From NCBI GenBank assembly GCA_003349915.1, contig QFXE01000021.1:1-64000 (forward strand): 64,000 nt of DNA, given 5' to 3'. This DNA comes from an endosymbiont of Escarpia spicata (lineage in GTDB: Bacteria > Pseudomonadota > Gammaproteobacteria > Chromatiales > Chromatiaceae). The position numbers and the translations under genes are program-made. Shown one piece after another: positions 1 through 64,000 of this stretch (position 1 is its first letter; the number at the start of each line of letters is the position of its first letter). The notes under the pieces are model-generated. The model saw only the letters and a program-made list of their open reading frames with translations, ran no database searches and was not told the origin of the DNA.

Positions 1-170
1 TTAATCCTAAAGTAAGTGCCATTCTGGTGCGCCCCCTATTGTTCTATTGTTTTTGATTTCCATTTTTCCTTTGGTCCAGCGAGTTGGTGTGAAAAAACGC
101 AGAATCAAGTGTCGAGTGAAACATCCGGGTTAAACCCTGGAGTATCTACTTTTGGTAATCATTATTCCCG

Positions 171-455
171 CTACGATTCAACTGCGATTTCAATATTCGC
201 AGATGACCTGTCAATCAATAGAGTCATCACCAACTGTATTAATAATAACAGTAGAAATATGCCATTCATGATAAGCATTGGGGTCAGTCCCAGCATAAAG
301 GCATAGAGTTCAGATAGTGCCGCAGAAATTAGTGAAATTATCAACATGCCAACTGATAAGCCATCTGTTTTTTGAGTTTTTGCTGTTTTAATGATCTGCG
401 GGAGAAAGCTCCACATTAGAAAAAAACCAGCAGTATAACCAACCAGGTCAACCAT
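171..455 (-). CDS. SemiSWEET/PQ-loop family small transporter
   Basis: A 94-residue protein with three predicted membrane helices (about 5-22, 34-55 and 58-81) and a Pro-Gln pair at 19-20 in the first helix, within the stretch FLPQIIKTAKTQKTDGLS. One three-helix repeat with a PQ motif is the mark of bacterial SemiSWEETs, which dimerise and carry sugars or other small solutes across the inner membrane. The length matches the family. The ATG is preceded by AGGATC at good spacing. It lies 65 bases downstream of the AraC regulator on the same strand, so the two may share a transcript. The substrate cannot be read from sequence. Family call is confident, sugar transport is inference. Confidence 0.85.
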   Translation of the reverse strand: MVDLVGYTAGFFLMWSFLPQIIKTAKTQKTDGLSVGMLIISLISAALSELYAFMLGLTPMLIMNGIFLLLLLIQLVMTLLIDRSSANIEIAVES

Positions 456-520
456 AATGATCCTTTGTTGTTTAGTCGATAAAATAAGGGTTTAGAATGT
501 ACATAAGCAACTTGCTACCA

Positions 521-1531
521 TCACATTTTTGCATTTGTCTGCTTCAGTGTTGCAGAGGGCGGCTCACCAAACAGGCTTTTGTAATTCAAGCTGAATCTAC
601 CGAGATGTGTCATGCTATAGAGCATAGCAATGCTTGCTACGTTAGCGTGCGTATCAGAAAAGCTCTGTTGCAATTGGGTTCGAGCAGCATGGAGTTTCCG
701 GTGAAGAATATACTGTAGGGGTGTTACCCCAGTATTTTCCTGAAAGGCGTATTGCAAACTTCTTGGTGAAGTCCCTATCTGTAATGCCAGGTTGCTGGTG
801 GATAGTGGATTCATAATTTGATTATCAATCATTTTGATGGCAGTCTGAAAAATCTCTAAACGAGACTGACTGGCGATCCTCATTCTTGCATTCGTCACCT
901 TGAAGCAGGCTGTTATTAATAATAGGAATTCATCCAGAACCCATTCGCGAAACAGACTCGCCATTTCTTGATCTTGTTTTAGTAATTCTTGCATACTCTT
1001 ATTATTTACCAGATTGTAAAGTATGTCGCGGAAGCGAAAAGCTTGCTGGTTCGGTAGAGGAAAAATTGCTTTTTCTGGTATCAAAGAGTTTCTCCATAAC
1101 CTCTCATCAACAACACGCTGTTCCAGTAGCCAGGTTTGTGGAATTATCAAGTCCAGTACATTATGACCTGAAGGGGCATAACCAGAATATTCTCGATTGG
1201 AATGGACAATGCCAACACAGTCTGGGGGAGCCTCCATCCCACACCAGCGAGATTGCACGTTCCCTTGCGGTGGTGTAAACCCAAAAAGTGTGTGGTCGGC
1301 TGACAGAGAGTAGCGTTCAAATACGGCCTTATTACTACCGAGATGAACTATGCCTACATCCCCGAACATAAATACCTGTTCAAATAGATAAAAGGGTCCC
1401 TTATCCAGCCGAACCATATCCGAATCCATCTGAGGCACAAGCGCAATGTGCTCAAGATACTGATCTACGTCATGAAACTGAGATGATAGAAACAGGTTTC
1501 TATTTTTGTCTTTATCTTGAGTGAAATTCAT
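521..1531 (-). CDS. AraC family transcriptional regulator
   Basis: A 336-residue protein from the ATG at 1531. The frame stays open upstream to 1654, but that extension starts with an odd hydrophobic, Arg-rich stretch and is probably not translated. The N-terminal two thirds is a cupin-like ligand region. The C-terminal part (about 225-330) holds two helix-turn-helix units: STSNLALQIGTSPRSLQYAF, then a second helix pair ending RFSLNYKSLFGEPPS, the usual AraC/XylS signature. It is likely a DNA-binding activator responding to a small molecule. It is transcribed away from the DUF502, dimethylformamidase-like and porin genes and toward the SemiSWEET gene, so it may control either side. The effector is unknown. 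Confidence 0.85.
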   Translation of the reverse strand: MNFTQDKDKNRNLFLSSQFHDVDQYLEHIALVPQMDSDMVRLDKGPFYLFEQVFMFGDVGIVHLGSNKAVFERYSLSADHTLFGFTPPQGNVQSRWCGMEAPPDCVGIVHSNREYSGYAPSGHNVLDLIIPQTWLLEQRVVDERLWRNSLIPEKAIFPLPNQQAFRFRDILYNLVNNKSMQELLKQDQEMASLFREWVLDEFLLLITACFKVTNARMRIASQSRLEIFQTAIKMIDNQIMNPLSTSNLALQIGTSPRSLQYAFQENTGVTPLQYILHRKLHAARTQLQQSFSDTHANVASIAMLYSMTHLGRFSLNYKSLFGEPPSATLKQTNAKM

Positions 1532-1882
1532 GTTTTTGGGTTTTTCAGTGATATCTGTGAGTGCAATAGGGGGCTTACCCCACCTTCGCCGAGGGGCAGC
1601 GATCACGCCCCCCTGTCCGAATAGGATAAGGGCAGGAAATAAACCTAATATCAATAGGTTATAAGCTACTTTGTGCGTGGTTGCGGTGATCTCCAGATAT
1701 CGCTGAGGTGGTTATTTTTGCAAAGTGTGCGCAATTTGGATAGAAAATTATTTTCACATAGACGAAAATTATTTCCGAACTTAACTGCAATGCCTTAATT
1801 TAGATAAGTAAATAAGTAATGGATGATGGTGAGACATTCTGATCGTTTAACGAAATTATTCTGAAATGGAAATAAATAAATT
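1532..1882. other. AT-rich divergent intergenic region
   Basis: This 351-base gap separates the AraC regulator from the rightward genes. It is markedly more AT-rich than the flanking genes, especially from 1705 on. It includes the imperfect palindrome TTGC-N9-GCAA at 1718-1734 and a possible promoter (listed separately). No credible gene is seen in it. It is the natural place for AraC binding sites, but no convincing direct-repeat operator was identified. Confidence 0.5.
1718..1746 (+). promoter_or_regulatory. possible sigma-70 promoter for the rightward operon
   Basis: A TTGCAA box at 1718-1723 and TAGAAA at 1741-1746 are spaced by 17 bases, each matching consensus at four of six positions. 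It lies upstream of the small secreted peptide and the DUF502 gene. The -35 half overlaps the palindrome TTGC-N9-GCAA. Weak call, made by eye. Confidence 0.25.
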
Positions 1883-2053
1883 ATGAAATTTTATACGTTC
1901 AATCCATTATTCAGAAGCAAAGGTATTTTACCGAAAGCAATGCTCTCCACGTTGTTTATTCTGCTCTTCTTTGCAGTAATGCTTGATAGTGCCTATGCAC
2001 AGAGTGAAAAAATCGATGCGTCGGATCCCACGAAAATTTATACCTATATCTAA
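1883..2053 (+). CDS. small secreted peptide or truncated outer-membrane protein remnant
   Basis: A 56-residue reading frame. It has a basic N-terminal part, a strong hydrophobic core (MLSTLFILLFFAVMLDSAYA, about 20-39) and a likely signal peptidase I site after Ala39. Only about 17 residues would remain after cleavage, ending DPTKIYTYI and a TAA stop. That tail looks like the start of a mature porin-like protein, so the gene may be a remnant whose body was lost. Alternatively it is a genuine short exported peptide. It ends 29 bases before the DUF502 gene on the same strand. The ribosome-binding site is poor (GGAAA about 13 bases upstream). Signal peptide clear, function unknown. Confidence 0.4.
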   Translation: MKFYTFNPLFRSKGILPKAMLSTLFILLFFAVMLDSAYAQSEKIDASDPTKIYTYI

Positions 2054-2082
2054 GCTGCGTTCACTATTGGAAGTGACTAAAC

Positions 2083-2661
2083 ATGAAACCTGTAGTTGAA
2101 TTTTTAAAAACAACGGTTGTGAAAGGTTTTCTTATATTGCTCCCGGTTGGACTAGCAATAGTCGCAATAGAAGAGTTGTTTGATGTTGTTATCTTAATTA
2201 CTCAGCCTATTGCTTCATACTTTTCAGGAAATGATTTTCTTAGCGGCACTGCCATCGCTGTTGTTTTGCTGTTTTTACTGTTTTTCTTTGTTGGTTTTAC
2301 TGCAAGATGCAGAACTGGAAAATATATTGGTCGCTGGCTGGAAAAAACAACCCTTGAGAAGTTAGGCATCTACTCGATGTTAAAGCGTTTTACTCAGCAG
2401 TTTAACAATAACAATGATGTGGAGGGTTATCTTCCTGCGGTACTAACAAATGGTGATACACAGATGCTTGTTTTTATCATTGAAGAACATATTAATAAAC
2501 GCTTGACCGTATTTATCCCCCATGCACCCATGGGCGTTTCAGGAACTGTTCAGTGTGTTGGTCCTGAGCGTGTCAGAAAACTCAATGCATCCAGGGTTGA
2601 TATTCTTGACTGTCAGCGTTACTGGGGGTTAGGAACAAAAGAATTACTAGAGCGATCATAG
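2083..2661 (+). CDS. DUF502 family inner-membrane protein
   Basis: A 192-residue protein with two N-terminal membrane helices (about 12-34 and 55-78). They are followed by the soluble part typical of DUF502: a GKYIGRWLE stretch, then an IYSMLKRFTQQF segment and a beta-rich C-terminus with the turn FIPHAPMGVSGTVQCV. Members are found widely in bacteria and plants and have no settled biochemical function. GGAAGTG lies eight bases before the ATG. It is the first full gene of a rightward group with the dimethylformamidase-like protein (65-base gap) and the porin. Family call good, role unknown. Confidence 0.8.
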   Translation: MKPVVEFLKTTVVKGFLILLPVGLAIVAIEELFDVVILITQPIASYFSGNDFLSGTAIAVVLLFLLFFFVGFTARCRTGKYIGRWLEKTTLEKLGIYSMLKRFTQQFNNNNDVEGYLPAVLTNGDTQMLVFIIEEHINKRLTVFIPHAPMGVSGTVQCVGPERVRKLNASRVDILDCQRYWGLGTKELLERS

Positions 2662-2726
2662 ATTGTAAGTGCGAAAGTGTGCCTTGGACTGAGAACTCTA
2701 CGGCCAAGTCATCCAGGAGAACTAGA

Positions 2727-5267
2727 ATGAATATGAGTATGGAAGAGCGTGTCACAAATCCACTGCCGAGTTATTTGAGGCTAACTGGGGTGTGGCTGCT
2801 ATCCCTCAGTGGACTCATCAGTATATCGCTGCTTTCCTTTGCCCAAATAACGCCGCTGCAAGCTGCGGAAAAGACGCCGGATCGCACCATTATCGGCTAT
2901 GCAGCACCGCTATCTGTACGTCCGGGGGATAAGGTCGATTTTATGGCAAATGTCATCGGTGGAGGCACTTATAAAGCGGATCTGGTCAGAGTCGTGAACG
3001 GCGATTCGCTGAGCCGCTACAAAGAGCACTTCAAAGTTGATCCGGTTAAGGCACCATTTACAGGCAGTTACGAGGGTAAGGAGCAGCCCCTGAACCTGGG
3101 TTCCTATATTCAAGTTGAAGCGAGCAAAACACTCGATAAACTTGAAAGCTTCACTGCTTCAGCCTGGATTTTCCCAACTTTCACCCCATCTGAGTACGTG
3201 GCACCGGATTTTGATAATCCCGATCCGTTTCACCCGCCGACGCTTAGTACCGCTGAATGGGTTAAGGATCAAACTATCGTGTCCCGATTTGACAAGGTCA
3301 GTGGAACAGGATGGGCTTTACAGTTTGATGAGAAACTCCGCTTGCAATTTATTGCTGGTTCCGGTGATGGTAAGCTGGAAACCGTCAAACTTACCGAATT
3401 TGCCCGCGACTGGGACTGGGCCTACGTGGCTGTCAGCTATGATGCTGAAAGCCGTGAGGTCACTGTGTATTTACATGAAGACCCCTCTTCGCCAGGTGAC
3501 AAGTTCACTGCACGTACTCTGCATGCAACAGGCACACTCAACAGGCCTATAGTTCAGGCGGGACCGTTGCGTATCGCTGCAGTGCGAGCCCGTAAGGGTG
3601 CTGCTGCTAATGCCAGGTTTGAGAAACCTGCTGACGTGTTTAATGGACGCATCCAGGATGTAAGGCTTGCTAACCGTGTCCTGTCAGTGTCAGAAGTTGA
3701 TCAACTGTCTGCTGAAAAGACGCCGGATAAACTGCGCAGCAGTCTGGTCAGCGACTGGGATTTTGCTAAAGGTATTGGTAACGCCATGGTACAGGATGTC
3801 TCCGGAAAGGGACATAATGGCAGCGTTGTTAATCTGCCTGAGCGGGCAATACGCGGAGTATTCTGGAATGGTGATACTATTAAATGGACTGATAATCCCG
3901 ATCAGTATGATGCCATGATTTTTCACTCTGATGATATCTACGATGCTGAGTGGCAGGTAGATTTCACTTACACGATACCGATGGATCTTGACAGCGGCAT
4001 CTATGCAGCACGCTTGAAACAGGGTGACTTTGTGGAGTACATCCCCTTTTTCGTGGCAGCCCCTGTTGGGAAACCACAGGCGAAACTTGCCGTCTGGTTG
4101 TCAGACTACAATTATCTTGCCTACTCCAATGTCAGCTATATTGCGACCGTACCACAAAACTACTCAGGCGTGAGCAGCAATGACGCCGACACCGAGTTTC
4201 TGAAGGCTCATCTGGAGTATGCCACCACGGGGGTCTACACTCTTCATCTTGATGGAACCTTCTTCGTCTATGGTACCCGACTGCGTCCTGATATTCATAT
4301 GAAACCGGGGGGCTTAATGTATAACTTCCCTTTAGATACGCATCTCACCAGTTTTCTTGAGCATAAGGGAATTGACTATGACATTATTACTGAGGAGCAG
4401 GTTGATGCCGAAGGTCTGGAACTGCTAAAGCAATATCAAGTGGTCGTGAACTCAAGCCATCCTGAGTATGTAACGCCTGGTATGTTTGATAATGTTGCTG
4501 ACTATACCGAACAGGGTGGGCGCTTTATGTATATGGGTGCTAACGGCTATTTCTGGAGTGTCGACGGTCACCCGACTCTACCAGGTGTTATGGAATCCCG
4601 TAATTTTAACGCTATCCCTGATCGTTATTTGACCAGTGGTCTGCGTGGCGGATTGATGGTTGAAGCTGGACGCCCGTCAGGTCCGGTATTTGGTGTTGAA
4701 ATGTCGGGGGAGAACTTTCATGGTTCCAGTGCCTATCGAAAGCTGGATGATGCCAGTAATCCACGTGCGGCCTGGATATTTTCTGGTACCAACGAAGGAG
4801 ACGTATTTGGGGATTACGGCATTGATAAGGTGCATGGCGGAGCCGCTGGGTTTGAGGTTGACCGCTATAAGCCGGAGAATGGTGTGCCGCGTCATGCGCT
4901 GCATCTGGCAAAATCTGAGCCACTTAGACTAAGCGTTACAAACACCACCCTTGGTATCCTCCCGGTCTCAGTAAAATACACACCGAGTAAGGATGAAATT
5001 ACGGCTCAGGCTGATCTAATGTTCTTTGAAACAGCCAATGGCGGCGCCATGTTTTCAACCGGGTCGATTACCTGGCTAGGCTCGTTACTGGAAAATAACA
5101 CCGACAATGATGTGGCAAGGATCACTGGCAATGTCATTCAGCGCTTCCTCGATCCCAAACCGTTTCCAGCCATTCCGAAAGCTGATATCGATGATGTCGA
5201 TCGGGCACCGCCTGAACCGGAATATGACAGAGCGATTGATACCACGAAGAAACAAGGTGCGTCGTGA
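2727..5267 (+). CDS. secreted LamG-containing N,N-dimethylformamidase-like protein (large-subunit family)
   Basis: An 846-residue protein from the ATG at 2727, chosen because AGGAGA sits six bases before it; an ATG at 2679 would add 16 residues with no such site. The N-terminus is a signal peptide (hydrophobic core LTGVWLLSLSGLISISLLSF, cleavage near LQAAEK). The next domain begins GYAAPLSVRPGDKVDFM and DLVRVVNGD, as in dimethylformamidase large subunits. A concanavalin/LamG-like segment follows at about 120-315, then the alpha/beta domain with YNYLAYSN and an amidotransferase-like fold (GGRFMYMGANGYFW). Paracoccus dimethylformamidase has a Tyr/Tyr/Glu mononuclear iron; I could not map those ligands here. 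Export and the absence of a nearby small subunit are unusual. The substrate is probably an amide or amine, but that is inference. Confidence 0.7.
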   Translation: MNMSMEERVTNPLPSYLRLTGVWLLSLSGLISISLLSFAQITPLQAAEKTPDRTIIGYAAPLSVRPGDKVDFMANVIGGGTYKADLVRVVNGDSLSRYKEHFKVDPVKAPFTGSYEGKEQPLNLGSYIQVEASKTLDKLESFTASAWIFPTFTPSEYVAPDFDNPDPFHPPTLSTAEWVKDQTIVSRFDKVSGTGWALQFDEKLRLQFIAGSGDGKLETVKLTEFARDWDWAYVAVSYDAESREVTVYLHEDPSSPGDKFTARTLHATGTLNRPIVQAGPLRIAAVRARKGAAANARFEKPADVFNGRIQDVRLANRVLSVSEVDQLSAEKTPDKLRSSLVSDWDFAKGIGNAMVQDVSGKGHNGSVVNLPERAIRGVFWNGDTIKWTDNPDQYDAMIFHSDDIYDAEWQVDFTYTIPMDLDSGIYAARLKQGDFVEYIPFFVAAPVGKPQAKLAVWLSDYNYLAYSNVSYIATVPQNYSGVSSNDADTEFLKAHLEYATTGVYTLHLDGTFFVYGTRLRPDIHMKPGGLMYNFPLDTHLTSFLEHKGIDYDIITEEQVDAEGLELLKQYQVVVNSSHPEYVTPGMFDNVADYTEQGGRFMYMGANGYFWSVDGHPTLPGVMESRNFNAIPDRYLTSGLRGGLMVEAGRPSGPVFGVEMSGENFHGSSAYRKLDDASNPRAAWIFSGTNEGDVFGDYGIDKVHGGAAGFEVDRYKPENGVPRHALHLAKSEPLRLSVTNTTLGILPVSVKYTPSKDEITAQADLMFFETANGGAMFSTGSITWLGSLLENNTDNDVARITGNVIQRFLDPKPFPAIPKADIDDVDRAPPEPEYDRAIDTTKKQGAS

Positions 5268-6457
5268 GAACTCCTCTGACTCGAGCTATCTGGGTCATCG
5301 CCACGATTGCGGTGATGACCCAGACGGTTGAGGCCGGCCGTCTTGACGACGCCCTGGAGGCGTCCGAACAGGCACAGCACTTTATCGACTTGTCGGCCGT
5401 GCCGGCATACCAGTATGCACCGCGTACGGAAGATGACACCGGTAACTACAGTCTGGACGCGATCGCCAATTTCAACCTGGCCCAGCGGGATTCCGGTACG
5501 TTTGGCAGCACCAATCTGGTCATGTGGGTGAATTCGGCCAACAAGATTGGTAGTCTGAGTTCTGCGCCGGAGTTTGCCGACCAGGCCGGTCTCTTGTGGG
5601 ATACAACAGATATCGGAGCTGACAGTGCGAGTACCACACTGCTGGTGTTGGCTGTTGAGCAATGGTTTTTTGACAACAGCTTATCGGTTGGCGTGGGCAA
5701 ATTTTTCCCGGGCCAGTTCTTTCTGCTAAGCGCTTATACCGCAGACAATTCGAACACCTTTCAGAACAAGATGATCTCCGGGAATCCGGTAGCATCCTTC
5801 TGGGAGTCAATCGGCCTCGGCACCGCTGGTGCCTGGTACGCTGACGGGTGGACCGTTCAAGCAGGGGTGATCGATGCCCAGGCCACGGCGAACGGTCTGG
5901 ATTTTTCCAGTTTCGGCAAGGGGAAATATGCCTATATGCTGGAATTAGCCTATGAACCCGGTAACCCGAACGGTACGACGTCACTGTCGGCACTCGCCTA
6001 TCTTGTGGATGAGCATGACGATCTCACGACTGAGCGCGGGCTGGTGGGGCAATTTACGCACGAGTTTGGAGCGCAGGCAGAGTACGCGACTTTCGGGCGT
6101 TATACCGTAAAAAACGGCGGCACTGGCAAGACGGCTGCTGCCCAGAGCACCGCACTATCGGTAAAGGACGGCGGTTTCATTGGAGCCGCCTGGAATCGGC
6201 CTTTCGGCAGAGCGAACCAGCAGCTCGCGGCCGCAGCACTCTATGGTCAGGCCAGCAGTTTCAAAAAAATGCAGGGGTTCAATAACCAGTACGGGGCAGA
6301 GCTGTACTGGAAGTTCCAACCCGAGAGCTGGTTTCATATTACACCCTCAGTTCAGTTTTTACGTAACCGTGATGATAGGTTCGAGACTGTGGTTGGGTTG
6401 CGTGCATCTTTTAGTTTCAACAAAAGTTGGTCAGGTGCGATATTTTCCAACCAATGA
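5264..6457 (+). CDS. OprB-like outer-membrane porin
   Basis: A 397-residue protein starting with GTG that overlaps the previous stop by four bases (GTGA), so translation is probably coupled to the dimethylformamidase-like gene. A signal peptide covers about residues 1-24. The rest alternates short hydrophobic strands with Gly, Asn and Asp-rich turns, including WESIGLGTAGAWYADGWTVQAGV and a final FETVVGLRASFSFNKSW strand, as in carbohydrate-selective porins of the OprB group. It probably forms the outer-membrane channel for the substrate or product of the secreted enzyme upstream. The substrate is inference; the beta-barrel porin call is fairly secure. Confidence 0.7.
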   Translation: MRTPLTRAIWVIATIAVMTQTVEAGRLDDALEASEQAQHFIDLSAVPAYQYAPRTEDDTGNYSLDAIANFNLAQRDSGTFGSTNLVMWVNSANKIGSLSSAPEFADQAGLLWDTTDIGADSASTTLLVLAVEQWFFDNSLSVGVGKFFPGQFFLLSAYTADNSNTFQNKMISGNPVASFWESIGLGTAGAWYADGWTVQAGVIDAQATANGLDFSSFGKGKYAYMLELAYEPGNPNGTTSLSALAYLVDEHDDLTTERGLVGQFTHEFGAQAEYATFGRYTVKNGGTGKTAAAQSTALSVKDGGFIGAAWNRPFGRANQQLAAAALYGQASSFKKMQGFNNQYGAELYWKFQPESWFHITPSVQFLRNRDDRFETVVGLRASFSFNKSWSGAIFSNQ

Positions 6458-6518
6458 TAATGCTCATTTTTCTGCAACGACAACAAAGAAGGTGAAAGAT
6501 GTCATCTAAAGTCAACTA

Positions 6519-6540
6519 ACCACCGACTAAAGTCGATGGT
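6519..6540. terminator. hairpin between convergent genes, possible bidirectional terminator
   Basis: ACCACCGACT and AGTCGATGGT form a 10-base stem with one mismatch around a two-base loop. It lies between the porin stop and the end of the ligand-gated channel gene. Neither side has a long T run, so termination would be weak. Similar CGACT-AA-AGTCG hairpins also occur at the ends of IS200/IS605-type elements, so a mobile-element relic is a second reading. Confidence 0.4.
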
Positions 6541-6588
6541 TTGATATTCATGGTGGATAATTAATCAAACGGAATAGTAGAAACCTGA

Positions 6589-7581
6589 TTACCAGAAAAA
6601 GAGCAGCCAGAGAGTAAGGGCACCAAGCAGGTAGGCCAATGGATAGCTGGTAATAGCGTAGATATCGAGTCTTTTCGCGAGTGCTTTTCTGCCATGATTT
6701 TCCAGCCTCCGCAGCCAGACATTACCCAAAACCACCAGGGCGGTGATGAAAAATGTGCCGACCAGAAACGCATCCATCAGGGTGATATAGCCGAGCCGGG
6801 GTAGATCACTAGAGATGGTGAAGTTGAAGGCGATGAAGAGCAGCAGGTTACCACCAGCCAGATCGATGCGTTTGGTGTAGTCTTGCAGAAAGAAGGTAAA
6901 CCAGGCAACGGTGATGATCAGCAGGGCCGGGATCAAGATCCGTATCAGATAGTAGTTGAGATGGCGTTTGGCGTGGAACTCCAGCACGAAGCGGGAGGCT
7001 TCCCCCTTGGTGAATTCGTTGTGGGTCGCCAAGCGGGTATGCACATCGGTAACGATCCACTCCTCTTCGCCCAATTGCTGCCCCAATCCACTGAACCCCG
7101 GCATCTCTTTGAATCGGAACAGACTCTGCGGGAAGATTGAATCCACATAGATAAAAAAGAGCTGGTTGTCGAAAGGAAACAGCCGGAAGTCGAAGGCAGG
7201 TGCCTGAAAGGTCGCGGTGAAACGTTCGAGATACATCACCGTGCCATCCGCCGCGAGGGAGATAAGACGATTTTGGAAGTCTGTTCGTCCTTGCTGGTTA
7301 TGGTAGGTGATGACTGGCCATTGGATCTGTTTCTGTTCCAGCAGCTTGAGAAAGGTGGCAAGGGTATAGGTGCGATATCTTGCTTCACCGGGGACGGGTT
7401 CAAACGCCAGCATCGGCTGATGCCAATCGATACGAAGACTACCGACAACACTGAAGTTCTCTGCCTTTTGATTTATACCGGTGATCTGATCAATCTTTAG
7501 GCCAATGAGTACATCGCTGGGTTCAGCCGCCGGGCTGGCCAAGCTGATCAATGATAAGAGGCAGAATATGAGTCGCTTCAT
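6589..7581 (-). CDS. prokaryotic pentameric ligand-gated ion channel (GLIC/ELIC type)
   Basis: A 330-residue protein with a signal peptide (1-18) and an extracellular beta-sandwich carrying LRIDWHQP at 49-56. FPFD at 135-138 is the core of the Cys-loop equivalent, without flanking cysteines. Four helices follow: M1 about 211-232, M2 about 238-257, M3 about 268-290 and M4 about 308-329. The M2-M3 link DLPRLGYITLMDAF is highly characteristic. Length matches bacterial members such as GLIC. Aligning AFNF in M2 with GLIC places Asp240 near the 2-prime pore position, which would favour cations; that alignment is mine. It lies 98 bases downstream of a META-domain gene on the same strand. The ligand is unknown. 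Confidence 0.88.
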   Translation of the reverse strand: MKRLIFCLLSLISLASPAAEPSDVLIGLKIDQITGINQKAENFSVVGSLRIDWHQPMLAFEPVPGEARYRTYTLATFLKLLEQKQIQWPVITYHNQQGRTDFQNRLISLAADGTVMYLERFTATFQAPAFDFRLFPFDNQLFFIYVDSIFPQSLFRFKEMPGFSGLGQQLGEEEWIVTDVHTRLATHNEFTKGEASRFVLEFHAKRHLNYYLIRILIPALLIITVAWFTFFLQDYTKRIDLAGGNLLLFIAFNFTISSDLPRLGYITLMDAFLVGTFFITALVVLGNVWLRRLENHGRKALAKRLDIYAITSYPLAYLLGALTLWLLFFW

Positions 7582-7679
7582 GGCAAATGTGGCATGCGGG
7601 TTATCCTGCTGAACAATGATAGATGATTAGGTGTCGGCATTGTGGATGGCATCACCACAGAATTGTTTCAACTCCTTGA

Positions 7680-8087
7680 TCAGGGCTTAGCGAATCGCAT
7701 CACGCCACTGTCGTATTTCAGTTGCAGGTAGAGTTCACCCCCCTTGAAAAGGTAGCTCTGCACCGCAGCCAGATCTTTGGTGAATTTTCCATCCAGTGAA
7801 CTGGGAGCGCACATGGCCCGTGTGGAGGTGAGGATCTCGACCTTTAGCTTATGCCCGTCACTCTCTTCCCATTTACCACTCCCTCTGTTGCAATCGAGGC
7901 GGGCTGCCACCGAGCCGTCCTTCTTTAGCTGTAGGCTGTAGTGTGTCGGATCATCCGGTTTGGCTTGGGTGTCATTGCCATATTTGGAGCCATGCCACTG
8001 CCACACTACCCCGGCGAGAGGAGGAGGGGTGCCAGAGGCGGCGAAGCTGATGAGAAGCAGACTCGCAAGGATGAATTTGATGCGCAT
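7680..8087 (-). CDS. META-domain (HslJ-like) periplasmic protein
   Basis: A 135-residue protein with a signal peptide (about 1-19). It then has the META-domain pattern: an opening Trp, SLQLKKDGSVAARLDCNRGSG with the conserved Cys-Asn-Arg-Gly, a STRAMC motif and a closing ELYLQLKYDSGVMRF strand pair. META proteins are small envelope proteins linked to heat or antibiotic stress in enterobacteria, with unclear biochemistry. It precedes the ligand-gated channel on the same strand and may be cotranscribed. It has two Cys (in CNRG and MCAP) that could form a disulfide. Confidence 0.75.
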   Translation of the reverse strand: MRIKFILASLLLISFAASGTPPPLAGVVWQWHGSKYGNDTQAKPDDPTHYSLQLKKDGSVAARLDCNRGSGKWEESDGHKLKVEILTSTRAMCAPSSLDGKFTKDLAAVQSYLFKGGELYLQLKYDSGVMRFAKP

Positions 8088-8422
8088 GAATCACTCCTGA
8101 TTTCGTTTGACAAGTACGGTTTTGGTTACATGCATTATTCGAATAGGTTGTCACATCCCAAACTTGAACGCCAGCCAACTTGGTTCGTAAACGACTGATT
8201 AATAAATAATCGAGGACGCGCCACGTTCCGTGATCGGGTCATACTACACCTGATCATCAAGTACCAGAGGTGGCACGGAAAATGGGGAAACGTGGTGCGT
8301 TCCCTATTGTTTCACAATCGTGGCATTCTAATTCACTGTTATGCATAGTAATAGTAACCACAAGGCTGCAACATTGTATTTTTACTAAACACTAATATCC
8401 AGAAAAATCAGGTATCACATCT
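8088..8422. other. intergenic region with a long inverted repeat
   Basis: This 335-base gap lies between the divergent META and membrane-protein genes. It holds an inverted repeat (8215-8302, listed separately) and is otherwise AT-rich without a credible gene. Promoters for both flanking genes should lie here, but none stands out. Confidence 0.5.
8215..8302. repeat. imperfect inverted repeat, REP-like or MITE-like
   Basis: GGACGCGCCACGTTCC at 8215-8230 and the reverse complement of 8287-8302 match at 13 of 16 positions, with 56 bases between the arms. The spacer itself contains TGATC repeats. The arrangement resembles a short non-autonomous element or a large hairpin. Copy number elsewhere in the genome cannot be judged here. 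Confidence 0.4.
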
Positions 8423-8962
8423 ATGGATGAAGACAAAGAACAGTTTAACCCTAAAAGTTGGCAGTTTTGTTTAGGCCTCTTTTTATTCATACTTGGTTGG
8501 GTATGCCCTTTATTCATACCTCTTGTTACTAACTTAAACTTAGAAACTGCTACAAAGGCTTTTCTTTCAGGTTTTTTGTTAATTGGGGCACCTGAAATAT
8601 TTAGTGTTCTTTCTATCATTCTACTTGGCAAGCCTGGATATTTTTATATAAAGAATAAAGCATTCTCACTCCTGAAGCGTGCTGTACCACGAGGTGAAGT
8701 CAGTCGCACACGTTACAGGTTCGGACTGATGTTACTACTGCTTCATATCATATACGCCTATTTAACCTTCTATGCTCCTGACTTAATCATGTGGTATGCA
8801 GAGAACCGGATAACCATGAACATAATCGCGGATTTTCTATTTATTGTTACATTGTTTGTGCTGGGAGGAGAATTTTGGGAGAAGTTGCGTGCTTTGTTTA
8901 TTTATGATGCAAAAGCAAATATACCTAAGACTCAAGTGAATTCTACTGATTCACTACTTTAA
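8423..8962 (+). CDS. small four-helix membrane protein of unknown function
   Basis: A 179-residue protein with four predicted membrane helices (about 12-36, 43-68, 98-121 and 128-152) and a charged loop LLKRAVPRGEVSRTRYRFG between the second and third. The first part (FCLGLFLFILGWVCPLFIPLV) resembles short proteins annotated as transporter suffix domain-containing, but I am not certain of the family. It is preceded by an AT-rich region and stands alone. Base use is more AT-rich than the neighbouring core genes, which may mean recent acquisition. No function proposed. Confidence 0.65.
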   Translation: MDEDKEQFNPKSWQFCLGLFLFILGWVCPLFIPLVTNLNLETATKAFLSGFLLIGAPEIFSVLSIILLGKPGYFYIKNKAFSLLKRAVPRGEVSRTRYRFGLMLLLLHIIYAYLTFYAPDLIMWYAENRITMNIIADFLFIVTLFVLGGEFWEKLRALFIYDAKANIPKTQVNSTDSLL

Positions 8963-9392
8963 CAATAAAAATGTGGAAAAATGCATAACACATATGAGCC
9001 GCCCCCCTGTCAATAGGCAATAGAAAACCTGCTCTTTAACAATCAAGAGAATAAATGCTGTGCCATAGGGCTAACTGCTTTGGCTTCATGGCTGGGTTCT
9101 GCCCAAACACATATTGAGAGTCTGGCTGCTTTTCAGCAGCACGGCTACTAGAAACGCATTCAGTTCACCTTATGCCGGCCTATTCAAAAGCGCATTGGCT
9201 TGGCGGCTGCCATCCATTAGTTTCGGGCTCGGGGAAGAGGTGCAGTTCCCGTAACACAACATGGCGTGTAAAGCGGAAGATCGTGTATACGCTAATCAAG
9301 GCACATGGCTACCACGCATCGCCGACAGTCAGCTATGGAGTGTCAAGGCACTATAGATAATGCTGATTCTGGCCTGAATGGTTGAAGAGAGC
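8963..9392. other. gene-free stretch with boxA-like motif and stacked hairpins
   Basis: This 430-base region has no open frame with coding character on either strand; the longest plus-strand frame is interrupted by in-frame stops. It contains TGCTCTTTAACAAT at 9030-9043, which matches the boxA antitermination element of gammaproteobacterial rRNA leaders. Small stems follow: TGGG/CCCA at 9093-9105 and a perfect GCTGCT/AGCAGC hairpin at 9125-9140. No rRNA or tRNA follows. Such boxA leaders also occur upstream of gene blocks in conjugative elements, so this may be an untranslated leader or a relic of one. Confidence 0.35.
9030..9043 (+). promoter_or_regulatory. boxA-like antitermination motif
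   Basis: The 14 bases TGCTCTTTAACAAT equal the E. coli rrn boxA core as I remember it. In rRNA operons boxA binds NusB/NusE to prevent Rho-dependent termination. Here no rRNA gene follows within the window, so the site is either orphaned, part of a mobile-element leader, or a chance match. Confidence 0.4.
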
Positions 9393-9911
9393 CTACAACC
9401 GCAGCAACCTGCTCAAGATCTTGGTAAAGAAGCCGCCAGGCGCCACGGTTATCTGCGCATCCTCAACATTGACCTGATCCACCTCGTAACCTGTCATTTC
9501 GACTCCGGCTTCACCGTACATCTGCTGCGACAACTCTATGTCATCGGCCCAGCGTGAAAGAAAATCCCGACTCGGATTGATATACACCACCCGCCCGATC
9601 TCCTCCTGGATCAGCTTCGAGGCGCAACGGGGACAGGGGGGATGCGTCACATAGACCGTACAGCCGCGCAGATCACGCTTGGCGAAGATCATGGCATTCT
9701 CTTCCGCATGAATGGTGAGATTCAGTTTGCACTCTCTGTTGGAGAGGCGGCTCTCCGCATCCTCCACCCCGGCCGCAAAGCCGTTGTAGCCCAGCGAGAT
9801 AATACGATTGCCGTCCGTGATGACGGCACCCACCTGGGATGAAGGGTCTTTACTCCATCCGGAGATGTGAGCCGCCAGCCCGAGAAAACGGGTATCCCAC
9901 TTCATGCTCAT
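9393..9911 (-). CDS. deoxycytidylate (dCMP) deaminase family protein
   Basis: A 172-residue zinc deaminase. His68 and Glu70 in HAE are the zinc ligand and catalytic proton shuttle. Cys93 and Cys96 in PPCPRC complete the zinc site. The N-terminal part (SSQVGAVITDGNRIISLGYNGF) matches ComEB/dCMP deaminases, which make dUMP for dTMP synthesis. AGGAG lies about nine bases before the ATG. It follows the EAL-domain gene with a 42-base gap on the same strand. A C-terminal tail of about 30 residues (VAPGGFFTKILSRLLRL) extends beyond the core. Substrate dCMP is by family; another cytidine-type substrate is possible. Confidence 0.85.
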   Translation of the reverse strand: MSMKWDTRFLGLAAHISGWSKDPSSQVGAVITDGNRIISLGYNGFAAGVEDAESRLSNRECKLNLTIHAEENAMIFAKRDLRGCTVYVTHPPCPRCASKLIQEEIGRVVYINPSRDFLSRWADDIELSQQMYGEAGVEMTGYEVDQVNVEDAQITVAPGGFFTKILSRLLRL

Positions 9912-9953
9912 GGATCATTTCTCCTGTTTTCTGTTGCTGTTCGCGGGAGAGTA

Positions 9954-12746
9954 TCACTCTCCGGACTCTTTCTTCTCCAGATATGCGACGTTGTCCGGCA
10001 CCGGCTCTTCAGTTTGCCTATCTTCCTCCTGTTTGAAACGGCGGGCCACCCCCTCCTCCTCGCGCAGCATCTCCAGCAACTCAGCGCCCGGCATGGGCCG
10101 GAAGAGCAGATATCCCTGCACCATGTGGCACCCCCGCTGCTGCAGGAATGTCAGCTGCTCAAAGGTTTCCACCCCCTCGGCAATGACGATTAGCTGCAGA
10201 CTGTGCCCCATGGCGATAATGGTTTCAACGATGCTCTCATCATTGCGGTCGCGTCCCAGATCCTGCACGAAGCTGCGATCGATCTTGAGACTGTTGACCG
10301 GCATCTCCCGCAGCCGGGAGAGGGATGAGTGGCCAGTGCCAAAATCATCGATGGCGATCTCAATCCCCATTGCAGACAACTCAGCCAATTGACCCGAGGA
10401 TTCTCCATGACTGTCCATCACCGTGGATTCGGTAATCTCCAGCACCAGGCGATCCGCCGGAAAATCACAGGCCTGTAACTCCGCGCGCACCATCTGCACC
10501 AGTTCACGATGCCTGAATTGTCCCAGGGAAAGATTCACCGCCAACTGAGGGCCGGAACCCTCTGGACTCAGCCACTCTTTTGCCTGCCGCAGTGCGGTTT
10601 TCAGCGCCCATGCGCCAAGGGGAATCACCAGCCCGGTCTCCTCTGCCAAGGAGACAAACTCATCCGGCGGAATCTCACCCGAGGCCAGATGCGGCCAACG
10701 CAACAGCGCCTCCACCACCTCAACGGAACGGTTCGCAAGATCGATGCAGGGCTGGTAGTGCAGTGTCAGTTCATCCTGCTCCAGCGCCTTGCGCAGATCC
10801 CGCTCCATACGCAGACGCCGGTCCACCTCCGCATTCATGTGAGGTTCGTAGAATGCGACACGACCGCGCCCCTCCCCTTTGGCATGGTACATGGCAATAT
10901 CGACATTGCTCATGAGCTGAACCGGATCGGTGCCGTCCTGTGGATATGCAGCCACGCCCACGCTCGCTGAGACATAGACTTCATAGCCCTCCAGGTCGAA
11001 TGGCTGGCTCAGCTTGTCGATAATCTTCCCTGCCACCTGGCTACCAAGGTTCATCACTTCAGCCCGGGAGGTCACGTCTTCCAGCAGTACAGTGAATTCG
11101 TCCCCACTCATCCGCGCAACCGTGTCCTCTTCGCGCAGACAGTCACGCAACCGCTCTCCCACTTGCTGCAGCAGCAGGTCACCCATCGCATGGCCGAGAG
11201 AATCATTCACCGGTTTGAAACGATCGAGATAGAGATAGAGCACCACCAGCTGCAGGTTCTTGCGCCCGGCGTTCTCCAGAGCCTTGTCGAGACGCTCATA
11301 GAACAGTACACGATTGGGCAGACTGGTCAGCGCATCGTAATGGGCGAGGTGGTAGATGCGCTCATCAAACAGTTTCTTATCACTGACATCGTTACCGATG
11401 GAGAGGATCTCCACCACCTTCCCCTGCTTATTGCGGACCGCCCGATTCGCCCAGGAGACCCAAACCCTGCGTCCATCCTTGCAGACATTCTCATTAATAT
11501 TGCTGATATAGAAATCTGGATGCAGTGCGATATCCCGGATCAGGTCGGACAGATCCCGTCCTGACCCCGACTCGGTCTCAGGTACAATACAGTCCATTAA
11601 ATGCCGGCCCACTACCTCCTGTTCGGAATAGCCAAAGAAACGCAGGGCAAACTGATTGAAAAAGGTGATTTTCCCTTGGATATTCCAACGCAGAATGATG
11701 CTGTTGGCCGACTCTACCAGTTCACGATAGTTCTCCTCACTGCGGCGCAACTCTTCGGTACGTTCCAGGAAACGCCACTCGAGTTTTTCATTGAGTTTTT
11801 CCAGTGCCTGTTGTGAAACCGTAAGTTGAGTACGGGTTCGTCGAGACTGATTTGTGAGAATCAACATCAACACAACACTAATCAGCAACCCGGCAGCCGC
11901 CACAATCCAGGCTTGTCTCCTTGCCTGCTCGAACAAGGTGGTCACATCGACGAAGAGGATGATCTCACCGATCTGCTGCTCCAGATTATCTCGCAGAGAG
12001 AGCCGCCGCAGATGATGATTTCTGCCGGACCAGACGATCTGCTCCGCATCGCTTCCCCAACCGGCAACCCGTTCCAGACTGGGGATCAGGGTCCCGGCAG
12101 CAGCCGAATTAAAGGAGAGGATTTGAGGTACTTCGAAAAACCGCTCATCCGGGTTTGGGACAACCACATCCGCGACCATCCCGCCATCCCGATTGATACC
12201 AACCAGCAGCGTTTCCTGAAACGCCTTTCCGGTGTTGATCAGGACAGGCTCGATATTCGCGGTCAACAAGATTCCGCCAACAACCTGCCCCGCTTTACGC
12301 CTCACCCCGGCAACCCCCATCGACAGACTGCCTCGCGCCCCCGCGATCAATCCATTTACAGGAAACTCACTGGCCAGGGCGTCATACAGTAGCAGCTTGA
12401 AGGATTCACTTGGCGCCGGACGGGACTGCTGCTCAGGAAACAACAGTGTGCCGGATGCATCAAAATACCAGGTCTGAAAATCCTCTTTCTCTTTTTGTGT
12501 TTCAATTGGGAAATTCAGCGGCGCTGGAGTACGGCTCAACGCTTCCCATCTGTGAAGCATGTCCAAGCGGAGCTCAGATAGCCGTGTGTCATAGAGCTGT
12601 TGAAACAGCGCTGTCTGCCCATTGACATGGATAGACAAGCCGTTCTGGAGGTGGAAATAGACGGCCCCAATGGCCGCCGCTCCAAGCAGGAGCACGGCCA
12701 GGATCGGCGGGGATAAAAACCGCCAGTAGAATCCATTATTGTTCAT
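9954..12746 (-). CDS. membrane PAS-GGDEF-EAL protein, likely c-di-GMP phosphodiesterase
   Basis: A 930-residue protein from the ATG at 12746, which has AGGGA upstream; the frame extends to 12800. Membrane helices at about 12-31 and 280-298 enclose a periplasmic sensor domain. A PAS domain (about 338-455), GGDEF (465-635) and EAL (645-895) follow. The EAL domain keeps EAL at 679-681, DDFGTG at 800-805, Lys821 and EGVE at 857-860, so it should hydrolyse c-di-GMP. The GGDEF half reads SGDEF (547-551), and the first metal aspartate of the DxD motif is a tyrosine (LYLYLDRF), so cyclase activity is doubtful. An RxxD site (538-541) remains. It lies between mscK-like and dCMP deaminase genes on one strand. 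Confidence 0.88.
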   Translation of the reverse strand: MNNNGFYWRFLSPPILAVLLLGAAAIGAVYFHLQNGLSIHVNGQTALFQQLYDTRLSELRLDMLHRWEALSRTPAPLNFPIETQKEKEDFQTWYFDASGTLLFPEQQSRPAPSESFKLLLYDALASEFPVNGLIAGARGSLSMGVAGVRRKAGQVVGGILLTANIEPVLINTGKAFQETLLVGINRDGGMVADVVVPNPDERFFEVPQILSFNSAAAGTLIPSLERVAGWGSDAEQIVWSGRNHHLRRLSLRDNLEQQIGEIILFVDVTTLFEQARRQAWIVAAAGLLISVVLMLILTNQSRRTRTQLTVSQQALEKLNEKLEWRFLERTEELRRSEENYRELVESANSIILRWNIQGKITFFNQFALRFFGYSEQEVVGRHLMDCIVPETESGSGRDLSDLIRDIALHPDFYISNINENVCKDGRRVWVSWANRAVRNKQGKVVEILSIGNDVSDKKLFDERIYHLAHYDALTSLPNRVLFYERLDKALENAGRKNLQLVVLYLYLDRFKPVNDSLGHAMGDLLLQQVGERLRDCLREEDTVARMSGDEFTVLLEDVTSRAEVMNLGSQVAGKIIDKLSQPFDLEGYEVYVSASVGVAAYPQDGTDPVQLMSNVDIAMYHAKGEGRGRVAFYEPHMNAEVDRRLRMERDLRKALEQDELTLHYQPCIDLANRSVEVVEALLRWPHLASGEIPPDEFVSLAEETGLVIPLGAWALKTALRQAKEWLSPEGSGPQLAVNLSLGQFRHRELVQMVRAELQACDFPADRLVLEITESTVMDSHGESSGQLAELSAMGIEIAIDDFGTGHSSLSRLREMPVNSLKIDRSFVQDLGRDRNDESIVETIIAMGHSLQLIVIAEGVETFEQLTFLQQRGCHMVQGYLLFRPMPGAELLEMLREEEGVARRFKQEEDRQTEEPVPDNVAYLEKKESGE

Positions 12747-12864
12747 TATTTGCAAGTCCCTAAATCCCATCCCTGGTGACTCTACGAGCCCGCCAAGCAC
12801 TAATTCATCATGATCGATACACCACCATCAGACAAACAGATACGTTCCCGAGTTGAAAGAACGG

Positions 12865-15800
12865 CTAATTTTCCTTGCCATTGCCCAGAGACTGAATGTT
12901 CTCATCAACACTACGCAAGTGTAGATCACGCTGAGGATAGGGAATCTCAACGTCATTTTCACGCAACGCTTTTTCCAACGCCATGTGGAGATCATGGGTC
13001 AAGAGACGGCGCTGGATTCGCTCCTTGACATGCACTGCCACCTGGAAGTCGAGGGAGCTGTCGCCGAAGCCCGTAAAAAAGACCGTCGGCTTGGGTTCAT
13101 CCAGCACCAACGAATGTTCGGTTACCGTTTTGAGCATAATGCGATGGGCCAGTTCAGTATCTGACCCATAGGCAATGCCCACCATAAAGGTAACACGGGT
13201 GATCTGATCGCTAAGGGTCCAGTTCACCAACGGCTCGACGATAAGATTCTGATTGGGGATGATCAACTCCTTGTTATCGAAATCCGTAATGGTCGTTGCT
13301 CGCATCCGTATCCGCTTCACCACACCACTGACATCACCGAGAGTAACGGTATCGCCAACCCGAACCGGCCGTTCAAACAAGACGATTATTCCAGACATGA
13401 AGTTGGCGAAGATCTCCTTCAGGCCAAACCCCAAGCCAACGCCGATTGCCGCAATCAGCCACTGCACCTCTCCCCAGCCAACGCCTACCAGGTTGATCGA
13501 CATGACGATGCCGACCGCCAGTATGAGGTAACGAATCAGGGCGGAAACTGCGTAGCGATTGCCCTGTTCCACATGGAGAGGCTGCAGTAGCGCAATCTCC
13601 AACAAGCCTGGCAGATTGCGTTCGGCAACGAAGGTCAATAAAAGAACCAGAGCGGCCAGACCAATGTCCGCAAGCGTAATCGGTAACAGTTGACCACCCG
13701 CTTCTTCGGTTGTCATATGCTCCCAAATCGTAACACTATCCAACACACCCAGGGCCGGGGTTATCGCAGACCAGTATGTCCAGAGAATCAACCCCACAAA
13801 AACAGTAAGCGTCAGCCGCAGCAACCGACGGGTCTGGTCATTGATGGTGGCGAGGCCGATCTCGGGGATCTCGATCGCTTCCGGTGTAATCTCTCCCGTC
13901 TGCTCCACCGCCTCCCTGCTGGCCCGTGAATCAATATCTGCCTGACGCTTGGCCAGTGCCCTGGCGAGAGCAAGACGGCGCTGCGCCACCAATAACCAGC
14001 GTACCGCGAGAAAATAGATCAAAAGTGCTATCAGAAAGACAATGAGAGAGCTGAATATCAGTCCGGCAAGCCGCAGACTGGTGTAGTGGTAACCTTGTGC
14101 CGCCAACATGATCAAGGCAAAGGGGATCAACAACAGTAGCGGATACCAGATATATCGACTGCGCCAAACGAGACTGGTGGTACGGCGCTCAACGCTCCTC
14201 TCTTTTAACCGAACCACTCGCCAGATAAAGAGCAATAGAGCCAGCATCGCGACGCTGAACACCAACCTGCCGATGGTATCCCGATAGAGACCCGCACTGG
14301 ATGATTCCGTCATTGCGACCAAAAATGCGACCCATACCATGATCGGGATCAACCAGGTCAGGTTGCCGGATACACACCGACGGGTTCTTGCTTTCCAGCG
14401 AAAATGGATCTCTGCCAGACCGTTGGGGACATAGAGTGTCTGCAGAAAGAGGAAGGCTGCCAAGATAAAGGCACTGCGCCTGAAGCCAAATCCCGCCGCC
14501 TCGACAAAGGCATCTGCCCGTACATGACCCAGCAACCACCCTGCATAGGCCATCAGCACCGGCCAGGGCATGGCCAACAGCAACGTGATAACCAATACGA
14601 CCAGTGTGTAACTGAATCGATCCTGTTTAACCAGCCCTACCTTGGCAGCAATATCCCCCAAACGTTTTTTCAATCGGCGCCTGCCCAGCAGCAGCAGCGC
14701 CGCTGATAAGAGCAGCACAATCAGTGTGAATGGCGCAGACTGTATGGCCGCTTTTACCAATGTCTGCAAAACGGAATACCAATTTGCGGGAGAGAACAGA
14801 ACCAGCATTGGTTTGCCGAAACTCCCGATCCACTGGAGATCCACCGGTTCCGCATTAGCGATCCACAGTAGATTCTCATCCAGAAGCTGGTCGTACTTGT
14901 CCACACGGTCGATAAGATTCTGCTGCTCCTGGATCGACTCCCCCAACAACTTTATCTTGAGTGTATAGGCAACATCGAGCTTGGTGAGAAGCGCCTTCCG
15001 ATCTTCCATCAGTCGATGCAGCTCACCGGTCAGCTGTTCCAGTTGGCTGGGGGATAGTGTTTCGGTTTCCTCCTTTTCGCTGGCGAGCAGCGTCGCCACC
15101 ACCTGTTCGATATCCTGCAAATCGTTCAGCGATTCCTGTAGCCGGAATTGGGCTAACCGCGATTCATCCAGTTCACGCTGTTTCAGCGAGCGTTTTTTCT
15201 CATACTCTGAAACCTTGGGCAATTTGGTCTGTTGGGTGCGAAGAAACTGCCCCAGCTGTTGATCCAACCTGGTGATTTCCAACTGTTGCAGGGAGCGTTG
15301 GTAATTGCGATCGATCCGCTGATATTGAGCCCGAGTCAATTTCAGCTGTGCTGTCTCTTCCTCATTGGTCCGACTCAACTCAGTGAGCAGGCGACTCAAC
15401 TCTGAATTCATCTCCGCCGCCGCAGTGATGAGGATATGCTTGCCGACCGCCTCCTGTCTCGCCTGCGCAGCTTCCGCTTCCGCCGTCTTCGCCTCGCTGG
15501 CTTGCCGCCGGTTGATCTCGTCCCTGCCCTCCTGCTCATTTCGTTTGGCCATGACAAGCCGTTTTTCAAGCAACTGGCGTTTGGCCTGAAGCAGCTGCAA
15601 ACGGAGGTCGTGACTCAAACGCTCATTGTTGAGCATCTCTATTTCTGCCAGCAGCGCCTTACGCACAGCTCGGGCGGTAACCAGCATGGCCTCGGTTGCT
15701 TCTTGTGTCTTATCCGCCGGAGGCGTCTTTCGCAGGGTCTCATCCACCTCTTCCAGGCGGGTATTGGCCAGAGAAAGCATCTGACGATTTGATTCGGGAC

Positions 15801-16242
15801 GGGCCTGCAATGTGCTTATGGATTGGACGAGTTCCGCCAGCCTCCCGCCGAGACTGACGATTGCGGCACTCTCCTCCCTCACCCGGGCCTCCAACACAGT
15901 GTCCGGCAGCCCACCAAGCAAAGATGCCGTCTCTTCCGTGGGTTGGCTCACCAGCCCCTTGATCTCGGCATGCAGCCGTTTGAGCTCTGCCGGCGTATCC
16001 ACCTCTGCCTGCTTAAAGAGTGCTGTCTTTTCGGCATACGCCTTCGCCGACTTCAACGAAGCAACCGCCTCCCGATAGAGATTCAGCTCAATCTGGACCG
16101 CCTCATCCCTTGGCCCTTCCAGCTTTTCCAGAAGGAAAATCCTCTCTTCAAGCTTTGCCGCTTCCAGCGCTTGCACTGACACGGGACTGGAAAGAAACCC
16201 AAGGATCAGCAGGAACAAAAGCATTGGAAGGAAGCGGTGCAT
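12865..16242 (-). CDS. large mechanosensitive channel, MscK/MscM type
   Basis: A 1125-residue protein from the ATG at 16242; a TTG at 16263 would add seven residues. A signal peptide is followed by about 450 residues of Ala/Glu/Leu/Gln-rich helical coiled coil in the periplasm, then around eleven membrane helices. The C-terminal MscS module includes VGVGLGFGLKEIFANFMSGIIVLFERPVRVGDTVTLGDVSGVV, whose Gly/Ala-rich pore helix and conserved FERP-x-R-x-GD are diagnostic. Length and order match E. coli MscK (KefA) and YjeP. It protects against osmotic downshock. It lies upstream of the phosphodiesterase gene on the same strand (118-base gap) and downstream of apbC, separated by a terminator. Confidence 0.9.
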   Translation of the reverse strand: MHRFLPMLLFLLILGFLSSPVSVQALEAAKLEERIFLLEKLEGPRDEAVQIELNLYREAVASLKSAKAYAEKTALFKQAEVDTPAELKRLHAEIKGLVSQPTEETASLLGGLPDTVLEARVREESAAIVSLGGRLAELVQSISTLQARPESNRQMLSLANTRLEEVDETLRKTPPADKTQEATEAMLVTARAVRKALLAEIEMLNNERLSHDLRLQLLQAKRQLLEKRLVMAKRNEQEGRDEINRRQASEAKTAEAEAAQARQEAVGKHILITAAAEMNSELSRLLTELSRTNEEETAQLKLTRAQYQRIDRNYQRSLQQLEITRLDQQLGQFLRTQQTKLPKVSEYEKKRSLKQRELDESRLAQFRLQESLNDLQDIEQVVATLLASEKEETETLSPSQLEQLTGELHRLMEDRKALLTKLDVAYTLKIKLLGESIQEQQNLIDRVDKYDQLLDENLLWIANAEPVDLQWIGSFGKPMLVLFSPANWYSVLQTLVKAAIQSAPFTLIVLLLSAALLLLGRRRLKKRLGDIAAKVGLVKQDRFSYTLVVLVITLLLAMPWPVLMAYAGWLLGHVRADAFVEAAGFGFRRSAFILAAFLFLQTLYVPNGLAEIHFRWKARTRRCVSGNLTWLIPIMVWVAFLVAMTESSSAGLYRDTIGRLVFSVAMLALLLFIWRVVRLKERSVERRTTSLVWRSRYIWYPLLLLIPFALIMLAAQGYHYTSLRLAGLIFSSLIVFLIALLIYFLAVRWLLVAQRRLALARALAKRQADIDSRASREAVEQTGEITPEAIEIPEIGLATINDQTRRLLRLTLTVFVGLILWTYWSAITPALGVLDSVTIWEHMTTEEAGGQLLPITLADIGLAALVLLLTFVAERNLPGLLEIALLQPLHVEQGNRYAVSALIRYLILAVGIVMSINLVGVGWGEVQWLIAAIGVGLGFGLKEIFANFMSGIIVLFERPVRVGDTVTLGDVSGVVKRIRMRATTITDFDNKELIIPNQNLIVEPLVNWTLSDQITRVTFMVGIAYGSDTELAHRIMLKTVTEHSLVLDEPKPTVFFTGFGDSSLDFQVAVHVKERIQRRLLTHDLHMALEKALRENDVEIPYPQRDLHLRSVDENIQSLGNGKEN

Positions 16243-16445
16243 CCCATACCCCGGCAATAGCAATGAGAAAAAACTCAGGCAATCAGAGTCTGATGACTTA
16301 CTCTACAGAAAAGCTTGACGATCCACCGCCCCGCTTGGCGCCCTTGGTGACATAGTTTACCGGCAGTGCAATTCAGCAAAACCGTCCCTCGTCCACAATC
16401 GACCCTAATGTTACCAAAAGGCTAGTCGGTCCTGGAAAATAGCGC

Positions 16446-16493
16446 ATAAAAAAACCCCTGAATGCCCTAGAATCAAGGACATAACAGGGGTTT
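16446..16493 (-). terminator. Rho-independent terminator after apbC/mrp
   Basis: Read on the minus strand, AAACCCCTG pairs perfectly with CAGGGGTTT across a loop of about 22 bases and runs straight into seven T residues. It lies 22 bases past the apbC stop and before the mscK-like start, so it separates the two transcripts. Confidence 0.85.
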
Positions 16494-16514
16494 GAGGAAG
16501 ATCCGAGGGAACGT

Positions 16515-17606
16515 TTAGTTGTTCTGGATCACTATATTCGGGAACTTCGCTGCGTAATCCTTAGCCTGCAGCGAGAGTTTGGCTGCCGTCTTACGGGCAA
16601 TCTCACGGTAGATCATGGAGATACGTGCATCGGGCTCGGCTACCACGGTCGGCTTGCCGCCATCGGTCTCTTCGCGGATACGGATATCGAGAGGCAGTGA
16701 ACCCAGCAGGTCGACATTGTACTGTTTCGCCATGGAGGAACCGCCACCTTCACCGAAAATATGCTCTTCGTGGCCGCAGTTTGAACAGATGTGAGTGCTC
16801 ATGTTCTCCACGATACCCAACACCGGTACCTCTACCTTCTCAAACATCTTCAGACCCTTGCGGGCATCGAGCAGGGCGATATCCTGGGGGGTGGTAACAA
16901 TTACCGCACCGGAGACCGGCACCTTCTGTGCCAAGGTGAGCTGAGTGTCACCCGTGCCCGGAGGCAGATCGACCACCAGATAATCAAGCTCTGACCAGTT
17001 GGTGTCATTGAGTAGCTGTTCCAATGCCTGGGTAACCATAGGACCACGCCAGATCATGGGAGTCTCTTCGTCGATGAGAAAACCGATAGACATCGCCTGG
17101 AGACCATATCCCTCCATAGGCTCCAGGGACTTGCCGTCCTTGGACTCCGGCTTACCATCGATACCCAGCATACGCGGCTGTGACGGACCGTAGATATCTG
17201 CGTCAAGTATGCCAACGGTGGCACCCTCTTCGACCAACGCCAGCGCCAGATTGACTGAGGTGGTGGACTTACCCACGCCGCCCTTGCCAGAGGCAACGGC
17301 AATGATATTTTTGATATTATCGATCGGCTTGAGGGCCTTCTGCACAGAGTGGGCAGAGATTTTCCAGCCGGCATCCACCTCAACGGCAGCCACACCGTCC
17401 ACGCCTTCTACCTGAGTCTTCACTGCAGCCGCAATATCATCCACACAACCCTTGGCGGGAAAACCGACCTCGATCGTCACCTTGACCTTGTCGCCATCGA
17501 TATCAATGCCTTTGATGGCATTCGCGCTTACCAGGTCCTTCTCCAGATGAGGCTCGACGTAGCCTTTAATCGCCTCGTTGATCTGATCTTGTGTTACTTC
17601 AGACAT
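16515..17606 (-). CDS. apbC: Mrp/ApbC/NBP35 family iron-sulfur carrier ATPase
   Basis: A 363-residue protein starting at the ATG at 17606, preceded by AGGAGA eight bases away; the open frame upstream to 17636 lacks a site. An N-terminal MIP18/DUF59-type domain (about 5-85) precedes the deviant Walker A loop VASGKGGVGKSTTSVNLA, a Walker B VVDLPPGTGDTQLT and a Cys-x2-Cys pair (HICSNCGHEE) that holds a bridging Fe-S cluster in the dimer. It delivers Fe-S clusters to apo-proteins, here plausibly including the Rnf subunits. In E. coli mrp is divergent from metG; here metG is about 8 kb away. Confident. Confidence 0.95.
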   Translation of the reverse strand: MSEVTQDQINEAIKGYVEPHLEKDLVSANAIKGIDIDGDKVKVTIEVGFPAKGCVDDIAAAVKTQVEGVDGVAAVEVDAGWKISAHSVQKALKPIDNIKNIIAVASGKGGVGKSTTSVNLALALVEEGATVGILDADIYGPSQPRMLGIDGKPESKDGKSLEPMEGYGLQAMSIGFLIDEETPMIWRGPMVTQALEQLLNDTNWSELDYLVVDLPPGTGDTQLTLAQKVPVSGAVIVTTPQDIALLDARKGLKMFEKVEVPVLGIVENMSTHICSNCGHEEHIFGEGGGSSMAKQYNVDLLGSLPLDIRIREETDGGKPTVVAEPDARISMIYREIARKTAAKLSLQAKDYAAKFPNIVIQNN

Positions 17607-17914
17607 CGCTGATTTCTCCTGCCGCCAGGCCACCAACGGCGCCTGAACTATTCACATAAAATTATGGCGGGCAATTCTACACCAAAATCACGAGAATATA
17701 CCAAGTATTTTGCTGGGTTTTTGGCCGCCGCCCTCTCTCACGCTGTGAAAAGGCGATCTGGTCGGCCTGGAGTCAAATTTAGAGTACGCGCGTTCCATAC
17801 CGCTGAGTGATACAGAAAACGCATCAGCTATCACTTCTCTACCACTCTGCCCTCAAGTAGTGACTATATTCAGAATGATAGTTTTCATTTTCCCGGCAGG
17901 GAAGGAGCACAACG
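17607..17914. promoter_or_regulatory. divergent promoter region between apbC and class I aldolase
   Basis: This 308-base gap separates divergently transcribed genes and must hold both promoters. On the minus strand TAGAAT follows TTGGTA at a long 19-base spacing, a weak apbC promoter candidate. On the plus strand a strong GAAGGAG ribosome-binding site (17901-17907) serves the aldolase. No gene is seen. Confidence 0.4.
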
Positions 17915-18928
17915 ATGAGTACGCAATCAGAACTCCAACAGACCATCGAGGACATGGTAGACGATCATCGCGGCATTCTTGCCGCAGATGAGAGCCACCC
18001 CACCATTGCCAAGCGCTTCAAGGCCATCAATGTTGAATCCACTGAGGAGAATCGACGTGTCTGGCGCTCCCTGCTGCTGACCACTCCCGGATTGGGCGAC
18101 TACATCTCCGGCACCATCCTGTTTGAAGAGACCCTGGGACAGAAGGGGGAGGAAGGCACTCTTCTGCCGCAAGTGGCCTGGAAGCAGAAGATCGTCCCGG
18201 GCATCAAAGTGGACAAGGATACGGCGCCTCTCTCCGGAGCCCCGGGTGACTTGATCACTCGAGGTCTGGATGGACTGGGTGAACAGTTACAGGGCTACAA
18301 AACGCAAGGCGCTCGTTTCGCCAAGTGGCGAGAGGTCTATCCCATCGCCCGCCACAACCCCACACCGCTTGGCCGGCAGGCCAATGCCGAGATGTTGGCG
18401 CGCTATGCGGCAATCTGCCAGGAACTGGGAGTGGTTCCCATCGTGGAGCCGGAGGTGCTGATGGAGTGTGAACACGACATCGGCCGCTGTGCCGAAGTCA
18501 CCGAGCAGGTGCTGCATGCTGTCTTCCACGCGCTGCACCAACATCACGTCTCTCTCGAACATATGATCCTCAAACCCAATATGGTGCTGCCGGGTAAGGC
18601 GTGTCGGCGAGCAGAACCGGACGAGGTGGCTGCTGCGACGTTGAGAGTGCTGCGCCGGACAGTGCCTGCCGCCGTCCCGAGCATTAACTTCCTGTCCGGT
18701 GGCCAGGACGATGAGGAGGCCACTGCCAATCTGAACTCCATCAACCAGCTGGGTGGGAATGCACCCTGGCAGTTGAGCATCTCCTACGGCAGAGCTCTGC
18801 AACAGCCTGCTTTGCGCACATGGATAGGCAAGACAGAAAATAGCGCAGCAGCCCAACAGGCCCTGTTGAAGCGGGCCAGACTCAACAGTCTTGCAAGAAC
18901 AGGTGAGTATGACCCTTCCATGGAGTAG
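17915..18928 (+). CDS. class I fructose-bisphosphate aldolase
   Basis: A 337-residue Schiff-base aldolase of the animal/plant type. The conserved ILAADES (Asp25), AKWR (Lys137), VEPE (Glu178) and ILKPNMVLPG (Lys220, the imine-forming lysine) are all present, as is the late SGGQDDEEA phosphate loop. It cleaves fructose 1,6-bisphosphate reversibly in glycolysis, gluconeogenesis and the Calvin cycle. GAAGGAG seven bases before the ATG suggests strong expression. Many gammaproteobacteria use only class II aldolase, so a eukaryote-type class I enzyme is notable but not unique. It stands alone between apbC and the signalling module. Confidence 0.93.
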   Translation: MSTQSELQQTIEDMVDDHRGILAADESHPTIAKRFKAINVESTEENRRVWRSLLLTTPGLGDYISGTILFEETLGQKGEEGTLLPQVAWKQKIVPGIKVDKDTAPLSGAPGDLITRGLDGLGEQLQGYKTQGARFAKWREVYPIARHNPTPLGRQANAEMLARYAAICQELGVVPIVEPEVLMECEHDIGRCAEVTEQVLHAVFHALHQHHVSLEHMILKPNMVLPGKACRRAEPDEVAAATLRVLRRTVPAAVPSINFLSGGQDDEEATANLNSINQLGGNAPWQLSISYGRALQQPALRTWIGKTENSAAAQQALLKRARLNSLARTGEYDPSME

Positions 18929-19036
18929 CGTTTGGCCCGACTGGTTACGTGCCTATTGTACCCGGCCGCCACGCCATGGCACGCAGCTACTGGGGCCTGA
19001 TAACACTATGCGGTGGACGTGCAGGTACAGAAGCGA

Positions 19037-19066
19037 TTGTTCACCCATATTCTAAAGAATCTATAA
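19037..19066 (+). promoter_or_regulatory. possible promoter for the c-di-GMP/heme kinase operon
   Basis: TTGTTC at 19037-19042 and CTATAA at 19061-19066 are spaced by 18 bases and lie 115 bases before the first gene of the module. Both boxes are partial matches. It is the best candidate in the 252-base gap but remains a visual guess. Confidence 0.25.
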
Positions 19067-19180
19067 AAGCAGCCGCCTTTTATGGTTACTACCCGTTCCT
19101 GAGTTGGAGCAGGATGCTTTTGTAGTCCGGATTGGTAACTCTCTGGGGCTTCCTGGAAAAGATACTAGGCAGCGCATGAA

Positions 19181-20647
19181 ATGATGGCGATAGATTACAT
19201 GGCGAACGCCGATAGCGGGTTTTCCTTTGCGGAAGAAACCGAGGATTCGAAACATCTGGGTCCTGATGACACTCATCCGTGGAAAATATTGGTGGTGGAT
19301 GACGAGGAGGATATCCACCAGGTCACACGTATGGTGCTTGGTGATTATCACTACCTGGGACGCCCAGCCTTCATCATTGACGCCTACTCTTCCGAGCAGG
19401 CCATTGAAGCGATGCGGGAGCACCCGGATGTCGCCTTGATTCTTCTTGATGTCATCATGGAATCGGATACTGCAGGACTGGAACTGGTAGAGGTGGTTCG
19501 AAACAAGTTGGGGAACAGCGATGTGCGAATCTTCATCAGGACTGGACAACCGGGAATGTTCAATCAGTATCAGATTGCCGCTCAGTACAATATCAATGAT
19601 TTTAAAGATAAAGCGAACCTGACGGTTGAAAAGCTGTTTGCCTCTATCACGACGCTACTGCGTGAATATTCCGGCCTGCAGGAGATGCGGCAACAGCAAA
19701 AAAATCTGCAAAATAATATCGATCAACTCAAAGCATTGGCAAGTTTATTCCAGGAGACATCGCTGGCAACACTGGTCCTTGATGATCAGTACAGAATCAA
19801 GACGGTAAATCCTGCATTTGAAAAAGTGACTGGTTTTTCTGCGGAGTATGCAATTGGCAGGCGAGCTGACTTCCTCAAGTCGAACCATAACGATGAGACC
19901 ATTCTGAATGCAGCTTGGGAGAATCTTCTCGACAGTGGTTCGTGGGAAGGTGAGTTGTGGTGCGCAACGAAATTTCTCAACGATATCAATATTCGGCTCT
20001 CCGCTTCCGTATTAAAGGTAACAAATCACCATCATCGCGAAATTGCGATGCAGTTTTCAGATATCACCGATATCAAGGAGCAAGAAAGGCAGCTTTTGGA
20101 GCGGGCAACCCGTGATCCATTGACGTCATTGCCCAACAGAAATCTTTTTCTGGACCGTCTTGAGAATGCTATATCACTCTCTGAGCGGGGTGGTCAGAGT
20201 TTTGCACTGCTTTTTATCGACCTGGATTATTTCAAGAGTGTGAATGACAAGTTGGGGCACAAGTATGGCGATCAACTGCTGATTGAAGTGGCGGATCGTA
20301 TGAATCAATGTCTTCGCCGATCAGATACTCTAGCCAGAGTGGGTGGTGACGAATTCACAGCTATTGTCACAAACACCAGTAACTGTACCCACATCGAAAT
20401 CATTGCGAAAAAAATTAATGTCGCAGTAGCCAAACCTTTTTATTTGGACGGAAAGGAGGTACGCATCGCATGTAGCATCGGGATAAGGCGATATCCGGAT
20501 GATGCCCAGGATATTGAATATCTCCTGCATACGGCAGACCTGGCTATGTATCATGCCAAACAGAAAGGAAGAAACACCTCTAGCTTTTTTCTCCCTGAGA
20601 TGGATGGAGATACCACCGAGGAATCCTGCAAGGATGCTGATTCATGA
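19181..20647 (+). CDS. response regulator diguanylate cyclase (REC-PAS-GGDEF)
   Basis: A 488-residue cytoplasmic protein. The receiver domain (about 34-165) has the acidic pair Asp40-Asp41, phosphoacceptor Asp90 in LILLDVIM, and the RTGQPG/NDFKDK segments seen in receivers attached to DUF3369 proteins. A PAS domain (about 183-300) and GGDEF domain (310-475) follow. The cyclase site is intact: FIDLDYFK, GGDEF at 388-392, with an RxxD inhibitory site (RRSD, 379-382). Phosphorylation by the kinase encoded next should raise c-di-GMP. The last codon overlaps the kinase start as ATGA. An alternative ATG lies at 19199. Catalysis is predicted, not shown. Confidence 0.92.
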   Translation: MMAIDYMANADSGFSFAEETEDSKHLGPDDTHPWKILVVDDEEDIHQVTRMVLGDYHYLGRPAFIIDAYSSEQAIEAMREHPDVALILLDVIMESDTAGLELVEVVRNKLGNSDVRIFIRTGQPGMFNQYQIAAQYNINDFKDKANLTVEKLFASITTLLREYSGLQEMRQQQKNLQNNIDQLKALASLFQETSLATLVLDDQYRIKTVNPAFEKVTGFSAEYAIGRRADFLKSNHNDETILNAAWENLLDSGSWEGELWCATKFLNDINIRLSASVLKVTNHHHREIAMQFSDITDIKEQERQLLERATRDPLTSLPNRNLFLDRLENAISLSERGGQSFALLFIDLDYFKSVNDKLGHKYGDQLLIEVADRMNQCLRRSDTLARVGGDEFTAIVTNTSNCTHIEIIAKKINVAVAKPFYLDGKEVRIACSIGIRRYPDDAQDIEYLLHTADLAMYHAKQKGRNTSSFFLPEMDGDTTEESCKDADS

Positions 20648-22524
20648 ATATTGTCGCATACAGGCGATTCTACTGGTTGTTCCCGCTACTGCTCTGGGGA
20701 AGTCTTTCCATATTGTCTGCTCTGTGGAATCTCTCCGGGCTTGATGGCATGGCCGAAAGACTCGCTTATGAGAGAGCACAAAGCATGTTCAGACTAGTGC
20801 AGATGACACGGCTCTGGAATGCAAAACACGGAGGTGTGTATGTGCCAGTCAGTGAATCAACACCTTCAAATCCCTATTTGGAAGTACCGGATCGGGACGT
20901 GGAGACGCTGGGCGGCGTCAAGCTGACCAAACTGAATCCAGCTTACATGACACGTCAGATAGCCGATGTGGCCAGAGAAAATAGCGGAATTCTTCTTCAC
21001 ATCACATCACTCAAACCAATCAATCCTAATAATGTGCCGGACATATGGGAGTCACAAGCACTTAACCTGTTTGAAAAGGATGTTCCTGAGATTCTGGAAT
21101 ATATCAGGCAAGATAGCAGCCGGGTCTACCGCTACATGGGACCACTGTATACCAAGAAGGCCTGCATGAAGTGCCACGAGAAACAGGGGTACGAGGTGGG
21201 TGATGTGCGTGGAGGTATCAGTGTGACCCTGCCTGCCGATCCCATTCTCTCGGCCCAGTCAACGGCAAGGTCTCAGGTTATTCAAATCCATCTTGCGGCA
21301 TTCATTCTATTGACCTGGACCACGCTGTTCCTGCTTTCCAAACTGCGCCAACAATGGCAGTTGGTGAATGATACCAAGGAGGTACTGGCTGGACGTGAGC
21401 ATTTCCTGAGAAGTGTCACCAATGCAGTGGGAGAAGGCGTTGTCAGCATGGATCGACAGGGTACGGTGACTTTTGCCAACCCTGAGGCGCTACGCATCCT
21501 GGGTTGGCGTGACTGGAAGGTGAATGCAGATGAGTCTGAAGAAACATCGGAAGCAGCAGGTTTTAAAACCTCGATAGAGTCCGTCACCCAGGCTGCTCTT
21601 ACTGCGGAAGCGGAGAGTGGCGGAGTCGTACGTGTGAATGAGGCTGCATTTAAACATCAGGAGGGCCATTCGATACCTGTCTCCTATGTATCTTCACCCA
21701 TTTTCGAAGGCTCGGAGTTCTCTGGAACAGTTACTCTTTTTCAGGATATTACCCTGCGCAAGGAGATGGAGAAGACACTGGTGAGATCAGAAACCATGTC
21801 AGCTCTGTGTGGCATGGTTGCAGGTATTGCCCACGAGGTTAATACACCCATCGGTGTCTCTGTTACCTCAGCATCCTATCTGGAAAACCAGACGAAAGAA
21901 CTTGTGCAGATTGTGACAGATAACAAACTTTCACGTTCAGCTCTGGATAACTATCTTGATCTCTGCAAAGAGTCGACTGCCATCATCCTCTCGAATTTGC
22001 AACGTGCAGAGCGGATGATCAAGAGCTTCAAACAGATTGCCGCCGATCAGGCCAGCGAACAGAAAAGCCGCTTTAATCTGAATACCTATATAAGCGATGT
22101 GATTCTCACGCTCAGGCCTGAACTGAAAAAAACCCAATTGAACATAGAGATTGAATGCCCTGATGATATCGAGCTGGAGAGCTATCCGGGAGCACTTTCA
22201 CAGGTTATTACCAATTTGATCATGAATTCAATGGTGCACGGTTTTTCCCAAAATAGTGCAGGTAATTTACGCTTTGAAGTGATGGATGAAGATAAGATTG
22301 TGCGGATTAACTACAAGGATGACGGAAAGGGTATAGCCCCGGAACATCTGGAGGATGTTTTTGCACCATTTTTCACGACGCGCCGGGGTAAAGGAAGTAG
22401 TGGTCTCGGACTGCATATCAGTCACAATCTGATCTACACGGTTCTCAAGGGTACGATCAGCGTCTCAAGTAAACTGAATGAGGGTGTCCAGTTTGTTCTG
22501 AATATCCCCAAATCTCCTGAGTGA
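20644..22524 (+). CDS. c-heme (DUF3365/Tll0287-like) PAS sensor histidine kinase
   Basis: A 626-residue membrane kinase. Helices at about 10-30 and 213-233 bracket a periplasmic DUF3365-like domain ending in CMKCH (174-178), a covalent heme c motif, followed by DVRGGISVTLPADPI, typical of that domain. A PAS domain (about 250-372), phosphoacceptor His397 in GIAHEVNTP, and the ATPase domain (ITNLIMNSMVHGF, DDGKGI, SSGLGLHI) complete it. It probably senses redox state or a small gas ligand through heme and phosphorylates the two flanking receivers. It overlaps the upstream gene by ATGA and the downstream gene by GTGA. The ligand is inference. Confidence 0.92.
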   Translation: MNIVAYRRFYWLFPLLLWGSLSILSALWNLSGLDGMAERLAYERAQSMFRLVQMTRLWNAKHGGVYVPVSESTPSNPYLEVPDRDVETLGGVKLTKLNPAYMTRQIADVARENSGILLHITSLKPINPNNVPDIWESQALNLFEKDVPEILEYIRQDSSRVYRYMGPLYTKKACMKCHEKQGYEVGDVRGGISVTLPADPILSAQSTARSQVIQIHLAAFILLTWTTLFLLSKLRQQWQLVNDTKEVLAGREHFLRSVTNAVGEGVVSMDRQGTVTFANPEALRILGWRDWKVNADESEETSEAAGFKTSIESVTQAALTAEAESGGVVRVNEAAFKHQEGHSIPVSYVSSPIFEGSEFSGTVTLFQDITLRKEMEKTLVRSETMSALCGMVAGIAHEVNTPIGVSVTSASYLENQTKELVQIVTDNKLSRSALDNYLDLCKESTAIILSNLQRAERMIKSFKQIAADQASEQKSRFNLNTYISDVILTLRPELKKTQLNIEIECPDDIELESYPGALSQVITNLIMNSMVHGFSQNSAGNLRFEVMDEDKIVRINYKDDGKGIAPEHLEDVFAPFFTTRRGKGSSGLGLHISHNLIYTVLKGTISVSSKLNEGVQFVLNIPKSPE

Positions 22525-24125
22525 GTAGTGAGATTAACATGCGCATAGAAACCGGCAATCAATCAGATGAACTCCTGTTTGTTGATGAAGATGTCGCCAA
22601 ACCCTCTTCCATCGATGAGACACTGGATCCCTGGAAGTTACTGATTGTTGACGATGAATCCGATATCCACCGAGTGACCTGCATGGTATTGGGGGACTTT
22701 AGTTTTATGGGGCGTAGCCTGGAGTTCCACCACGCCTATTCGGATGTTGAAGCGAGGCAGATGCTGGAGCAACATTCTGATATTTCCCTCATTCTGCTTG
22801 ACGTTGTCATGGAACAGGACGACTCGGGCCTGAAACTGGTTGAGCATATTCGCAATGTGCTGAAGAATCGTTTTGTACGCATTATTCTACGAACCGGACA
22901 GCCGGGTTTAGTCCCCCTCAAGAAGGTCATTGTGGACTATGACATCAATGACTATAAGGAGAAGTCAGAACTTACCGATCAGAAACTTTACGCCACCCTG
23001 GTCGCCTCATTGCGGGAGTACGATCATCTCGTCACGATTGAAGAGAATCGAAAAAAGATAGAACTTAACAAGATGGGACTGGAAAAGATCATCCAGGCCT
23101 CAAACTCTATCTTCGAGCTTTCATCTCTGCGTAATTTTGCACAGGGTGTTCTGTTGCAGTTTGAAAGTCTGTCTGGAGTGGATGTCCACTCCATCTATAC
23201 CAAGGTTGATGGTTTTTCAGCGATACAAGAGCGTAGTGATTTCAAAATTCTCGCGGGTACTGGCTATTATACAGATCATCTTGAAGAACCGGTGGATGAG
23301 ATTCTCAAAGAAGAAGATCTGAACCGGATCAGGGATGCGGTGAGCCAACAAACCAATCAGTACGGTTCTGATTATTTTGTCTGTCAGGTTCAAAATAACG
23401 TCGGCCAAACCCATGTACTCTATGTTCATGGTAACAATTTATCGGTAAAGGGAGTCGACCGTGAATTGATTGAGGTATTCAACACAAATATCTCTGTTGC
23501 CTTCGAAAATCTGCATCTCACTCAGGAGATTGAACACACCCAGCATGAGATTATCTATACACTTGGCGAGGTAACTGAGGCCAGATCCTACGAAACGGGT
23601 TTTCATGTAAAGCGTGTAGGTGAATTTTCACGAATCATGGCCCGACGCTACGGACTGGATATAAAGCAGGCTAACCTGTTGAAGGTGGCCGCTGCCCTGC
23701 ATGATGTGGGTAAGGTGGGTATCCCCGATGCGATATTGAATAAACCTGGCGCTCTGACAGAAACAGAGTTCGATGTAATGAAGGAACACGCCATGCTCGG
23801 CCATAAGATTCTTGGGAAATCAAAACGGGAAATGCTCAAGACTGCATCAGTCATAGCGCATCAGCATCATGAACATTTTGATGGCAGCGGCTATCCTCAG
23901 GAATTGAAAGGCGATGAGATAGATATATTTGCCCGTATCGTTGCAGTCTCAGACGTTTTCGATGCGCTGAGCAGTGATCGTATCTATCGCCCAGCCTGGA
24001 ATGATGAAAGGATTTATGGCTATTTCCGAGAGCATAGAGGCAGCAAGTTTGATCCCGATATTGTTGATACCTTTTTTGATGCGCTGCCAGAACTACTGGA
24101 GATCCGAGCGCTCTTTTCTGATTGA
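22521..24125 (+). CDS. response regulator c-di-GMP phosphodiesterase (REC-DUF3369-HD-GYP)
   Basis: A 534-residue protein starting with GTG inside the kinase stop (GTGA). The receiver (about 36-165) carries Asp44-Asp45 and phosphoacceptor Asp94 and is clearly related to the receiver of the cyclase two genes upstream (DPWKLLIVDDESDIHRVTCM here, HPWKILVVDDEEDIHQVTRM there). A DUF3369 sensor-like segment covers about 175-335. The HD-GYP domain has HDVGKVGIP (His394-Asp395) and HHEHFDGSGYP with Gly457-Tyr-Pro. It should degrade c-di-GMP to pGpG and GMP. With the cyclase and kinase it forms a compact antagonistic module. Confidence 0.93.
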   Translation: MSSEINMRIETGNQSDELLFVDEDVAKPSSIDETLDPWKLLIVDDESDIHRVTCMVLGDFSFMGRSLEFHHAYSDVEARQMLEQHSDISLILLDVVMEQDDSGLKLVEHIRNVLKNRFVRIILRTGQPGLVPLKKVIVDYDINDYKEKSELTDQKLYATLVASLREYDHLVTIEENRKKIELNKMGLEKIIQASNSIFELSSLRNFAQGVLLQFESLSGVDVHSIYTKVDGFSAIQERSDFKILAGTGYYTDHLEEPVDEILKEEDLNRIRDAVSQQTNQYGSDYFVCQVQNNVGQTHVLYVHGNNLSVKGVDRELIEVFNTNISVAFENLHLTQEIEHTQHEIIYTLGEVTEARSYETGFHVKRVGEFSRIMARRYGLDIKQANLLKVAAALHDVGKVGIPDAILNKPGALTETEFDVMKEHAMLGHKILGKSKREMLKTASVIAHQHHEHFDGSGYPQELKGDEIDIFARIVAVSDVFDALSSDRIYRPAWNDERIYGYFREHRGSKFDPDIVDTFFDALPELLEIRALFSD

Positions 24126-24384
24126 TTTGTCATTCTCGCCTGCTGATCTGAGCGTTTCCATTTTCGACGACTCTAGATCTATTCGTGTATTCCAACCCCA
24201 CCTGTCACCACAGAGCGAGAGGAACTCGAAGTAATCGACCTGAAATTAGCCCGGCTGCCACGAACATCTCTACCGGGAAACCCCCTTGCATATAATCTCA
24301 GCAGAAAAATAGCATATTTCCTCACGTACATATTGATAAGTTAAGTGCCAAGCCCCATATCCAAAGTTCACAAGCAACAAATGG

Positions 24385-24714
24385 ATGGATGAAATGCCTC
24401 AATCTATCAATGACGCTCTGAAAGATGAATCAACCTGGAAGCGCATCATCAGTATGCTGGCATTGGGTTTTGCCTATGGCGTCGCGGAAACCGTGCTGAT
24501 CGCCCTGGTAATCGCTCAGGTACTGTTCCGACTGGTCAGCGGCAAGACCAATGAGCCAATGAGGGCAATGGGAAAAAAGGTGGCCGATTATATCTACCGC
24601 ATCCTTATGTTTCTGACCTACAACAGTGATTACCGCCCCTTTCCCTTCAGCGCCTGGTCGGATGATGCAAACTCAAATGTGATCGTGCCGCCTGCTACGC
24701 ATAGCGCGGATTGA
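24385..24714 (+). CDS. DUF4389 family membrane protein
   Basis: A 109-residue protein with one or two N-terminal helices (about 19-51) and a C-terminal YRILMFLTYNSDYRPFPFSAW segment, which identifies DUF4389. Function is unknown. It ends four bases before the DUF2333 gene and is probably cotranscribed with it. An ATG at 24381 is out of frame. The pairing of DUF4389 with DUF2333 near metG looks conserved from memory but was not checked. Confidence 0.8.
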   Translation: MDEMPQSINDALKDESTWKRIISMLALGFAYGVAETVLIALVIAQVLFRLVSGKTNEPMRAMGKKVADYIYRILMFLTYNSDYRPFPFSAWSDDANSNVIVPPATHSAD

Positions 24715-24718
24715 AAGA

Positions 24719-25786
24719 GTGGACATATTCCAGCGATTCGTTCAGCAGTTGACATCTTGGTTCCGAAACCTGGTGATGTTGTATCACCCCGGAACCTTGC
24801 GGGAAAAAGGTTGGGTTTGGGCCGGTACAGTCGGCTTGATGACACTACTGGCCATCATGGCCGGCCTTAGCGTCTATTGGAGTCAGGAACCCGAGCCATT
24901 GGATATTCAGAAGGTCACCCGTGCCCAGCTGTCCCCGGAACTGGAGCCGGTCACAGGAAGCTATACAACGGCCACACTGATCGGTGTGACAGAGATCCTG
25001 CTGGATAAGCCGGGAGGCTATCTGAGTAACGATGTCATGCTCCCGTCAGTCTGGATGGACAATATGCCAAGCTGGGAATTTGGTGCACTGGTCCAGGTTC
25101 GGGATCTGGCGCGCTCCCTGCGGAACGACATGAGTCGATCCCAATCCCAATCGATTGAGAACAAGTACCTGGCTATCACCGAGCCTCAGTTCAACTTCAA
25201 CAACGACTCCTGGATTCTCCCTGCAACCGAAAATGAATACCGCAAGGGCATTCAGACCTTGCATCAGTATCTGAATGACCTTTCAAGCAAATCAAATCAA
25301 GGCACTCAATTCTACGCCAGGGCCGACAACCTGAGAGACTGGCTCTCCATCGTCGAAAAGCGGCTCGGCAGTCTTTCGCAGCGCCTCAGTGCCAGCGTGG
25401 GGCAGGAGCGGGTAAATACCGACCTCGCCGGTGAGCCTGACGCCACCCAGTCGACCAACACCCCTGACCGGCTGTCGATCAAGACCCCCTGGTTGGAGAT
25501 CGACGATGTATTCTACGAGGCCCGTGGCTCAACCTGGGCGCTGGTGCAGATTCTGCACGCCATCGAACTCGATTTTCAGGCAATCCTGAAAAAGAAGAAT
25601 GCCCTGGTCAGTCTGCGCCAGATCATCCGTGAACTGGAGGCAGCCCAGCAACCGATATTCAGCCCCATGATGTTGAATGGTCGCGGCTTTGGTTTTGTCA
25701 CCAACTATTCCCTGGTGATGAGTTCCTATATCTCACGTGCCAATGCCGCAGTGATCGACCTGCGGAACCTCCTGCAACAGGGCTGA
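24719..25786 (+). CDS. DUF2333 family protein
   Basis: A 355-residue protein starting with GTG. One membrane helix (about 38-58) follows an amphipathic N-terminus, and the rest is a soluble helical domain with GGYLSNDVMLPSVWMDNMPSWEFGALVQVRD, the conserved stretch of DUF2333. It is probably anchored in the inner membrane and faces the periplasm. No biochemical role is known. It follows the DUF4389 gene by four bases and precedes metG by 247 bases. Family call confident from the conserved block. Confidence 0.8.
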   Translation: MDIFQRFVQQLTSWFRNLVMLYHPGTLREKGWVWAGTVGLMTLLAIMAGLSVYWSQEPEPLDIQKVTRAQLSPELEPVTGSYTTATLIGVTEILLDKPGGYLSNDVMLPSVWMDNMPSWEFGALVQVRDLARSLRNDMSRSQSQSIENKYLAITEPQFNFNNDSWILPATENEYRKGIQTLHQYLNDLSSKSNQGTQFYARADNLRDWLSIVEKRLGSLSQRLSASVGQERVNTDLAGEPDATQSTNTPDRLSIKTPWLEIDDVFYEARGSTWALVQILHAIELDFQAILKKKNALVSLRQIIRELEAAQQPIFSPMMLNGRGFGFVTNYSLVMSSYISRANAAVIDLRNLLQQG

Positions 25787-26033
25787 AGCATGAATCCGGA
25801 TCACTGCTATCTGGTTACCTCTGCCATCTCCTGACCTGCACAAGTACTGACAGCCCTGTAACTCTGGCTAATCTGCTGCCGCAACTACGGATGGACAACC
25901 GGTGATAAAGTCGCCCGACCGCTGGAGAGAACATCCCGCATGCTCCTTTCTCCAACCCAAATATGCGACAATGTTGCGCTTTCACCCTGCGCCGGGGTGA
26001 ACTTGAAACCCGAGCCACCGGAACAGCTATACG

Positions 26034-28085
26034 ATGAACGACACACCGCGCAAAATCCTCGTCACCAGCGCCCTGCCCTATGCCAACGGACCGATCCATA
26101 TCGGTCACTTGGTGGAGTACATTCAGACCGACATCTGGGTACGATTCCAGAAGATGCGTGGAAACCAGTGCATCTACTGCTGCGCCGACGATGCCCACGG
26201 CACGCCAATCATGCTGCGTGCCCGGCTGGAAGGGATCGAGCCGGAACAACTCATCGCCAGGGTTGCCGAAGAACACCAGGCTGATTTCAGCGCCTTTCGC
26301 GTCGGGTTCGACAACTACCACTCGACCCACTCGGAAGAGAACAAAGTCTGCGCCACCACCATCTACGAACACAACCGGGATAGTGGACACATCGCGCGAC
26401 GGGAGATCACCCAAGCCTACGACCCGGTGGAGAAGATGTTCCTGCCGGACCGTTTCATCAAAGGCACCTGTCCCAAGTGTGGGGCGGAGGATCAGTATGG
26501 CGACAACTGCGAGGTCTGTGGCGCCAGCTACTCACCCGCCGAACTGATAAACCCTGTCTCCGCCGTCTCCGGCGCCAAACCCGAAGAACGCAAATCGGAT
26601 CACTACTTCTTCAAACTGGCCGATTTCGAGGAGATACTGCAGAGCTGGACCAAGGGCGGCCACCTGCAGGCAGAGGTCTCCAACAAACTCGATGAGTGGT
26701 TTGAGACCGGTCTGCAGGAGTGGGATATCTCCCGTGACGCGCCCTATTTCGGCTTCGAGATTCCCGATCATCCCGGTAAATATTTCTACGTATGGCTCGA
26801 TGCCCCCATCGGTTACATGGCGAGTTTCCGCAATCTCTGCGACAAGACCGAGGATCTGGACTTCGACGCCTTCTGGAAGCCGGATGCCGACACCGAGCTC
26901 TACCACTTCATCGGCAAGGACATCATCTATTTTCACGCGCTGTTCTGGCCGGCTATGCTGCACGGCGCCGGTTTCCGCACACCCAGCGCAATCTTTGCCC
27001 ACGGTTTTCTCACCGTGGACGGCAAGAAGATGTCAAAGTCCCGCGGCACTTTCATCAAGGCCAGCACCTATCTGGATCATCTGAATCCGGAGTATCTGCG
27101 CTACTACTTTGCCGCCAAACTCAGCTCAGGCGTCGACGACATCGACCTCAACCTGAAGGACTTCGCCCAGCGGGTAAACTCTGACCTGGTGGGCAAGGTG
27201 GTCAACATCGCCAGCCGCTGTGCCGGTTTCATCAAGAAGCGTTTCGACGGCAGGCTTGCCGACAGCCTCTCCGAACAGGCCCTGTTCGACGAATTCATCA
27301 CTACAGGTCACGCTATCGCAGAACACTACGAGAAGCGGGAATTCGGCCATGCCGTGCGCGCCATCATGGGACTTGCCGACAAGGCCAACCAGTACATCGA
27401 CGAAAAACAGCCTTGGGTGATCGCCAAGGAGGAAGGCAAGGACCAGGAGCTGCACGACATCTGTTCCATGGGCATCAACCTGTTCCGTGTGCTGATCGGT
27501 TATCTGTCTCCCATTCTGCCGGGCACGGCAGAGAAGTCAGAGGCTTTCCTGCAGGTGGAACCACTAACCTGGGCCAGACTCGCCACACCACTTACCGGAC
27601 ATCAGATCACAAAGTTCAAACCGCTGATGACCCGGGTCGATGAAAAACAGATCGATGCCATGCTGGAACACTCCAAGGAAGACTTGAAGGAAGAGGGTGC
27701 AAAACAAACACCCGAACCAGCACAGGCCGCTGGTCCACTGGCCGAGAACCCGATCGCCGACACCATCGAATTCGACGACTTCGCCAAGCTCGACCTGCGT
27801 ATCGCAAAGATCGTCGAGGCCAATCCTGTGGAGGGCGCTGACAAGCTGCTGCAACTGACACTGGATATCGGCGGCGAAACCCGCAACGTCTTCGCCGGTA
27901 TCAAGTCGGCCTATCGTCCCGAAGACCTGCAGGGCAGACTGACGGTGATGGTGGCCAATCTGGCACCGCGCAAGATGCGCTTCGGTCTCTCCGAGGGCAT
28001 GGTGTTGGCAGCCGGTCCCGGCGGCAAGGACCTCTTTATTCTCAATCCGGATGAAGGCGCGCAGCCTGGGATGAAAGTAAAATAG
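26034..28085 (+). CDS. metG: methionyl-tRNA synthetase
   Basis: A 683-residue class I synthetase. HIGH at 22-25 and KMSKS at 332-336 bind ATP. A Cys-x2-Cys/Cys-x2-Cys zinc knuckle (Cys146, 149, 159, 162) lies in the connective peptide, as in the E. coli long form. An anticodon-binding helical domain follows. A C-terminal EMAP/Trbp111-type OB fold (about 580-683, [16 protein letters not shown] and [12 protein letters not shown]) gives dimerisation and tRNA binding. It charges initiator and elongator tRNA-Met. A linker of about 30 Lys/Glu/Pro-rich residues joins the OB fold. Complete and unambiguous. Confidence 0.98.
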
Positions 28086-28100
28086 CCCATGACAGTCGAT

Positions 28101-28130
28101 GTAGGCCCGAACAAGCGCAGCGGATCGGGC
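28101..28130. repeat. REP-like palindrome with GTAG foot
   Basis: GTAG at 28101 is followed by GCCCGA (28105-28110) and TCGGGC (28125-28130), a perfect six-base stem with a 14-base loop. A GTAG or GGAG tetranucleotide at the foot of a hairpin is the hallmark of REP sequences mobilised by RAYT transposases. It could also act as a weak terminator for metG. A second GTAG-led palindrome lies at 34411. Confidence 0.45.
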
Positions 28131-28321
28131 GGTTCCAGGATAACGGATTGCATCGGCTGCCAGTTCCCTGCGCTTGAACCGGCCTAGGAACCCAGCTAAG
28201 TTGCGGATCATCAAGGAATTGAAGGCTCCGCCAGCCCATAATGACAATGGAATCCAGCCACAGATGAACAAAGGGACCTCTGAACAGAAGCGGCTCCTGC
28301 AAATAACTTATAACCTGATAG

Positions 28322-28350
28322 TTGTTTCCATTGGCCCGGTTGCCTATTCT
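28322..28350 (+). promoter_or_regulatory. candidate sigma-70 promoter of the rnf operon
   Basis: TTGTTT at 28322-28327 and TATTCT at 28345-28350 are separated by exactly 17 bases and lie 47 bases before the rnfA start. Four of six positions match in each box. It would drive all six rnf genes and possibly rsmE. Visual call only. Confidence 0.4.
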
Positions 28351-28397
28351 TAGACGGATGTTTGAATTTTGTGCTAACAGGCCCTGACACCCAATAG

Positions 28398-28979
28398 ATG
28401 AAAGAGTACGCCCTCATCCTAATCAGCACCGTCCTGGTGAACAACTTCGTATTGGTGAAGTTTCTGGGACTCTGCCCCTTCATGGGCGTCTCCCGCAAGC
28501 TGGAAACCGCCACCGGCATGGGGCTGGCCACCACCTTCGTGCTCACACTTTCATCCGTTTGCGCCTATCTGATCAACGAATATCTCTTACTGCCCCTCGG
28601 GCTGGAGTTCCTGCGCACCATTGCCTTTATACTGGTGATCGCGGTAGTGGTGCAGTTCACCGAGATGGTGATGCACAAGACCAGCCCGATGCTCTACCAG
28701 GTACTCGGCATCTTCCTGCCCTTGATCACCACCAACTGCGCCGTACTCGGCGTCGCACTGTTGAACACTCAGGAGCAGCACAACTTCGTCGAATCCGCCC
28801 TCTATGGGTTTGGTGCCGCCGCCGGCTTCTCCCTGGTGCTGGTCCTCTTTGCCGCAATACGCGAACGGATCGCCGTGGCTGACGTTCCAGAGCCTTTTCA
28901 GGGCAACGCCATTGCATTGATCACTGCAGGCCTGATGTCGATGACCTTTATGGGTTTTGCCGGCCTGGTGGCCAACTGA
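28398..28979 (+). CDS. rnfA: Rnf electron transport complex subunit A
   Basis: A 193-residue protein with six membrane helices and the RnfA/NqrE signature [20 protein letters not shown] near the start. A second half-repeat follows with NCAVLGVAL. With RnfE it forms the antiparallel membrane pair that binds an intramembrane Fe-S cluster through half-helix cysteines. The complex couples ferredoxin:NAD electron transfer to Na+ or H+ movement. It heads the tightly packed rnfABCDGE operon. Confidence 0.96.
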
Positions 28980-28992
28980 GAGTGGTGAAACC

Positions 28993-29562
28993 ATGCTGAT
29001 CGCCATACTCACCATCACCGGACTCGCCACAGCCTTCGGCCTGCTGCTGGGTTATGCCAATATCCGTTTCCATGTTGAGGGCGACCCGGTTACCGATCAG
29101 ATCGAGGCACTGCTGCCCCAGACCCAATGCGGTCAGTGTGGCTTTGCTGGCTGTCGCCCCTACGCAGAGGCCATCGCCGGCGGGGAATCTGAGATCAATC
29201 TATGTCCTCCCGGTGGTGAAGCCACCATGATTGCCCTCTCCGACTTGCTGGGACGCGATCCGATACCCCTCTCCGAAGAAACCGCCGAAGAGAAACCCAA
29301 GGCGATTGCCCTGATCAAAGAGCAGGAGTGCATCGGCTGCACCCTCTGCCTGCAGGCCTGCCCAGTGGATGCAATCATCGGTGCCGCCAAACAGATGCAT
29401 GTGGTCATCATCTCCGAATGCACCGGCTGCGAACGCTGCCTGCCACCCTGTCCGATGGACTGCATCGTGATGGAACCGATTTCACAGGAGAGCGGTGGTT
29501 GGCGCTGGCCTTTCCCGGACAATGAACACCCCGGGATCGTCTCGGCACCTCAGTCGCGGTAG
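28993..29562 (+). CDS. rnfB: Rnf complex iron-sulfur subunit B
   Basis: A 189-residue protein from the ATG at 28993; an in-frame codon at 28957 lies inside rnfA and is not needed. An N-terminal helix (about 2-22) anchors it. Cys46, 49, 54 and 71 form the 4Fe-4S site typical of RnfB. Two ferredoxin motifs follow (Cys113/116/119/123 and Cys143/146/149/153). It relays electrons between ferredoxin and the membrane subunits. Its length is close to the proteobacterial RsxB form, without the extra clusters seen in clostridia. Confidence 0.95.
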
Positions 29563-29571
29563 ACCAGCAGC

Positions 29572-31233
29572 ATGTACGTTGAATCAAGCAAAGGAAAGAT
29601 ACGGCGGTTATGGGATTTTCATGGCGGCCTGCACCTGCCGGATAACAAACGGCAGTCTCTACAGACTGACCTCACATCCGCCACGATGCCCGCTCTGCTG
29701 ATCCTGCCGCTGCGCCAGCACATCGGCGAACCTGCGATCCCTCTGGTAAAACCTGGCGACCGGGTGCTGAAAGGGGAAAAGATCGCCGACAATACTGCTC
29801 CCGTCTGCGCACCAATCCATGCCCCCACATCGGGAATAATCAAAGGCATCGAAGCGCATCCAATTCCTCACCCCTCCGGTATGAAGGGCCCGGCGATAGT
29901 GCTCGAAGTTGACGGCAAGGAGGAGTGGACCGATCTGCCGGCACCAATCAGCGACTTCAAAAATGTTGATGAGCGCTTGTTGCTGCAACGGGTTCGTGAG
30001 GCGGGTATCGTCGGTTTGGGCGGGGCCACATTCCCGGCAGCGATCAAGCTCAATCCAGGCAAAGCGATCAAGACCCTGATCATCAACGGTGCGGAGTGCG
30101 AACCCTTCATCACCTGTGACGACCGGCTGATGCAGGACGCCCCGGATAGAGTACTGAACGGTGTACGTATCCTGCAGCACATTCTCGGCGCGGAAGAGTG
30201 TCTGATCGGTATCGAGGACAACAAGCCGGACGCCATCAGCACCCTGCGCAGTCACCTCACAGACGACGATCCGATTGAGGTAGTGCGCATCCCCACCCTC
30301 TATCCCAGCGGTGGCGAGAAGCAGCTGATCCGTATCCTGACCGGGCGCGAGGTGCCCAGCGGCGGCTTTCCCGCACAACTCGGCGTGATCTGCCACAATG
30401 TGGCCACCGCCGCGGCCATCGCCGATGCGGTACTCGAAGGACGGCCGCTGATCTCCCGTCTGGTAACTGTCACCGGAGAGGGCATCGCAAACCCCTGCAA
30501 CATGGAAGTGCCTCTTGGTATCACAGCAGCCGACCTGATCGAACAGGCCGGCGGCTATACCGGCAAATCATCACAGTTGATCATGGGCGGCCCTATGATG
30601 GGCTTCAATCTCTCCACAGATCAGGTTCCGATCACCAAGGGTAGTAACTGCCTGCTCGCCCCCAGCAAGGAGGAAGTACCTACCACGGGCCCCGCACTCG
30701 CATGCATCCGCTGTGGCCGCTGCGCCGAGGCCTGCCCGGTGAATCTGTTGCCCCAACAGATGTACTGGTTCAGTCGTGCCAAAGAGCTGGAGAAGGTTCA
30801 GGACTACAATCTTTTCGACTGTATCGAGTGCGGTTGCTGCTCCCACGTCTGCCCCTCCCATATCCCTCTGGTGCACTATTTCCGCTTTGCCAAAACCGAA
30901 AGCTGGGCAAAAGAGAAGGAACTGCAGGCAGCAGATCACGCCAAGAAGCGGCACGACTTCCGTCTCGCCAGGCTTGAGCGACTCGACGCGGAACGAAAGG
31001 CCCGTCTGCGCAAGAAGAAGGAAGATCTCGGCAAGAAAAAACCGGTAAAACCGGCCGCCAAGGGGGAGGGTGCAAAAAAGGCAGCCATCGAAGCCGCAAT
31101 GAAACGGGCTGCAGCAAAAAAGGCAGCCCAGCTGAACCCGCCCAAGAACACAGATAATCTGACACCGGCGCAGCAGAAGCAGGTCGATGCGGTCGATAAA
31201 CACCGAGCTGAAACAACAGCCGACCAGGAGTGA
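29572..31233 (+). CDS. rnfC: Rnf complex NADH/Fe-S subunit C
   Basis: A 553-residue protein. A barrel-sandwich N-terminal domain (about 35-115) precedes the Complex I 51 kDa-like FMN/NADH region (GLGGATFPAAIKL, NGAECEPFITCDDRLM), a SLBB-like part and two 4Fe-4S motifs (Cys378/381/384/388 and Cys417/420/423/427). The last 110 residues are Lys/Ala-rich and low-complexity, as in many gammaproteobacterial RnfC tails. It is the peripheral NADH-facing subunit. It follows rnfB by nine bases. Confidence 0.95.
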   Translation: MYVESSKGKIRRLWDFHGGLHLPDNKRQSLQTDLTSATMPALLILPLRQHIGEPAIPLVKPGDRVLKGEKIADNTAPVCAPIHAPTSGIIKGIEAHPIPHPSGMKGPAIVLEVDGKEEWTDLPAPISDFKNVDERLLLQRVREAGIVGLGGATFPAAIKLNPGKAIKTLIINGAECEPFITCDDRLMQDAPDRVLNGVRILQHILGAEECLIGIEDNKPDAISTLRSHLTDDDPIEVVRIPTLYPSGGEKQLIRILTGREVPSGGFPAQLGVICHNVATAAAIADAVLEGRPLISRLVTVTGEGIANPCNMEVPLGITAADLIEQAGGYTGKSSQLIMGGPMMGFNLSTDQVPITKGSNCLLAPSKEEVPTTGPALACIRCGRCAEACPVNLLPQQMYWFSRAKELEKVQDYNLFDCIECGCCSHVCPSHIPLVHYFRFAKTESWAKEKELQAADHAKKRHDFRLARLERLDAERKARLRKKKEDLGKKKPVKPAAKGEGAKKAAIEAAMKRAAAKKAAQLNPPKNTDNLTPAQQKQVDAVDKHRAETTADQE

Positions 31234-31241
31234 TTTACGGA

Positions 31242-32282
31242 ATGCAGTTTCAGACCTTCAGTTCCCCCCACACCGATCGCCCCAACAGCGTCGATAAGGT
31301 GATGCTGCAGGTGATTCTTGCGCTGCTGCCGGGCGTGCTTGCCATGACCTGGTATTTCGGTCCTGGCGTATTGATCAATATCGTCATTGCCACACTCTCG
31401 GCAGTGGCCTTCGAGGCGCTGGTGCTGAAACTGCGCAAGCGACCGGTGATGCCCACCCTTCACGACCTCAGCGCCGTAGTCACCGCCATTCTGTTCGCCA
31501 TCGCCGTGCCACCACTTCTGCCATGGTGGCTGACTGTCATCGGCATGGCCTTCGCCATTATCATGGTGAAACAGCTATACGGTGGCCTGGGTTACAACCC
31601 ATTCAACCCAGCCATGGCTGCCTATGTGTTATTGCTGATCTCCTGGCCAATCCCCATGACCAGCTGGCTGCCACCAGCGGTACTCAGCACCAACCCGCTG
31701 GATTTCATGCAGATAGTCAGTGCCATCTTTACCGGTTCACCACCCACTGGACTTGAGTGGGATGCCATTACCATGGCGACACCGCTGGACGGAATGCGCA
31801 CCAATCTCGACCAGGGTCAAATGATCAGCGAAATTTCCCAAAGTCCTGTGTGGGGCGATTTTGGTGGTCTCGGTTGGGAGTGGGTCGGCAACTGGTTTCT
31901 GATGGGCGGCCTCTGGCTCATCTACAAGCGCACCATCACCTGGCATATCCCCCTGGCCTTCTTTGCAGGCCTGACTGGGCTGGCGATGATCACCTTCCTG
32001 TTCGATCCGGAAAGCTATCCCTTCGCCCTGTTCCATGTCTTTAGCGGTGGCGCAATTCTCGGGGCCTTTTTTATCGCCACTGACCCGGTGACTGCCTGTA
32101 CAACCAGAAAGGGACAACTGATCTACGGTGTCGCCATCGGCATGCTGGTCTATATCATCCGTACTTGGGGCGGCTACCCCGATGCCGTGGCCTTCGCCGT
32201 ACTGCTGCTGAACATGGCGGCTCCCACCATCGACTACTACACCCGGCCACAGGTGTTCGGCCATGGGGATAACCATGGTTAA
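31242..32282 (+). CDS. rnfD: Rnf complex flavin-binding membrane subunit D
   Basis: A 346-residue protein from the ATG at 31242, with AGGAG 11 bases upstream; a GTG at 31230 would overlap rnfC and add four residues. The start MQFQTFSSPHT is typical of RnfD. About ten membrane helices are predicted. The stretch DAITMATPLDGMR carries the threonine (about 180) expected to take covalent FMN from ApbE; it reads TMAT rather than SGAT. GGLGYNPFNPA is conserved in RnfD/NqrB. The 3-prime end overlaps rnfG. Confidence 0.94.
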   Translation: MQFQTFSSPHTDRPNSVDKVMLQVILALLPGVLAMTWYFGPGVLINIVIATLSAVAFEALVLKLRKRPVMPTLHDLSAVVTAILFAIAVPPLLPWWLTVIGMAFAIIMVKQLYGGLGYNPFNPAMAAYVLLLISWPIPMTSWLPPAVLSTNPLDFMQIVSAIFTGSPPTGLEWDAITMATPLDGMRTNLDQGQMISEISQSPVWGDFGGLGWEWVGNWFLMGGLWLIYKRTITWHIPLAFFAGLTGLAMITFLFDPESYPFALFHVFSGGAILGAFFIATDPVTACTTRKGQLIYGVAIGMLVYIIRTWGGYPDAVAFAVLLLNMAAPTIDYYTRPQVFGHGDNHG

Positions 32283-32928
32283 GCATCCGGTAGTGATTGC
32301 GGGCTCGATTCTGGCCATGTTTGCCGTTGCCGGCAGCACACTGGTCGCCTTCACCCATGAATTCACCAAGGATCGTATCGCCGCCAACGAGCGGGAGACA
32401 CTGCTGCGCAGCCTGCGCACCATGGTGCCCTCCAACACGGTGGACAATGACATGACCAGCGACATCCTGGTCGTCAACAATCCGGAGATGCTCGGCAATT
32501 CACAGACTGCCGTCTATCGCGGCCGTTTGATGGGACAGCCGGTGGCCACCGTACTGACTTCGGTGGTACCCGGCGGCTACAGCGGCCCGATCAAGCTGCT
32601 GGTAGCCGTACGTTACGACGGCACATTGGGTGGCGTGCGCGTTATCTCCCATAAAGAGACCCCAGGACTCGGAGACAAGATCGAAGAGTCACGCTCCGAC
32701 TGGATCTACAGCTTCGACAACAAATCCCTCAATGATCCAAAACTCCAGGATTGGAAGGTCAAACGGGACGGCGGCATCTTCGATCAATTCACCGGCGCCA
32801 CCATCACGCCTCGCTCTATCGTCGAGGCAGTCAAGAAAACCCTACTCTATGTCAAAGACAATCGTGATGCGCTCTATGATAAAAAAGCCGCCTCCGATCC
32901 AGAGCCACAAGGGAATAAGAAGCCATGA
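32275..32928 (+). CDS. rnfG: Rnf complex flavoprotein subunit G
   Basis: A 217-residue protein. I chose the ATG at 32275, preceded by GGGGAT; an ATG at 32263 would add four residues. A single helix (about 5-27) anchors a periplasmic FMN-binding domain. [10 protein letters not shown] holds the flavinylation motif, with Thr176 as the predicted phosphoester-linked FMN site. ApbE, needed for that attachment, is encoded about 18 kb away in this window. Overlaps rnfE by ATGA. Confidence 0.94.
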
Positions 32929-33623
32929 GCAATAGCGGATTGGGCCGGATCATCAAAGATGGCCTCTGGGGCAGCAACCAGGCACTGGTAGCCCTGCTCG
33001 GTCTCTGCCCCCTGCTGGCGGTGACCAACACTGCAATCAACGGTTTGGGGCTTGGCATTGCCACCACCGCAGTGCTGGTGGCTTCCAACGGCACGGTGTC
33101 GCTGATCCGCAATCTGGTCAGATCTGAGGTGCGGCTGCCGGTCTTCGTACTGGTCATCGCTTCCTTCGTGACCGCCATCGAATTGAGCATGAACGCCTAC
33201 TTCCATGAACTGCACAAGATCCTCGGTATCTTTATCCCCCTGATCGTTACCAACTGCGCCATCATCGGTCGCGCTGAAGCCTTTGCATCCAAAAACAACC
33301 TGCTGCGTTCACTGGTGGATGGTCTGAGTGTCGGTGTGGGTTTCACGCTGGTATTGGTCACACTGGGAGGCATGCGCGAATTGATCGGCCAGGGCACACT
33401 TTTCGACCAGGCCCATCTGATGTTCGGTGCTGCTGCTGAGGGCATGAGTCTGTCACTGGGCAGTGATTTCCAGGGCATGCTGCTTGCGATCCTGCCACCA
33501 GGAGCATTTATCGGTCTGGGCCTGATAATTGCAATAAAGAATCTGATCGATAAACGGCTGGCACAGACAACTGAGACAAAACCTGAGGCCATCGAATCCG
33601 GAGCTGAAGCCGGCGCGTCCTGA
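32925..33623 (+). CDS. rnfE: Rnf complex subunit E
   Basis: A 232-residue, six-helix membrane protein related to Rnf[22 protein letters not shown] is the conserved half-helix Cys region and [16 protein letters not shown] the second. It pairs with RnfA. A short Glu/Ala-rich tail (about 218-232) extends beyond the family core. rsmE starts one base after its stop, so rsmE may ride on the rnf transcript. There is no nth gene downstream as in E. coli. Confidence 0.95.
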
Positions 33624-33624
33624 G

Positions 33625-34360
33625 ATGCGTATCCCCCGCATCTTTACCAATCAGGATCTTGCCGACACGGGCTCGATCACTCTGGAGAAGGAACCCTCAC
33701 ACCACCTCAGCCAGGTGCTACGCCTCAAACCGGGTGTAGATCTCGTGCTCTTCAACGGTAACGGCAATGAATATGCCGCACGCCTGCTGACATGTCAGAA
33801 AAACGCCGTTGAAGCTGAATTAACCCACTGCCTTCGGCATGAGCCTCACCCACCATTGCACATCCATCTGACAATCGGCATCTCCCGTGGCGAACGCATG
33901 GATTTTGCACTGCAGAAATCGGTGGAACTTGGCGTTGCAGAGATCCAACCGATCTTTTCAGAGCGCTGCGTGGTTAAATTGGACGACAAACGGCTTGTAC
34001 GGCGCATGGATCATTGGCAGAAGATCATCATCGGCGCCTGTGAACAGTCAGGGCGCTGCCATATCCCCATCCTGCATAAGCCAGTCGGCTATAGCTCCGC
34101 GACTGAAAACAGCTCTGCCGGACTCCGTTTATTGCTTGATCACCGAAGCGATCTCTCGCTAACAGACCTCCCTGCTCCCAAGGAGGATGTGCAGATACTG
34201 GTTGGCCCGGAGGGGGGGGCTCTCCGGTACAGAGAGAGAGACTGCAAAAGAGAAGGGGTTCACCGGCATCAGACTGGGACCCAGGGTACTGCGTACCGAA
34301 ACCGCCCCACTGGCAGCCATCTCCGCCATGCAAATCCTGTGGGAGGATTTTGCCGACTGA
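33625..34360 (+). pseudogene. rsmE: rsmE, 16S rRNA m3U1498 methyltransferase, broken by a +1 frameshift in a G8 run
   Basis: Residues 1-197 read as a normal RsmE: PUA-like N-terminus (MRIPRIFTNQDLADTGS), GISRGERMDFALQKSVELG, the SERCVVK segment and the SAM-knot start LVGPEGG. At 34212-34219 a run of eight G follows GA. The annotated frame then loses similarity and stops at 34365. Removing one G restores GLSGTERETAKEKGFTGIRLGPRVLRTETAPLAAISAMQILWEDFAD and a stop at 34358-34360, the exact RsmE C-terminus. So one G is in excess: a sequencing error, a real loss, or slippage. The enzyme methylates U1498 of 16S rRNA. The frame past the run would lack most of the trefoil knot. Confidence 0.85.
34212..34219 (+). 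repeat. G8 homopolymer at the rsmE frameshift
   Basis: Eight consecutive G residues at the conserved VGPEGG-LS junction. A run of seven would keep the conserved frame. Long G tracts slip during replication and are also frequent sequencing-error sites. Confidence 0.8.
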
Positions 34361-34410
34361 AGTGAGCCGGCCAATCAGTTACCTCACGAAAGTGCGGAAA
34401 ACACAGAATC

Positions 34411-34448
34411 GTAGGATGTGCTGAGCGTAGCGATGCGCTAACGCTGCA
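34411..34448. repeat. REP-like palindrome with GTAG foot between convergent genes
   Basis: GTAGGATGTGCTGAGCG opens a palindromic stretch that closes with GCTGCATC. GATGTGC and related halves pair with GCATC after short bulges, around a TGAGCGTAGCGA centre. It sits just before the convergent stop of the M48 peptidase gene and can serve as a shared transcription barrier. It shares the GTAG foot with the palindrome at 28101, as expected for RAYT-linked REP elements. Confidence 0.45.
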
Positions 34449-36017
34449 TCATATCGCCGGACGCCACATCCCCTTCTTGGCTTCATCACAACGGGTGATC
34501 AGTTTGGCTTTTCCCGTCGCAATGCAAAGCAGCGACAGCTCACCGGCCTTCTGCCCCAATTTCTGCCTGGTTGCGATCATACGCGGTAAATATTCAACAT
34601 CCTCTTTGAATGTCTCACTCAGCGCCTGTTGAAACACAAGACTGGTCTTAAACTCTCCCTTCTTGTAGGCAATATCGGATAGCATGGTGTAGGTATTATA
34701 TGGCGCCTGTCCCGACTTATAGGCTTTCGTAAGATTCGTTACTGCCGATTTACCCTTGTTCTGATAATACCGTACCTGAAACATCACCATGCGGGTGTAT
34801 GGATCATTGGAACAACTTCCACTTATGCCTTTCAATCCACTCGCTGCAGCCTTCGTGAGTATGCCGGGTTTTTCCTTGGCCTGTAGCATCAAATCATTCG
34901 CCTCATACGCATATTTATAGCATGCGATAAATTTACGTGAAGACGCACTCTTCATAACCTTCAAAAAGGGTTTCTCAATGAACGCCGGTCGAGCCCGGTC
35001 AGGATGGGAGGCCCGAACATATTTTCTGATCTGCTTGCGCCGCTCTTTTGCATCCTCATGGCTGTGGCTCAACTGATCTTTGAGGTCATCCGATACATTG
35101 CTCAACAGCTGATTAAAATCAATCTTCAGCTCTGGACTGCCTTTTGGAGATTGAGTGGTGGCCACGGGATTGCGTTCAACAAACTCCACCCTTTTCTGGG
35201 CGGTGAATTCGATCAACTTCAGAACCTCAAGCATCGCATCGCCATTATAGCCGGCACGAATCAGCAGATCGGCTCCCAGATAGTCTGCCTCATTCTCCTG
35301 TCCCCGATTCCAGTTGGGGAAAAAAGCATTCTTCAAGGCCCAGTCGGCCACCTTTAGCTTGGCATAATCTGCCGCACCCGCCTTTCCCTTTCCGACCGCA
35401 ACCTGCAGATAGAGGTCTGAATAATCCAGCAGGCGTTCGCTGACGACACTCAGTGTATCCTTTTGATGGTGCTCCAATATCAGATGAGAAAGTTCGTGAC
35501 CCAATAACGCGGCCAGTTGATCCTCGTTCTTCAGTTTCAATAGTGTTCCCAGTGGAATGGAGATGACACCGTTGGGCAACGCCTGCGCGGCAAAATCCGG
35601 GCTGGGTGAAATATAGACATGGGTCTGGATTTTTCGGCCGGGCCAGGCAGTGAGCAGTTTATCCTTGACCCCGTTTAGGTACTGCTCGAGCTCTGAAAGT
35701 TGCGCCACACCTTCTCCTGCACGGCGTAGCAAAAGAATATCCTGTTGAAAGCCGCCGCTATCCCCTGCAGATTGTTCCGTCTCCATTGCAGCCTCTTCCG
35801 CATCCTGCTCGGCTGTCAACTGGTCGAGCAGCGTACCCTCAAGCCCCGAGGTTCGGTCTGAGAGTCCGACGGCCCTGCCCACACTGCCGACAGCAGAACC
35901 GACTGTTTCCTTCACCGAAGTAAAAAAATCTCCAATCCCACCATGACTTGCGCCGGAAAACAGGAGAGAAATGCAGAGGCCCAGGAAGGGGATCATTAAC
36001 CTTCTTTTTATGGACAT
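34449..36017 (-). CDS. M48-family zinc metallopeptidase with helical C-terminal region
   Basis: A 522-residue secreted protein with a signal peptide (about 1-26). A Gly/Ser/Val-rich segment (SVKETVGSAVGSVGRAVGLS) precedes the peptidase domain (about 105-300). HELSH at 174-178 gives two zinc histidines and the catalytic Glu175; ENEADYLG at 241-248 supplies the third ligand region. The C-terminal 200 residues are helical and may form TPR-like repeats, as in BepA/LoiP relatives of the outer-membrane quality-control type. It overlaps the SH3-like gene by 10 bases and ends the yqhA-CHASE2-SH3-M48 operon. The substrate is unknown. Confidence 0.85.
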   Translation of the reverse strand: MSIKRRLMIPFLGLCISLLFSGASHGGIGDFFTSVKETVGSAVGSVGRAVGLSDRTSGLEGTLLDQLTAEQDAEEAAMETEQSAGDSGGFQQDILLLRRAGEGVAQLSELEQYLNGVKDKLLTAWPGRKIQTHVYISPSPDFAAQALPNGVISIPLGTLLKLKNEDQLAALLGHELSHLILEHHQKDTLSVVSERLLDYSDLYLQVAVGKGKAGAADYAKLKVADWALKNAFFPNWNRGQENEADYLGADLLIRAGYNGDAMLEVLKLIEFTAQKRVEFVERNPVATTQSPKGSPELKIDFNQLLSNVSDDLKDQLSHSHEDAKERRKQIRKYVRASHPDRARPAFIEKPFLKVMKSASSRKFIACYKYAYEANDLMLQAKEKPGILTKAAASGLKGISGSCSNDPYTRMVMFQVRYYQNKGKSAVTNLTKAYKSGQAPYNTYTMLSDIAYKKGEFKTSLVFQQALSETFKEDVEYLPRMIATRQKLGQKAGELSLLCIATGKAKLITRCDEAKKGMWRPAI

Positions 36018-36394
36018 GACTCACCCACCCCACGAAGACCATATTGGAGCCGATCGCTGGCCTGTGCAATAGAGGCCCGGTGACAGTCATTTCGCTTCAG
36101 GTTTTGCAAATCACCTGTCAGCACATCGCTCTGATTAACCCAAATCTCTTTTCCCTCCGGCGTCCGGATCTTCAGAAAATTACTCTGATCTGTGGCGAGA
36201 ACAGTGATTGGCGGCTCTCCCAACCCGTCGACGGATTGGTAGCGATATTTTCCTGCCTCGCGCACCTCAACCTCATCACTGTCAAAGCCAACGATTTCAT
36301 GGGGTGGCGATTCGGCTCTGACCGAAAACGCTAACAAGAGCGCGCACGTCAGGGTGAACAATATTCCACGGCGATGGGGGTTTTGTCTGTCCAT
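36008..36394 (-). CDS. secreted SH3-like small protein
   Basis: A 128-residue protein with a signal peptide (about 1-27) and a likely SH3b-like barrel at about 33-95 (VEVREAGKYRYQSVDGLGEP, FLKIRTPEGKEIWVNQSDV). Two Cys near the C-terminus (NDCHRAS and ESCP) may pair. Such domains often recruit enzymes to peptidoglycan or a partner protein. It overlaps the M48 peptidase start, so the two products are probably made together and may interact; that is inference. I do not recognise a named family. Confidence 0.65.
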   Translation of the reverse strand: MDRQNPHRRGILFTLTCALLLAFSVRAESPPHEIVGFDSDEVEVREAGKYRYQSVDGLGEPPITVLATDQSNFLKIRTPEGKEIWVNQSDVLTGDLQNLKRNDCHRASIAQASDRLQYGLRGVGESCP

Positions 36395-36423
36395 AGCTTT
36401 TCCATTTCTGACCGATCTCAGAA

Positions 36424-37797
36424 TTATTTTAGTACACGCTCAATGATTATCACCACTCGCTTAGTGAGTTCACTGTTAACAAATTGCCCGACAATGCCGA
36501 GCAATGCGAGGTAACCAATTGAGTTGAGCGGCTCATATCGCAGGATCAAAAACATACCACCCGCAAGAACCAGAATAGAAAATATCCCGAATGCCACAAC
36601 GAGGCTGCGCGAATACTCCATCCATTTGTTGTTAACTCTGCCTTTCATGTCGATAAAAAGCAACAAAAGAGAAATTAATCCCGCCACGACAACCCAGGCC
36701 CATTGATTGAGCCGGTCCAGTTCCTCATTGGCTGCTCTGACCACATCCTGTCCATCCGACATCAGGTTGTCCAATGCCATGGCGTGCAGCATTACCCCCG
36801 GAAGCAAGCCATGAACGGGGGAGCGGACGATATCATGGAGCCCCTCCAGATGGAGGCCATAAAGGACAATTTTGTTTTCTACCAATGACCGAAGCCGTTC
36901 CTTCTGTTCCGGCGTACCCATTTTATCGAAATAGAGCAGGTCGTCGGCGAAAAGCACCTGCTGGTAAGGACAGGGAACCTCCAGCGCCTGGTCGCCGTCA
37001 AAATCGACAAAGTCATTTACCAACCCCCAGAAAAGCTGCCGCGCCATTTCAGCAATATCGTCCTGTTTCCCGGAACAAACATCGGTAATAACTTCCGGGA
37101 AGGGCGGCGGTGCCGGGCGGCTCCCCCAACGCACCGACAGAGCAGTTCCCTCGACGACCGGGCTCTCATCCAGCACGTCTTTTGCACAACTATCCAGTGG
37201 TGAATCCCCGAGACAGGCAATCCGATAGAGCTCATAGGCTGAGGTATAGCGCCCCCCGTCACGCAGGGGATAGCCTTTTTCATACCCTTCCCAGCCGTTG
37301 ACTGTCAGCCCGAATTTCGAATCCAAACTTTTCTGTATGGGAGTCAGTTCCTCATCGCTGTAACCACCGGCAAAGAGATAACGTGTTTTGAAACGCTCCT
37401 GGACGCGTTGCAGACGGCGTTCCATACGCGGCAGACTACTATCAATACTGCGTTCTTTTTTGAAATAGACATCGACAAAAACAGCGCGCGCATTATAACG
37501 ACCCAGGCGTTCCAAAATGACGCCATGGTCCTGATAGAGCAGTGGCCACTCGTTGGCACGGATGGCCCCCTGACTGTGGAGTGCATCGATTGTCCGGTCA
37601 TTCTGCAGTACAACCAGAATATCCTTCTGGGCCGACGATTGATAAAGGGGAGCCATCACTTTGTAGAAAGCATCCTGTGAGGCCTGATCCGCGACATCTC
37701 CAAGACCGAAAGGGTTGAGCGTCAAAATACCCACCCCGAGGAAGGAGTAAAACATCCAGCGCACAACAAACAGCGCAAATGTTTGTTTATCAGGCAT
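36424..37797 (-). CDS. CHASE2-domain membrane protein without an output domain
   Basis: A 457-residue protein. One N-terminal helix (about 10-30) leads to an extracytoplasmic CHASE2 domain (about 35-350), recognised by DILVVLQNDRTIDALHS, PLLYQDHGVILERLGRYNARAVFVDVYF and KIVLYGLHLEGLHDIVRSPVHGLLPGVMLHAMALDNL. It ends with three helices (about 373-450) and stops there. Most CHASE2 proteins continue into a kinase, cyclase or GGDEF domain; this one has none, so it must act through partners. It lies between the YqhA-like and SH3-like genes. The ligand is unknown. Confidence 0.85.
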   Translation of the reverse strand: MPDKQTFALFVVRWMFYSFLGVGILTLNPFGLGDVADQASQDAFYKVMAPLYQSSAQKDILVVLQNDRTIDALHSQGAIRANEWPLLYQDHGVILERLGRYNARAVFVDVYFKKERSIDSSLPRMERRLQRVQERFKTRYLFAGGYSDEELTPIQKSLDSKFGLTVNGWEGYEKGYPLRDGGRYTSAYELYRIACLGDSPLDSCAKDVLDESPVVEGTALSVRWGSRPAPPPFPEVITDVCSGKQDDIAEMARQLFWGLVNDFVDFDGDQALEVPCPYQQVLFADDLLYFDKMGTPEQKERLRSLVENKIVLYGLHLEGLHDIVRSPVHGLLPGVMLHAMALDNLMSDGQDVVRAANEELDRLNQWAWVVVAGLISLLLLFIDMKGRVNNKWMEYSRSLVVAFGIFSILVLAGGMFLILRYEPLNSIGYLALLGIVGQFVNSELTKRVVIIIERVLK

Positions 37798-37848
37798 CAG
37801 AAGTCTCCGCGAACCAATTGATGCGGCCGCTTCAACATACCGTGTTCA

Positions 37849-38535
37849 TCAAAAATCATACGGACCGGTAGGCTTGTCAACAGCCTTCCTGTCAGGCTCT
37901 CTGCCACGGTGGATATTAATTTGCACACTGGAGTGGCTCAGAAACAGCGTCAACGCGATCATCACCAGTACTCCACCCAGTTTCAGCATGGCATCCAACG
38001 CATAGGTCACATCTTCTGCCTTCGTGGCACTGACGTTAATATCCAGTGAGAGACCATAAGAGAATAGTTTGACGATAAGTACCATTAGAATCAGCTTACC
38101 CAGCTTGCTCTTCAGGTGATCGATGTCATCAATTTTGAGAATCTTACCTTTGATCTTCTGGTATTCAGCATCCTTTTTACTGCCGGAATATTTTCCCGGC
38201 ATACCTATCTCACTGATGAACAGTTCATAGATTCCATAGGTAAATACCATAAAAATCGAGGCCATCAATACCGCATCTATTGCCTCAACAGAAGTTTTGA
38301 TTACTGTGACTTTCCAGCCGGACGAGCCGATATCAACAAGCAGCCTAACCAGGTGAGTGAATTCAACCAACATGAGGCCCAACCATATGACAGAAACGCA
38401 TAGAGAGACCAATACAGAGAGGATAGCAAGGTGTCGCATTCCCCAAAGAGCGGGTTCAACTTTGCCATCAAGAAAACCCTCCCAACGTTCCAGACGGCTC
38501 TTGTCAGGCTCCTGACTTGTTTTATTTGATTCCAC
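37849..38535 (-). CDS. YqhA/UPF0114-family inner-membrane protein
   Basis: A 228-residue protein starting with GTG after AGGGGAGG. It has four probable helices (about 36-60, 80-105, 143-163 and 185-208). The segment VIKTSVEAIDAVLMASIFMVFTYGIYELFIS is the conserved core of YqhA/UPF0114 proteins. The function of the family is not established. It is the first gene of a four-gene operon with the CHASE2, SH3-like and M48 genes (gaps of 51, 29 and -10 bases). A charged C-terminal tail (REPDRKAVDKPTGPYDF) is extra. Confidence 0.8.
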   Translation of the reverse strand: MESNKTSQEPDKSRLERWEGFLDGKVEPALWGMRHLAILSVLVSLCVSVIWLGLMLVEFTHLVRLLVDIGSSGWKVTVIKTSVEAIDAVLMASIFMVFTYGIYELFISEIGMPGKYSGSKKDAEYQKIKGKILKIDDIDHLKSKLGKLILMVLIVKLFSYGLSLDINVSATKAEDVTYALDAMLKLGGVLVMIALTLFLSHSSVQINIHRGREPDRKAVDKPTGPYDF

Positions 38536-38577
38536 GCCAGCCTCCCCTTATTTATTGTTAATCCTTATTAAAGACAC

Positions 38578-38606
38578 ATCTTCGGGAAGGATTAATTAAT
38601 TGTCAA
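38578..38606 (-). promoter_or_regulatory. candidate promoter of the yqhA-CHASE2-SH3-M48 operon
   Basis: A perfect TTGACA lies on the minus strand at 38606-38601, followed after 17 bases by GAAGAT, a poor -10 with three of six matches. The start codon of the first gene is 42 bases further on. An activator may compensate for the weak -10. Confidence 0.35.
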
Positions 38607-38797
38607 TTCGGGCAGGGCGAAAAATCCAGATTTAAGCAGGAATCAAGACTATTTTGAGAAATGAATTGGGTGGTATTTGGCACACTCCACCCTAGAGACA
38701 ATTTCAGCAAAGAGGGGTGCAGTGCAGAGTCAGGATGAAAAGCGCAAGGAATTCAGAGGGAGTATCGATCAGTATGGAGTCGCAGAACAGACACAAG

Positions 38798-39268
38798 TTA
38801 CATCTGTGCCAGGGCGTCCTGAACAAGTAACTCCAACTCATCGAGGTCGGGAATAAGCGCTGATTCACCACCAACGATTACCGGTTTCTGTATCACAACG
38901 CCCATATCTTCATCTGTAGAGGCGGGCAGAATATTGTCACTGGTTACACGCACCAAACGGGGGATTGCCTGGGCAACCAAACCAATGTACGGCAGTTCCT
39001 CATCACCATTCAGGGTATGGGTCACGATAATTCGGCCACGATGACCGGGCGCTTGAATCGATTTGTCCAACAACCCGTCAAAAGAAACCACTGGAATGTC
39101 ATACTGCCGCCACTCAATAAATCCAAGCAGCCAGTCTGGCAGATTCGCCTGCGGCTCAGGTTTCCGGTAGCCGACCACTTCCGCCACTGCGGCATTCGGC
39201 AGTAACAGCCGTTCCGATTCGAGCGGTATCAGAACGCTTCGCACCTCTGATGAGACAGCTTCACTCAT
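38798..39268 (-). CDS. chpC: CheW-like adaptor of the Chp system (ChpC-like)
   Basis: A 156-residue CheW-domain protein (about 9-150) with LIPLESERLLLPNAAVAEVV, WLLGFIEWRQYDIPVVSFDGLL and PYIGLVAQAIPRLVRV. Its ATG overlaps the chpA stop as ATGA. In Pseudomonas the cluster also ends with a second CheW called ChpC, which links further receptors to the ChpA kinase; the symbol rests on that position. A 262-base gap follows before the next operon. Confidence 0.75.
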   Translation of the reverse strand: MSEAVSSEVRSVLIPLESERLLLPNAAVAEVVGYRKPEPQANLPDWLLGFIEWRQYDIPVVSFDGLLDKSIQAPGHRGRIIVTHTLNGDEELPYIGLVAQAIPRLVRVTSDNILPASTDEDMGVVIQKPVIVGGESALIPDLDELELLVQDALAQM

Positions 39269-42200
39269 GCACTGCCTTCCGCCAGTACTTCATTGATGTT
39301 CTCCAACAGATCGTTCTCCTGGTATGGTTTGCCGAGGCAGCGTTTTACACCCAGATCGAAGGCCCGCTGTCGGTGTTTTTCACCAACGCGAGAGGAGATC
39401 ATGATGATAGGAACCTTTTTGTAATCAGCTGAGTTGCGCATATGACGCGCCAACTCGAAACCATCCATACGTGGCATTTCGATATCCAGCAACATGATAT
39501 CGGGCACCTGTTCCTGCAACAGTGCCACTGCATCCACCCCATCTTTGGCGGTCACCACATCCATTTCATGGCGCTCCAGGAGGCGGGTGGTGACTTTTCT
39601 CACAGTAATTGAGTCATCCACGACCAAAACCCGCAGTCGTTCTTTTTCAGCCCCTGCTTCCACACCCTTGTCAGCATCCGGCACTGCAAGCGCGTGGGCA
39701 GCACCCAAGCGTACCAAGGTACCGATATCAAGGATCAGGGCCACCCCCCCGTCCGCCAGAATTGTTCCACCGGTGATCCAGGGCACACTGCTCACTTGCT
39801 TGCCCAACGGCTTCACTACAATCTGACGCGTACCCAACAATCCGTCAACCTGCAGTGCCACCTGATGTTCACCTGTGTGAACAAGCAACATGGGGAACCA
39901 CTTGGTGCTCTCATGCAGATCGGGGGCACCCGCCATCATCAACTGCCCCATGTTCTCGACTTTGTAGCTTCTGCCAGCGTAACTGTACCCCACCTGCTCA
40001 TCAGCGTAGCAAGCACTCAATTCCTCGTGACTGATTCTGACCACACCCTCTACGCTGCCGTGGGGAATGGCATAGACCTCTTCGCCAATCTGCACCAAAA
40101 GCGCATCTGTGATGGCCAGGGTCAGCGGCAGTCGAATCGTAAAACTGGTGCCGCGACCGGGTTGCGAGTCGATGCTGAGCGTGCCGCCCAGTTGCTTTAC
40201 CTCACTGGTTACGACATCCAGCCCCACGCCGCGGCCGGCAATCTGAGTCACCTCGTCTGCTGTAGTAAAGCCGGGCATCAACACACACTGCATCAGATCA
40301 TCGTCACTGATCTCCGCATCCTGGACAATCAGGCCGTGGTCAATAGCCTTGGCCTTGATGGCATCGATATCCAGTCCACGTCCATCGTCTGAGATTGTCA
40401 GTACGATGTCAGTCGCTTCCCTCGCCATGTAAAGCGAGACTACACCTTGTTCGCCTTTTTCAGCTTGTGCACGTTCAGACGAATTCTCGATCCCGTGGGA
40501 AACCGCGTTGCGCAACAGATGCTCCAAAGCGGGAATCATCCGGTTGAGTATGCTTCGATCCATCTCGCCATCGGCGCCGAAGCTATCGAGACGCGCCTTT
40601 TTCCCCAACTGATCGGCAGTCTGCCGAACCACGCGCTGCAGCCTGGGCAACAACTGCGCAAAGGGAACCATGCGGGTGCGCAACAGTCCATCCTGTAGAT
40701 CAGTGGAAATACGCGACTGCTGAAGCAACAGTGTGTCTGTCTCACGCTGAAGATCGTCCATCAGGTGATAGATACTGTCGAGATCGCTAACCGTTTCAAT
40801 CAGGGCTCTGGAGAGCTGCTGCATATTGGAGAAACGATCGAGTTCCAACGGATCGAAAGCCGCCTTGTCCCCATCATCCTCCTCGTAGTCGTCCCTTTCC
40901 CAACGATAGAGAATCTGGGCTTCCGTCTCTATCTCCAGCTTGCGCAGCTGATCGTGCAGGCGGGCCACAGTCTGCTCCAACTCAGTCAGGTTAAACCCGA
41001 GCACACTGTTCTGTTGCTCCAAACGGGTGCGATAGATACTGATCTCACCGGCATTGTTAACCATGCGATCCATTAACATGGAGCTGACACGCACTTGGTC
41101 TCGGGCCGGTCGAAAGATCGAACCGGACTCATCGGCCAGGGACTCGACATCAGTCTCACCCTTAAACAGAGAGAAGGCTTTCTCCCAGACATCGGCCGAC
41201 GACGCACTCTCCTGCAGAGGCTCTGCCTCGTCAGGCTGTGCTGCCTTCTCCTCAATACCCGGGGATGGCGCTTCAGCCGCCTCCTTTTCCGGCCAAACCC
41301 GTTCGCCATCCAGCTCAGCCAAACCCATTTCCGACAGCAGGCCATCAAGCTCACCTATCAGATTTTGAGGTTGATGTACCCTGCCGATACTGCCCACCTC
41401 ATCCACCTGGGTGGCCAATCTATCCAGTGCTTGGCGCGTCAGATCAGTAACTGTTTCGCTAGCCGGCAACTGACGTTCAGCTACGCCGGTAAAAACAGTC
41501 TCCAGCGCATGACTGAGATCCCCTACGGGCAGAATGCCAGCCAGTCGTGCACTCCCTTTCAGGGTATGAAGTGTGCGTTGAATATCATCAATGAGCGTGT
41601 CGTTTTCAGAATCTCCCATCCACTGCTGGTAGGTGGATTCGATGGATTCTAGCAGTTCTCTCGCTTCCTCAACGAAAATCTCGATCAGCTCCGGGTCTTC
41701 GCCGACCTCGAACAGCGGCTCTTCCTGCATAAGCGGCAGAGAAAGATCTTCAAGGCCGACCTCGGCTGCAATATCCTCTTCACCGTCTTCTGCGGAAACC
41801 GGTTCAAGCTCAATCGTCCCGGAGATTTCAGCCTCTTGAACATTGCCCTCCATCTGCCCATCCTGCTGGGCTTCAGACGTTTCCTCTCTGGCCTCTTCTT
41901 TTTCGAGCAGTTCGTGGGCGTGGTCGAGGCGATGCAGAAAATTCTCGGTCTCCGGTTCCTGCAGTTTATGGTCAAGAAGCCACGCCAGCAGGCCACGGAT
42001 ATGTGAAGCACCATCATCAATAAAGGCAACGACCTCCTCATTGGTAACCTGATGGTGAGACATCAGCGAATTCACATAGTATTCGAGCGCCTTGCTCAGA
42101 CCCGCAATGGATGTGACGCCTGCCATGTGAGCACTGCCGTGCAGAGTATGAAAAGCACGTGAAACCTTTTCGGTCAGCGGAATGCCCTTGCCACTCGCTT

Positions 42201-44520
42201 TCGCCTTTGTAACAAACTTATCCAGGGTTTTGAGATGCGTTGCCGACTCCGCTTCAAAAATCTCTAGCAACTCGGTATCGAGTTCAATTTCCAGATCCGC
42301 GGCCGGCACCCCTTCCTGTGGCGCTTCGGCTTCGGCTTCGGCTTCGGCTTCCAGGGAAGCGTCGACAACTGATTCTTCTATTGCAGCTTCGTATCCGGAA
42401 ACCTCGTCTCCTGTATCCAGATGGGCCAAGGCTTCATCAATCTGATCCAGTGCCGGTGATTCCACCACAGGCTCGGTAGAATCAGCATCCTCTGACACTT
42501 CAAAACCAGCCACATCGAGCAGATCTGTATCGACGAGTATCTCTTCCTCAGCGGATGGGTAGTGCTCAGAAGGAGTGGTCTCCTCCCCCTGCTCAGGCAG
42601 CGGTTTCACCTCATCCGTTTTGGCAACTGCAGATTCCGCCGCACGCCCTTCGGACAGTGCGAAAGCGCGACTGATAACAGCATCGACATCAACTGTCGGC
42701 AACACCGAGCGTTCCTGACAATCGATGAGCTCCGGCATTATATTCTGCACAGTATCGAGCAGATCGAAAATCCCGGGAGTAACCTCAATGGTCTCGTCAA
42801 TCACCCGGTTGATCATATTCTCTACCGACCAGGCCAGTTCACCGATGATCTTTGCACCCACCAGCCGTCCACTACCTTTCAGGGTATGGAACGAGCGACG
42901 AAAAGTGATGAGGGCATCTTTGTCATCATGATTCTGCTGCCAACGAGGCAGGTATTCCTGAATAACCTCCAGCTCTTCCCGGGCCTCTTCGATAAAAATT
43001 TCCAGGATTTCGGAGTCGATATCCTCGAGCGCCGGTTTGTCTGCCGACGGGATCGGGATCTCCTGAGTCGACGCTTCGATATCAGCCTGTTCCACTTGCT
43101 GGGAGGCGACATCTACGGGGGATGGGGCCTCCAGAGCTTCAACCGGAACGGCTTCATCAGTTTCTGACTCCTCGTCAGGAATTACCTCCGGGGATACTGG
43201 GAGGGGAACCACCGGTGCCGGCACATCGCTGACAACTTCAGCCTTTTCAGAGGGCAGTGCGCCACGCGTCTCAAGTAGTCCGGCCAGTGCAGCTCTTGCA
43301 ATGCTGACTATCTCACTACGGTCGCCCGCCATTTCCATCAGTTCAAACTCTTCCGGCTGAGTCTCCCGTTCAACAATAGAGTGGACGCGGTCAGCCTGCC
43401 GAATCAGACGGGTACGAAGAGCGCCTTGGCCGATCATACCAAGGGTGTCCCCCAACTTGCGCAGGGGGGTCTCCATCTTCGCCAGCGCACCGGGTTGGAA
43501 CTGCTCTCCGCGCATGAACAGGTCAAGGATATCCTTGACGTGGGTAAGTTCAATGTGGATAGCATCCCGAACCGACTCGGCGAGATCCTCATTCGCCCCG
43601 GTCAGGCCCTGCCTGCCCAGCGCCAGATCAGCCTCGCTGGGTAATACCTCATTCAGATGATAGGCCTCTTTGACCTCCTGAATACGAGGATTGCCGGAAT
43701 CTGCGCGAGCAACATAGTAGAGAAGATTTTTTAATAGATCTTTTGGTGGGTCATTCACTAATGACGACTCACCTTCATCCACGATATGTTTGAGTTGACG
43801 GTCCAGCTTGCCAAACAATTGTTTGACAGCGATACCGGAATCGATGGTGAATTCACGCAAACCCTGGATTAGCGCGCCGGCAACCCACATAAGGCGATGG
43901 ACCTGCTCAGTCCCGGCACTACGTTCCAGCTCGTCGACCACATCCTGTAGATAGCTCCAGCCTTTCTCAACATTCAGTTTGCGGTACCAGTTGAGTAGAC
44001 CGAGATGAAACTTGTGCCGTGAACGGCGGGCCAATGCAGGCAGATCCTCATTGGGCTCCCCTGTGATACGGCCAGCCACCTGGACATCATCCAGATCAGG
44101 ATTGAACAGCGCAGCCTCAGAAAGCAGCGGTGCCTCCCGCACGGCGCGGAGATCATTCAGCAGTGGTAAAACGATGAACGGAATGTCCGAATCACCGGAT
44201 TGCAGTTTTTCCAGATAGTCAGGCAGCTGTATCAGCGCCAGCATCAAGGCTTCGGCAGCGTCATCGATCTGCCGCACCTTTCCGCTATACATCGCCCGTG
44301 CGACCTGCTCCATCTCTTCCGCAAGCATGCCGGGGCCATAAGCCTGAACCATCTGCAACACACCAGATATCTGGTGTAGTCTATCGGCACAAACTTCCAG
44401 GGATGAGGCCTCGCCCTCACCTTCGATCCGTTCCTCAAGCGCCTGTCGCGCCTGACGAAGGGTCTCGTCAATCTCCTCTTTGACCCAGTTCAGGGCGCCA
44501 AAATCGTGAATGTTGGTCAC
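39265..44520 (-). CDS. chpA: chemotaxis-like hybrid histidine kinase ChpA (multi-Hpt, CheA core, REC)
   Basis: A 1751-residue protein starting with GTG after GAGG. The first 430 residues hold degenerate Hpt-like helical bundles (LHQISGVLQMVQAYG) without a clear phosphohistidine block. Three canonical Hpt domains follow with His545 (SFHTLKGS), His791 (AFHTLHGS) and His985 (TLHTLKGS), joined by acidic linkers. Then come the CheA dimerisation region, HATPase (EHLLRNAVSHG 1333-1343, DDGRG 1378-1382), CheW domain (about 1465-1610) and a receiver with Asp1679. Pseudomonas ChpA controls type IV pilus extension and cAMP. An (Glu-Ala)n run at 724-732 is encoded by a hexanucleotide repeat. The order matches pilGHIJ-chpA. 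Confidence 0.95.
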   Translation of the reverse strand: MTNIHDFGALNWVKEEIDETLRQARQALEERIEGEGEASSLEVCADRLHQISGVLQMVQAYGPGMLAEEMEQVARAMYSGKVRQIDDAAEALMLALIQLPDYLEKLQSGDSDIPFIVLPLLNDLRAVREAPLLSEAALFNPDLDDVQVAGRITGEPNEDLPALARRSRHKFHLGLLNWYRKLNVEKGWSYLQDVVDELERSAGTEQVHRLMWVAGALIQGLREFTIDSGIAVKQLFGKLDRQLKHIVDEGESSLVNDPPKDLLKNLLYYVARADSGNPRIQEVKEAYHLNEVLPSEADLALGRQGLTGANEDLAESVRDAIHIELTHVKDILDLFMRGEQFQPGALAKMETPLRKLGDTLGMIGQGALRTRLIRQADRVHSIVERETQPEEFELMEMAGDRSEIVSIARAALAGLLETRGALPSEKAEVVSDVPAPVVPLPVSPEVIPDEESETDEAVPVEALEAPSPVDVASQQVEQADIEASTQEIPIPSADKPALEDIDSEILEIFIEEAREELEVIQEYLPRWQQNHDDKDALITFRRSFHTLKGSGRLVGAKIIGELAWSVENMINRVIDETIEVTPGIFDLLDTVQNIMPELIDCQERSVLPTVDVDAVISRAFALSEGRAAESAVAKTDEVKPLPEQGEETTPSEHYPSAEEEILVDTDLLDVAGFEVSEDADSTEPVVESPALDQIDEALAHLDTGDEVSGYEAAIEESVVDASLEAEAEAEAEAPQEGVPAADLEIELDTELLEIFEAESATHLKTLDKFVTKAKASGKGIPLTEKVSRAFHTLHGSAHMAGVTSIAGLSKALEYYVNSLMSHHQVTNEEVVAFIDDGASHIRGLLAWLLDHKLQEPETENFLHRLDHAHELLEKEEAREETSEAQQDGQMEGNVQEAEISGTIELEPVSAEDGEEDIAAEVGLEDLSLPLMQEEPLFEVGEDPELIEIFVEEARELLESIESTYQQWMGDSENDTLIDDIQRTLHTLKGSARLAGILPVGDLSHALETVFTGVAERQLPASETVTDLTRQALDRLATQVDEVGSIGRVHQPQNLIGELDGLLSEMGLAELDGERVWPEKEAAEAPSPGIEEKAAQPDEAEPLQESASSADVWEKAFSLFKGETDVESLADESGSIFRPARDQVRVSSMLMDRMVNNAGEISIYRTRLEQQNSVLGFNLTELEQTVARLHDQLRKLEIETEAQILYRWERDDYEEDDGDKAAFDPLELDRFSNMQQLSRALIETVSDLDSIYHLMDDLQRETDTLLLQQSRISTDLQDGLLRTRMVPFAQLLPRLQRVVRQTADQLGKKARLDSFGADGEMDRSILNRMIPALEHLLRNAVSHGIENSSERAQAEKGEQGVVSLYMAREATDIVLTISDDGRGLDIDAIKAKAIDHGLIVQDAEISDDDLMQCVLMPGFTTADEVTQIAGRGVGLDVVTSEVKQLGGTLSIDSQPGRGTSFTIRLPLTLAITDALLVQIGEEVYAIPHGSVEGVVRISHEELSACYADEQVGYSYAGRSYKVENMGQLMMAGAPDLHESTKWFPMLLVHTGEHQVALQVDGLLGTRQIVVKPLGKQVSSVPWITGGTILADGGVALILDIGTLVRLGAAHALAVPDADKGVEAGAEKERLRVLVVDDSITVRKVTTRLLERHEMDVVTAKDGVDAVALLQEQVPDIMLLDIEMPRMDGFELARHMRNSADYKKVPIIMISSRVGEKHRQRAFDLGVKRCLGKPYQENDLLENINEVLAEGSA
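42323..42352. repeat. hexanucleotide tandem repeat inside chpA
   Basis: Four copies of GCTTCG and one GCTTCC in tandem encode alternating Glu and Ala in the linker between the first and second canonical Hpt domains. Gain or loss of units would keep the frame and change linker length. Confidence 0.8.
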
Positions 44521-44628
44521 AAGCGTACCTCAGTAGCCCATTCACGTATCGCAAAAAAAACTTTGCTCAGCATTTTGCCCCTAGTATCCCTAACCGCCAT
44601 TGAACTGAATAGATGAAACGCCCCGCCT

Positions 44629-46659
44629 TTACGGGAGACGGAAGCCGGCAACAGTTTTCTGCAGTTCATCAGAGAGATCAGCCAGCTCTCCAATGGATTG
44701 CGCGGTCTGGTTGGTACCGTCAGATGTCTGGGTAGTGATCTCCTGAATAACCGCCATCGTGTCATTAATCCTGGCGGACTCATCGGACTGTATCTTGGCT
44801 GAACCTGAAATTTTCTCCGTCAAGTCTGAGATATACTGAGAGACGTTCTCGATCTCCATCAGGGCTTCGCCGGCATCCTCTGCGAATTTGGCGCCTTTCA
44901 CCACACCCGTGGTACTGGCTTCCATGGAGATAACTGCCTCGTTGGTATCTGCCTGGATGGTTTTAACCAGCGCTTCGATCTGCTTGGTTGCGTTGATTGA
45001 TCGCTCAGCAAGCCGCTGTACCTCGTCCGCAACCACAGCAAAACCGCGACCCGCCTCACCTGCCATCGCCGCCTGCATAGCAGCGTTCAGGGCCAGAATA
45101 TTCGTCTGATCGGCAATATCATCGATCAGCTCCACGATATCCCCGATTTCCTGGGAGCTTTCACCCAGTCGCTTGATTCGTTTCGAGGTCTCCTGGATCT
45201 GCTCACGGATCGAATCCATGCCCTGGATGGTGTTACGCACAGTGTCAGCACCCGTGTTAGCAATATCAACCGAGCGCTTCGCTACCTCCGCCGACTCCGC
45301 TGCATCCTTCGTCATCTGATCGATAGCGGTCGTCATCTCCTTGATGGAGGCATTCGCCTGGGTAATCTGCTCCGCCTGATGCTCACTCGCTTCTGCAAGA
45401 TGCATTGCGGTTGCGCGACTCTCCTGTGTCGAGGACGAGACCTGTTCCGAGGTGGCATTGATGGTGGTAACCAGCTCCCGCAGGGCCTCGATAGCGTAGT
45501 TAATGGAGTCGGCAATGGCGCCGGTAATATCCTCGGTGACGCTGGCGGTCACTGTCAGGTCACCATCCGCCAAATCGCCCATTTCATCCAACAGACGTAG
45601 AATCGCCTTCTGGTTGTTTTCATTCAGCTGCTTACTCGCTTCTTCACGCCGGCGGGCATCAACAACGAGCTGCACACCCAACAGGATTAGAAACAGTGCT
45701 GCTGCGGCGCCGAAAAGTGCCACTGCACCTGGACCGGCCTTGATACCAAGCAACTGAAATCGTCCGGGAGATTCACCAAAAGCCTTGATCAGCTGTTCCG
45801 CTTTGTCACTGGTTCGGTCACTGACCTCGTCGACCGTAGATGCCACCTCAAGTGCCGGCAGTACCGCCGGAATACTGTCTATGATCTCTTCTGCATGATC
45901 GTTGATCGTGCCGAATAAGGTGGCAACATCCCGTAAACTGGCTTCTGCAGCAGGATTCGTTACTTTTTCCACGCCCAAGTCAGGATCACCTTCCAACAAC
46001 CCGTCCAATACGCGGCCAAAACGATCGCCATCCCGGCTAAACTGGTCAATGGCTGATGCTGTCTCCTGTCCCCCAAGCAATACTGCATTCACCTTGGTAT
46101 CGATTCGCTGTGCCAACATCAGCTGTTCAGTGGCAATATAAATTTGGCGTGGCGACGCCTGCTCGTTGATCAGGCCCTGCACAACCTCATTTGAAAGATC
46201 CTGCAGCTGAGGAATAAATTCTGAAATGACGCTGGAAAACTCGCCAATTGCCAAGGTGGGTTCTTTCGCGGCAATAATCTCGTCCGCATTCTGACGCAAC
46301 TCAAGCCAGGTATTTTCAACCTCACGAAGGGTTGGGCGCACCTCGTCCGGCGCTGGGGGCAGCCCCTCTGAGCGTGCGCCATTCTTGAGTTCCCACATGA
46401 TCTGCTCAAAGCGGTCCCGGACGTTCTGCAGGGAGTTGAATGCCTGTCGCTCGCCACGAGCGGCCAAGAGGGAAAATTTAGCCAGTCGCTGAGCCAGAAT
46501 CCTCTGTTCAGCGGCTCTTAGCAGGTACTGTTCGTCAAACGCCTCTTGCCTGGTGGTATGCACAAAGGTCAACAGCGCCAGAACCAATGACACCAACAGT
46601 AGTACGGAAAGTACCGTTATGGCCCTGTTTGACGGTGATTTAGCACCTCTTACTTTCAT
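44629..46659 (-). CDS. pilJ: PilJ, type IV pilus methyl-accepting chemotaxis protein
   Basis: A 676-residue receptor. Helices at about 13-34 and 308-336 flank a periplasmic region with two PilJ-type four-helix bundles, each with the NIT-like [12 protein letters not shown] / [16 protein letters not shown] pattern. A HAMP segment and long cytoplasmic coiled coil follow. The signalling hairpin tip reads [20 protein letters not shown]. It binds PilI/ChpC and controls ChpA, probably by sensing the pilus or surface contact. AGGAG precedes the ATG. No methyltransferase gene (pilK) follows, unlike Pseudomonas. Confidence 0.93.
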
Positions 46660-46719
46660 TACTCTTTACTCCTGAAAGCGCATCTTCGAGCCCCGCTGCA
46701 AGCGGTGCGTGACACGGAC

Positions 46720-47286
46720 TTACACGGCCGCAACCTGAAAAGCAGGATCCTGCGCCAATGAAAACAGACTTAAAACCGGCCAGACTTCACCATCCAGGTC
46801 AAATCCAAACCGTACATATTTTTCCATACGACCAACAACACCATGATTGGCAATTGCCATCGTTTCGCTGAAATGGCGCATACCCACCATTTCACCCACC
46901 AGGACACCGGTAAAAACGTCATGATGAGCAAAAACCAGTACCCGGCTGCGCCGGCCACGGTCTGTTTTATTTCCGACAAGATAGGATTGCAAGTCGATAA
47001 CGGGAATCAGATTGCCGCGAACATTTGCCACACCCAACATCCAGGATTTCGTTCCAGGGACCGGGGTAATATTGCTGGGGTAGTTAAGGATCTCTTTTAT
47101 CTCATCGAGTGGAGCGACCAGTCTTTGCTCGCCAACGAAGAACATGACGCCTTCCCACTGCGCCTCGGCCTGCTCCTGCTGGGGAAGCCCCCGGGCAAAC
47201 TCTCTGCTACGATGTTCGATAACCTGTAAAAGCTGCACCAGCTCTTCAGGATCATCGAACATTGGGTCAGAAAGCATTTCAGCCAT
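46720..47286 (-). CDS. pilI: PilI, CheW-like adaptor
   Basis: A 188-residue CheW-domain protein. MFFVGEQRLVAPLDEIKEIL, WMLGVANVRGNLIPVIDLQSYL and VGEMVGMRHFSETM mark the domain (about 45-180). It couples PilJ to ChpA. It overlaps the pilH stop by eight bases and precedes pilJ by 60 bases. The N-terminal 40 residues form a helix also seen in Pseudomonas PilI. Confidence 0.92.
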   Translation of the reverse strand: MAEMLSDPMFDDPEELVQLLQVIEHRSREFARGLPQQEQAEAQWEGVMFFVGEQRLVAPLDEIKEILNYPSNITPVPGTKSWMLGVANVRGNLIPVIDLQSYLVGNKTDRGRRSRVLVFAHHDVFTGVLVGEMVGMRHFSETMAIANHGVVGRMEKYVRFGFDLDGEVWPVLSLFSLAQDPAFQVAAV

Positions 47287-47719
47287 TCAGCAACACCTTG
47301 ATCTTGGCCAGCAGGTCTGCAGGCGCCACCGGCTTGACCAGGTATTCACTGGCCCCTTGGCGTTTCCCCCAGCTCCTGTCCGTCTCCTGATCTTTCGTAG
47401 TCACCATGATCACAGGGATTTTCGCGGTCCCCTCGTCGTTCTGCAACTGCCGGGTCGCCTGAAAACCATTCAGTATGGGCATCACCACATCCATCAATAT
47501 CAAATCCGGATGTGTGCGCTTTGCCGTATCGACACCCTCCTGACCATCACGCGCCACCTGAACCTGAAAGCCCTGCTTTTCCAGGATCTTCTTCAGAACA
47601 TGCACCTCCGTCGGGGAATCATCCACGATCAATATCGTAGCCGCGTCTGCCCCAGGTACCACAGTAGCCTGATCAAGCTCTTTTGGAGTCCTGTCTCTGT
47701 TAAAAAATCTTCTTATCAT
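47279..47719 (-). CDS. pilH: PilH, single-domain response regulator
   Basis: A 146-residue protein made of one receiver after an N-terminal tail of about 25 residues (MIRRFFNRDRTPKELDQ). The phosphoacceptor is the Asp in LILMDVVMP, with TTKDQE and LVKPVAPADL completing the site. The tail and NGFQATRQLQNDEGTAKIPVIMVTTK block match PilH. In Pseudomonas PilH acts against PilG, promoting retraction or acting as a phosphate sink. Lies 71 bases after pilG. Confidence 0.92.
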   Translation of the reverse strand: MIRRFFNRDRTPKELDQATVVPGADAATILIVDDSPTEVHVLKKILEKQGFQVQVARDGQEGVDTAKRTHPDLILMDVVMPILNGFQATRQLQNDEGTAKIPVIMVTTKDQETDRSWGKRQGASEYLVKPVAPADLLAKIKVLLNG

Positions 47720-47790
47720 CGATATAAAGCGCCGAAAGCTCTTATGCTCGCTGGCCGCAGTCTATGCGACCCCCATAATTATTACTCTGG

Positions 47791-48195
47791 TCAGGCTGCC
47801 TTAGTGGCATATCGCCTTATCGCACCCAAGAGTTCATCCTTTGTAAAAGGCTTGGTCAGGTACTGCTCAGAACCAACAATACGCCCGCGCGCCCGGTCAA
47901 AAAGGCCATCTTTACTGGAGAGCATGATGACAGGAATGTCTTTATAAACTTCATTATGCTTTATCAGCGCGCAGGTCTGGTAACCATCGAGACGCGGCAT
48001 CATAATATCGACAAAGATAACGTCGGGATGATGGTCGGCAATCATCGCCAGCGCCTCAAAGCCATCAATAGCGGTCATAACTTCACAACCGGCTTTTTTC
48101 AGAAGACTTTCAGCAGTACGTCGGATGGTCTTACTGTCATCAATGACCATCACCTTGACCCCTGAAATATCCGTCTCCGTATCTTCAGCACTCAA
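47791..48195 (-). CDS. pilG: PilG, single-domain response regulator
   Basis: A 134-residue receiver protein almost identical in pattern to Pseudomonas PilG: VKVMVIDDSKTIRRTAESLL, VIFVDIMMPRLDGYQTCALI with the phosphoacceptor Asp, and VIMLSSKDGLFDRARGRIVG, EQYLTKPFTKDELLGAI. I placed the start at the TTG at 48195 because AGAGGA lies eight bases before it and the length then equals PilG; a GTG at 48231 gives 146 residues but has no such site. It drives pilus extension and the adenylate cyclase pathway. A periplasmic rhodanese gene lies just upstream on the same strand. Confidence 0.93.
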   Translation of the reverse strand: MSAEDTETDISGVKVMVIDDSKTIRRTAESLLKKAGCEVMTAIDGFEALAMIADHHPDVIFVDIMMPRLDGYQTCALIKHNEVYKDIPVIMLSSKDGLFDRARGRIVGSEQYLTKPFTKDELLGAIRRYATKAA

Positions 48196-48243
48196 CTTGA
48201 CATCCTCTCGATAATGGGGCGGGCGCAGCACATATTAGGCCAG

Positions 48244-48975
48244 CTATTTGTTAGGAATCACAGTTGTCAGGCCCCACAACTGCCACAACGGCATACCTCC
48301 CCGGTAGTAAAAAAGCCTTTCCGGTGGATATCCCACCTTCAATAGCCCCTTTATCGCCCTGGGAGACTGACCACAAGATGGGCCATTACACCACAACACC
48401 AAGTCCTTGGCTTTGGAAAAATTCCATTTACCGCTCTTCAACTCCCCATCCATGAACCCCATCTCTTCCATTTTACGGGTAAAAAAACCTACGCTGGAAC
48501 GCCGTGTGACACCAAACGACTCCAGCGCCTTCACCATTTCAGGGGCATCCACCTCTTTGGAAAGGGTGGTAAAAGGGATATTGACCGAGCCGGGTATAGT
48601 TCCACGCTGATGCCACTGGGGAGTTCTGGCATCGATCAGCAGCCCCACTCCATCCCGCAATTTGGTCTCCATAAACTCGAAGATCTCGACTTCACCAATG
48701 GTCGACACCCGGGGATCTGCCTGCTCCGGCCTGATACAAAACGGCGGACATTTACGCACCGTCTTGGCAAAATAACCCTTGAGTTCGTAGTCGGGATCCT
48801 GAACCCGCTGAACCTTTATGGAACGTCCCTCATGCATGACATGAAGATAGGGCTTATCGGCAGTCAAGCCAACCACACCGCTGCTTTCACCTACCTCCAA
48901 CTCATCTGCCGAAGCAACTCCCGCCATAATCAGCAGGAGAAAGATGACGAAAGTATGTTTAACGAATAATTTCAT
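48244..48975 (-). CDS. periplasmic rhodanese-domain protein
   Basis: A 243-residue protein with a signal peptide (about 1-23). A beta-rich N-terminal part (about 25-90, with KCPPFC at 75-80) precedes a rhodanese domain (about 93-238): LLIDARTPQWHQRGTIPGSVNIPF, then the active-site region CNGPSCGQSPRA with Cys196 and Cys201, and the closing YYRGGMPLWQLWGL. Rhodaneses move sulfane sulfur; two loop cysteines mark a subgroup. GGGGAC precedes the ATG. It ends 12 bases before the longest possible pilG frame and 48 before the chosen start, so it is probably cotranscribed with the Chp genes. That link is unusual. Confidence 0.85.
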   Translation of the reverse strand: MKLFVKHTFVIFLLLIMAGVASADELEVGESSGVVGLTADKPYLHVMHEGRSIKVQRVQDPDYELKGYFAKTVRKCPPFCIRPEQADPRVSTIGEVEIFEFMETKLRDGVGLLIDARTPQWHQRGTIPGSVNIPFTTLSKEVDAPEMVKALESFGVTRRSSVGFFTRKMEEMGFMDGELKSGKWNFSKAKDLVLWCNGPSCGQSPRAIKGLLKVGYPPERLFYYRGGMPLWQLWGLTTVIPNK

Positions 48976-49052
48976 GCCTGTCCCCGTAATTCTATTCTTA
49001 TTTTGAGAAATTCAAAGCCGCTGCCCTCGATACTCGAAAGCGCCCTGCATGT

Positions 49053-49439
49053 TTAGCGATGCAGGAATCTGTCCATGATCTTTTTACGAATGTCTCCGAT
49101 GGAGGCTCCACTCTTGTAGTCAAGATAGATCTCCTCCTGACTTCGGCCAGGCAACTTTCTGTAAAAAGTAAAACTGCCCAAGTAGCGGCTCTTCAGGTTA
49201 GCCTCAAATTCCTCCTGGGTTGGCCCACCTTCAACCAATGGCGCCTGCTCACTCTGCCCACCAACGTCGCCCCTCTGCTCCACCTTGTTGGCTTCTTCAG
49301 CAATGGCGGAGAGGAAGGCATCATCCTCATCCTCCGCTGTGGCCAAGCCGCTCACAAATATGGGAATAAGAAAGAACAACCACAAAATACCCGGTCGCAG
49401 CATCGCCAAACCGCTCTGACGGCTGAATCCTACCGGCAT
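49053..49439 (-). CDS. small secreted protein of unknown family
   Basis: A 128-residue protein from the ATG at 49439, which has GAGG seven bases upstream; a TTG at 49451 is an alternative. A signal peptide (core LRPGILWLFFLIPIFVSGLATA) leads to an acidic stretch (EDEDDAFLSAIAEEANKVEQ). A C-terminal domain TQEEFEANLKSRYLGSFTFYRKLPGRSQEEIYLDYKSG ends in a basic helix IGDIRKKIMDRFLHR. I do not recognise it by name. It is upstream of the rhodanese on the same strand (77-base gap) and may be the first gene of the Chp transcript. Confidence 0.65.
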   Translation of the reverse strand: MPVGFSRQSGLAMLRPGILWLFFLIPIFVSGLATAEDEDDAFLSAIAEEANKVEQRGDVGGQSEQAPLVEGGPTQEEFEANLKSRYLGSFTFYRKLPGRSQEEIYLDYKSGASIGDIRKKIMDRFLHR

Positions 49440-49726
49440 AGCGCACCTCAAATAATTAATGATTTAACAATTGTGGCTCGCTGCCCTTCTCACACTGCCA
49501 GGAGGAACAACGAATCTCTTTATTATACGGCTGACCCCCTTCAACCTTCGCCAACCATCCTGGATTCACTCAAAATAGCAAGATGTTCACCCCGCATCAA
49601 GGTTAGCCTTCCTCGCATCAGGTTTGAAGGATCTTTGTCGATAACCGTGACGACCTCGCTGTTTTATTGCATGAAAAAAGCAAAGTCGCTTAAAACCATC
49701 CCAAATCCAAAGTAAACTGTAACACC

Positions 49727-50677
49727 ATGAAGATCAGAATCGGCGTAGTCATGGACCCTATCGGGTCCATCAATATCAAAAAAGACAGTACTTTTGCCAT
49801 GCTGCTCGCAGCTCAGGCCCGGGACTGGGAACTCCACTACCTGGAGCAGTCCAGCCTTTTTCTGTCAGGGGGACGCTGTCTCGCGGAGACCCGCACGATT
49901 CGGGTCAGCGACGACCCATCGGGTTGGTACGAAGTTATAGAGAAACAGACACTGCCTCTGGATCAGCTCGATGTTGTGCTGATGCGCAAGGACCCACCCT
50001 TCGACATGGAGTACATCTACACCACCTACCTGCTGGAACAGGCGGAGCGTCAAGGCTGCCTGGTGGTCAACCGACCTGCCAGCCTGCGTGACGCCAACGA
50101 AAAACTCTTTACCAGCCTGTTTCCCCAATGTTGCCCGGCCACGCTGGTGAGTCGCAGAAGCGATGATTTCCGTGCTTTCCACAAGGAGCACCGGGACATC
50201 ATCCTCAAACCCCTCGGCGGCATGGGTGGCGCCTCAGTTTTTCGCGTCAAGGAGGATGACCCCAATATCAGCGTCATCATCGAAACCCTGACCAGCCACG
50301 GCACTGAATACACTATGGCACAGAGATTCATCCCCGAGATCAGCGCCGGCGACAAGCGTATCCTGATGGTGGACGGCCAACCCATAGCCTACGCCTTGGC
50401 ACGCATCCCGGCCAAAGGTGAGACCCGGGGGAATCTGGCGGCCGGTGGCCGTGGAGAGGGAGTACCACTGTCGGAGCGGGATCACTGGATTGCCGGTGAA
50501 GTCGGGCCGGAGCTACAACGGCGCGGCATTCTCTTCGCCGGACTCGACGTGATCGGCGATTTTCTCACCGAAATCAATGTCACCAGCCCCACCTGCATTC
50601 GGGAACTGGACAGACAATACAATCTGGACATCGCAGGCGATCTGATGAATGCCATTGAGAGGAAGCTGCAGCAATGA
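49727..50677 (+). CDS. gshB: glutathione synthetase
   Basis: A 316-residue ATP-grasp enzyme matching E. coli GshB in length. Features are GVVMDPIGSINIKKDSTFAML at the start, VLMRKDPPFDMEYIYTTYLLE, DIILKPLGGMGGASVFRV (phosphate loop) and a late LDVIGDFLTEINVTSPTC with metal ligands. It joins gamma-glutamylcysteine to glycine. It is divergent from the Chp operon, as in Pseudomonas, and overlaps apbE by four bases. Confidence 0.97.
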   Translation: MKIRIGVVMDPIGSINIKKDSTFAMLLAAQARDWELHYLEQSSLFLSGGRCLAETRTIRVSDDPSGWYEVIEKQTLPLDQLDVVLMRKDPPFDMEYIYTTYLLEQAERQGCLVVNRPASLRDANEKLFTSLFPQCCPATLVSRRSDDFRAFHKEHRDIILKPLGGMGGASVFRVKEDDPNISVIIETLTSHGTEYTMAQRFIPEISAGDKRILMVDGQPIAYALARIPAKGETRGNLAAGGRGEGVPLSERDHWIAGEVGPELQRRGILFAGLDVIGDFLTEINVTSPTCIRELDRQYNLDIAGDLMNAIERKLQQ

Positions 50678-51738
50678 GTCGCGTCTGGAACGGGCTGTTC
50701 CGACAGCTTCCGCTTACGCTTATCATCCTGTCCACACTCGTGGCTGCGGGCTGTCACGACGAGCACCAACCCATCCACCACAGCCGCTTCCTCGCCTTTG
50801 GCACCCTGGTCGATCTCGACATCGTCGGCGCAGATCGAAAAACAGCAGAACAGGCCAGCGCAGCCATCCAGGCCGATTTCAACGATATGCATCAAGCTTG
50901 GCATGCCTGGGATCCCGGCCCACTAAAACGAGTTAACCTTTTGATCCAGAAGGGGGAACAGTTTGCCGTCCCGCCGTCTGTGCAACCACTGATCGAACAG
51001 TCCAGTCTGCTCTCCGCCCAGAGCAACCATCTTTTCAACCCCGCCATTGGTCATCTGATCGATCTCTGGGGTTTTCAGAAGAGTCCCGAACAGTGGGAAC
51101 CGCCACAGCAGGAGGCAATCGACAAACTGCTCTCAGCCAATCCGCGCATGTCGGATCTGCAACTGGACGACATTCTGCTGCAATCATCAAATCCGTCAGT
51201 CAAACTCGATTTCGGCGCCTTCGGCAAGGGGTATGGCATCGACCTGGCCATCGAACATCTGCGCGAACTGGGTATCCACAGCGCCATCCTCAATTCCGGG
51301 GGCGATCTGCGGGCTATCGGCAACCGTGACGGACGCCCCTGGCGCATCGCCATTCGCCGGCCCAGCGGCCACGGTGTCTTTGCCATGATTGAGGTGGATG
51401 GGGACGAAAGCGTTTTCACCTCCGGCGATTACGAGCGAAACTTCACGTATGAGGGCCGTCTGTATCACCACATCGTCGACCCCCGCACCGGTTATCCTGC
51501 CACGAAATCTCATTCTGTAACCGTCATCCACCAAAATGCCGCCACCGCCGACGCTGCCGCCACCGCACTCTTTATCGCCGGACCGGATGAGTGGCATGAG
51601 GTCGCACAGGCCATGGGGATAAAATTTGTCCTTCTGGTCGGCAGCGACGACCGCATTCATATGAACCCGGCAATGCAGAAACGGGTCATACTGGTGGACA
51701 AAAATCATCAGGAAATCGTCGTGAGCAAGCCGCTCTGA
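50674..51738 (+). CDS. apbE: ApbE, FAD:protein FMN transferase (lipoprotein)
   Basis: A 354-residue protein with a lipobox LVAAGC, lipidated at Cys27. The ApbE domain has FGTLVDLDI, LDFGAFGKGYGIDLAIEHL (FAD binding), NSGGDLRAIG and HHIVDPRTGYPA, with the metal-binding region TADAAATALFIAG. It moves FMN from FAD to a Thr of target proteins in the periplasm. Natural targets in this window are RnfG and RnfD. It overlaps the gshB stop (ATGA) and lies between gshB and the TonB-like gene, a position I do not recall from Pseudomonas. Confidence 0.95.
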   Translation: MSRVWNGLFRQLPLTLIILSTLVAAGCHDEHQPIHHSRFLAFGTLVDLDIVGADRKTAEQASAAIQADFNDMHQAWHAWDPGPLKRVNLLIQKGEQFAVPPSVQPLIEQSSLLSAQSNHLFNPAIGHLIDLWGFQKSPEQWEPPQQEAIDKLLSANPRMSDLQLDDILLQSSNPSVKLDFGAFGKGYGIDLAIEHLRELGIHSAILNSGGDLRAIGNRDGRPWRIAIRRPSGHGVFAMIEVDGDESVFTSGDYERNFTYEGRLYHHIVDPRTGYPATKSHSVTVIHQNAATADAAATALFIAGPDEWHEVAQAMGIKFVLLVGSDDRIHMNPAMQKRVILVDKNHQEIVVSKPL

Positions 51739-51766
51739 ACGAGGGAGCCCGGAAACCAAATAACCT

Positions 51767-52648
51767 ATGGGTATGACCGCATCACTCCCACAGACTGACC
51801 GCCTGGGGATCACCCTGTTTTTAGCGGCCTGTCTGCATGCCCTGCTCATCCTTGGCGTCACCTTCAAATTCGAAGATAGAAAACCACCGGATCACCGCCA
51901 GCAGAGCCTTGAAATCATGGTGGTCAGACAACCGAAGGCGCCACCCGAGAAAGAGGAGAAGGCCGACTTTCTTGCCCAAGTAACGCAATCTGGTGGCGGC
52001 AGCGAAAAAACGCCCCAAAAGCCAGCTACCGAGGCACTAGTGCAGCCGACGCCGGAACCTGCACCTAAGCAGACCCGATCCGCGCCCAAGACAAGTCTGC
52101 CCCAACCCTCCCCAAAACAGGAAAAAAAACTCATTACCCAGGCGAAATCAACTATCAAACTCAAAGCCGAGCAGGCTCAGCCTGAACCCAAAAAACGCCT
52201 GACCGCTGCGCAATTACTGACCAGCAAAAACCTTGAGATAGCCCGCCTTACCGCTGACCTGGAGGAGAAATCCCAGGCTTACGCCAAACGGACCCGGCGC
52301 AAGGCTGTCAGCGCCAGCACAGAGGAGTATAAATATTCGGCCTACCTGGAATCCTGGCGGCGCAAGGTGGAGCGCATCGGCAATCTGAATTATCCGGATG
52401 AGGCCAAACGCCAGCGGCTCTACGGCAATCTGGTGTTACATGTTGCGGTCAAGACAGACGGCACCATAGAGCGGGTCCGCATACTGCACTCATCCGGACA
52501 CAAACTGCTTGATGACGCAGCAATCCGTATCGTCAGACTGGCGGCACCCTACTCACCTTTCCCAAACAACATCAGAAAAGAGACTGATGTGCTCGACATC
52601 ACCCGCACCTGGCAATTCCTGCGCAGCAACAGATTGGGTTCGGAATAA
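51767..52648 (+). CDS. TonB-family energy transducer, TonB3-like
   Basis: A 293-residue protein. One N-terminal helix (about 13-34) contains a His, as in TonB. A Pro/Lys/Gln-rich periplasmic linker (about 45-145) and a helical stretch precede the C-terminal TonB domain (about 200-285): YPDEAKRQRLYGNLVLHVAVKTDGTIERVRILHSSGHKLLDDAAIRIVRLAAPYSPFP. Position between gshB (with apbE) and yqgE equals Pseudomonas tonB3, which is needed for twitching motility. So it may serve the pilus system rather than siderophore uptake; that part is inference from synteny. Confidence 0.85.
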   Translation: MGMTASLPQTDRLGITLFLAACLHALLILGVTFKFEDRKPPDHRQQSLEIMVVRQPKAPPEKEEKADFLAQVTQSGGGSEKTPQKPATEALVQPTPEPAPKQTRSAPKTSLPQPSPKQEKKLITQAKSTIKLKAEQAQPEPKKRLTAAQLLTSKNLEIARLTADLEEKSQAYAKRTRRKAVSASTEEYKYSAYLESWRRKVERIGNLNYPDEAKRQRLYGNLVLHVAVKTDGTIERVRILHSSGHKLLDDAAIRIVRLAAPYSPFPNNIRKETDVLDITRTWQFLRSNRLGSE

Positions 52649-52709
52649 TCCCTGCAGCGAAAAAAACCTCTTCTATTTTGTTGCAGACAGGACGCCACGA
52701 TCAGATACT

Positions 52710-53279
52710 ATGGGGATGGATCCTAAAACCAGTCTGACAAATCACTTCCTCATTGCGATGCCGGCGCTGACCGATCCCAATTTCTTTCATGCCGTCACCT
52801 ATATCTGCGAGCATAATGAGGAAGGGGCGATGGGTATCATGGTCAATCGCCCCATCGAACTGCAACTCACCGACGTCTTTGAACAGTTGGATATCAAGGT
52901 CACCGACGAAAACCTCTCCGAACAACACGTCTATATCGGCGGGCCGGTTCAGACCGACCGTGGCTTCGTCCTGCACACCGCCACCACAACCTGGGACTCC
53001 ACCCTCAAGGTGGCACCGGAGATCAGCGTGACGACATCACGGGATATTCTGGAGGCCATCGCTACCGGCAAAGGCCCCGACCAGGCGTTGGTCGCACTGG
53101 GTTATGCCGGTTGGGGGCCGGGGCAACTTGAAGGCGAAATTGCCGAAAACGCCTGGCTGAGCGGCCCGGCAGACAACAATATCATTTTCCAACTGGAGAA
53201 CGCTGCTCGCTGGCAGGCAGCAGCGGATCTACTCGGTGTGGACATCAATCTGATGAGCGGTGATGCCGGCCATGCCTGA
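52710..53279 (+). CDS. YqgE/AlgH family protein
   Basis: A 189-residue protein. The true start is the ATG at 52710 (or 52716); the frame is open upstream but overlaps tonB. LTNHFLIAMPALTDPNFFHAVTYICEHNEEGAMGIMVNRP is the family block, and VYIGGPVQTDRGFVLH and ALGYAGWGPGQLEGEIAENAWL complete it. Function is unknown; AlgH was once linked to alginate regulation. It precedes ruvX by three bases, a very conserved pair. Confidence 0.93.
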   Translation: MGMDPKTSLTNHFLIAMPALTDPNFFHAVTYICEHNEEGAMGIMVNRPIELQLTDVFEQLDIKVTDENLSEQHVYIGGPVQTDRGFVLHTATTTWDSTLKVAPEISVTTSRDILEAIATGKGPDQALVALGYAGWGPGQLEGEIAENAWLSGPADNNIIFQLENAARWQAAADLLGVDINLMSGDAGHA

Positions 53280-53282
53280 AAA

Positions 53283-53687
53283 ATGATCAACCGGGTACTT
53301 GGCTTTGACTATGGCACGCGTAAAATCGGTGTTGCTGTAGGGCAGACCATCACTGCCACCGCCACCGCGCTGGAGACCCTTCTGCCGGTAAAGAACAAGC
53401 CCGACTGGCAACGCATCTCCCAGTTGGTCGACGAGTGGAAGCCGGACGCCCTGATCGTGGGTCTGCCGCTGGATGTGGACGACACCGAGACCGATGCCAC
53501 CGCCCCGGCCAAACGCTTCTCACGGCAGTTGGAGGGACGTTACCGATTGCCGGTACTGATGACGGACGAACGTTTCACCTCCTTCGAAGCCAGAGACCGG
53601 CTCGGCCACAAGGCAAAACGTATCGAGGAGTATGATGCCATGGCGGCAAAACTGATCATTGAGACGTGGTTGAGTGAAAATTCCTAG
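53283..53687 (+). CDS. ruvX: RuvX/YqgF, RNase H-fold nuclease
   Basis: A 134-residue protein with the RNase H-like core: VLGFDYGTRKIGVAVG (Asp9), ALIVGLPLDVDDTETD, LMTDERFTSFEARDRLG and a final YDAMAAKLIIETWL. It is linked to pre-16S rRNA 5-prime end maturation and possibly Holliday junction resolution. Starts three bases after yqgE. Length and motifs are normal. Confidence 0.95.
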   Translation: MINRVLGFDYGTRKIGVAVGQTITATATALETLLPVKNKPDWQRISQLVDEWKPDALIVGLPLDVDDTETDATAPAKRFSRQLEGRYRLPVLMTDERFTSFEARDRLGHKAKRIEEYDAMAAKLIIETWLSENS

Positions 53688-53759
53688 GCGGCCAGAATAC
53701 CAGTCAGGTGGTAAGCTACAATAGAACGATTTTCCAACAGATTTAGAGATAAGGTAAAA

Positions 53760-54320
53760 ATGCAGTCAAATAGCTTTATGAACGCTGATGCGGTCGAATC
53801 GCTGGTCGATGAAATGGCGGGGAAACTCTGGTCCCTGATGAATGAACGGGGAATCCAGGCACCTCTCCTGGTGGGGATTCGCACAGGTGGCGTCTGGCTG
53901 GCCGAGATGCTGCACCAGGAACTGGGCCTGGAAGAACCCCTCGGCACCCTGGATATCTCCTTCTACCGCGATGACTTCACCCGCATCGGCATGAACCCGG
54001 AAGTCCACCCCTCCGACCTGCCGATACCCGTGGATGACCGCCATATCGTCCTCATCGACGATGTACTGCATACCGGCCGCACCATGCGCGCGGCTCTCAA
54101 CGAGATCTTCGACTACGGCCGGCCCGCCTCCGTGATCCTTGCCTGCCTGGTGGAACGCAGGGGCCGGGAACTGCCGATTCAACCCGATGTCGTTGCCCTG
54201 CACAAGGAGATGAAGCCGGGAGAACACATCACCCTCACCGGCCCGGAACCACTCGGCCTGGTAATCGGCACCGATTCCAACCGGGAATCACGCAATGGAG
54301 AGAGTGGAGCCGAGACATGA
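53760..54320 (+). CDS. pyrR: PyrR, pyrimidine regulator / uracil phosphoribosyltransferase
   Basis: A 186-residue protein with the PRPP-binding motif [22 protein letters not shown], and [13 protein letters not shown] and [15 protein letters not shown] blocks typical of PyrR. The C-terminal tail ([15 protein letters not shown]) is extra. In Bacillus it binds pyr mRNA; in Pseudomonas PyrR is required for pyrimidine control of the pathway. AAGG lies seven bases before the ATG. No obvious attenuator hairpin with a T run was found in the 72 bases upstream. Overlaps pyrB (ATGA). Confidence 0.94.
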
Positions 54321-55303
54321 GCAGGGGACCCAGTCTGCAGCTGAACGGCACAGGTAGGCTGCGACACTTTCTCACCATCGATGGACTGAACCGGGAGCTG
54401 CTGACCGAGATTCTGGATACCGCTGAGGGTTTTGCGGGCGTCTCTGAACGCACAGTGAAGAAGGTCCCGCTCTGCCGCGGAAAGATCGTCGCCAACCTTT
54501 TTTTTGAGAACAGCACCCGCACCCGGACCACCTTTGAGCTCGCGGGTAAACGTCTCTCCGCCGACGTACTGAATCTGAACATCACCGCCTCCTCCACTTC
54601 CAAGGGGGAGACCCTGCTTGATACCCTGCGCAACCTGGAAGCGATGCATGTCGACATGTTCGTGGTGCGCCATGCAGTCAGTGGCGCAGCCCATTTCATC
54701 GCCAGGCACGCGGCCCCCGGCGTCGGCGTGATCAATGCCGGTGACGGACGTCATGCCCATCCAACCCAAGCGATTTTGGATATGTTCACCATCCGCCGCC
54801 ACAAGGGAGAGTTCACCGGTTTGCGGGTCGCCATTGTCGGCGACATACTCCATTCCCGGGTCGCACGTTCCCAGATTCTCGCCCTCAACACCCTGGGCGT
54901 CTCAGAAGTCAGGGTCATCGCCCCGCGCACCCTACTGCCCGTAGAGGCCCGCAGTCTCGGCGTCCACATCTATCACGACATGGACGAAGGCATCCGAGAT
55001 GTGGACGTGGTGATCATGCTGCGGCTGCAGAAAGAGCGCATGCAGGGGGCGATGCTGCCCAGTGAACACGAATATTACCGCCTCTTCGGCCTGACGGAAG
55101 CACGCCTGGCCGCAGCGGATTCAGAGGCCATCGTAATGCACCCCGGTCCCATCAACCGGGGCGTGGAGATGGCTTCGGAAGTGGCTGATGGTTCCCGCTC
55201 AGTGATCCTGCAACAGGTCAGTTACGGCATAGCAGTACGCATGGCGGTGATATCGATCATCATCGGCACGCAAAACCAACAGGGCCAGGATAACAAGGGA
55301 TGA
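54317..55303 (+). CDS. pyrB: aspartate carbamoyltransferase catalytic subunit
   Basis: A 328-residue protein. [19 protein letters not shown] (Ser66-Arg70) is the carbamoyl phosphate loop, with [24 protein letters not shown] and [10 protein letters not shown] completing the active site. It makes N-carbamoyl-aspartate, the first step of pyrimidine synthesis. It overlaps pyrR and the inactive pyrC by four bases each, as in class A ATCases where PyrB pairs with a dihydroorotase-like protein. No pyrI is present. Confidence 0.97.
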
Positions 55304-56589
55304 ACAACACCAATAAGATATCCATCCTCCAGGGACGCCTGATCGACCCCGCCAACGGTGTCGACACGGTGACCGATATCCATATCGAGAACGGCAAAGT
55401 CGCGGCGATCGGAGAAACACCAGCGGGTTTTCAGGCAGCCACCATCATTGATGGAAACGATAAGATAGTCTGCCCCGGCATCATCGACCTCTGTGCCAAC
55501 CTGCGGGAGCCTGGGGCGGAATACAAGGCGACTATCGCCAGTGAGACGGCAGCTGCAGCCCATTCCGGCATCACCACCCTCTGCTGCCCACCGGATACCC
55601 TGCCGGTGATAGATACCCCGGCGATAGCGGGCCAGATCAAACACAAGGCCCGTAAGGCAGGCTACTGCCGGGTGCTTCCCCTGGGTGCTCAGACTCAGGG
55701 ACTAAAAGGCGAAAAACTGAGCGAAATGGCAGCCCTGAAAGGGGCAGGGTGCATTGCCATCAGCAACAATTACGCCCCACTGGCGAATACCCTGGTACAA
55801 CGCCGCACCCTGGAGTATGCCGCCACCTTCGACCTACTCACCATTATCCGCTCCAATGACAGGCACCTAAGCGATCAGGGCTGTGCCCACGAGGGAAAAG
55901 TCGCCGACCGGCTCGGACTGCCGGTAATCCCTGAAGCCGCTGAGACTGTAGCCGTTGCCCGCGATCTGGCACTGGCGCAAACCACCGGCGCGGCGATCCA
56001 TTTCCACACCCTCTCCAGCGCCAGCGCCGCCCACACCCTGGCCTGGGCGCGGCGGGAAAAGCGCCGGGTCACCGCCGATGTCGCCATTCACCAACTCCAT
56101 CTGACTGAGATGGATATTGAGGGATTCGACAGCAATACCCACGTACTGCCGCCACTGCGCTCAACTGGAGACCGGGACGGCCTGCGCCAGGCGGTGGCTG
56201 AGAACATCATCTCTGCCATCTGTTCCGACCATCAGCCCCATGAGGCCGACGCCAAGGCGGCACCCTTTCCGGCGACCGAACCAGGTATCTCCGGGCTGAA
56301 CACCCTACTGCCCCTGACCATAAAGCTGGTTCACGAGGGCGTTATGGATCTCAGTTCCGCAATTGCCCGTCTTACCATTGGGCCCGCCGAGATACTCGGA
56401 CTGCCGTTGGGCAGGCTGCAGGTGGGAGCGACAGCGGATATCTGTATCTTCGATCCGGATACCTATTGGACGGTCGTACCGGATCAACTGACGAGCCAGG
56501 GGAAAAACACACCCTTTGGTGGCTGGGAGCTGCCCGGCATCGTCACCCATACACTGTTGGAAGGCCGCATTGTCTATCAACGAGACTAG
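55300..56589 (+). CDS. pyrC': PyrC-prime, catalytically inactive dihydroorotase-like ATCase subunit
   Basis: A 429-residue amidohydrolase-fold protein. At the first zinc site the usual DLHVHLREPG reads [10 protein letters not shown], so both histidines of HxH are lost (Cys65, Asn67). The later VTPHH block is VAIHQ. Only SDHQPHE and the overall fold remain. This is the PyrC-prime (PyrX) type known from Pseudomonas: no dihydroorotase activity, but needed to assemble the ATCase dodecamer with PyrB. A real dihydroorotase must be encoded elsewhere. The gene overlaps pyrB by ATGA. Confidence 0.9.
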
Positions 56590-56606
56590 CGAACCAGGCC
56601 CTACTT

Positions 56607-57476
56607 ATGAACAAACCCCACCGTGATACCCTCTATCTGGAAAATGCTGAAATCCTCTCTCACGAGGCCTTCGCGGGTGAGCAGTTCATCCTGCGGATAG
56701 TGGCACCTGAGTGCGCCACCAAAGCACAGCCCGGCAGCTTCGTACACCTGCAGTGCGATCCTTTACAGCCGATGCGCCGTCCCATCTCCATCATGCGGGT
56801 ATCGCCGGAAGAGGGTTGGGTCGACCTTCTCTATAAACGGGTGGGAACCGGCACCACGCTGCTTTCCAGGCGTCAGCCCGGCGAGAGCATCAGCCTGCTC
56901 GGACCCATCGGCCAACCTTTTCGCCCCGACCCCTCCCGCACAAAACCGCTGCTGATCGGCGGTGGTGTCGGCATGCCGCCAATGGTCTTTCTGGCGGAGT
57001 CTCTCTACCAGGAACGAAAGAAACAGCCCTTTGTGATACTCGGTTCCGAAGTCCCGTTCCCATTCAACCCCCAACCCTCACAACTGCTTTTACCGGAACT
57101 GCCTGCCGACGTGATCGCAACAATGCCACTGATGGACGACTGGGGAATCCCTTGCCGTCTGGCCAGCCAGCAGGACTTCGCCGGCTGCTTCCAGGGTTAT
57201 GTTACCGAGCTTGCCAGACACTGGCTGACATCTCTGAATGAGCAGACCAGAGGCGAAGTGGAGATCTTCTCCTGCGGCCCACATCCCATGCTGGAGGCAG
57301 TGGCTGAACTGGCAGCGGAGTTCGATCTGCCCTGTCAGGTCTCACTGGAAGAGTTCATGGCCTGTGGCGTCGGTGGCTGCGCCGGTTGCGTGGTTGAGGT
57401 GCAAACAGCAAAAGGTCCGGTTATGAAACGAGTCTGTGTGGATGGGCCGGTATTCGAGGCCAGCAAGGTTTTCTGA
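56607..57476 (+). CDS. PyrK-like dihydroorotate dehydrogenase electron-transfer flavoprotein
   Basis: A 289-residue protein from the ATG at 56607; the open frame extends back into pyrC' but is not needed. An FAD domain (MRRPISIMRV, Arg-Pro-x-Ser) and NAD domain (LLIGGGVGMPPMVFLAESL, FSCGPHPMLEAVAEL) precede a 2Fe-2S motif with Cys253, Cys258, Cys261 and Cys277. This matches PyrK of heterodimeric class 1B dihydroorotate dehydrogenase. No pyrD partner is in the window. It follows pyrC' by 17 bases. Other ferredoxin-reductase-like roles are possible, but the context favours pyrimidines. Confidence 0.8.
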   Translation: MNKPHRDTLYLENAEILSHEAFAGEQFILRIVAPECATKAQPGSFVHLQCDPLQPMRRPISIMRVSPEEGWVDLLYKRVGTGTTLLSRRQPGESISLLGPIGQPFRPDPSRTKPLLIGGGVGMPPMVFLAESLYQERKKQPFVILGSEVPFPFNPQPSQLLLPELPADVIATMPLMDDWGIPCRLASQQDFAGCFQGYVTELARHWLTSLNEQTRGEVEIFSCGPHPMLEAVAELAAEFDLPCQVSLEEFMACGVGGCAGCVVEVQTAKGPVMKRVCVDGPVFEASKVF

Positions 57477-57717
57477 CTTATCCTCAAACCTGTTCATCAA
57501 TATTCAGTTAGGATTTCAAACCCCTAATAATCTTGCGGATTTAATGCTATAAGTTTACTGTTGGGATGAGGTTGCAGGAATGCTGATCCGGCGAAATTGA
57601 TGCCGCTCAGCAAAACAAAAACAATGGCTTGGATTCACATCGCTTTCAAATCATGCAGCTGCGCCCGCTGCAAGCCCGCTATGTGTTGCCACCAATTAAA
57701 AATATTATAAATTGGCA

Positions 57718-59862
57718 ATGGAAAAATCAGTTATTAGTGTAATGCTGGAGTTGGATGCGAGCAGGCTTCCATCCGTTCCCCACGTACTTCTTCAATTAAT
57801 AGACATCTGCAATCATGCCGACGTCTGTTTTAGCGATCTGGAAACTATCATCCGCCAGGACGCTGCCCTCTCATCCAAGGTCCTTGCGGCAGCAAATTCC
57901 CCTATTTATAGACAGTGGGGATCCGAAGCCAGCCTTGGACGATTACTGGTTGTACTCGGCTTAAATACCGTCAAAACCATCGCCATGACAAGTGCGGTGC
58001 AAGACCTGTTCTCCCAGGTCGACGACTCTGTCAGTCAATATATGGATGAAATCTGGCTGCACTCCCTGACATGCGCCCATACAGCACGCGCAATTGCACG
58101 TTTAACCACCTACCAATCACCCGATGAGGCCTACATTGCCGGGCTGTTACATCGTGTAGGACAATTGGTCCTGCTACGAAACTTTCCCGCTGAATACTCA
58201 GATATTTCCGTGGAACCCTTTTCCGGGCAGGAACTGGAAAAACTTGAGAATGAAAAACTGGGCTTCACCCACAGCGAAGTGGGGGCCTACCTGATCGACA
58301 GCTGGCATCTGCACTCTTTCATGGCCGATGCCGTGCACTACCAGTACGAGCCTGCTGTGCTGATTCAAGACAGCACACCCCTGGTAAAAATCATTAACCT
58401 TGCAAGCCAGTTAAGCAGCCTCAACGGCACCCCGGACAACACAGTTTTCAAACAGGCGGATGATCTGTTTGGATTGACCCAGCCACTGCTCGAAGAGATG
58501 TTGAACAACGTTGATGAGCAGGTCGACAACATTGCCAAAAGCCTTGGAATCTCACTAACGAAATCAGCAAAGACTGGTAATAGGGGGATAGACACGACTC
58601 CCGCACGCAAGCAACTGAAAGAGCAGTTAAAAGAGCGTATAAAAACGGCTGCCATCGTCGGCATGGCCTCACATCGAACAGGACCACAGGTTCCATTAAA
58701 TGAGACACTCGCCTCTATTGTCCAAAATGCCCGTATCCTTTTCGACCTGACTCCAATCAGGGTTTTTCTCTACGATCAGGGGCTGAATCAACTCGCATAT
58801 ACCCCATCAGAAGAGACCGAGTCCGGACCTTTCGCTGACATCTCAATTTCCCTGGAAACGGGCAGAAGCATGATTGCTGACTCTCTTTTGCAGGGCGAGC
58901 CGAGGCATTGGCTTGAAAACGGTGAAAACAGATCCATTTCCATTGTGGATCGTCAGATCCTGACCCTTATGAAAAATAACGGGTTACTTTCAATTCCATT
59001 GATAACTGAAGGGCGTACCGTCGGCGTTTTGATCGCTGGCATTGAACAGGTGGACTGGAACAGAATCGAGTCCAACCTAATGCTGGTCTCAACCTTTGCC
59101 GACGGGGCAGCAAAATCTATACAGCAGCAAATTACCATCATCCGTTCCGAAGAGGAGCGGATTGAAGAAGCACGATCAGAATTCCAACTACACGCAAGAC
59201 AAATCATTCACGAAGCCAACAACCCTCTCGGCATCATTAACAACTACCTGCATATTCTTGGCACAAAATTGGGAGAGGATCATGCTGCCCACGAGGAACT
59301 TCGCATCATCAAGGATGAGATCGAACGTGTAGGAAAGATCATCCTGCGCCTGCGCGATATGCCTTCCGATAACGGGATTGAGCAAGGATTCGTTGACCTC
59401 AACAGTCTGATCCTCGATGTTGAAAAAATTTTTCACACCTCACTTTTCGTGACCCATGACATCAGCGCCCAGCTTGACCTCGAAGCCTCTCTGCCCCCGG
59501 TTGCCGGCAGTCGCAATACCCTTAAACAGATACTTACCAACTTGATCAAAAATTCGGTTGAAGCGATGAGTGATGGAGGGAAGATTACTTTAATCTCCAA
59601 AGATAAAATCAACATGAATGGTAAGAGCTACGTTGGGATAGAGGTCATTGATACCGGTCCAGGCATTCCCGACGAGATCATGGAGAATATCTTTTCGCCG
59701 GTAAAGAGCACCAAAGGAGCCGGTAATGCAGGCCTTGGTCTCACCATCGTAAAAAATCTTATTAACGAACTCTCAGGCTCCATCAGTTGCACCTCAAGCC
59801 ATGAAAAGGGCACAACTTTCCAGATTCGCTTACCCAGGAGAATCCCCATGGGGGACATGTAG
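57718..59862 (+). CDS. HDOD-GAF histidine kinase
   Basis: A 714-residue soluble protein from the ATG at 57718; a TTG at 57712 is possible. An HDOD domain (about 10-210) has LPSVPHVLLQLIDICN, IIRQDAALSSKVLAAANSP and LGRLLVVLGLNTVKTIAM. A GAF-like domain (about 320-470) and a kinase core follow: the putative phosphoacceptor His is in IIHEANNPLGIINNYLHIL, with LKQILTNLIKNSVEAMSDGG and DTGPGIPDEIMENIFSP, NAGLGLTIVKNL in the ATPase. HDOD domains gather in signalling output and often link to c-di-GMP. It ends two bases before the REC-GGDEF-EAL gene, its likely partner. Confidence 0.87.
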   Translation: MEKSVISVMLELDASRLPSVPHVLLQLIDICNHADVCFSDLETIIRQDAALSSKVLAAANSPIYRQWGSEASLGRLLVVLGLNTVKTIAMTSAVQDLFSQVDDSVSQYMDEIWLHSLTCAHTARAIARLTTYQSPDEAYIAGLLHRVGQLVLLRNFPAEYSDISVEPFSGQELEKLENEKLGFTHSEVGAYLIDSWHLHSFMADAVHYQYEPAVLIQDSTPLVKIINLASQLSSLNGTPDNTVFKQADDLFGLTQPLLEEMLNNVDEQVDNIAKSLGISLTKSAKTGNRGIDTTPARKQLKEQLKERIKTAAIVGMASHRTGPQVPLNETLASIVQNARILFDLTPIRVFLYDQGLNQLAYTPSEETESGPFADISISLETGRSMIADSLLQGEPRHWLENGENRSISIVDRQILTLMKNNGLLSIPLITEGRTVGVLIAGIEQVDWNRIESNLMLVSTFADGAAKSIQQQITIIRSEEERIEEARSEFQLHARQIIHEANNPLGIINNYLHILGTKLGEDHAAHEELRIIKDEIERVGKIILRLRDMPSDNGIEQGFVDLNSLILDVEKIFHTSLFVTHDISAQLDLEASLPPVAGSRNTLKQILTNLIKNSVEAMSDGGKITLISKDKINMNGKSYVGIEVIDTGPGIPDEIMENIFSPVKSTKGAGNAGLGLTIVKNLINELSGSISCTSSHEKGTTFQIRLPRRIPMGDM

Positions 59863-59864
59863 CG

Positions 59865-62072
59865 ATGACGATCACCAAGCATTCGACATCAAGACTACAA
59901 GGAAGTAACGCACATCAGACATCACAGATAAAGGAGCGGGCCAAGCGCAACAAAGAAAGAAATTCAGCCCGTATTTTAATAGTCGATGACGAACCCCGGG
60001 CCAGCGAAAGTCTGAGAGCGATCCTGCAATTCTCCGGCTACACCATCATAACTGCGAATGGTGGGCGTGAGGCGATTGATGCGTTGAAAACAGACACTTT
60101 TGATTTGGCGCTCCTTGATCTGAATATGCCGGATATCGATGGCCACCAGGTAATGGAATTCATCAAAAGCGACAACCACAATACCAGCATCATCGTAATC
60201 AGCGGGGAATCTGGCTTCGACCATGTGGCCAGTGCACTGAGAAAAGGTGCAAAGGATTTCATCTGCAAACCCTACATGGCAGACGAACTGTTGCTATCGG
60301 TATCCAATGCATTGGAGAGACAACACCTGACTAATGAGAACGGCCGTATTCAGGAGAAATTAAGACGCTCAGAAACGCTTCACCGTTTTCTCATCAACAA
60401 CTCTCCCGATCTGATTTACATGCTGGATCAGGAAGGAAGATTTACCTTCGTAAACAATCAATTTGAAAAAAACCTTGGATTCGACGCAGGGGAACTTCTG
60501 AAACAACCTTACACCTGTTTGATACCTCCAGACGACCTTGAAAAGGCAAAATACATCTTCAATGAAAGACGCACCGGCGACCGTACAACTCGCAATACGG
60601 AACTTAGACTGAAAAGCAAAGACTTCGATTCCCCCAACTACGTCGATGTTCGTTCTGTTGCTATCGAACTGAATTCAATGGGCATCTACTCCACCCGGCT
60701 AAACAGCAAAAAAAAATTCGTCGGTACTTATGGGGTCGCACGTGATATCACTGAACGAAAACAGTCCGAGGAGCTGATAAAATATCAGCTTTACCATGAC
60801 CTGTTGACCAGTCTTCCAAACCGAACACTGTTCCGGGACAGGCTCAACATCGCTTTAGCCCAGGCAAAACGAAACAAAAAAATGCTGGCTGTTCTCTACC
60901 TTGATATGGACAGCTTCAAAATCATCAATGACACCCTGGGGCATCATGCAGGGGATGAGTTGCTACAGTCCATTGCCGCACGCTTAAAAGGCTGCCTCCG
61001 CGAGGCTGATACCCTGGCAAGGGTCGGGGGGGATGAATTCAATCTCCTGTTGCCTGATGTTAGCGACAGAAACGATATAACCACAACTGCAAACAAGATT
61101 CTGAAAGAGCTTGAGAAGCCATTCCACCCCAGCCTGCAGGAAGTGTTCGTTACCTTCAGCATCGGCATCGCCGTCTATCCTAATGATGGCGACTCCAAAG
61201 AAATGCTGGTAAAAAATGCCGATATGGCAATGTATCAGGTCAAAAACTCCGGTAAAAACGGTTTTGCATTTTTTGCAGATCACATGAAGGAACAGTTTCA
61301 CAAGAGACTGGATATTGAGAACGGCCTGAGACGGGCACTCCTCAACAATGAACTGAGACTCCATTACCAACCGAAAGTAGAGTTAAAAAGCAGGGAAATC
61401 GTTGGTGCAGAAGCCCTTGTCAGATGGCAGCACCCTGATCTGGGACTTTTGCCGCCCTCCGAATTCATCCCTATCGCCGAGGAGAGTGGACTGATTATCC
61501 AAGTTGGTGAATGGGTATTAAGACAAGCCTGCAAAGATGCATTTAACTGGATGGAGCTTCATACCCATCCCGTAAGCCTGTCAGTCAATCTGTCCACTCA
61601 GCAACTCGAATCAGAAAATTTCACTGCTACCGTATTAGGGATTACCAGCGAGTTCAACCTTCCCCGACAACTCCTCGAATTGGAGATCACCGAAAGTTCA
61701 ATTGTACAGAACATGGAAAAGGCCGTAGAGAATCTTGGCATTCTGCATCGCTATGGTATCCGTGTTGCAGTGGATGATTTCGGTACAGGTTACTCATCAC
61801 TTGGCTATCTTCAGTCTCTTCCGCTTCACACCCTCAAAATCGACCGCTCCTTCATTCATGCGATAAAATCCACACAGGATGAACACTCCATAATCGAGGC
61901 CGTAATCGCCATGGCAAAGGGACTGGGACTGGACATCATTGCAGAAGGCGTAGAGAACGAAGACCAACATCATTTTCTACACAACGCCGGGTGTTTGATG
62001 GCCCAAGGCTATCTATACAGCCATCCTCTCCCAGAAGCCGATTTTCGGCAGCTGTTCTCCGAAACCATTTGA
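59865..62072 (+). CDS. response regulator with PAS, GGDEF and EAL domains
   Basis: A 735-residue protein. The receiver (about 35-150) has Asp41-Asp42, phosphoacceptor Asp85 and Lys135. PAS covers about 170-298. The GGDEF domain is intact (LYLDMDSFK, GGDEF 388-392, READ inhibitory site 379-382). The EAL domain is intact too (EAL 516-518, DDFGTGYSS, LKIDRSF, IAEGVEN). Both making and breaking c-di-GMP are possible, with phosphorylation choosing the direction. It follows the HDOD kinase by two bases, so the pair likely forms one phosphorelay. A basic, Gln/Lys-rich N-terminal tail of 30 residues is unusual. Confidence 0.9.
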   Translation: MTITKHSTSRLQGSNAHQTSQIKERAKRNKERNSARILIVDDEPRASESLRAILQFSGYTIITANGGREAIDALKTDTFDLALLDLNMPDIDGHQVMEFIKSDNHNTSIIVISGESGFDHVASALRKGAKDFICKPYMADELLLSVSNALERQHLTNENGRIQEKLRRSETLHRFLINNSPDLIYMLDQEGRFTFVNNQFEKNLGFDAGELLKQPYTCLIPPDDLEKAKYIFNERRTGDRTTRNTELRLKSKDFDSPNYVDVRSVAIELNSMGIYSTRLNSKKKFVGTYGVARDITERKQSEELIKYQLYHDLLTSLPNRTLFRDRLNIALAQAKRNKKMLAVLYLDMDSFKIINDTLGHHAGDELLQSIAARLKGCLREADTLARVGGDEFNLLLPDVSDRNDITTTANKILKELEKPFHPSLQEVFVTFSIGIAVYPNDGDSKEMLVKNADMAMYQVKNSGKNGFAFFADHMKEQFHKRLDIENGLRRALLNNELRLHYQPKVELKSREIVGAEALVRWQHPDLGLLPPSEFIPIAEESGLIIQVGEWVLRQACKDAFNWMELHTHPVSLSVNLSTQQLESENFTATVLGITSEFNLPRQLLELEITESSIVQNMEKAVENLGILHRYGIRVAVDDFGTGYSSLGYLQSLPLHTLKIDRSFIHAIKSTQDEHSIIEAVIAMAKGLGLDIIAEGVENEDQHHFLHNAGCLMAQGYLYSHPLPEADFRQLFSETI

Positions 62073-62148
62073 TGTGCCGGGTATTAGTCCGTATTTTTTC
62101 GAGTAGCGCTATAATTTCGTATCCAAACAAATCATCTCGGACGAGGTT

Positions 62149-62466
62149 ATGACAATACAGACATCCATTCAGCAAAAACTTCAGGCAGCGCTTTCGCCGG
62201 CCTTTCTGGAAGTGAACAACGAAAGCCATATGCATGATGTGCCTGAAGGATCAGAGTCCCACTTCAAGGTCGTCATCGCGAGCAAACGCTTCGAAGGGGA
62301 GAAACTGCTCAACCGCCACCGCTTGATCAACAAAATCCTGGCCGACGAGTTGCAGGGAGGCGTGCATGCTCTGGCACTACACACCATGACACCAGAAGAG
62401 TGGTTCGAACGTAATGGCAGCGTACGGGATTCACCAGAGTGCCTTGGTGGTTCCAAGGTTAAATGA
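62149..62466 (+). CDS. bolA: BolA family protein
   Basis: A 105-residue protein with the BolA fold: IQQKLQAALSPAFLEVNNESHMH, SHFKVVIASKRFEGEKLLNRHRLINKIL and the conserved VHALALHTMTPEEW with the cluster-binding His. BolA proteins bind Fe-S clusters with monothiol glutaredoxins and affect biofilm and morphology genes. It is followed by a glutaredoxin-like gene four bases later. Short C-terminal extension (SVRDSPECLGGSKVK). Confidence 0.93.
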   Translation: MTIQTSIQQKLQAALSPAFLEVNNESHMHDVPEGSESHFKVVIASKRFEGEKLLNRHRLINKILADELQGGVHALALHTMTPEEWFERNGSVRDSPECLGGSKVK

Positions 62467-62470
62467 CGCA

Positions 62471-62809
62471 ATGCTGGATATCATAAAAAGGTTTCTGGGT
62501 GCCGCCGCTCCCATACATAGAAGTATGGACGAGCAACAGCAAGTCGATGAGGAAACCCGTCGGCTCGCACTCTATCAGTTCTCCACCTGCTCTTATTGTA
62601 TAAAGGTTCACAGGGTCATCAAGCAGCTGGGCCTCAATATCGAATACCGCGATGCAGCCAACAATCAGCTTTGGAAGCAGGCACTCATCAAAGAGGGAGG
62701 CCTCTATCAGACACCCTGCCTGCACATTGAGCACCAGGATGGCTCAGTGCAGTGGATGTATGAATCTGCAGATATTATACGATATCTCAAACGACGTTTT
62801 TCCACCTGA
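62471..62809 (+). CDS. dithiol glutaredoxin-like protein
   Basis: A 112-residue protein from the ATG at 62471. After 30 N-terminal residues (MLDIIKRFLGAAAPIHRSM, perhaps a membrane-associated helix) comes a thioredoxin fold with active site Cys40-Ser-Tyr-Cys43. GGLYQTPCLHIE gives the cis-proline loop, and WMYESADIIRYLKRRF is the last helix. The CSYC site differs from the CGFS glutaredoxins that pair with BolA to hold clusters, so the neighbourhood is suggestive but the partner type is not the usual one. Cotranscription with bolA is likely (four-base gap). Confidence 0.85.
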   Translation: MLDIIKRFLGAAAPIHRSMDEQQQVDEETRRLALYQFSTCSYCIKVHRVIKQLGLNIEYRDAANNQLWKQALIKEGGLYQTPCLHIEHQDGSVQWMYESADIIRYLKRRFST

Positions 62810-62810
62810 C

Positions 62811-64000
62811 TCAAACCGTCGTCTGCTCGACCCCGGCAAGCTCATCGAGCAATGCGGCCCGCACCGCAACAAACTCATCACTGATCTCTTCCATCATCTC
62901 TTTCACGGCATCAAAGTCGCCCTGTTCACCCAGCACTTCCATCTCTCTGCACTTTTTGGAGAGTTGCAGTGCGCCTACATTAGCGCTACTGGACTTGATA
63001 CTGTGGGCTGCCTCACGGATGCCTTCACCATCATTGGAAATAATTGCCTGATGCAATTTCCTTATTAAGCTGGGGGTGACATCCAGAAAGAGATTGACCA
63101 CTCTGCTGATTATGTCTGACCTTCCCGGCTGCTGTAAGGCTCTGATCTTATCCAGCACAAGAACATCAATAACCGCTTCGTCATCCACTGAAGAAGGGTC
63201 GGCTATTCCCGCTGATTTTTCCAACTGTAACCAGTGGGACATTACAGTCAGTAGCTCATCCGTGGAGAAAGGCTTACCAAGCAGGTCATCCATACCAGCA
63301 CGGAGACACTGCTGACGAATATCCTTCTGCAGATCGGCTGTCAACGCAATAATGGGAATGCGCCTTCCCTCGCCCTGTTGTAATTCATACAGGCGAATTT
63401 CCTCGGTTGCTCTGAAACCGTCCATCTCTGGCATATGGCAATCCATCAGCACCAGATCAAAAACATCCAGTTTCATCGCATCCAGCGCCTCCAGTCCATT
63501 CTCCGCGACCACAATATGGCACTTCTGCAATTCAAGCATACCCAACGCCACTTCCTGATTGACTGGGTTATCCTCTACCAGCAGGATTTTTACACCGATC
63601 CATCTATCATCTCGTGCCTGTTGGGGAAAGATTTCTGCCTCTCTTCCGGCAGGCACGGGTTCTCTATCAAAGACGACATTCAAGCAACGCAATAATTGAT
63701 CCAGACGCACCGGCTTGGTCAGCTGGAAATGCACAAGTCCATTCGGCACCTCGGACAGTTGCTGATTCAGTGGACTCAAAATCACGATTCGGGTAGCCGC
63801 CAGCGCAGGCTTCTCTTTAATCATCCGGGCCAGCACCGCGCCACTGGCCCCAGGCATCTGTCGGTCGAGCATAGCAATATCGTACGGATTTCCGACGTCG
63901 GCAGCGGCATTCAGCATGGACAAAGCCTGGCTCCCATTTTTCGCGATATCAACCGACAGACCCAATGCGCTGATCTGATTCATCAAATACCCGCACACCG
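62811..64000 (-). CDS. hybrid sensor kinase C-terminus (REC-REC-Hpt), cut by window edge
   Basis: The 3-prime part (about 395 codons in the window) of a larger gene that continues beyond position 64000. A first receiver has Asp45 (IAMLDRQMP). A second has VEDNPVNQEV and Asp186 (LVLMDCHMPEMDG), with Lys242 in LLGKPFS. An Hpt domain carries His332 in AAHSIKSSSANVGALQLS. This order is the BarA/TorS style of unorthodox kinases; the sensor and kinase domains should lie to the right. It converges with the glutaredoxin gene, stops one base apart. Confidence 0.88.
   Translation of the reverse strand, partial: VCGYLMNQISALGLSVDIAKNGSQALSMLNAAADVGNPYDIAMLDRQMPGASGAVLARMIKEKPALAATRIVILSPLNQQLSEVPNGLVHFQLTKPVRLDQLLRCLNVVFDREPVPAGREAEIFPQQARDDRWIGVKILLVEDNPVNQEVALGMLELQKCHIVVAENGLEALDAMKLDVFDLVLMDCHMPEMDGFRATEEIRLYELQQGEGRRIPIIALTADLQKDIRQQCLRAGMDDLLGKPFSTDELLTVMSHWLQLEKSAGIADPSSVDDEAVIDVLVLDKIRALQQPGRSDIISRVVNLFLDVTPSLIRKLHQAIISNDGEGIREAAHSIKSSSANVGALQLSKKCREMEVLGEQGDFDAVKEMMEEISDEFVAVRAALLDELAGVEQTTV

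Follow-up and report, generated by a model that had tools for sequence, protein, structure and literature searches.

In Shewanella, a heme-based NO sensor (HnoX) acts through a kinase (HnoK) on a c-di-GMP phosphodiesterase regulator (HnoB) that is tuned by HnoD (PMC8846402). The NosP-NahK-NarR system of Legionella is alike in that NO and a kinase are joined to c-di-GMP, which is both made and broken (PMC8846402). In the sCache_heme signalling proteins, a periplasmic Cache domain with a CXXCH motif and no axial cysteine is placed on signalling modules, histidine kinases included (PMC12889525). This 2026 preprint reports slow NO release and no stable O2 complex for a signalling-type sCache_heme protein without the axial cysteine, and weak NO binding for a stand-alone one (PMC12889525). 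The Geobacter heme sensors GSU0582 and GSU0935 are reported to bind both CO and NO (PMC3460858).

The window, by which we mean the whole stretch of 64,000 nucleotides that was analysed, carries at 19181-24125 on the forward strand the genes of a cyclase, a kinase and a phosphodiesterase, in that order (Table 1). The sequence-only reading had described three genes overlapping by ATGA and GTGA, and its coordinates, frames and overlaps proved exact. It had also given the two flanking regulators opposite outputs, one making and one breaking c-di-GMP; the profile matches to GGDEF and HD_5 and the intact motifs uphold this as the predicted function, and by Pfam and motif reading the signature residues of all three proteins are intact. 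Promoter and terminator scans gave no excess over shuffled sequence. The genes for DUF4389 and DUF2333 downstream were considered as parts of the module and left outside it, because neither has a tblastn match at E 1e-20 in the interval between the phosphodiesterase gene and metG of genome G002.

Table 1. Features of the three-gene locus (window positions; aa, residues of the respective protein)
Feature	Position	Strand	Residues or length; basis
REC-PAS-GGDEF diguanylate cyclase response regulator (predicted)	19181..20647	+	488 aa; Pfam and ORF
Alpha-1 helix of cyclase receiver	19304..19348	+	aa 42-56; presumed kinase-docking face
GGDEF domain	20105..20575	+	aa 309-465; Pfam PF00990, E 1.5e-49
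ATGA stop/start overlap, cyclase to kinase	20644..20647	+	sequence
Membrane histidine kinase (predicted)	20644..22524	+	626 aa; hydrophobic stretch, sCache_heme, hydrophobic stretch, PAS, HisKA-like helix (H397), HATPase
sCache_heme (Tll0287-like/DUF3365) sensor domain	20758..21234	+	aa 39-197; PF11845, E 6.3e-22
c-type heme motif CMKCH	21163..21177	+	aa 174-178; sequence
Kinase core	21760..22521	+	aa 373-626; belongs to a widespread kinase family
GTGA stop/start overlap, kinase to phosphodiesterase	22521..22524	+	sequence; ATGA instead in G003 and G005
REC-DUF3369-HD-GYP phosphodiesterase response regulator (predicted)	22521..24125	+	534 aa; Pfam and motifs
DUF3369 domain	22998..23531	+	aa 160-337; PF11849, E 2.2e-37
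HD-GYP catalytic domain	23604..24062	+	aa 362-514; PF13487 (HD_5), E 6.9e-33

Domain and motif together mark the first protein as a probable diguanylate cyclase. GGDEF starts at residue 388 and is preceded by RRSD at residue 379, that is, an I-site of the form RxxD-x5-GGDEF; RVGGDEF is kept in all six genomes of the genus, as are the acidic-pair, phospho-Asp and Thr motifs of the receiver. The Pfam scores of the two trio receivers, 29.8 and 26.2 bits, lie slightly under the cut-off of 30.2. The third protein is a probable phosphodiesterase with HD at residues 394-395, HHE from 449 and GYP from 457, all kept in the five genus genomes (5/5) with the gene in view. The metal dependent phosphohydrolase 4mcw is a relative of solved structure (E 1.2e-54), and for VCA0210 of V. 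cholerae, which has the same REC, DUF3369 and HD-GYP domains, hydrolysis of c-di-GMP in vitro is reported (PMC4212101). Assignment to the NosR-family c-di-GMP phosphodiesterases (NF053512) was rejected, as the score was 132.5 bits against a cut-off of 400 and the HD-GYP part alone matched.

For the central protein a periplasmic CMKCH site of the DUF3365 type had been proposed, and both site and domain type are supported by the sequence comparisons. The term heme-sensing kinase needs correction, as the protein is predicted to sense by means of a bound heme and not to detect heme itself. It scores 79.0 bits with the Tll0287-like profile (cut-off 24.1) and contains CXXCH, which together place it among the sCache_heme proteins. 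A profile search with the sensor finds 5b82 (Tll0287) at E 1.7e-10. The AlphaFold2 model of the sensor (pLDDT 94.3) has 5b82 as its top fold match (E 1.2e-6), and the Geobacter heme sensors 3b42/3b47 follow at ranks 4, 6 and 7. In a hydropathy scan by 19-residue windows, the hydrophobic stretches show up in those that start at residues 9 and 212-214, and HATPase_c is found with a Pfam E value of 2.2e-18. The sensor has no cysteine besides C174 and C177 of the heme motif, which is so in every uninterrupted kinase of the genus (4/6), so that the axial cysteine of Tll0287 is absent. No axial cysteine, a membrane anchor as judged by hydropathy and the fusion to a signalling module are features that the kinase shares with the NO-sensing signalling sCache_heme proteins. 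We also note that kinase residue 389, immediately ahead of the H-box, is a cysteine, in place of the glycine found in almost every aligned relative.

The sensor type points to NO as the most likely ligand, an assignment by analogy which is less certain than that of the shared kinase discussed below. The evidence for NO comes from a single tested signalling protein and from the Geobacter sensors, which bind CO too. A sensor of redox state or of CO would be compatible with a shared kinase. This we regard as possible but rather unlikely: a Tll0287-type domain with a predicted c-type heme, the CO binding of GSU0582 and GSU0935 (PMC3460858) and an interrupted NirS-sized gene in the window's genome speak for it, and against it stand the missing axial cysteine, unlike Tll0287, and the reported behaviour of the signalling-type member as an NO sensor (PMC12889525). 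The genus itself is equipped with genes of the cytochrome cd1 family and a CcmF/NrfE-family gene, both in 6/6 genomes. By length we would name the cd1 genes NirS, NirF and NirN. The NirS-sized frame is uninterrupted in four of the six genomes (G001, G003, G004 and G005); in G002 it is in two pieces (G002:C53:27308-28761), and in the window's genome it contains one in-frame TAG (G000:C3:173007-174179, L285), and NO production by the bacterium itself is accordingly less certain here.

H-NOX genes occur in two of the six genomes, G003 (L283 7974-16446) and G005 (G005:C1 around 2999798-3000277), in both cases with DUF2333 on one side and metG on the other, some 7.4 kb from the phosphodiesterase gene. 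In G003, the one genome for which Pfam was run here, a PAS kinase gene and a REC-HDOD gene come after H-NOX, and REC-GGDEF-EAL and REC-HD_5 genes lie on the opposite strand; the locus holds two kinases. One shared location amounts to one event, and the closeness of H-NOX to the trio is only suggestive. Elsewhere in the window there are a PAS-GGDEF-EAL gene (9957-12800) and an HDOD-GAF-kinase gene (57712-59859) beside a REC-PAS-GGDEF-EAL gene (59865-62069). Two other sCache_heme genes of the same genome are shorter than their relatives: one frame is split before GGDEF-EAL (G000:C9:80776-83435, L101 6777-9436), the other has 382 residues where relatives have about 1060 (G000:C1:108108-108596). 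Both are probably frameshifts or assembly errors.

The kinase has orthologues in the five other genomes of the genus, 90-94% identical. Four of the six, namely the window's, G002, G003 and G004, carry the whole trio in open frames. The three genes are all present in G005 too, where a frameshift interrupts the kinase near residue 557. The G001 sequence contains the cyclase gene and the greater part of the kinase gene, then a run of 10 N, and no phosphodiesterase gene lies beyond within the stretch read. Median dN/dS values (NG86) are 0.195 for the cyclase (6 genomes), 0.154 for the kinase (4) and 0.087 for the phosphodiesterase (5), and the trio is thus under purifying selection. Several species of the genus carry the gene order, which is therefore not due to chance; the idea that it might be confined to a single strain fails.

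We searched for the kinase in 55 genomes of relatives, the 6 of the genus and 369, 210 and 398 genomes of the class, order and phylum (overlapping sets), scoring per genome at most 23 candidates among the relatives, 3 in the class, 6 in the order and 3 in the phylum. From outside the genus we collected 112 family kinases with at least 36% identity to the core; their loci are best matches and thus not a random sample, and L126, the reverse complement of L031, was omitted. In 55 of the 112 a receiver of the trio's receiver family lies within 1.5 kb, so that kinase and receiver appear as a matched family. These receivers are joined to HD-GYP (35), to GGDEF(-EAL) (7) or to another or no recognised output (13). 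A GGDEF and an HD-GYP regulator around one kinase were found in none of the 112 (0/112). The counts are lower bounds, since for 21 of the 112 kinases the contig or the stretch ends close by. Pairs or lone genes, and no trio, were seen at 40 loci brought in by receivers and at 20 further loci. Pairs of the kinase core with an HD-GYP or a GGDEF(-EAL) regulator are widespread; in the samples searched, only the window's genus showed the cyclase arm of the trio.

Among the matches listed, none from outside the genus spans sensor and kinase with more than 32% identity. The contig search met at least 579 relatives. Among the best 80 of these, the closest protein spanning both is that of L174, a Rhodocyclaceae MAG, which has no PAS and is 41% identical to the window's kinase in an alignment without PAS; rare trios may escape a search of this depth. 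L174 and L083, whose linker looks HAMP-like by eye, are the two other loci at which sCache_heme is joined to the trio's kinase family. Each lies beside a REC-DUF3369-HD-GYP gene, and thus the half made of sensor, kinase and HD-GYP regulator recurs. In G549, of another genus in the same family, we observed a 254-residue membrane sCache_heme sensor (L306 7539-8303) that is 66-67% identical to that of the trio and stops just before the PAS-kinase part; no match to kinase core, cyclase or phosphodiesterase was found within the 16 kb read around its gene. Separate Tll0287-like proteins near a family receiver or kinase were also seen in L318 (910-7975, G576), L163 (5332-12759) and L107 (1364-5342).

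Could one kinase serve both regulators? A search of the window's genome with the cyclase receiver yields two receivers at E 1e-12, the two of the trio; there are likewise two in each of G002-G005 and one in G001. At E 1e-60, each of the six genus genomes has a single kinase. The trio receivers belong to one family and are 47-51% identical to each other. In known complexes of histidine kinases with response regulators the alpha-1 helix is a main contact with the kinase, and beta5-alpha5 is another. Residues 42-56 of the cyclase receiver, which by these complexes we take to be the docking face, were fixed before the sliding scan was made. In this helix the two receivers are 73% identical, compared with 44% elsewhere in the receiver. 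For comparison we took family pairs matched to the trio outside the helix; their mean is 36.5% (sd 10.5), and 0.15% of the 1344 pairs, which are not independent of one another, reach the value of the trio. The sliding scan (41 windows) is highest at residues 40-54 (z 3.2) and lowest at 127-141 on the alpha4-beta5 side (z -3.5). The copies of G004, G002 and G005 also have 73% in alpha-1; in G003 the likeness is weaker, with 60%, a value reached by 2.9% of the matched pairs. As a control we took 11 same-locus receiver pairs from elsewhere, several of them not clearly around one kinase: 10 of the 11 are at or above the matched mean, and L088 alone falls under 1% (0.26%). Speaking against a shared kinase, beta5-alpha5, likewise fixed before the scan, has no excess likeness, as its 50% equals the overall value and the scan gives z -1.3 and -0.6.

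The two receivers had also been called closely related. This is right for alpha-1 and for membership in one family; elsewhere they are as distant as other family members or further. In the receiver tree, which is built on few columns, leaves 24 forks open and has a bootstrap that did not settle, the two sets stand in different places, each as a genus clade with 100/100 support, and a long branch (1.03) sets the cyclase receiver apart from the phosphodiesterase receiver. A recent duplication of the trio receivers is thus not supported, since they are not sisters in this tree, and a recent duplication of the whole domain does not explain the likeness of the helix. An old duplication or gene conversion may lie behind it. 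Taken in silico, the exclusive receiver family at E 1e-12 and the alike helices support the earlier proposal that one signal could set both arms. That one heme-based kinase would serve both regulators is our best reading, towards which we lean with some reserve.

We suggest that the trio works as a branched two-component module of one kinase and two regulators. A periplasmic c-type heme in the sCache_heme domain, most likely bound by NO arising in the periplasm, would control the kinase. The kinase would then pass phosphate to both flanking regulators, as the exclusive receiver family and the alike docking helix suggest, and c-di-GMP would be set through synthesis and breakdown together. The overlaps suggest translational coupling, by which the three proteins might be made in fixed proportion. 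We favour a version in which the arms respond unequally or oppositely to phosphorylation, so that the signal would move c-di-GMP one way. The full proposal, a periplasmic NO sensor kinase that moves cyclase and phosphodiesterase oppositely through non-sister receivers with alike docking helices and output faces apart, is put forward quite tentatively.

Phosphorylation activates many REC-GGDEF and REC-PDE proteins. If it activates both enzymes here, a controller of gain or turnover results and not a switch, with kinetics and product inhibition of the cyclase tuning c-di-GMP. This is compatible with a shared kinase and draws on the general behaviour of such proteins and on the retained RxxD I-site; it would be costly, and in the cyclase receiver the alpha4-beta5 side has diverged, which leaves room for a different coupling. 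We consider it conceivable, if somewhat doubtful.

In another scheme, to which we give little credit, the kinase would serve the HD-GYP regulator only, as a one-to-one pair, and the co-transcribed cyclase would be driven by its own PAS domain or by another source of phosphate. At other loci most kinases of the family stand beside a single regulator of this kind or none, the commonest being HD-GYP, and the same is true of the sCache_heme kinases of L083 and L174. The cyclase also has the highest dN/dS of the trio, and its receiver keeps 48 of 65 conserved positions, compared with 58 in the phosphodiesterase receiver, which its beta5-alpha5 does not especially resemble. Against a cyclase uncoupled from the kinase stand the receiver motifs kept in 6/6 genomes, the resemblance in alpha-1 and the absence of a second family kinase at E 1e-60 in the genome.

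If our preferred reading is true, there would be a direct link from the periplasmic NO of a probable denitrifier to both the making and the breaking of c-di-GMP. The locus would also offer a compact natural case for experiments that separate kinase specificity from the output polarity of two receivers. The trio may, by analogy, work like an HnoK-type network, and HnoK reportedly phosphorylates HnoD too. The trio was rejected as a member of the HnoK-type NO network, as no H-NOX match was found in the window's genome. The Hno system further differs in having a separate H-NOX protein, and a phosphodiesterase with a phosphodiesterase inhibitor in place of cyclase and phosphodiesterase (PMC8846402). 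In Legionella, one bifunctional DGC-PDE regulator takes the place of two, and the sensor is a separate FIST-type protein (PMC8846402). For the sCache_heme signalling proteins, the cited parts of the preprint describe no trio of cyclase, kinase and phosphodiesterase, and the tested protein has TM helices and HAMP (PMC12889525). Within the terms searched, we found no description of such a trio in the open-access literature.

Of the loci examined, L170 from a Hahella MAG comes nearest in layout, with a kinase, an HD-GYP regulator and a GGDEF-EAL regulator in a row. It has no sCache_heme match, its receiver helices show no special likeness (40% identity), and a second family kinase follows 1.2 kb on, so that it is perhaps two adjacent pairs. 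The pairs of kinase and REC-DUF3369-HD-GYP regulator share the kinase core, the receiver families and the phosphodiesterase architecture of the trio; at the loci examined, nearly all have other sensors and none has a cyclase arm around the same kinase. In summary, the parts of the module are known, and their combination is apparently new and, in the samples searched, restricted to the genus.
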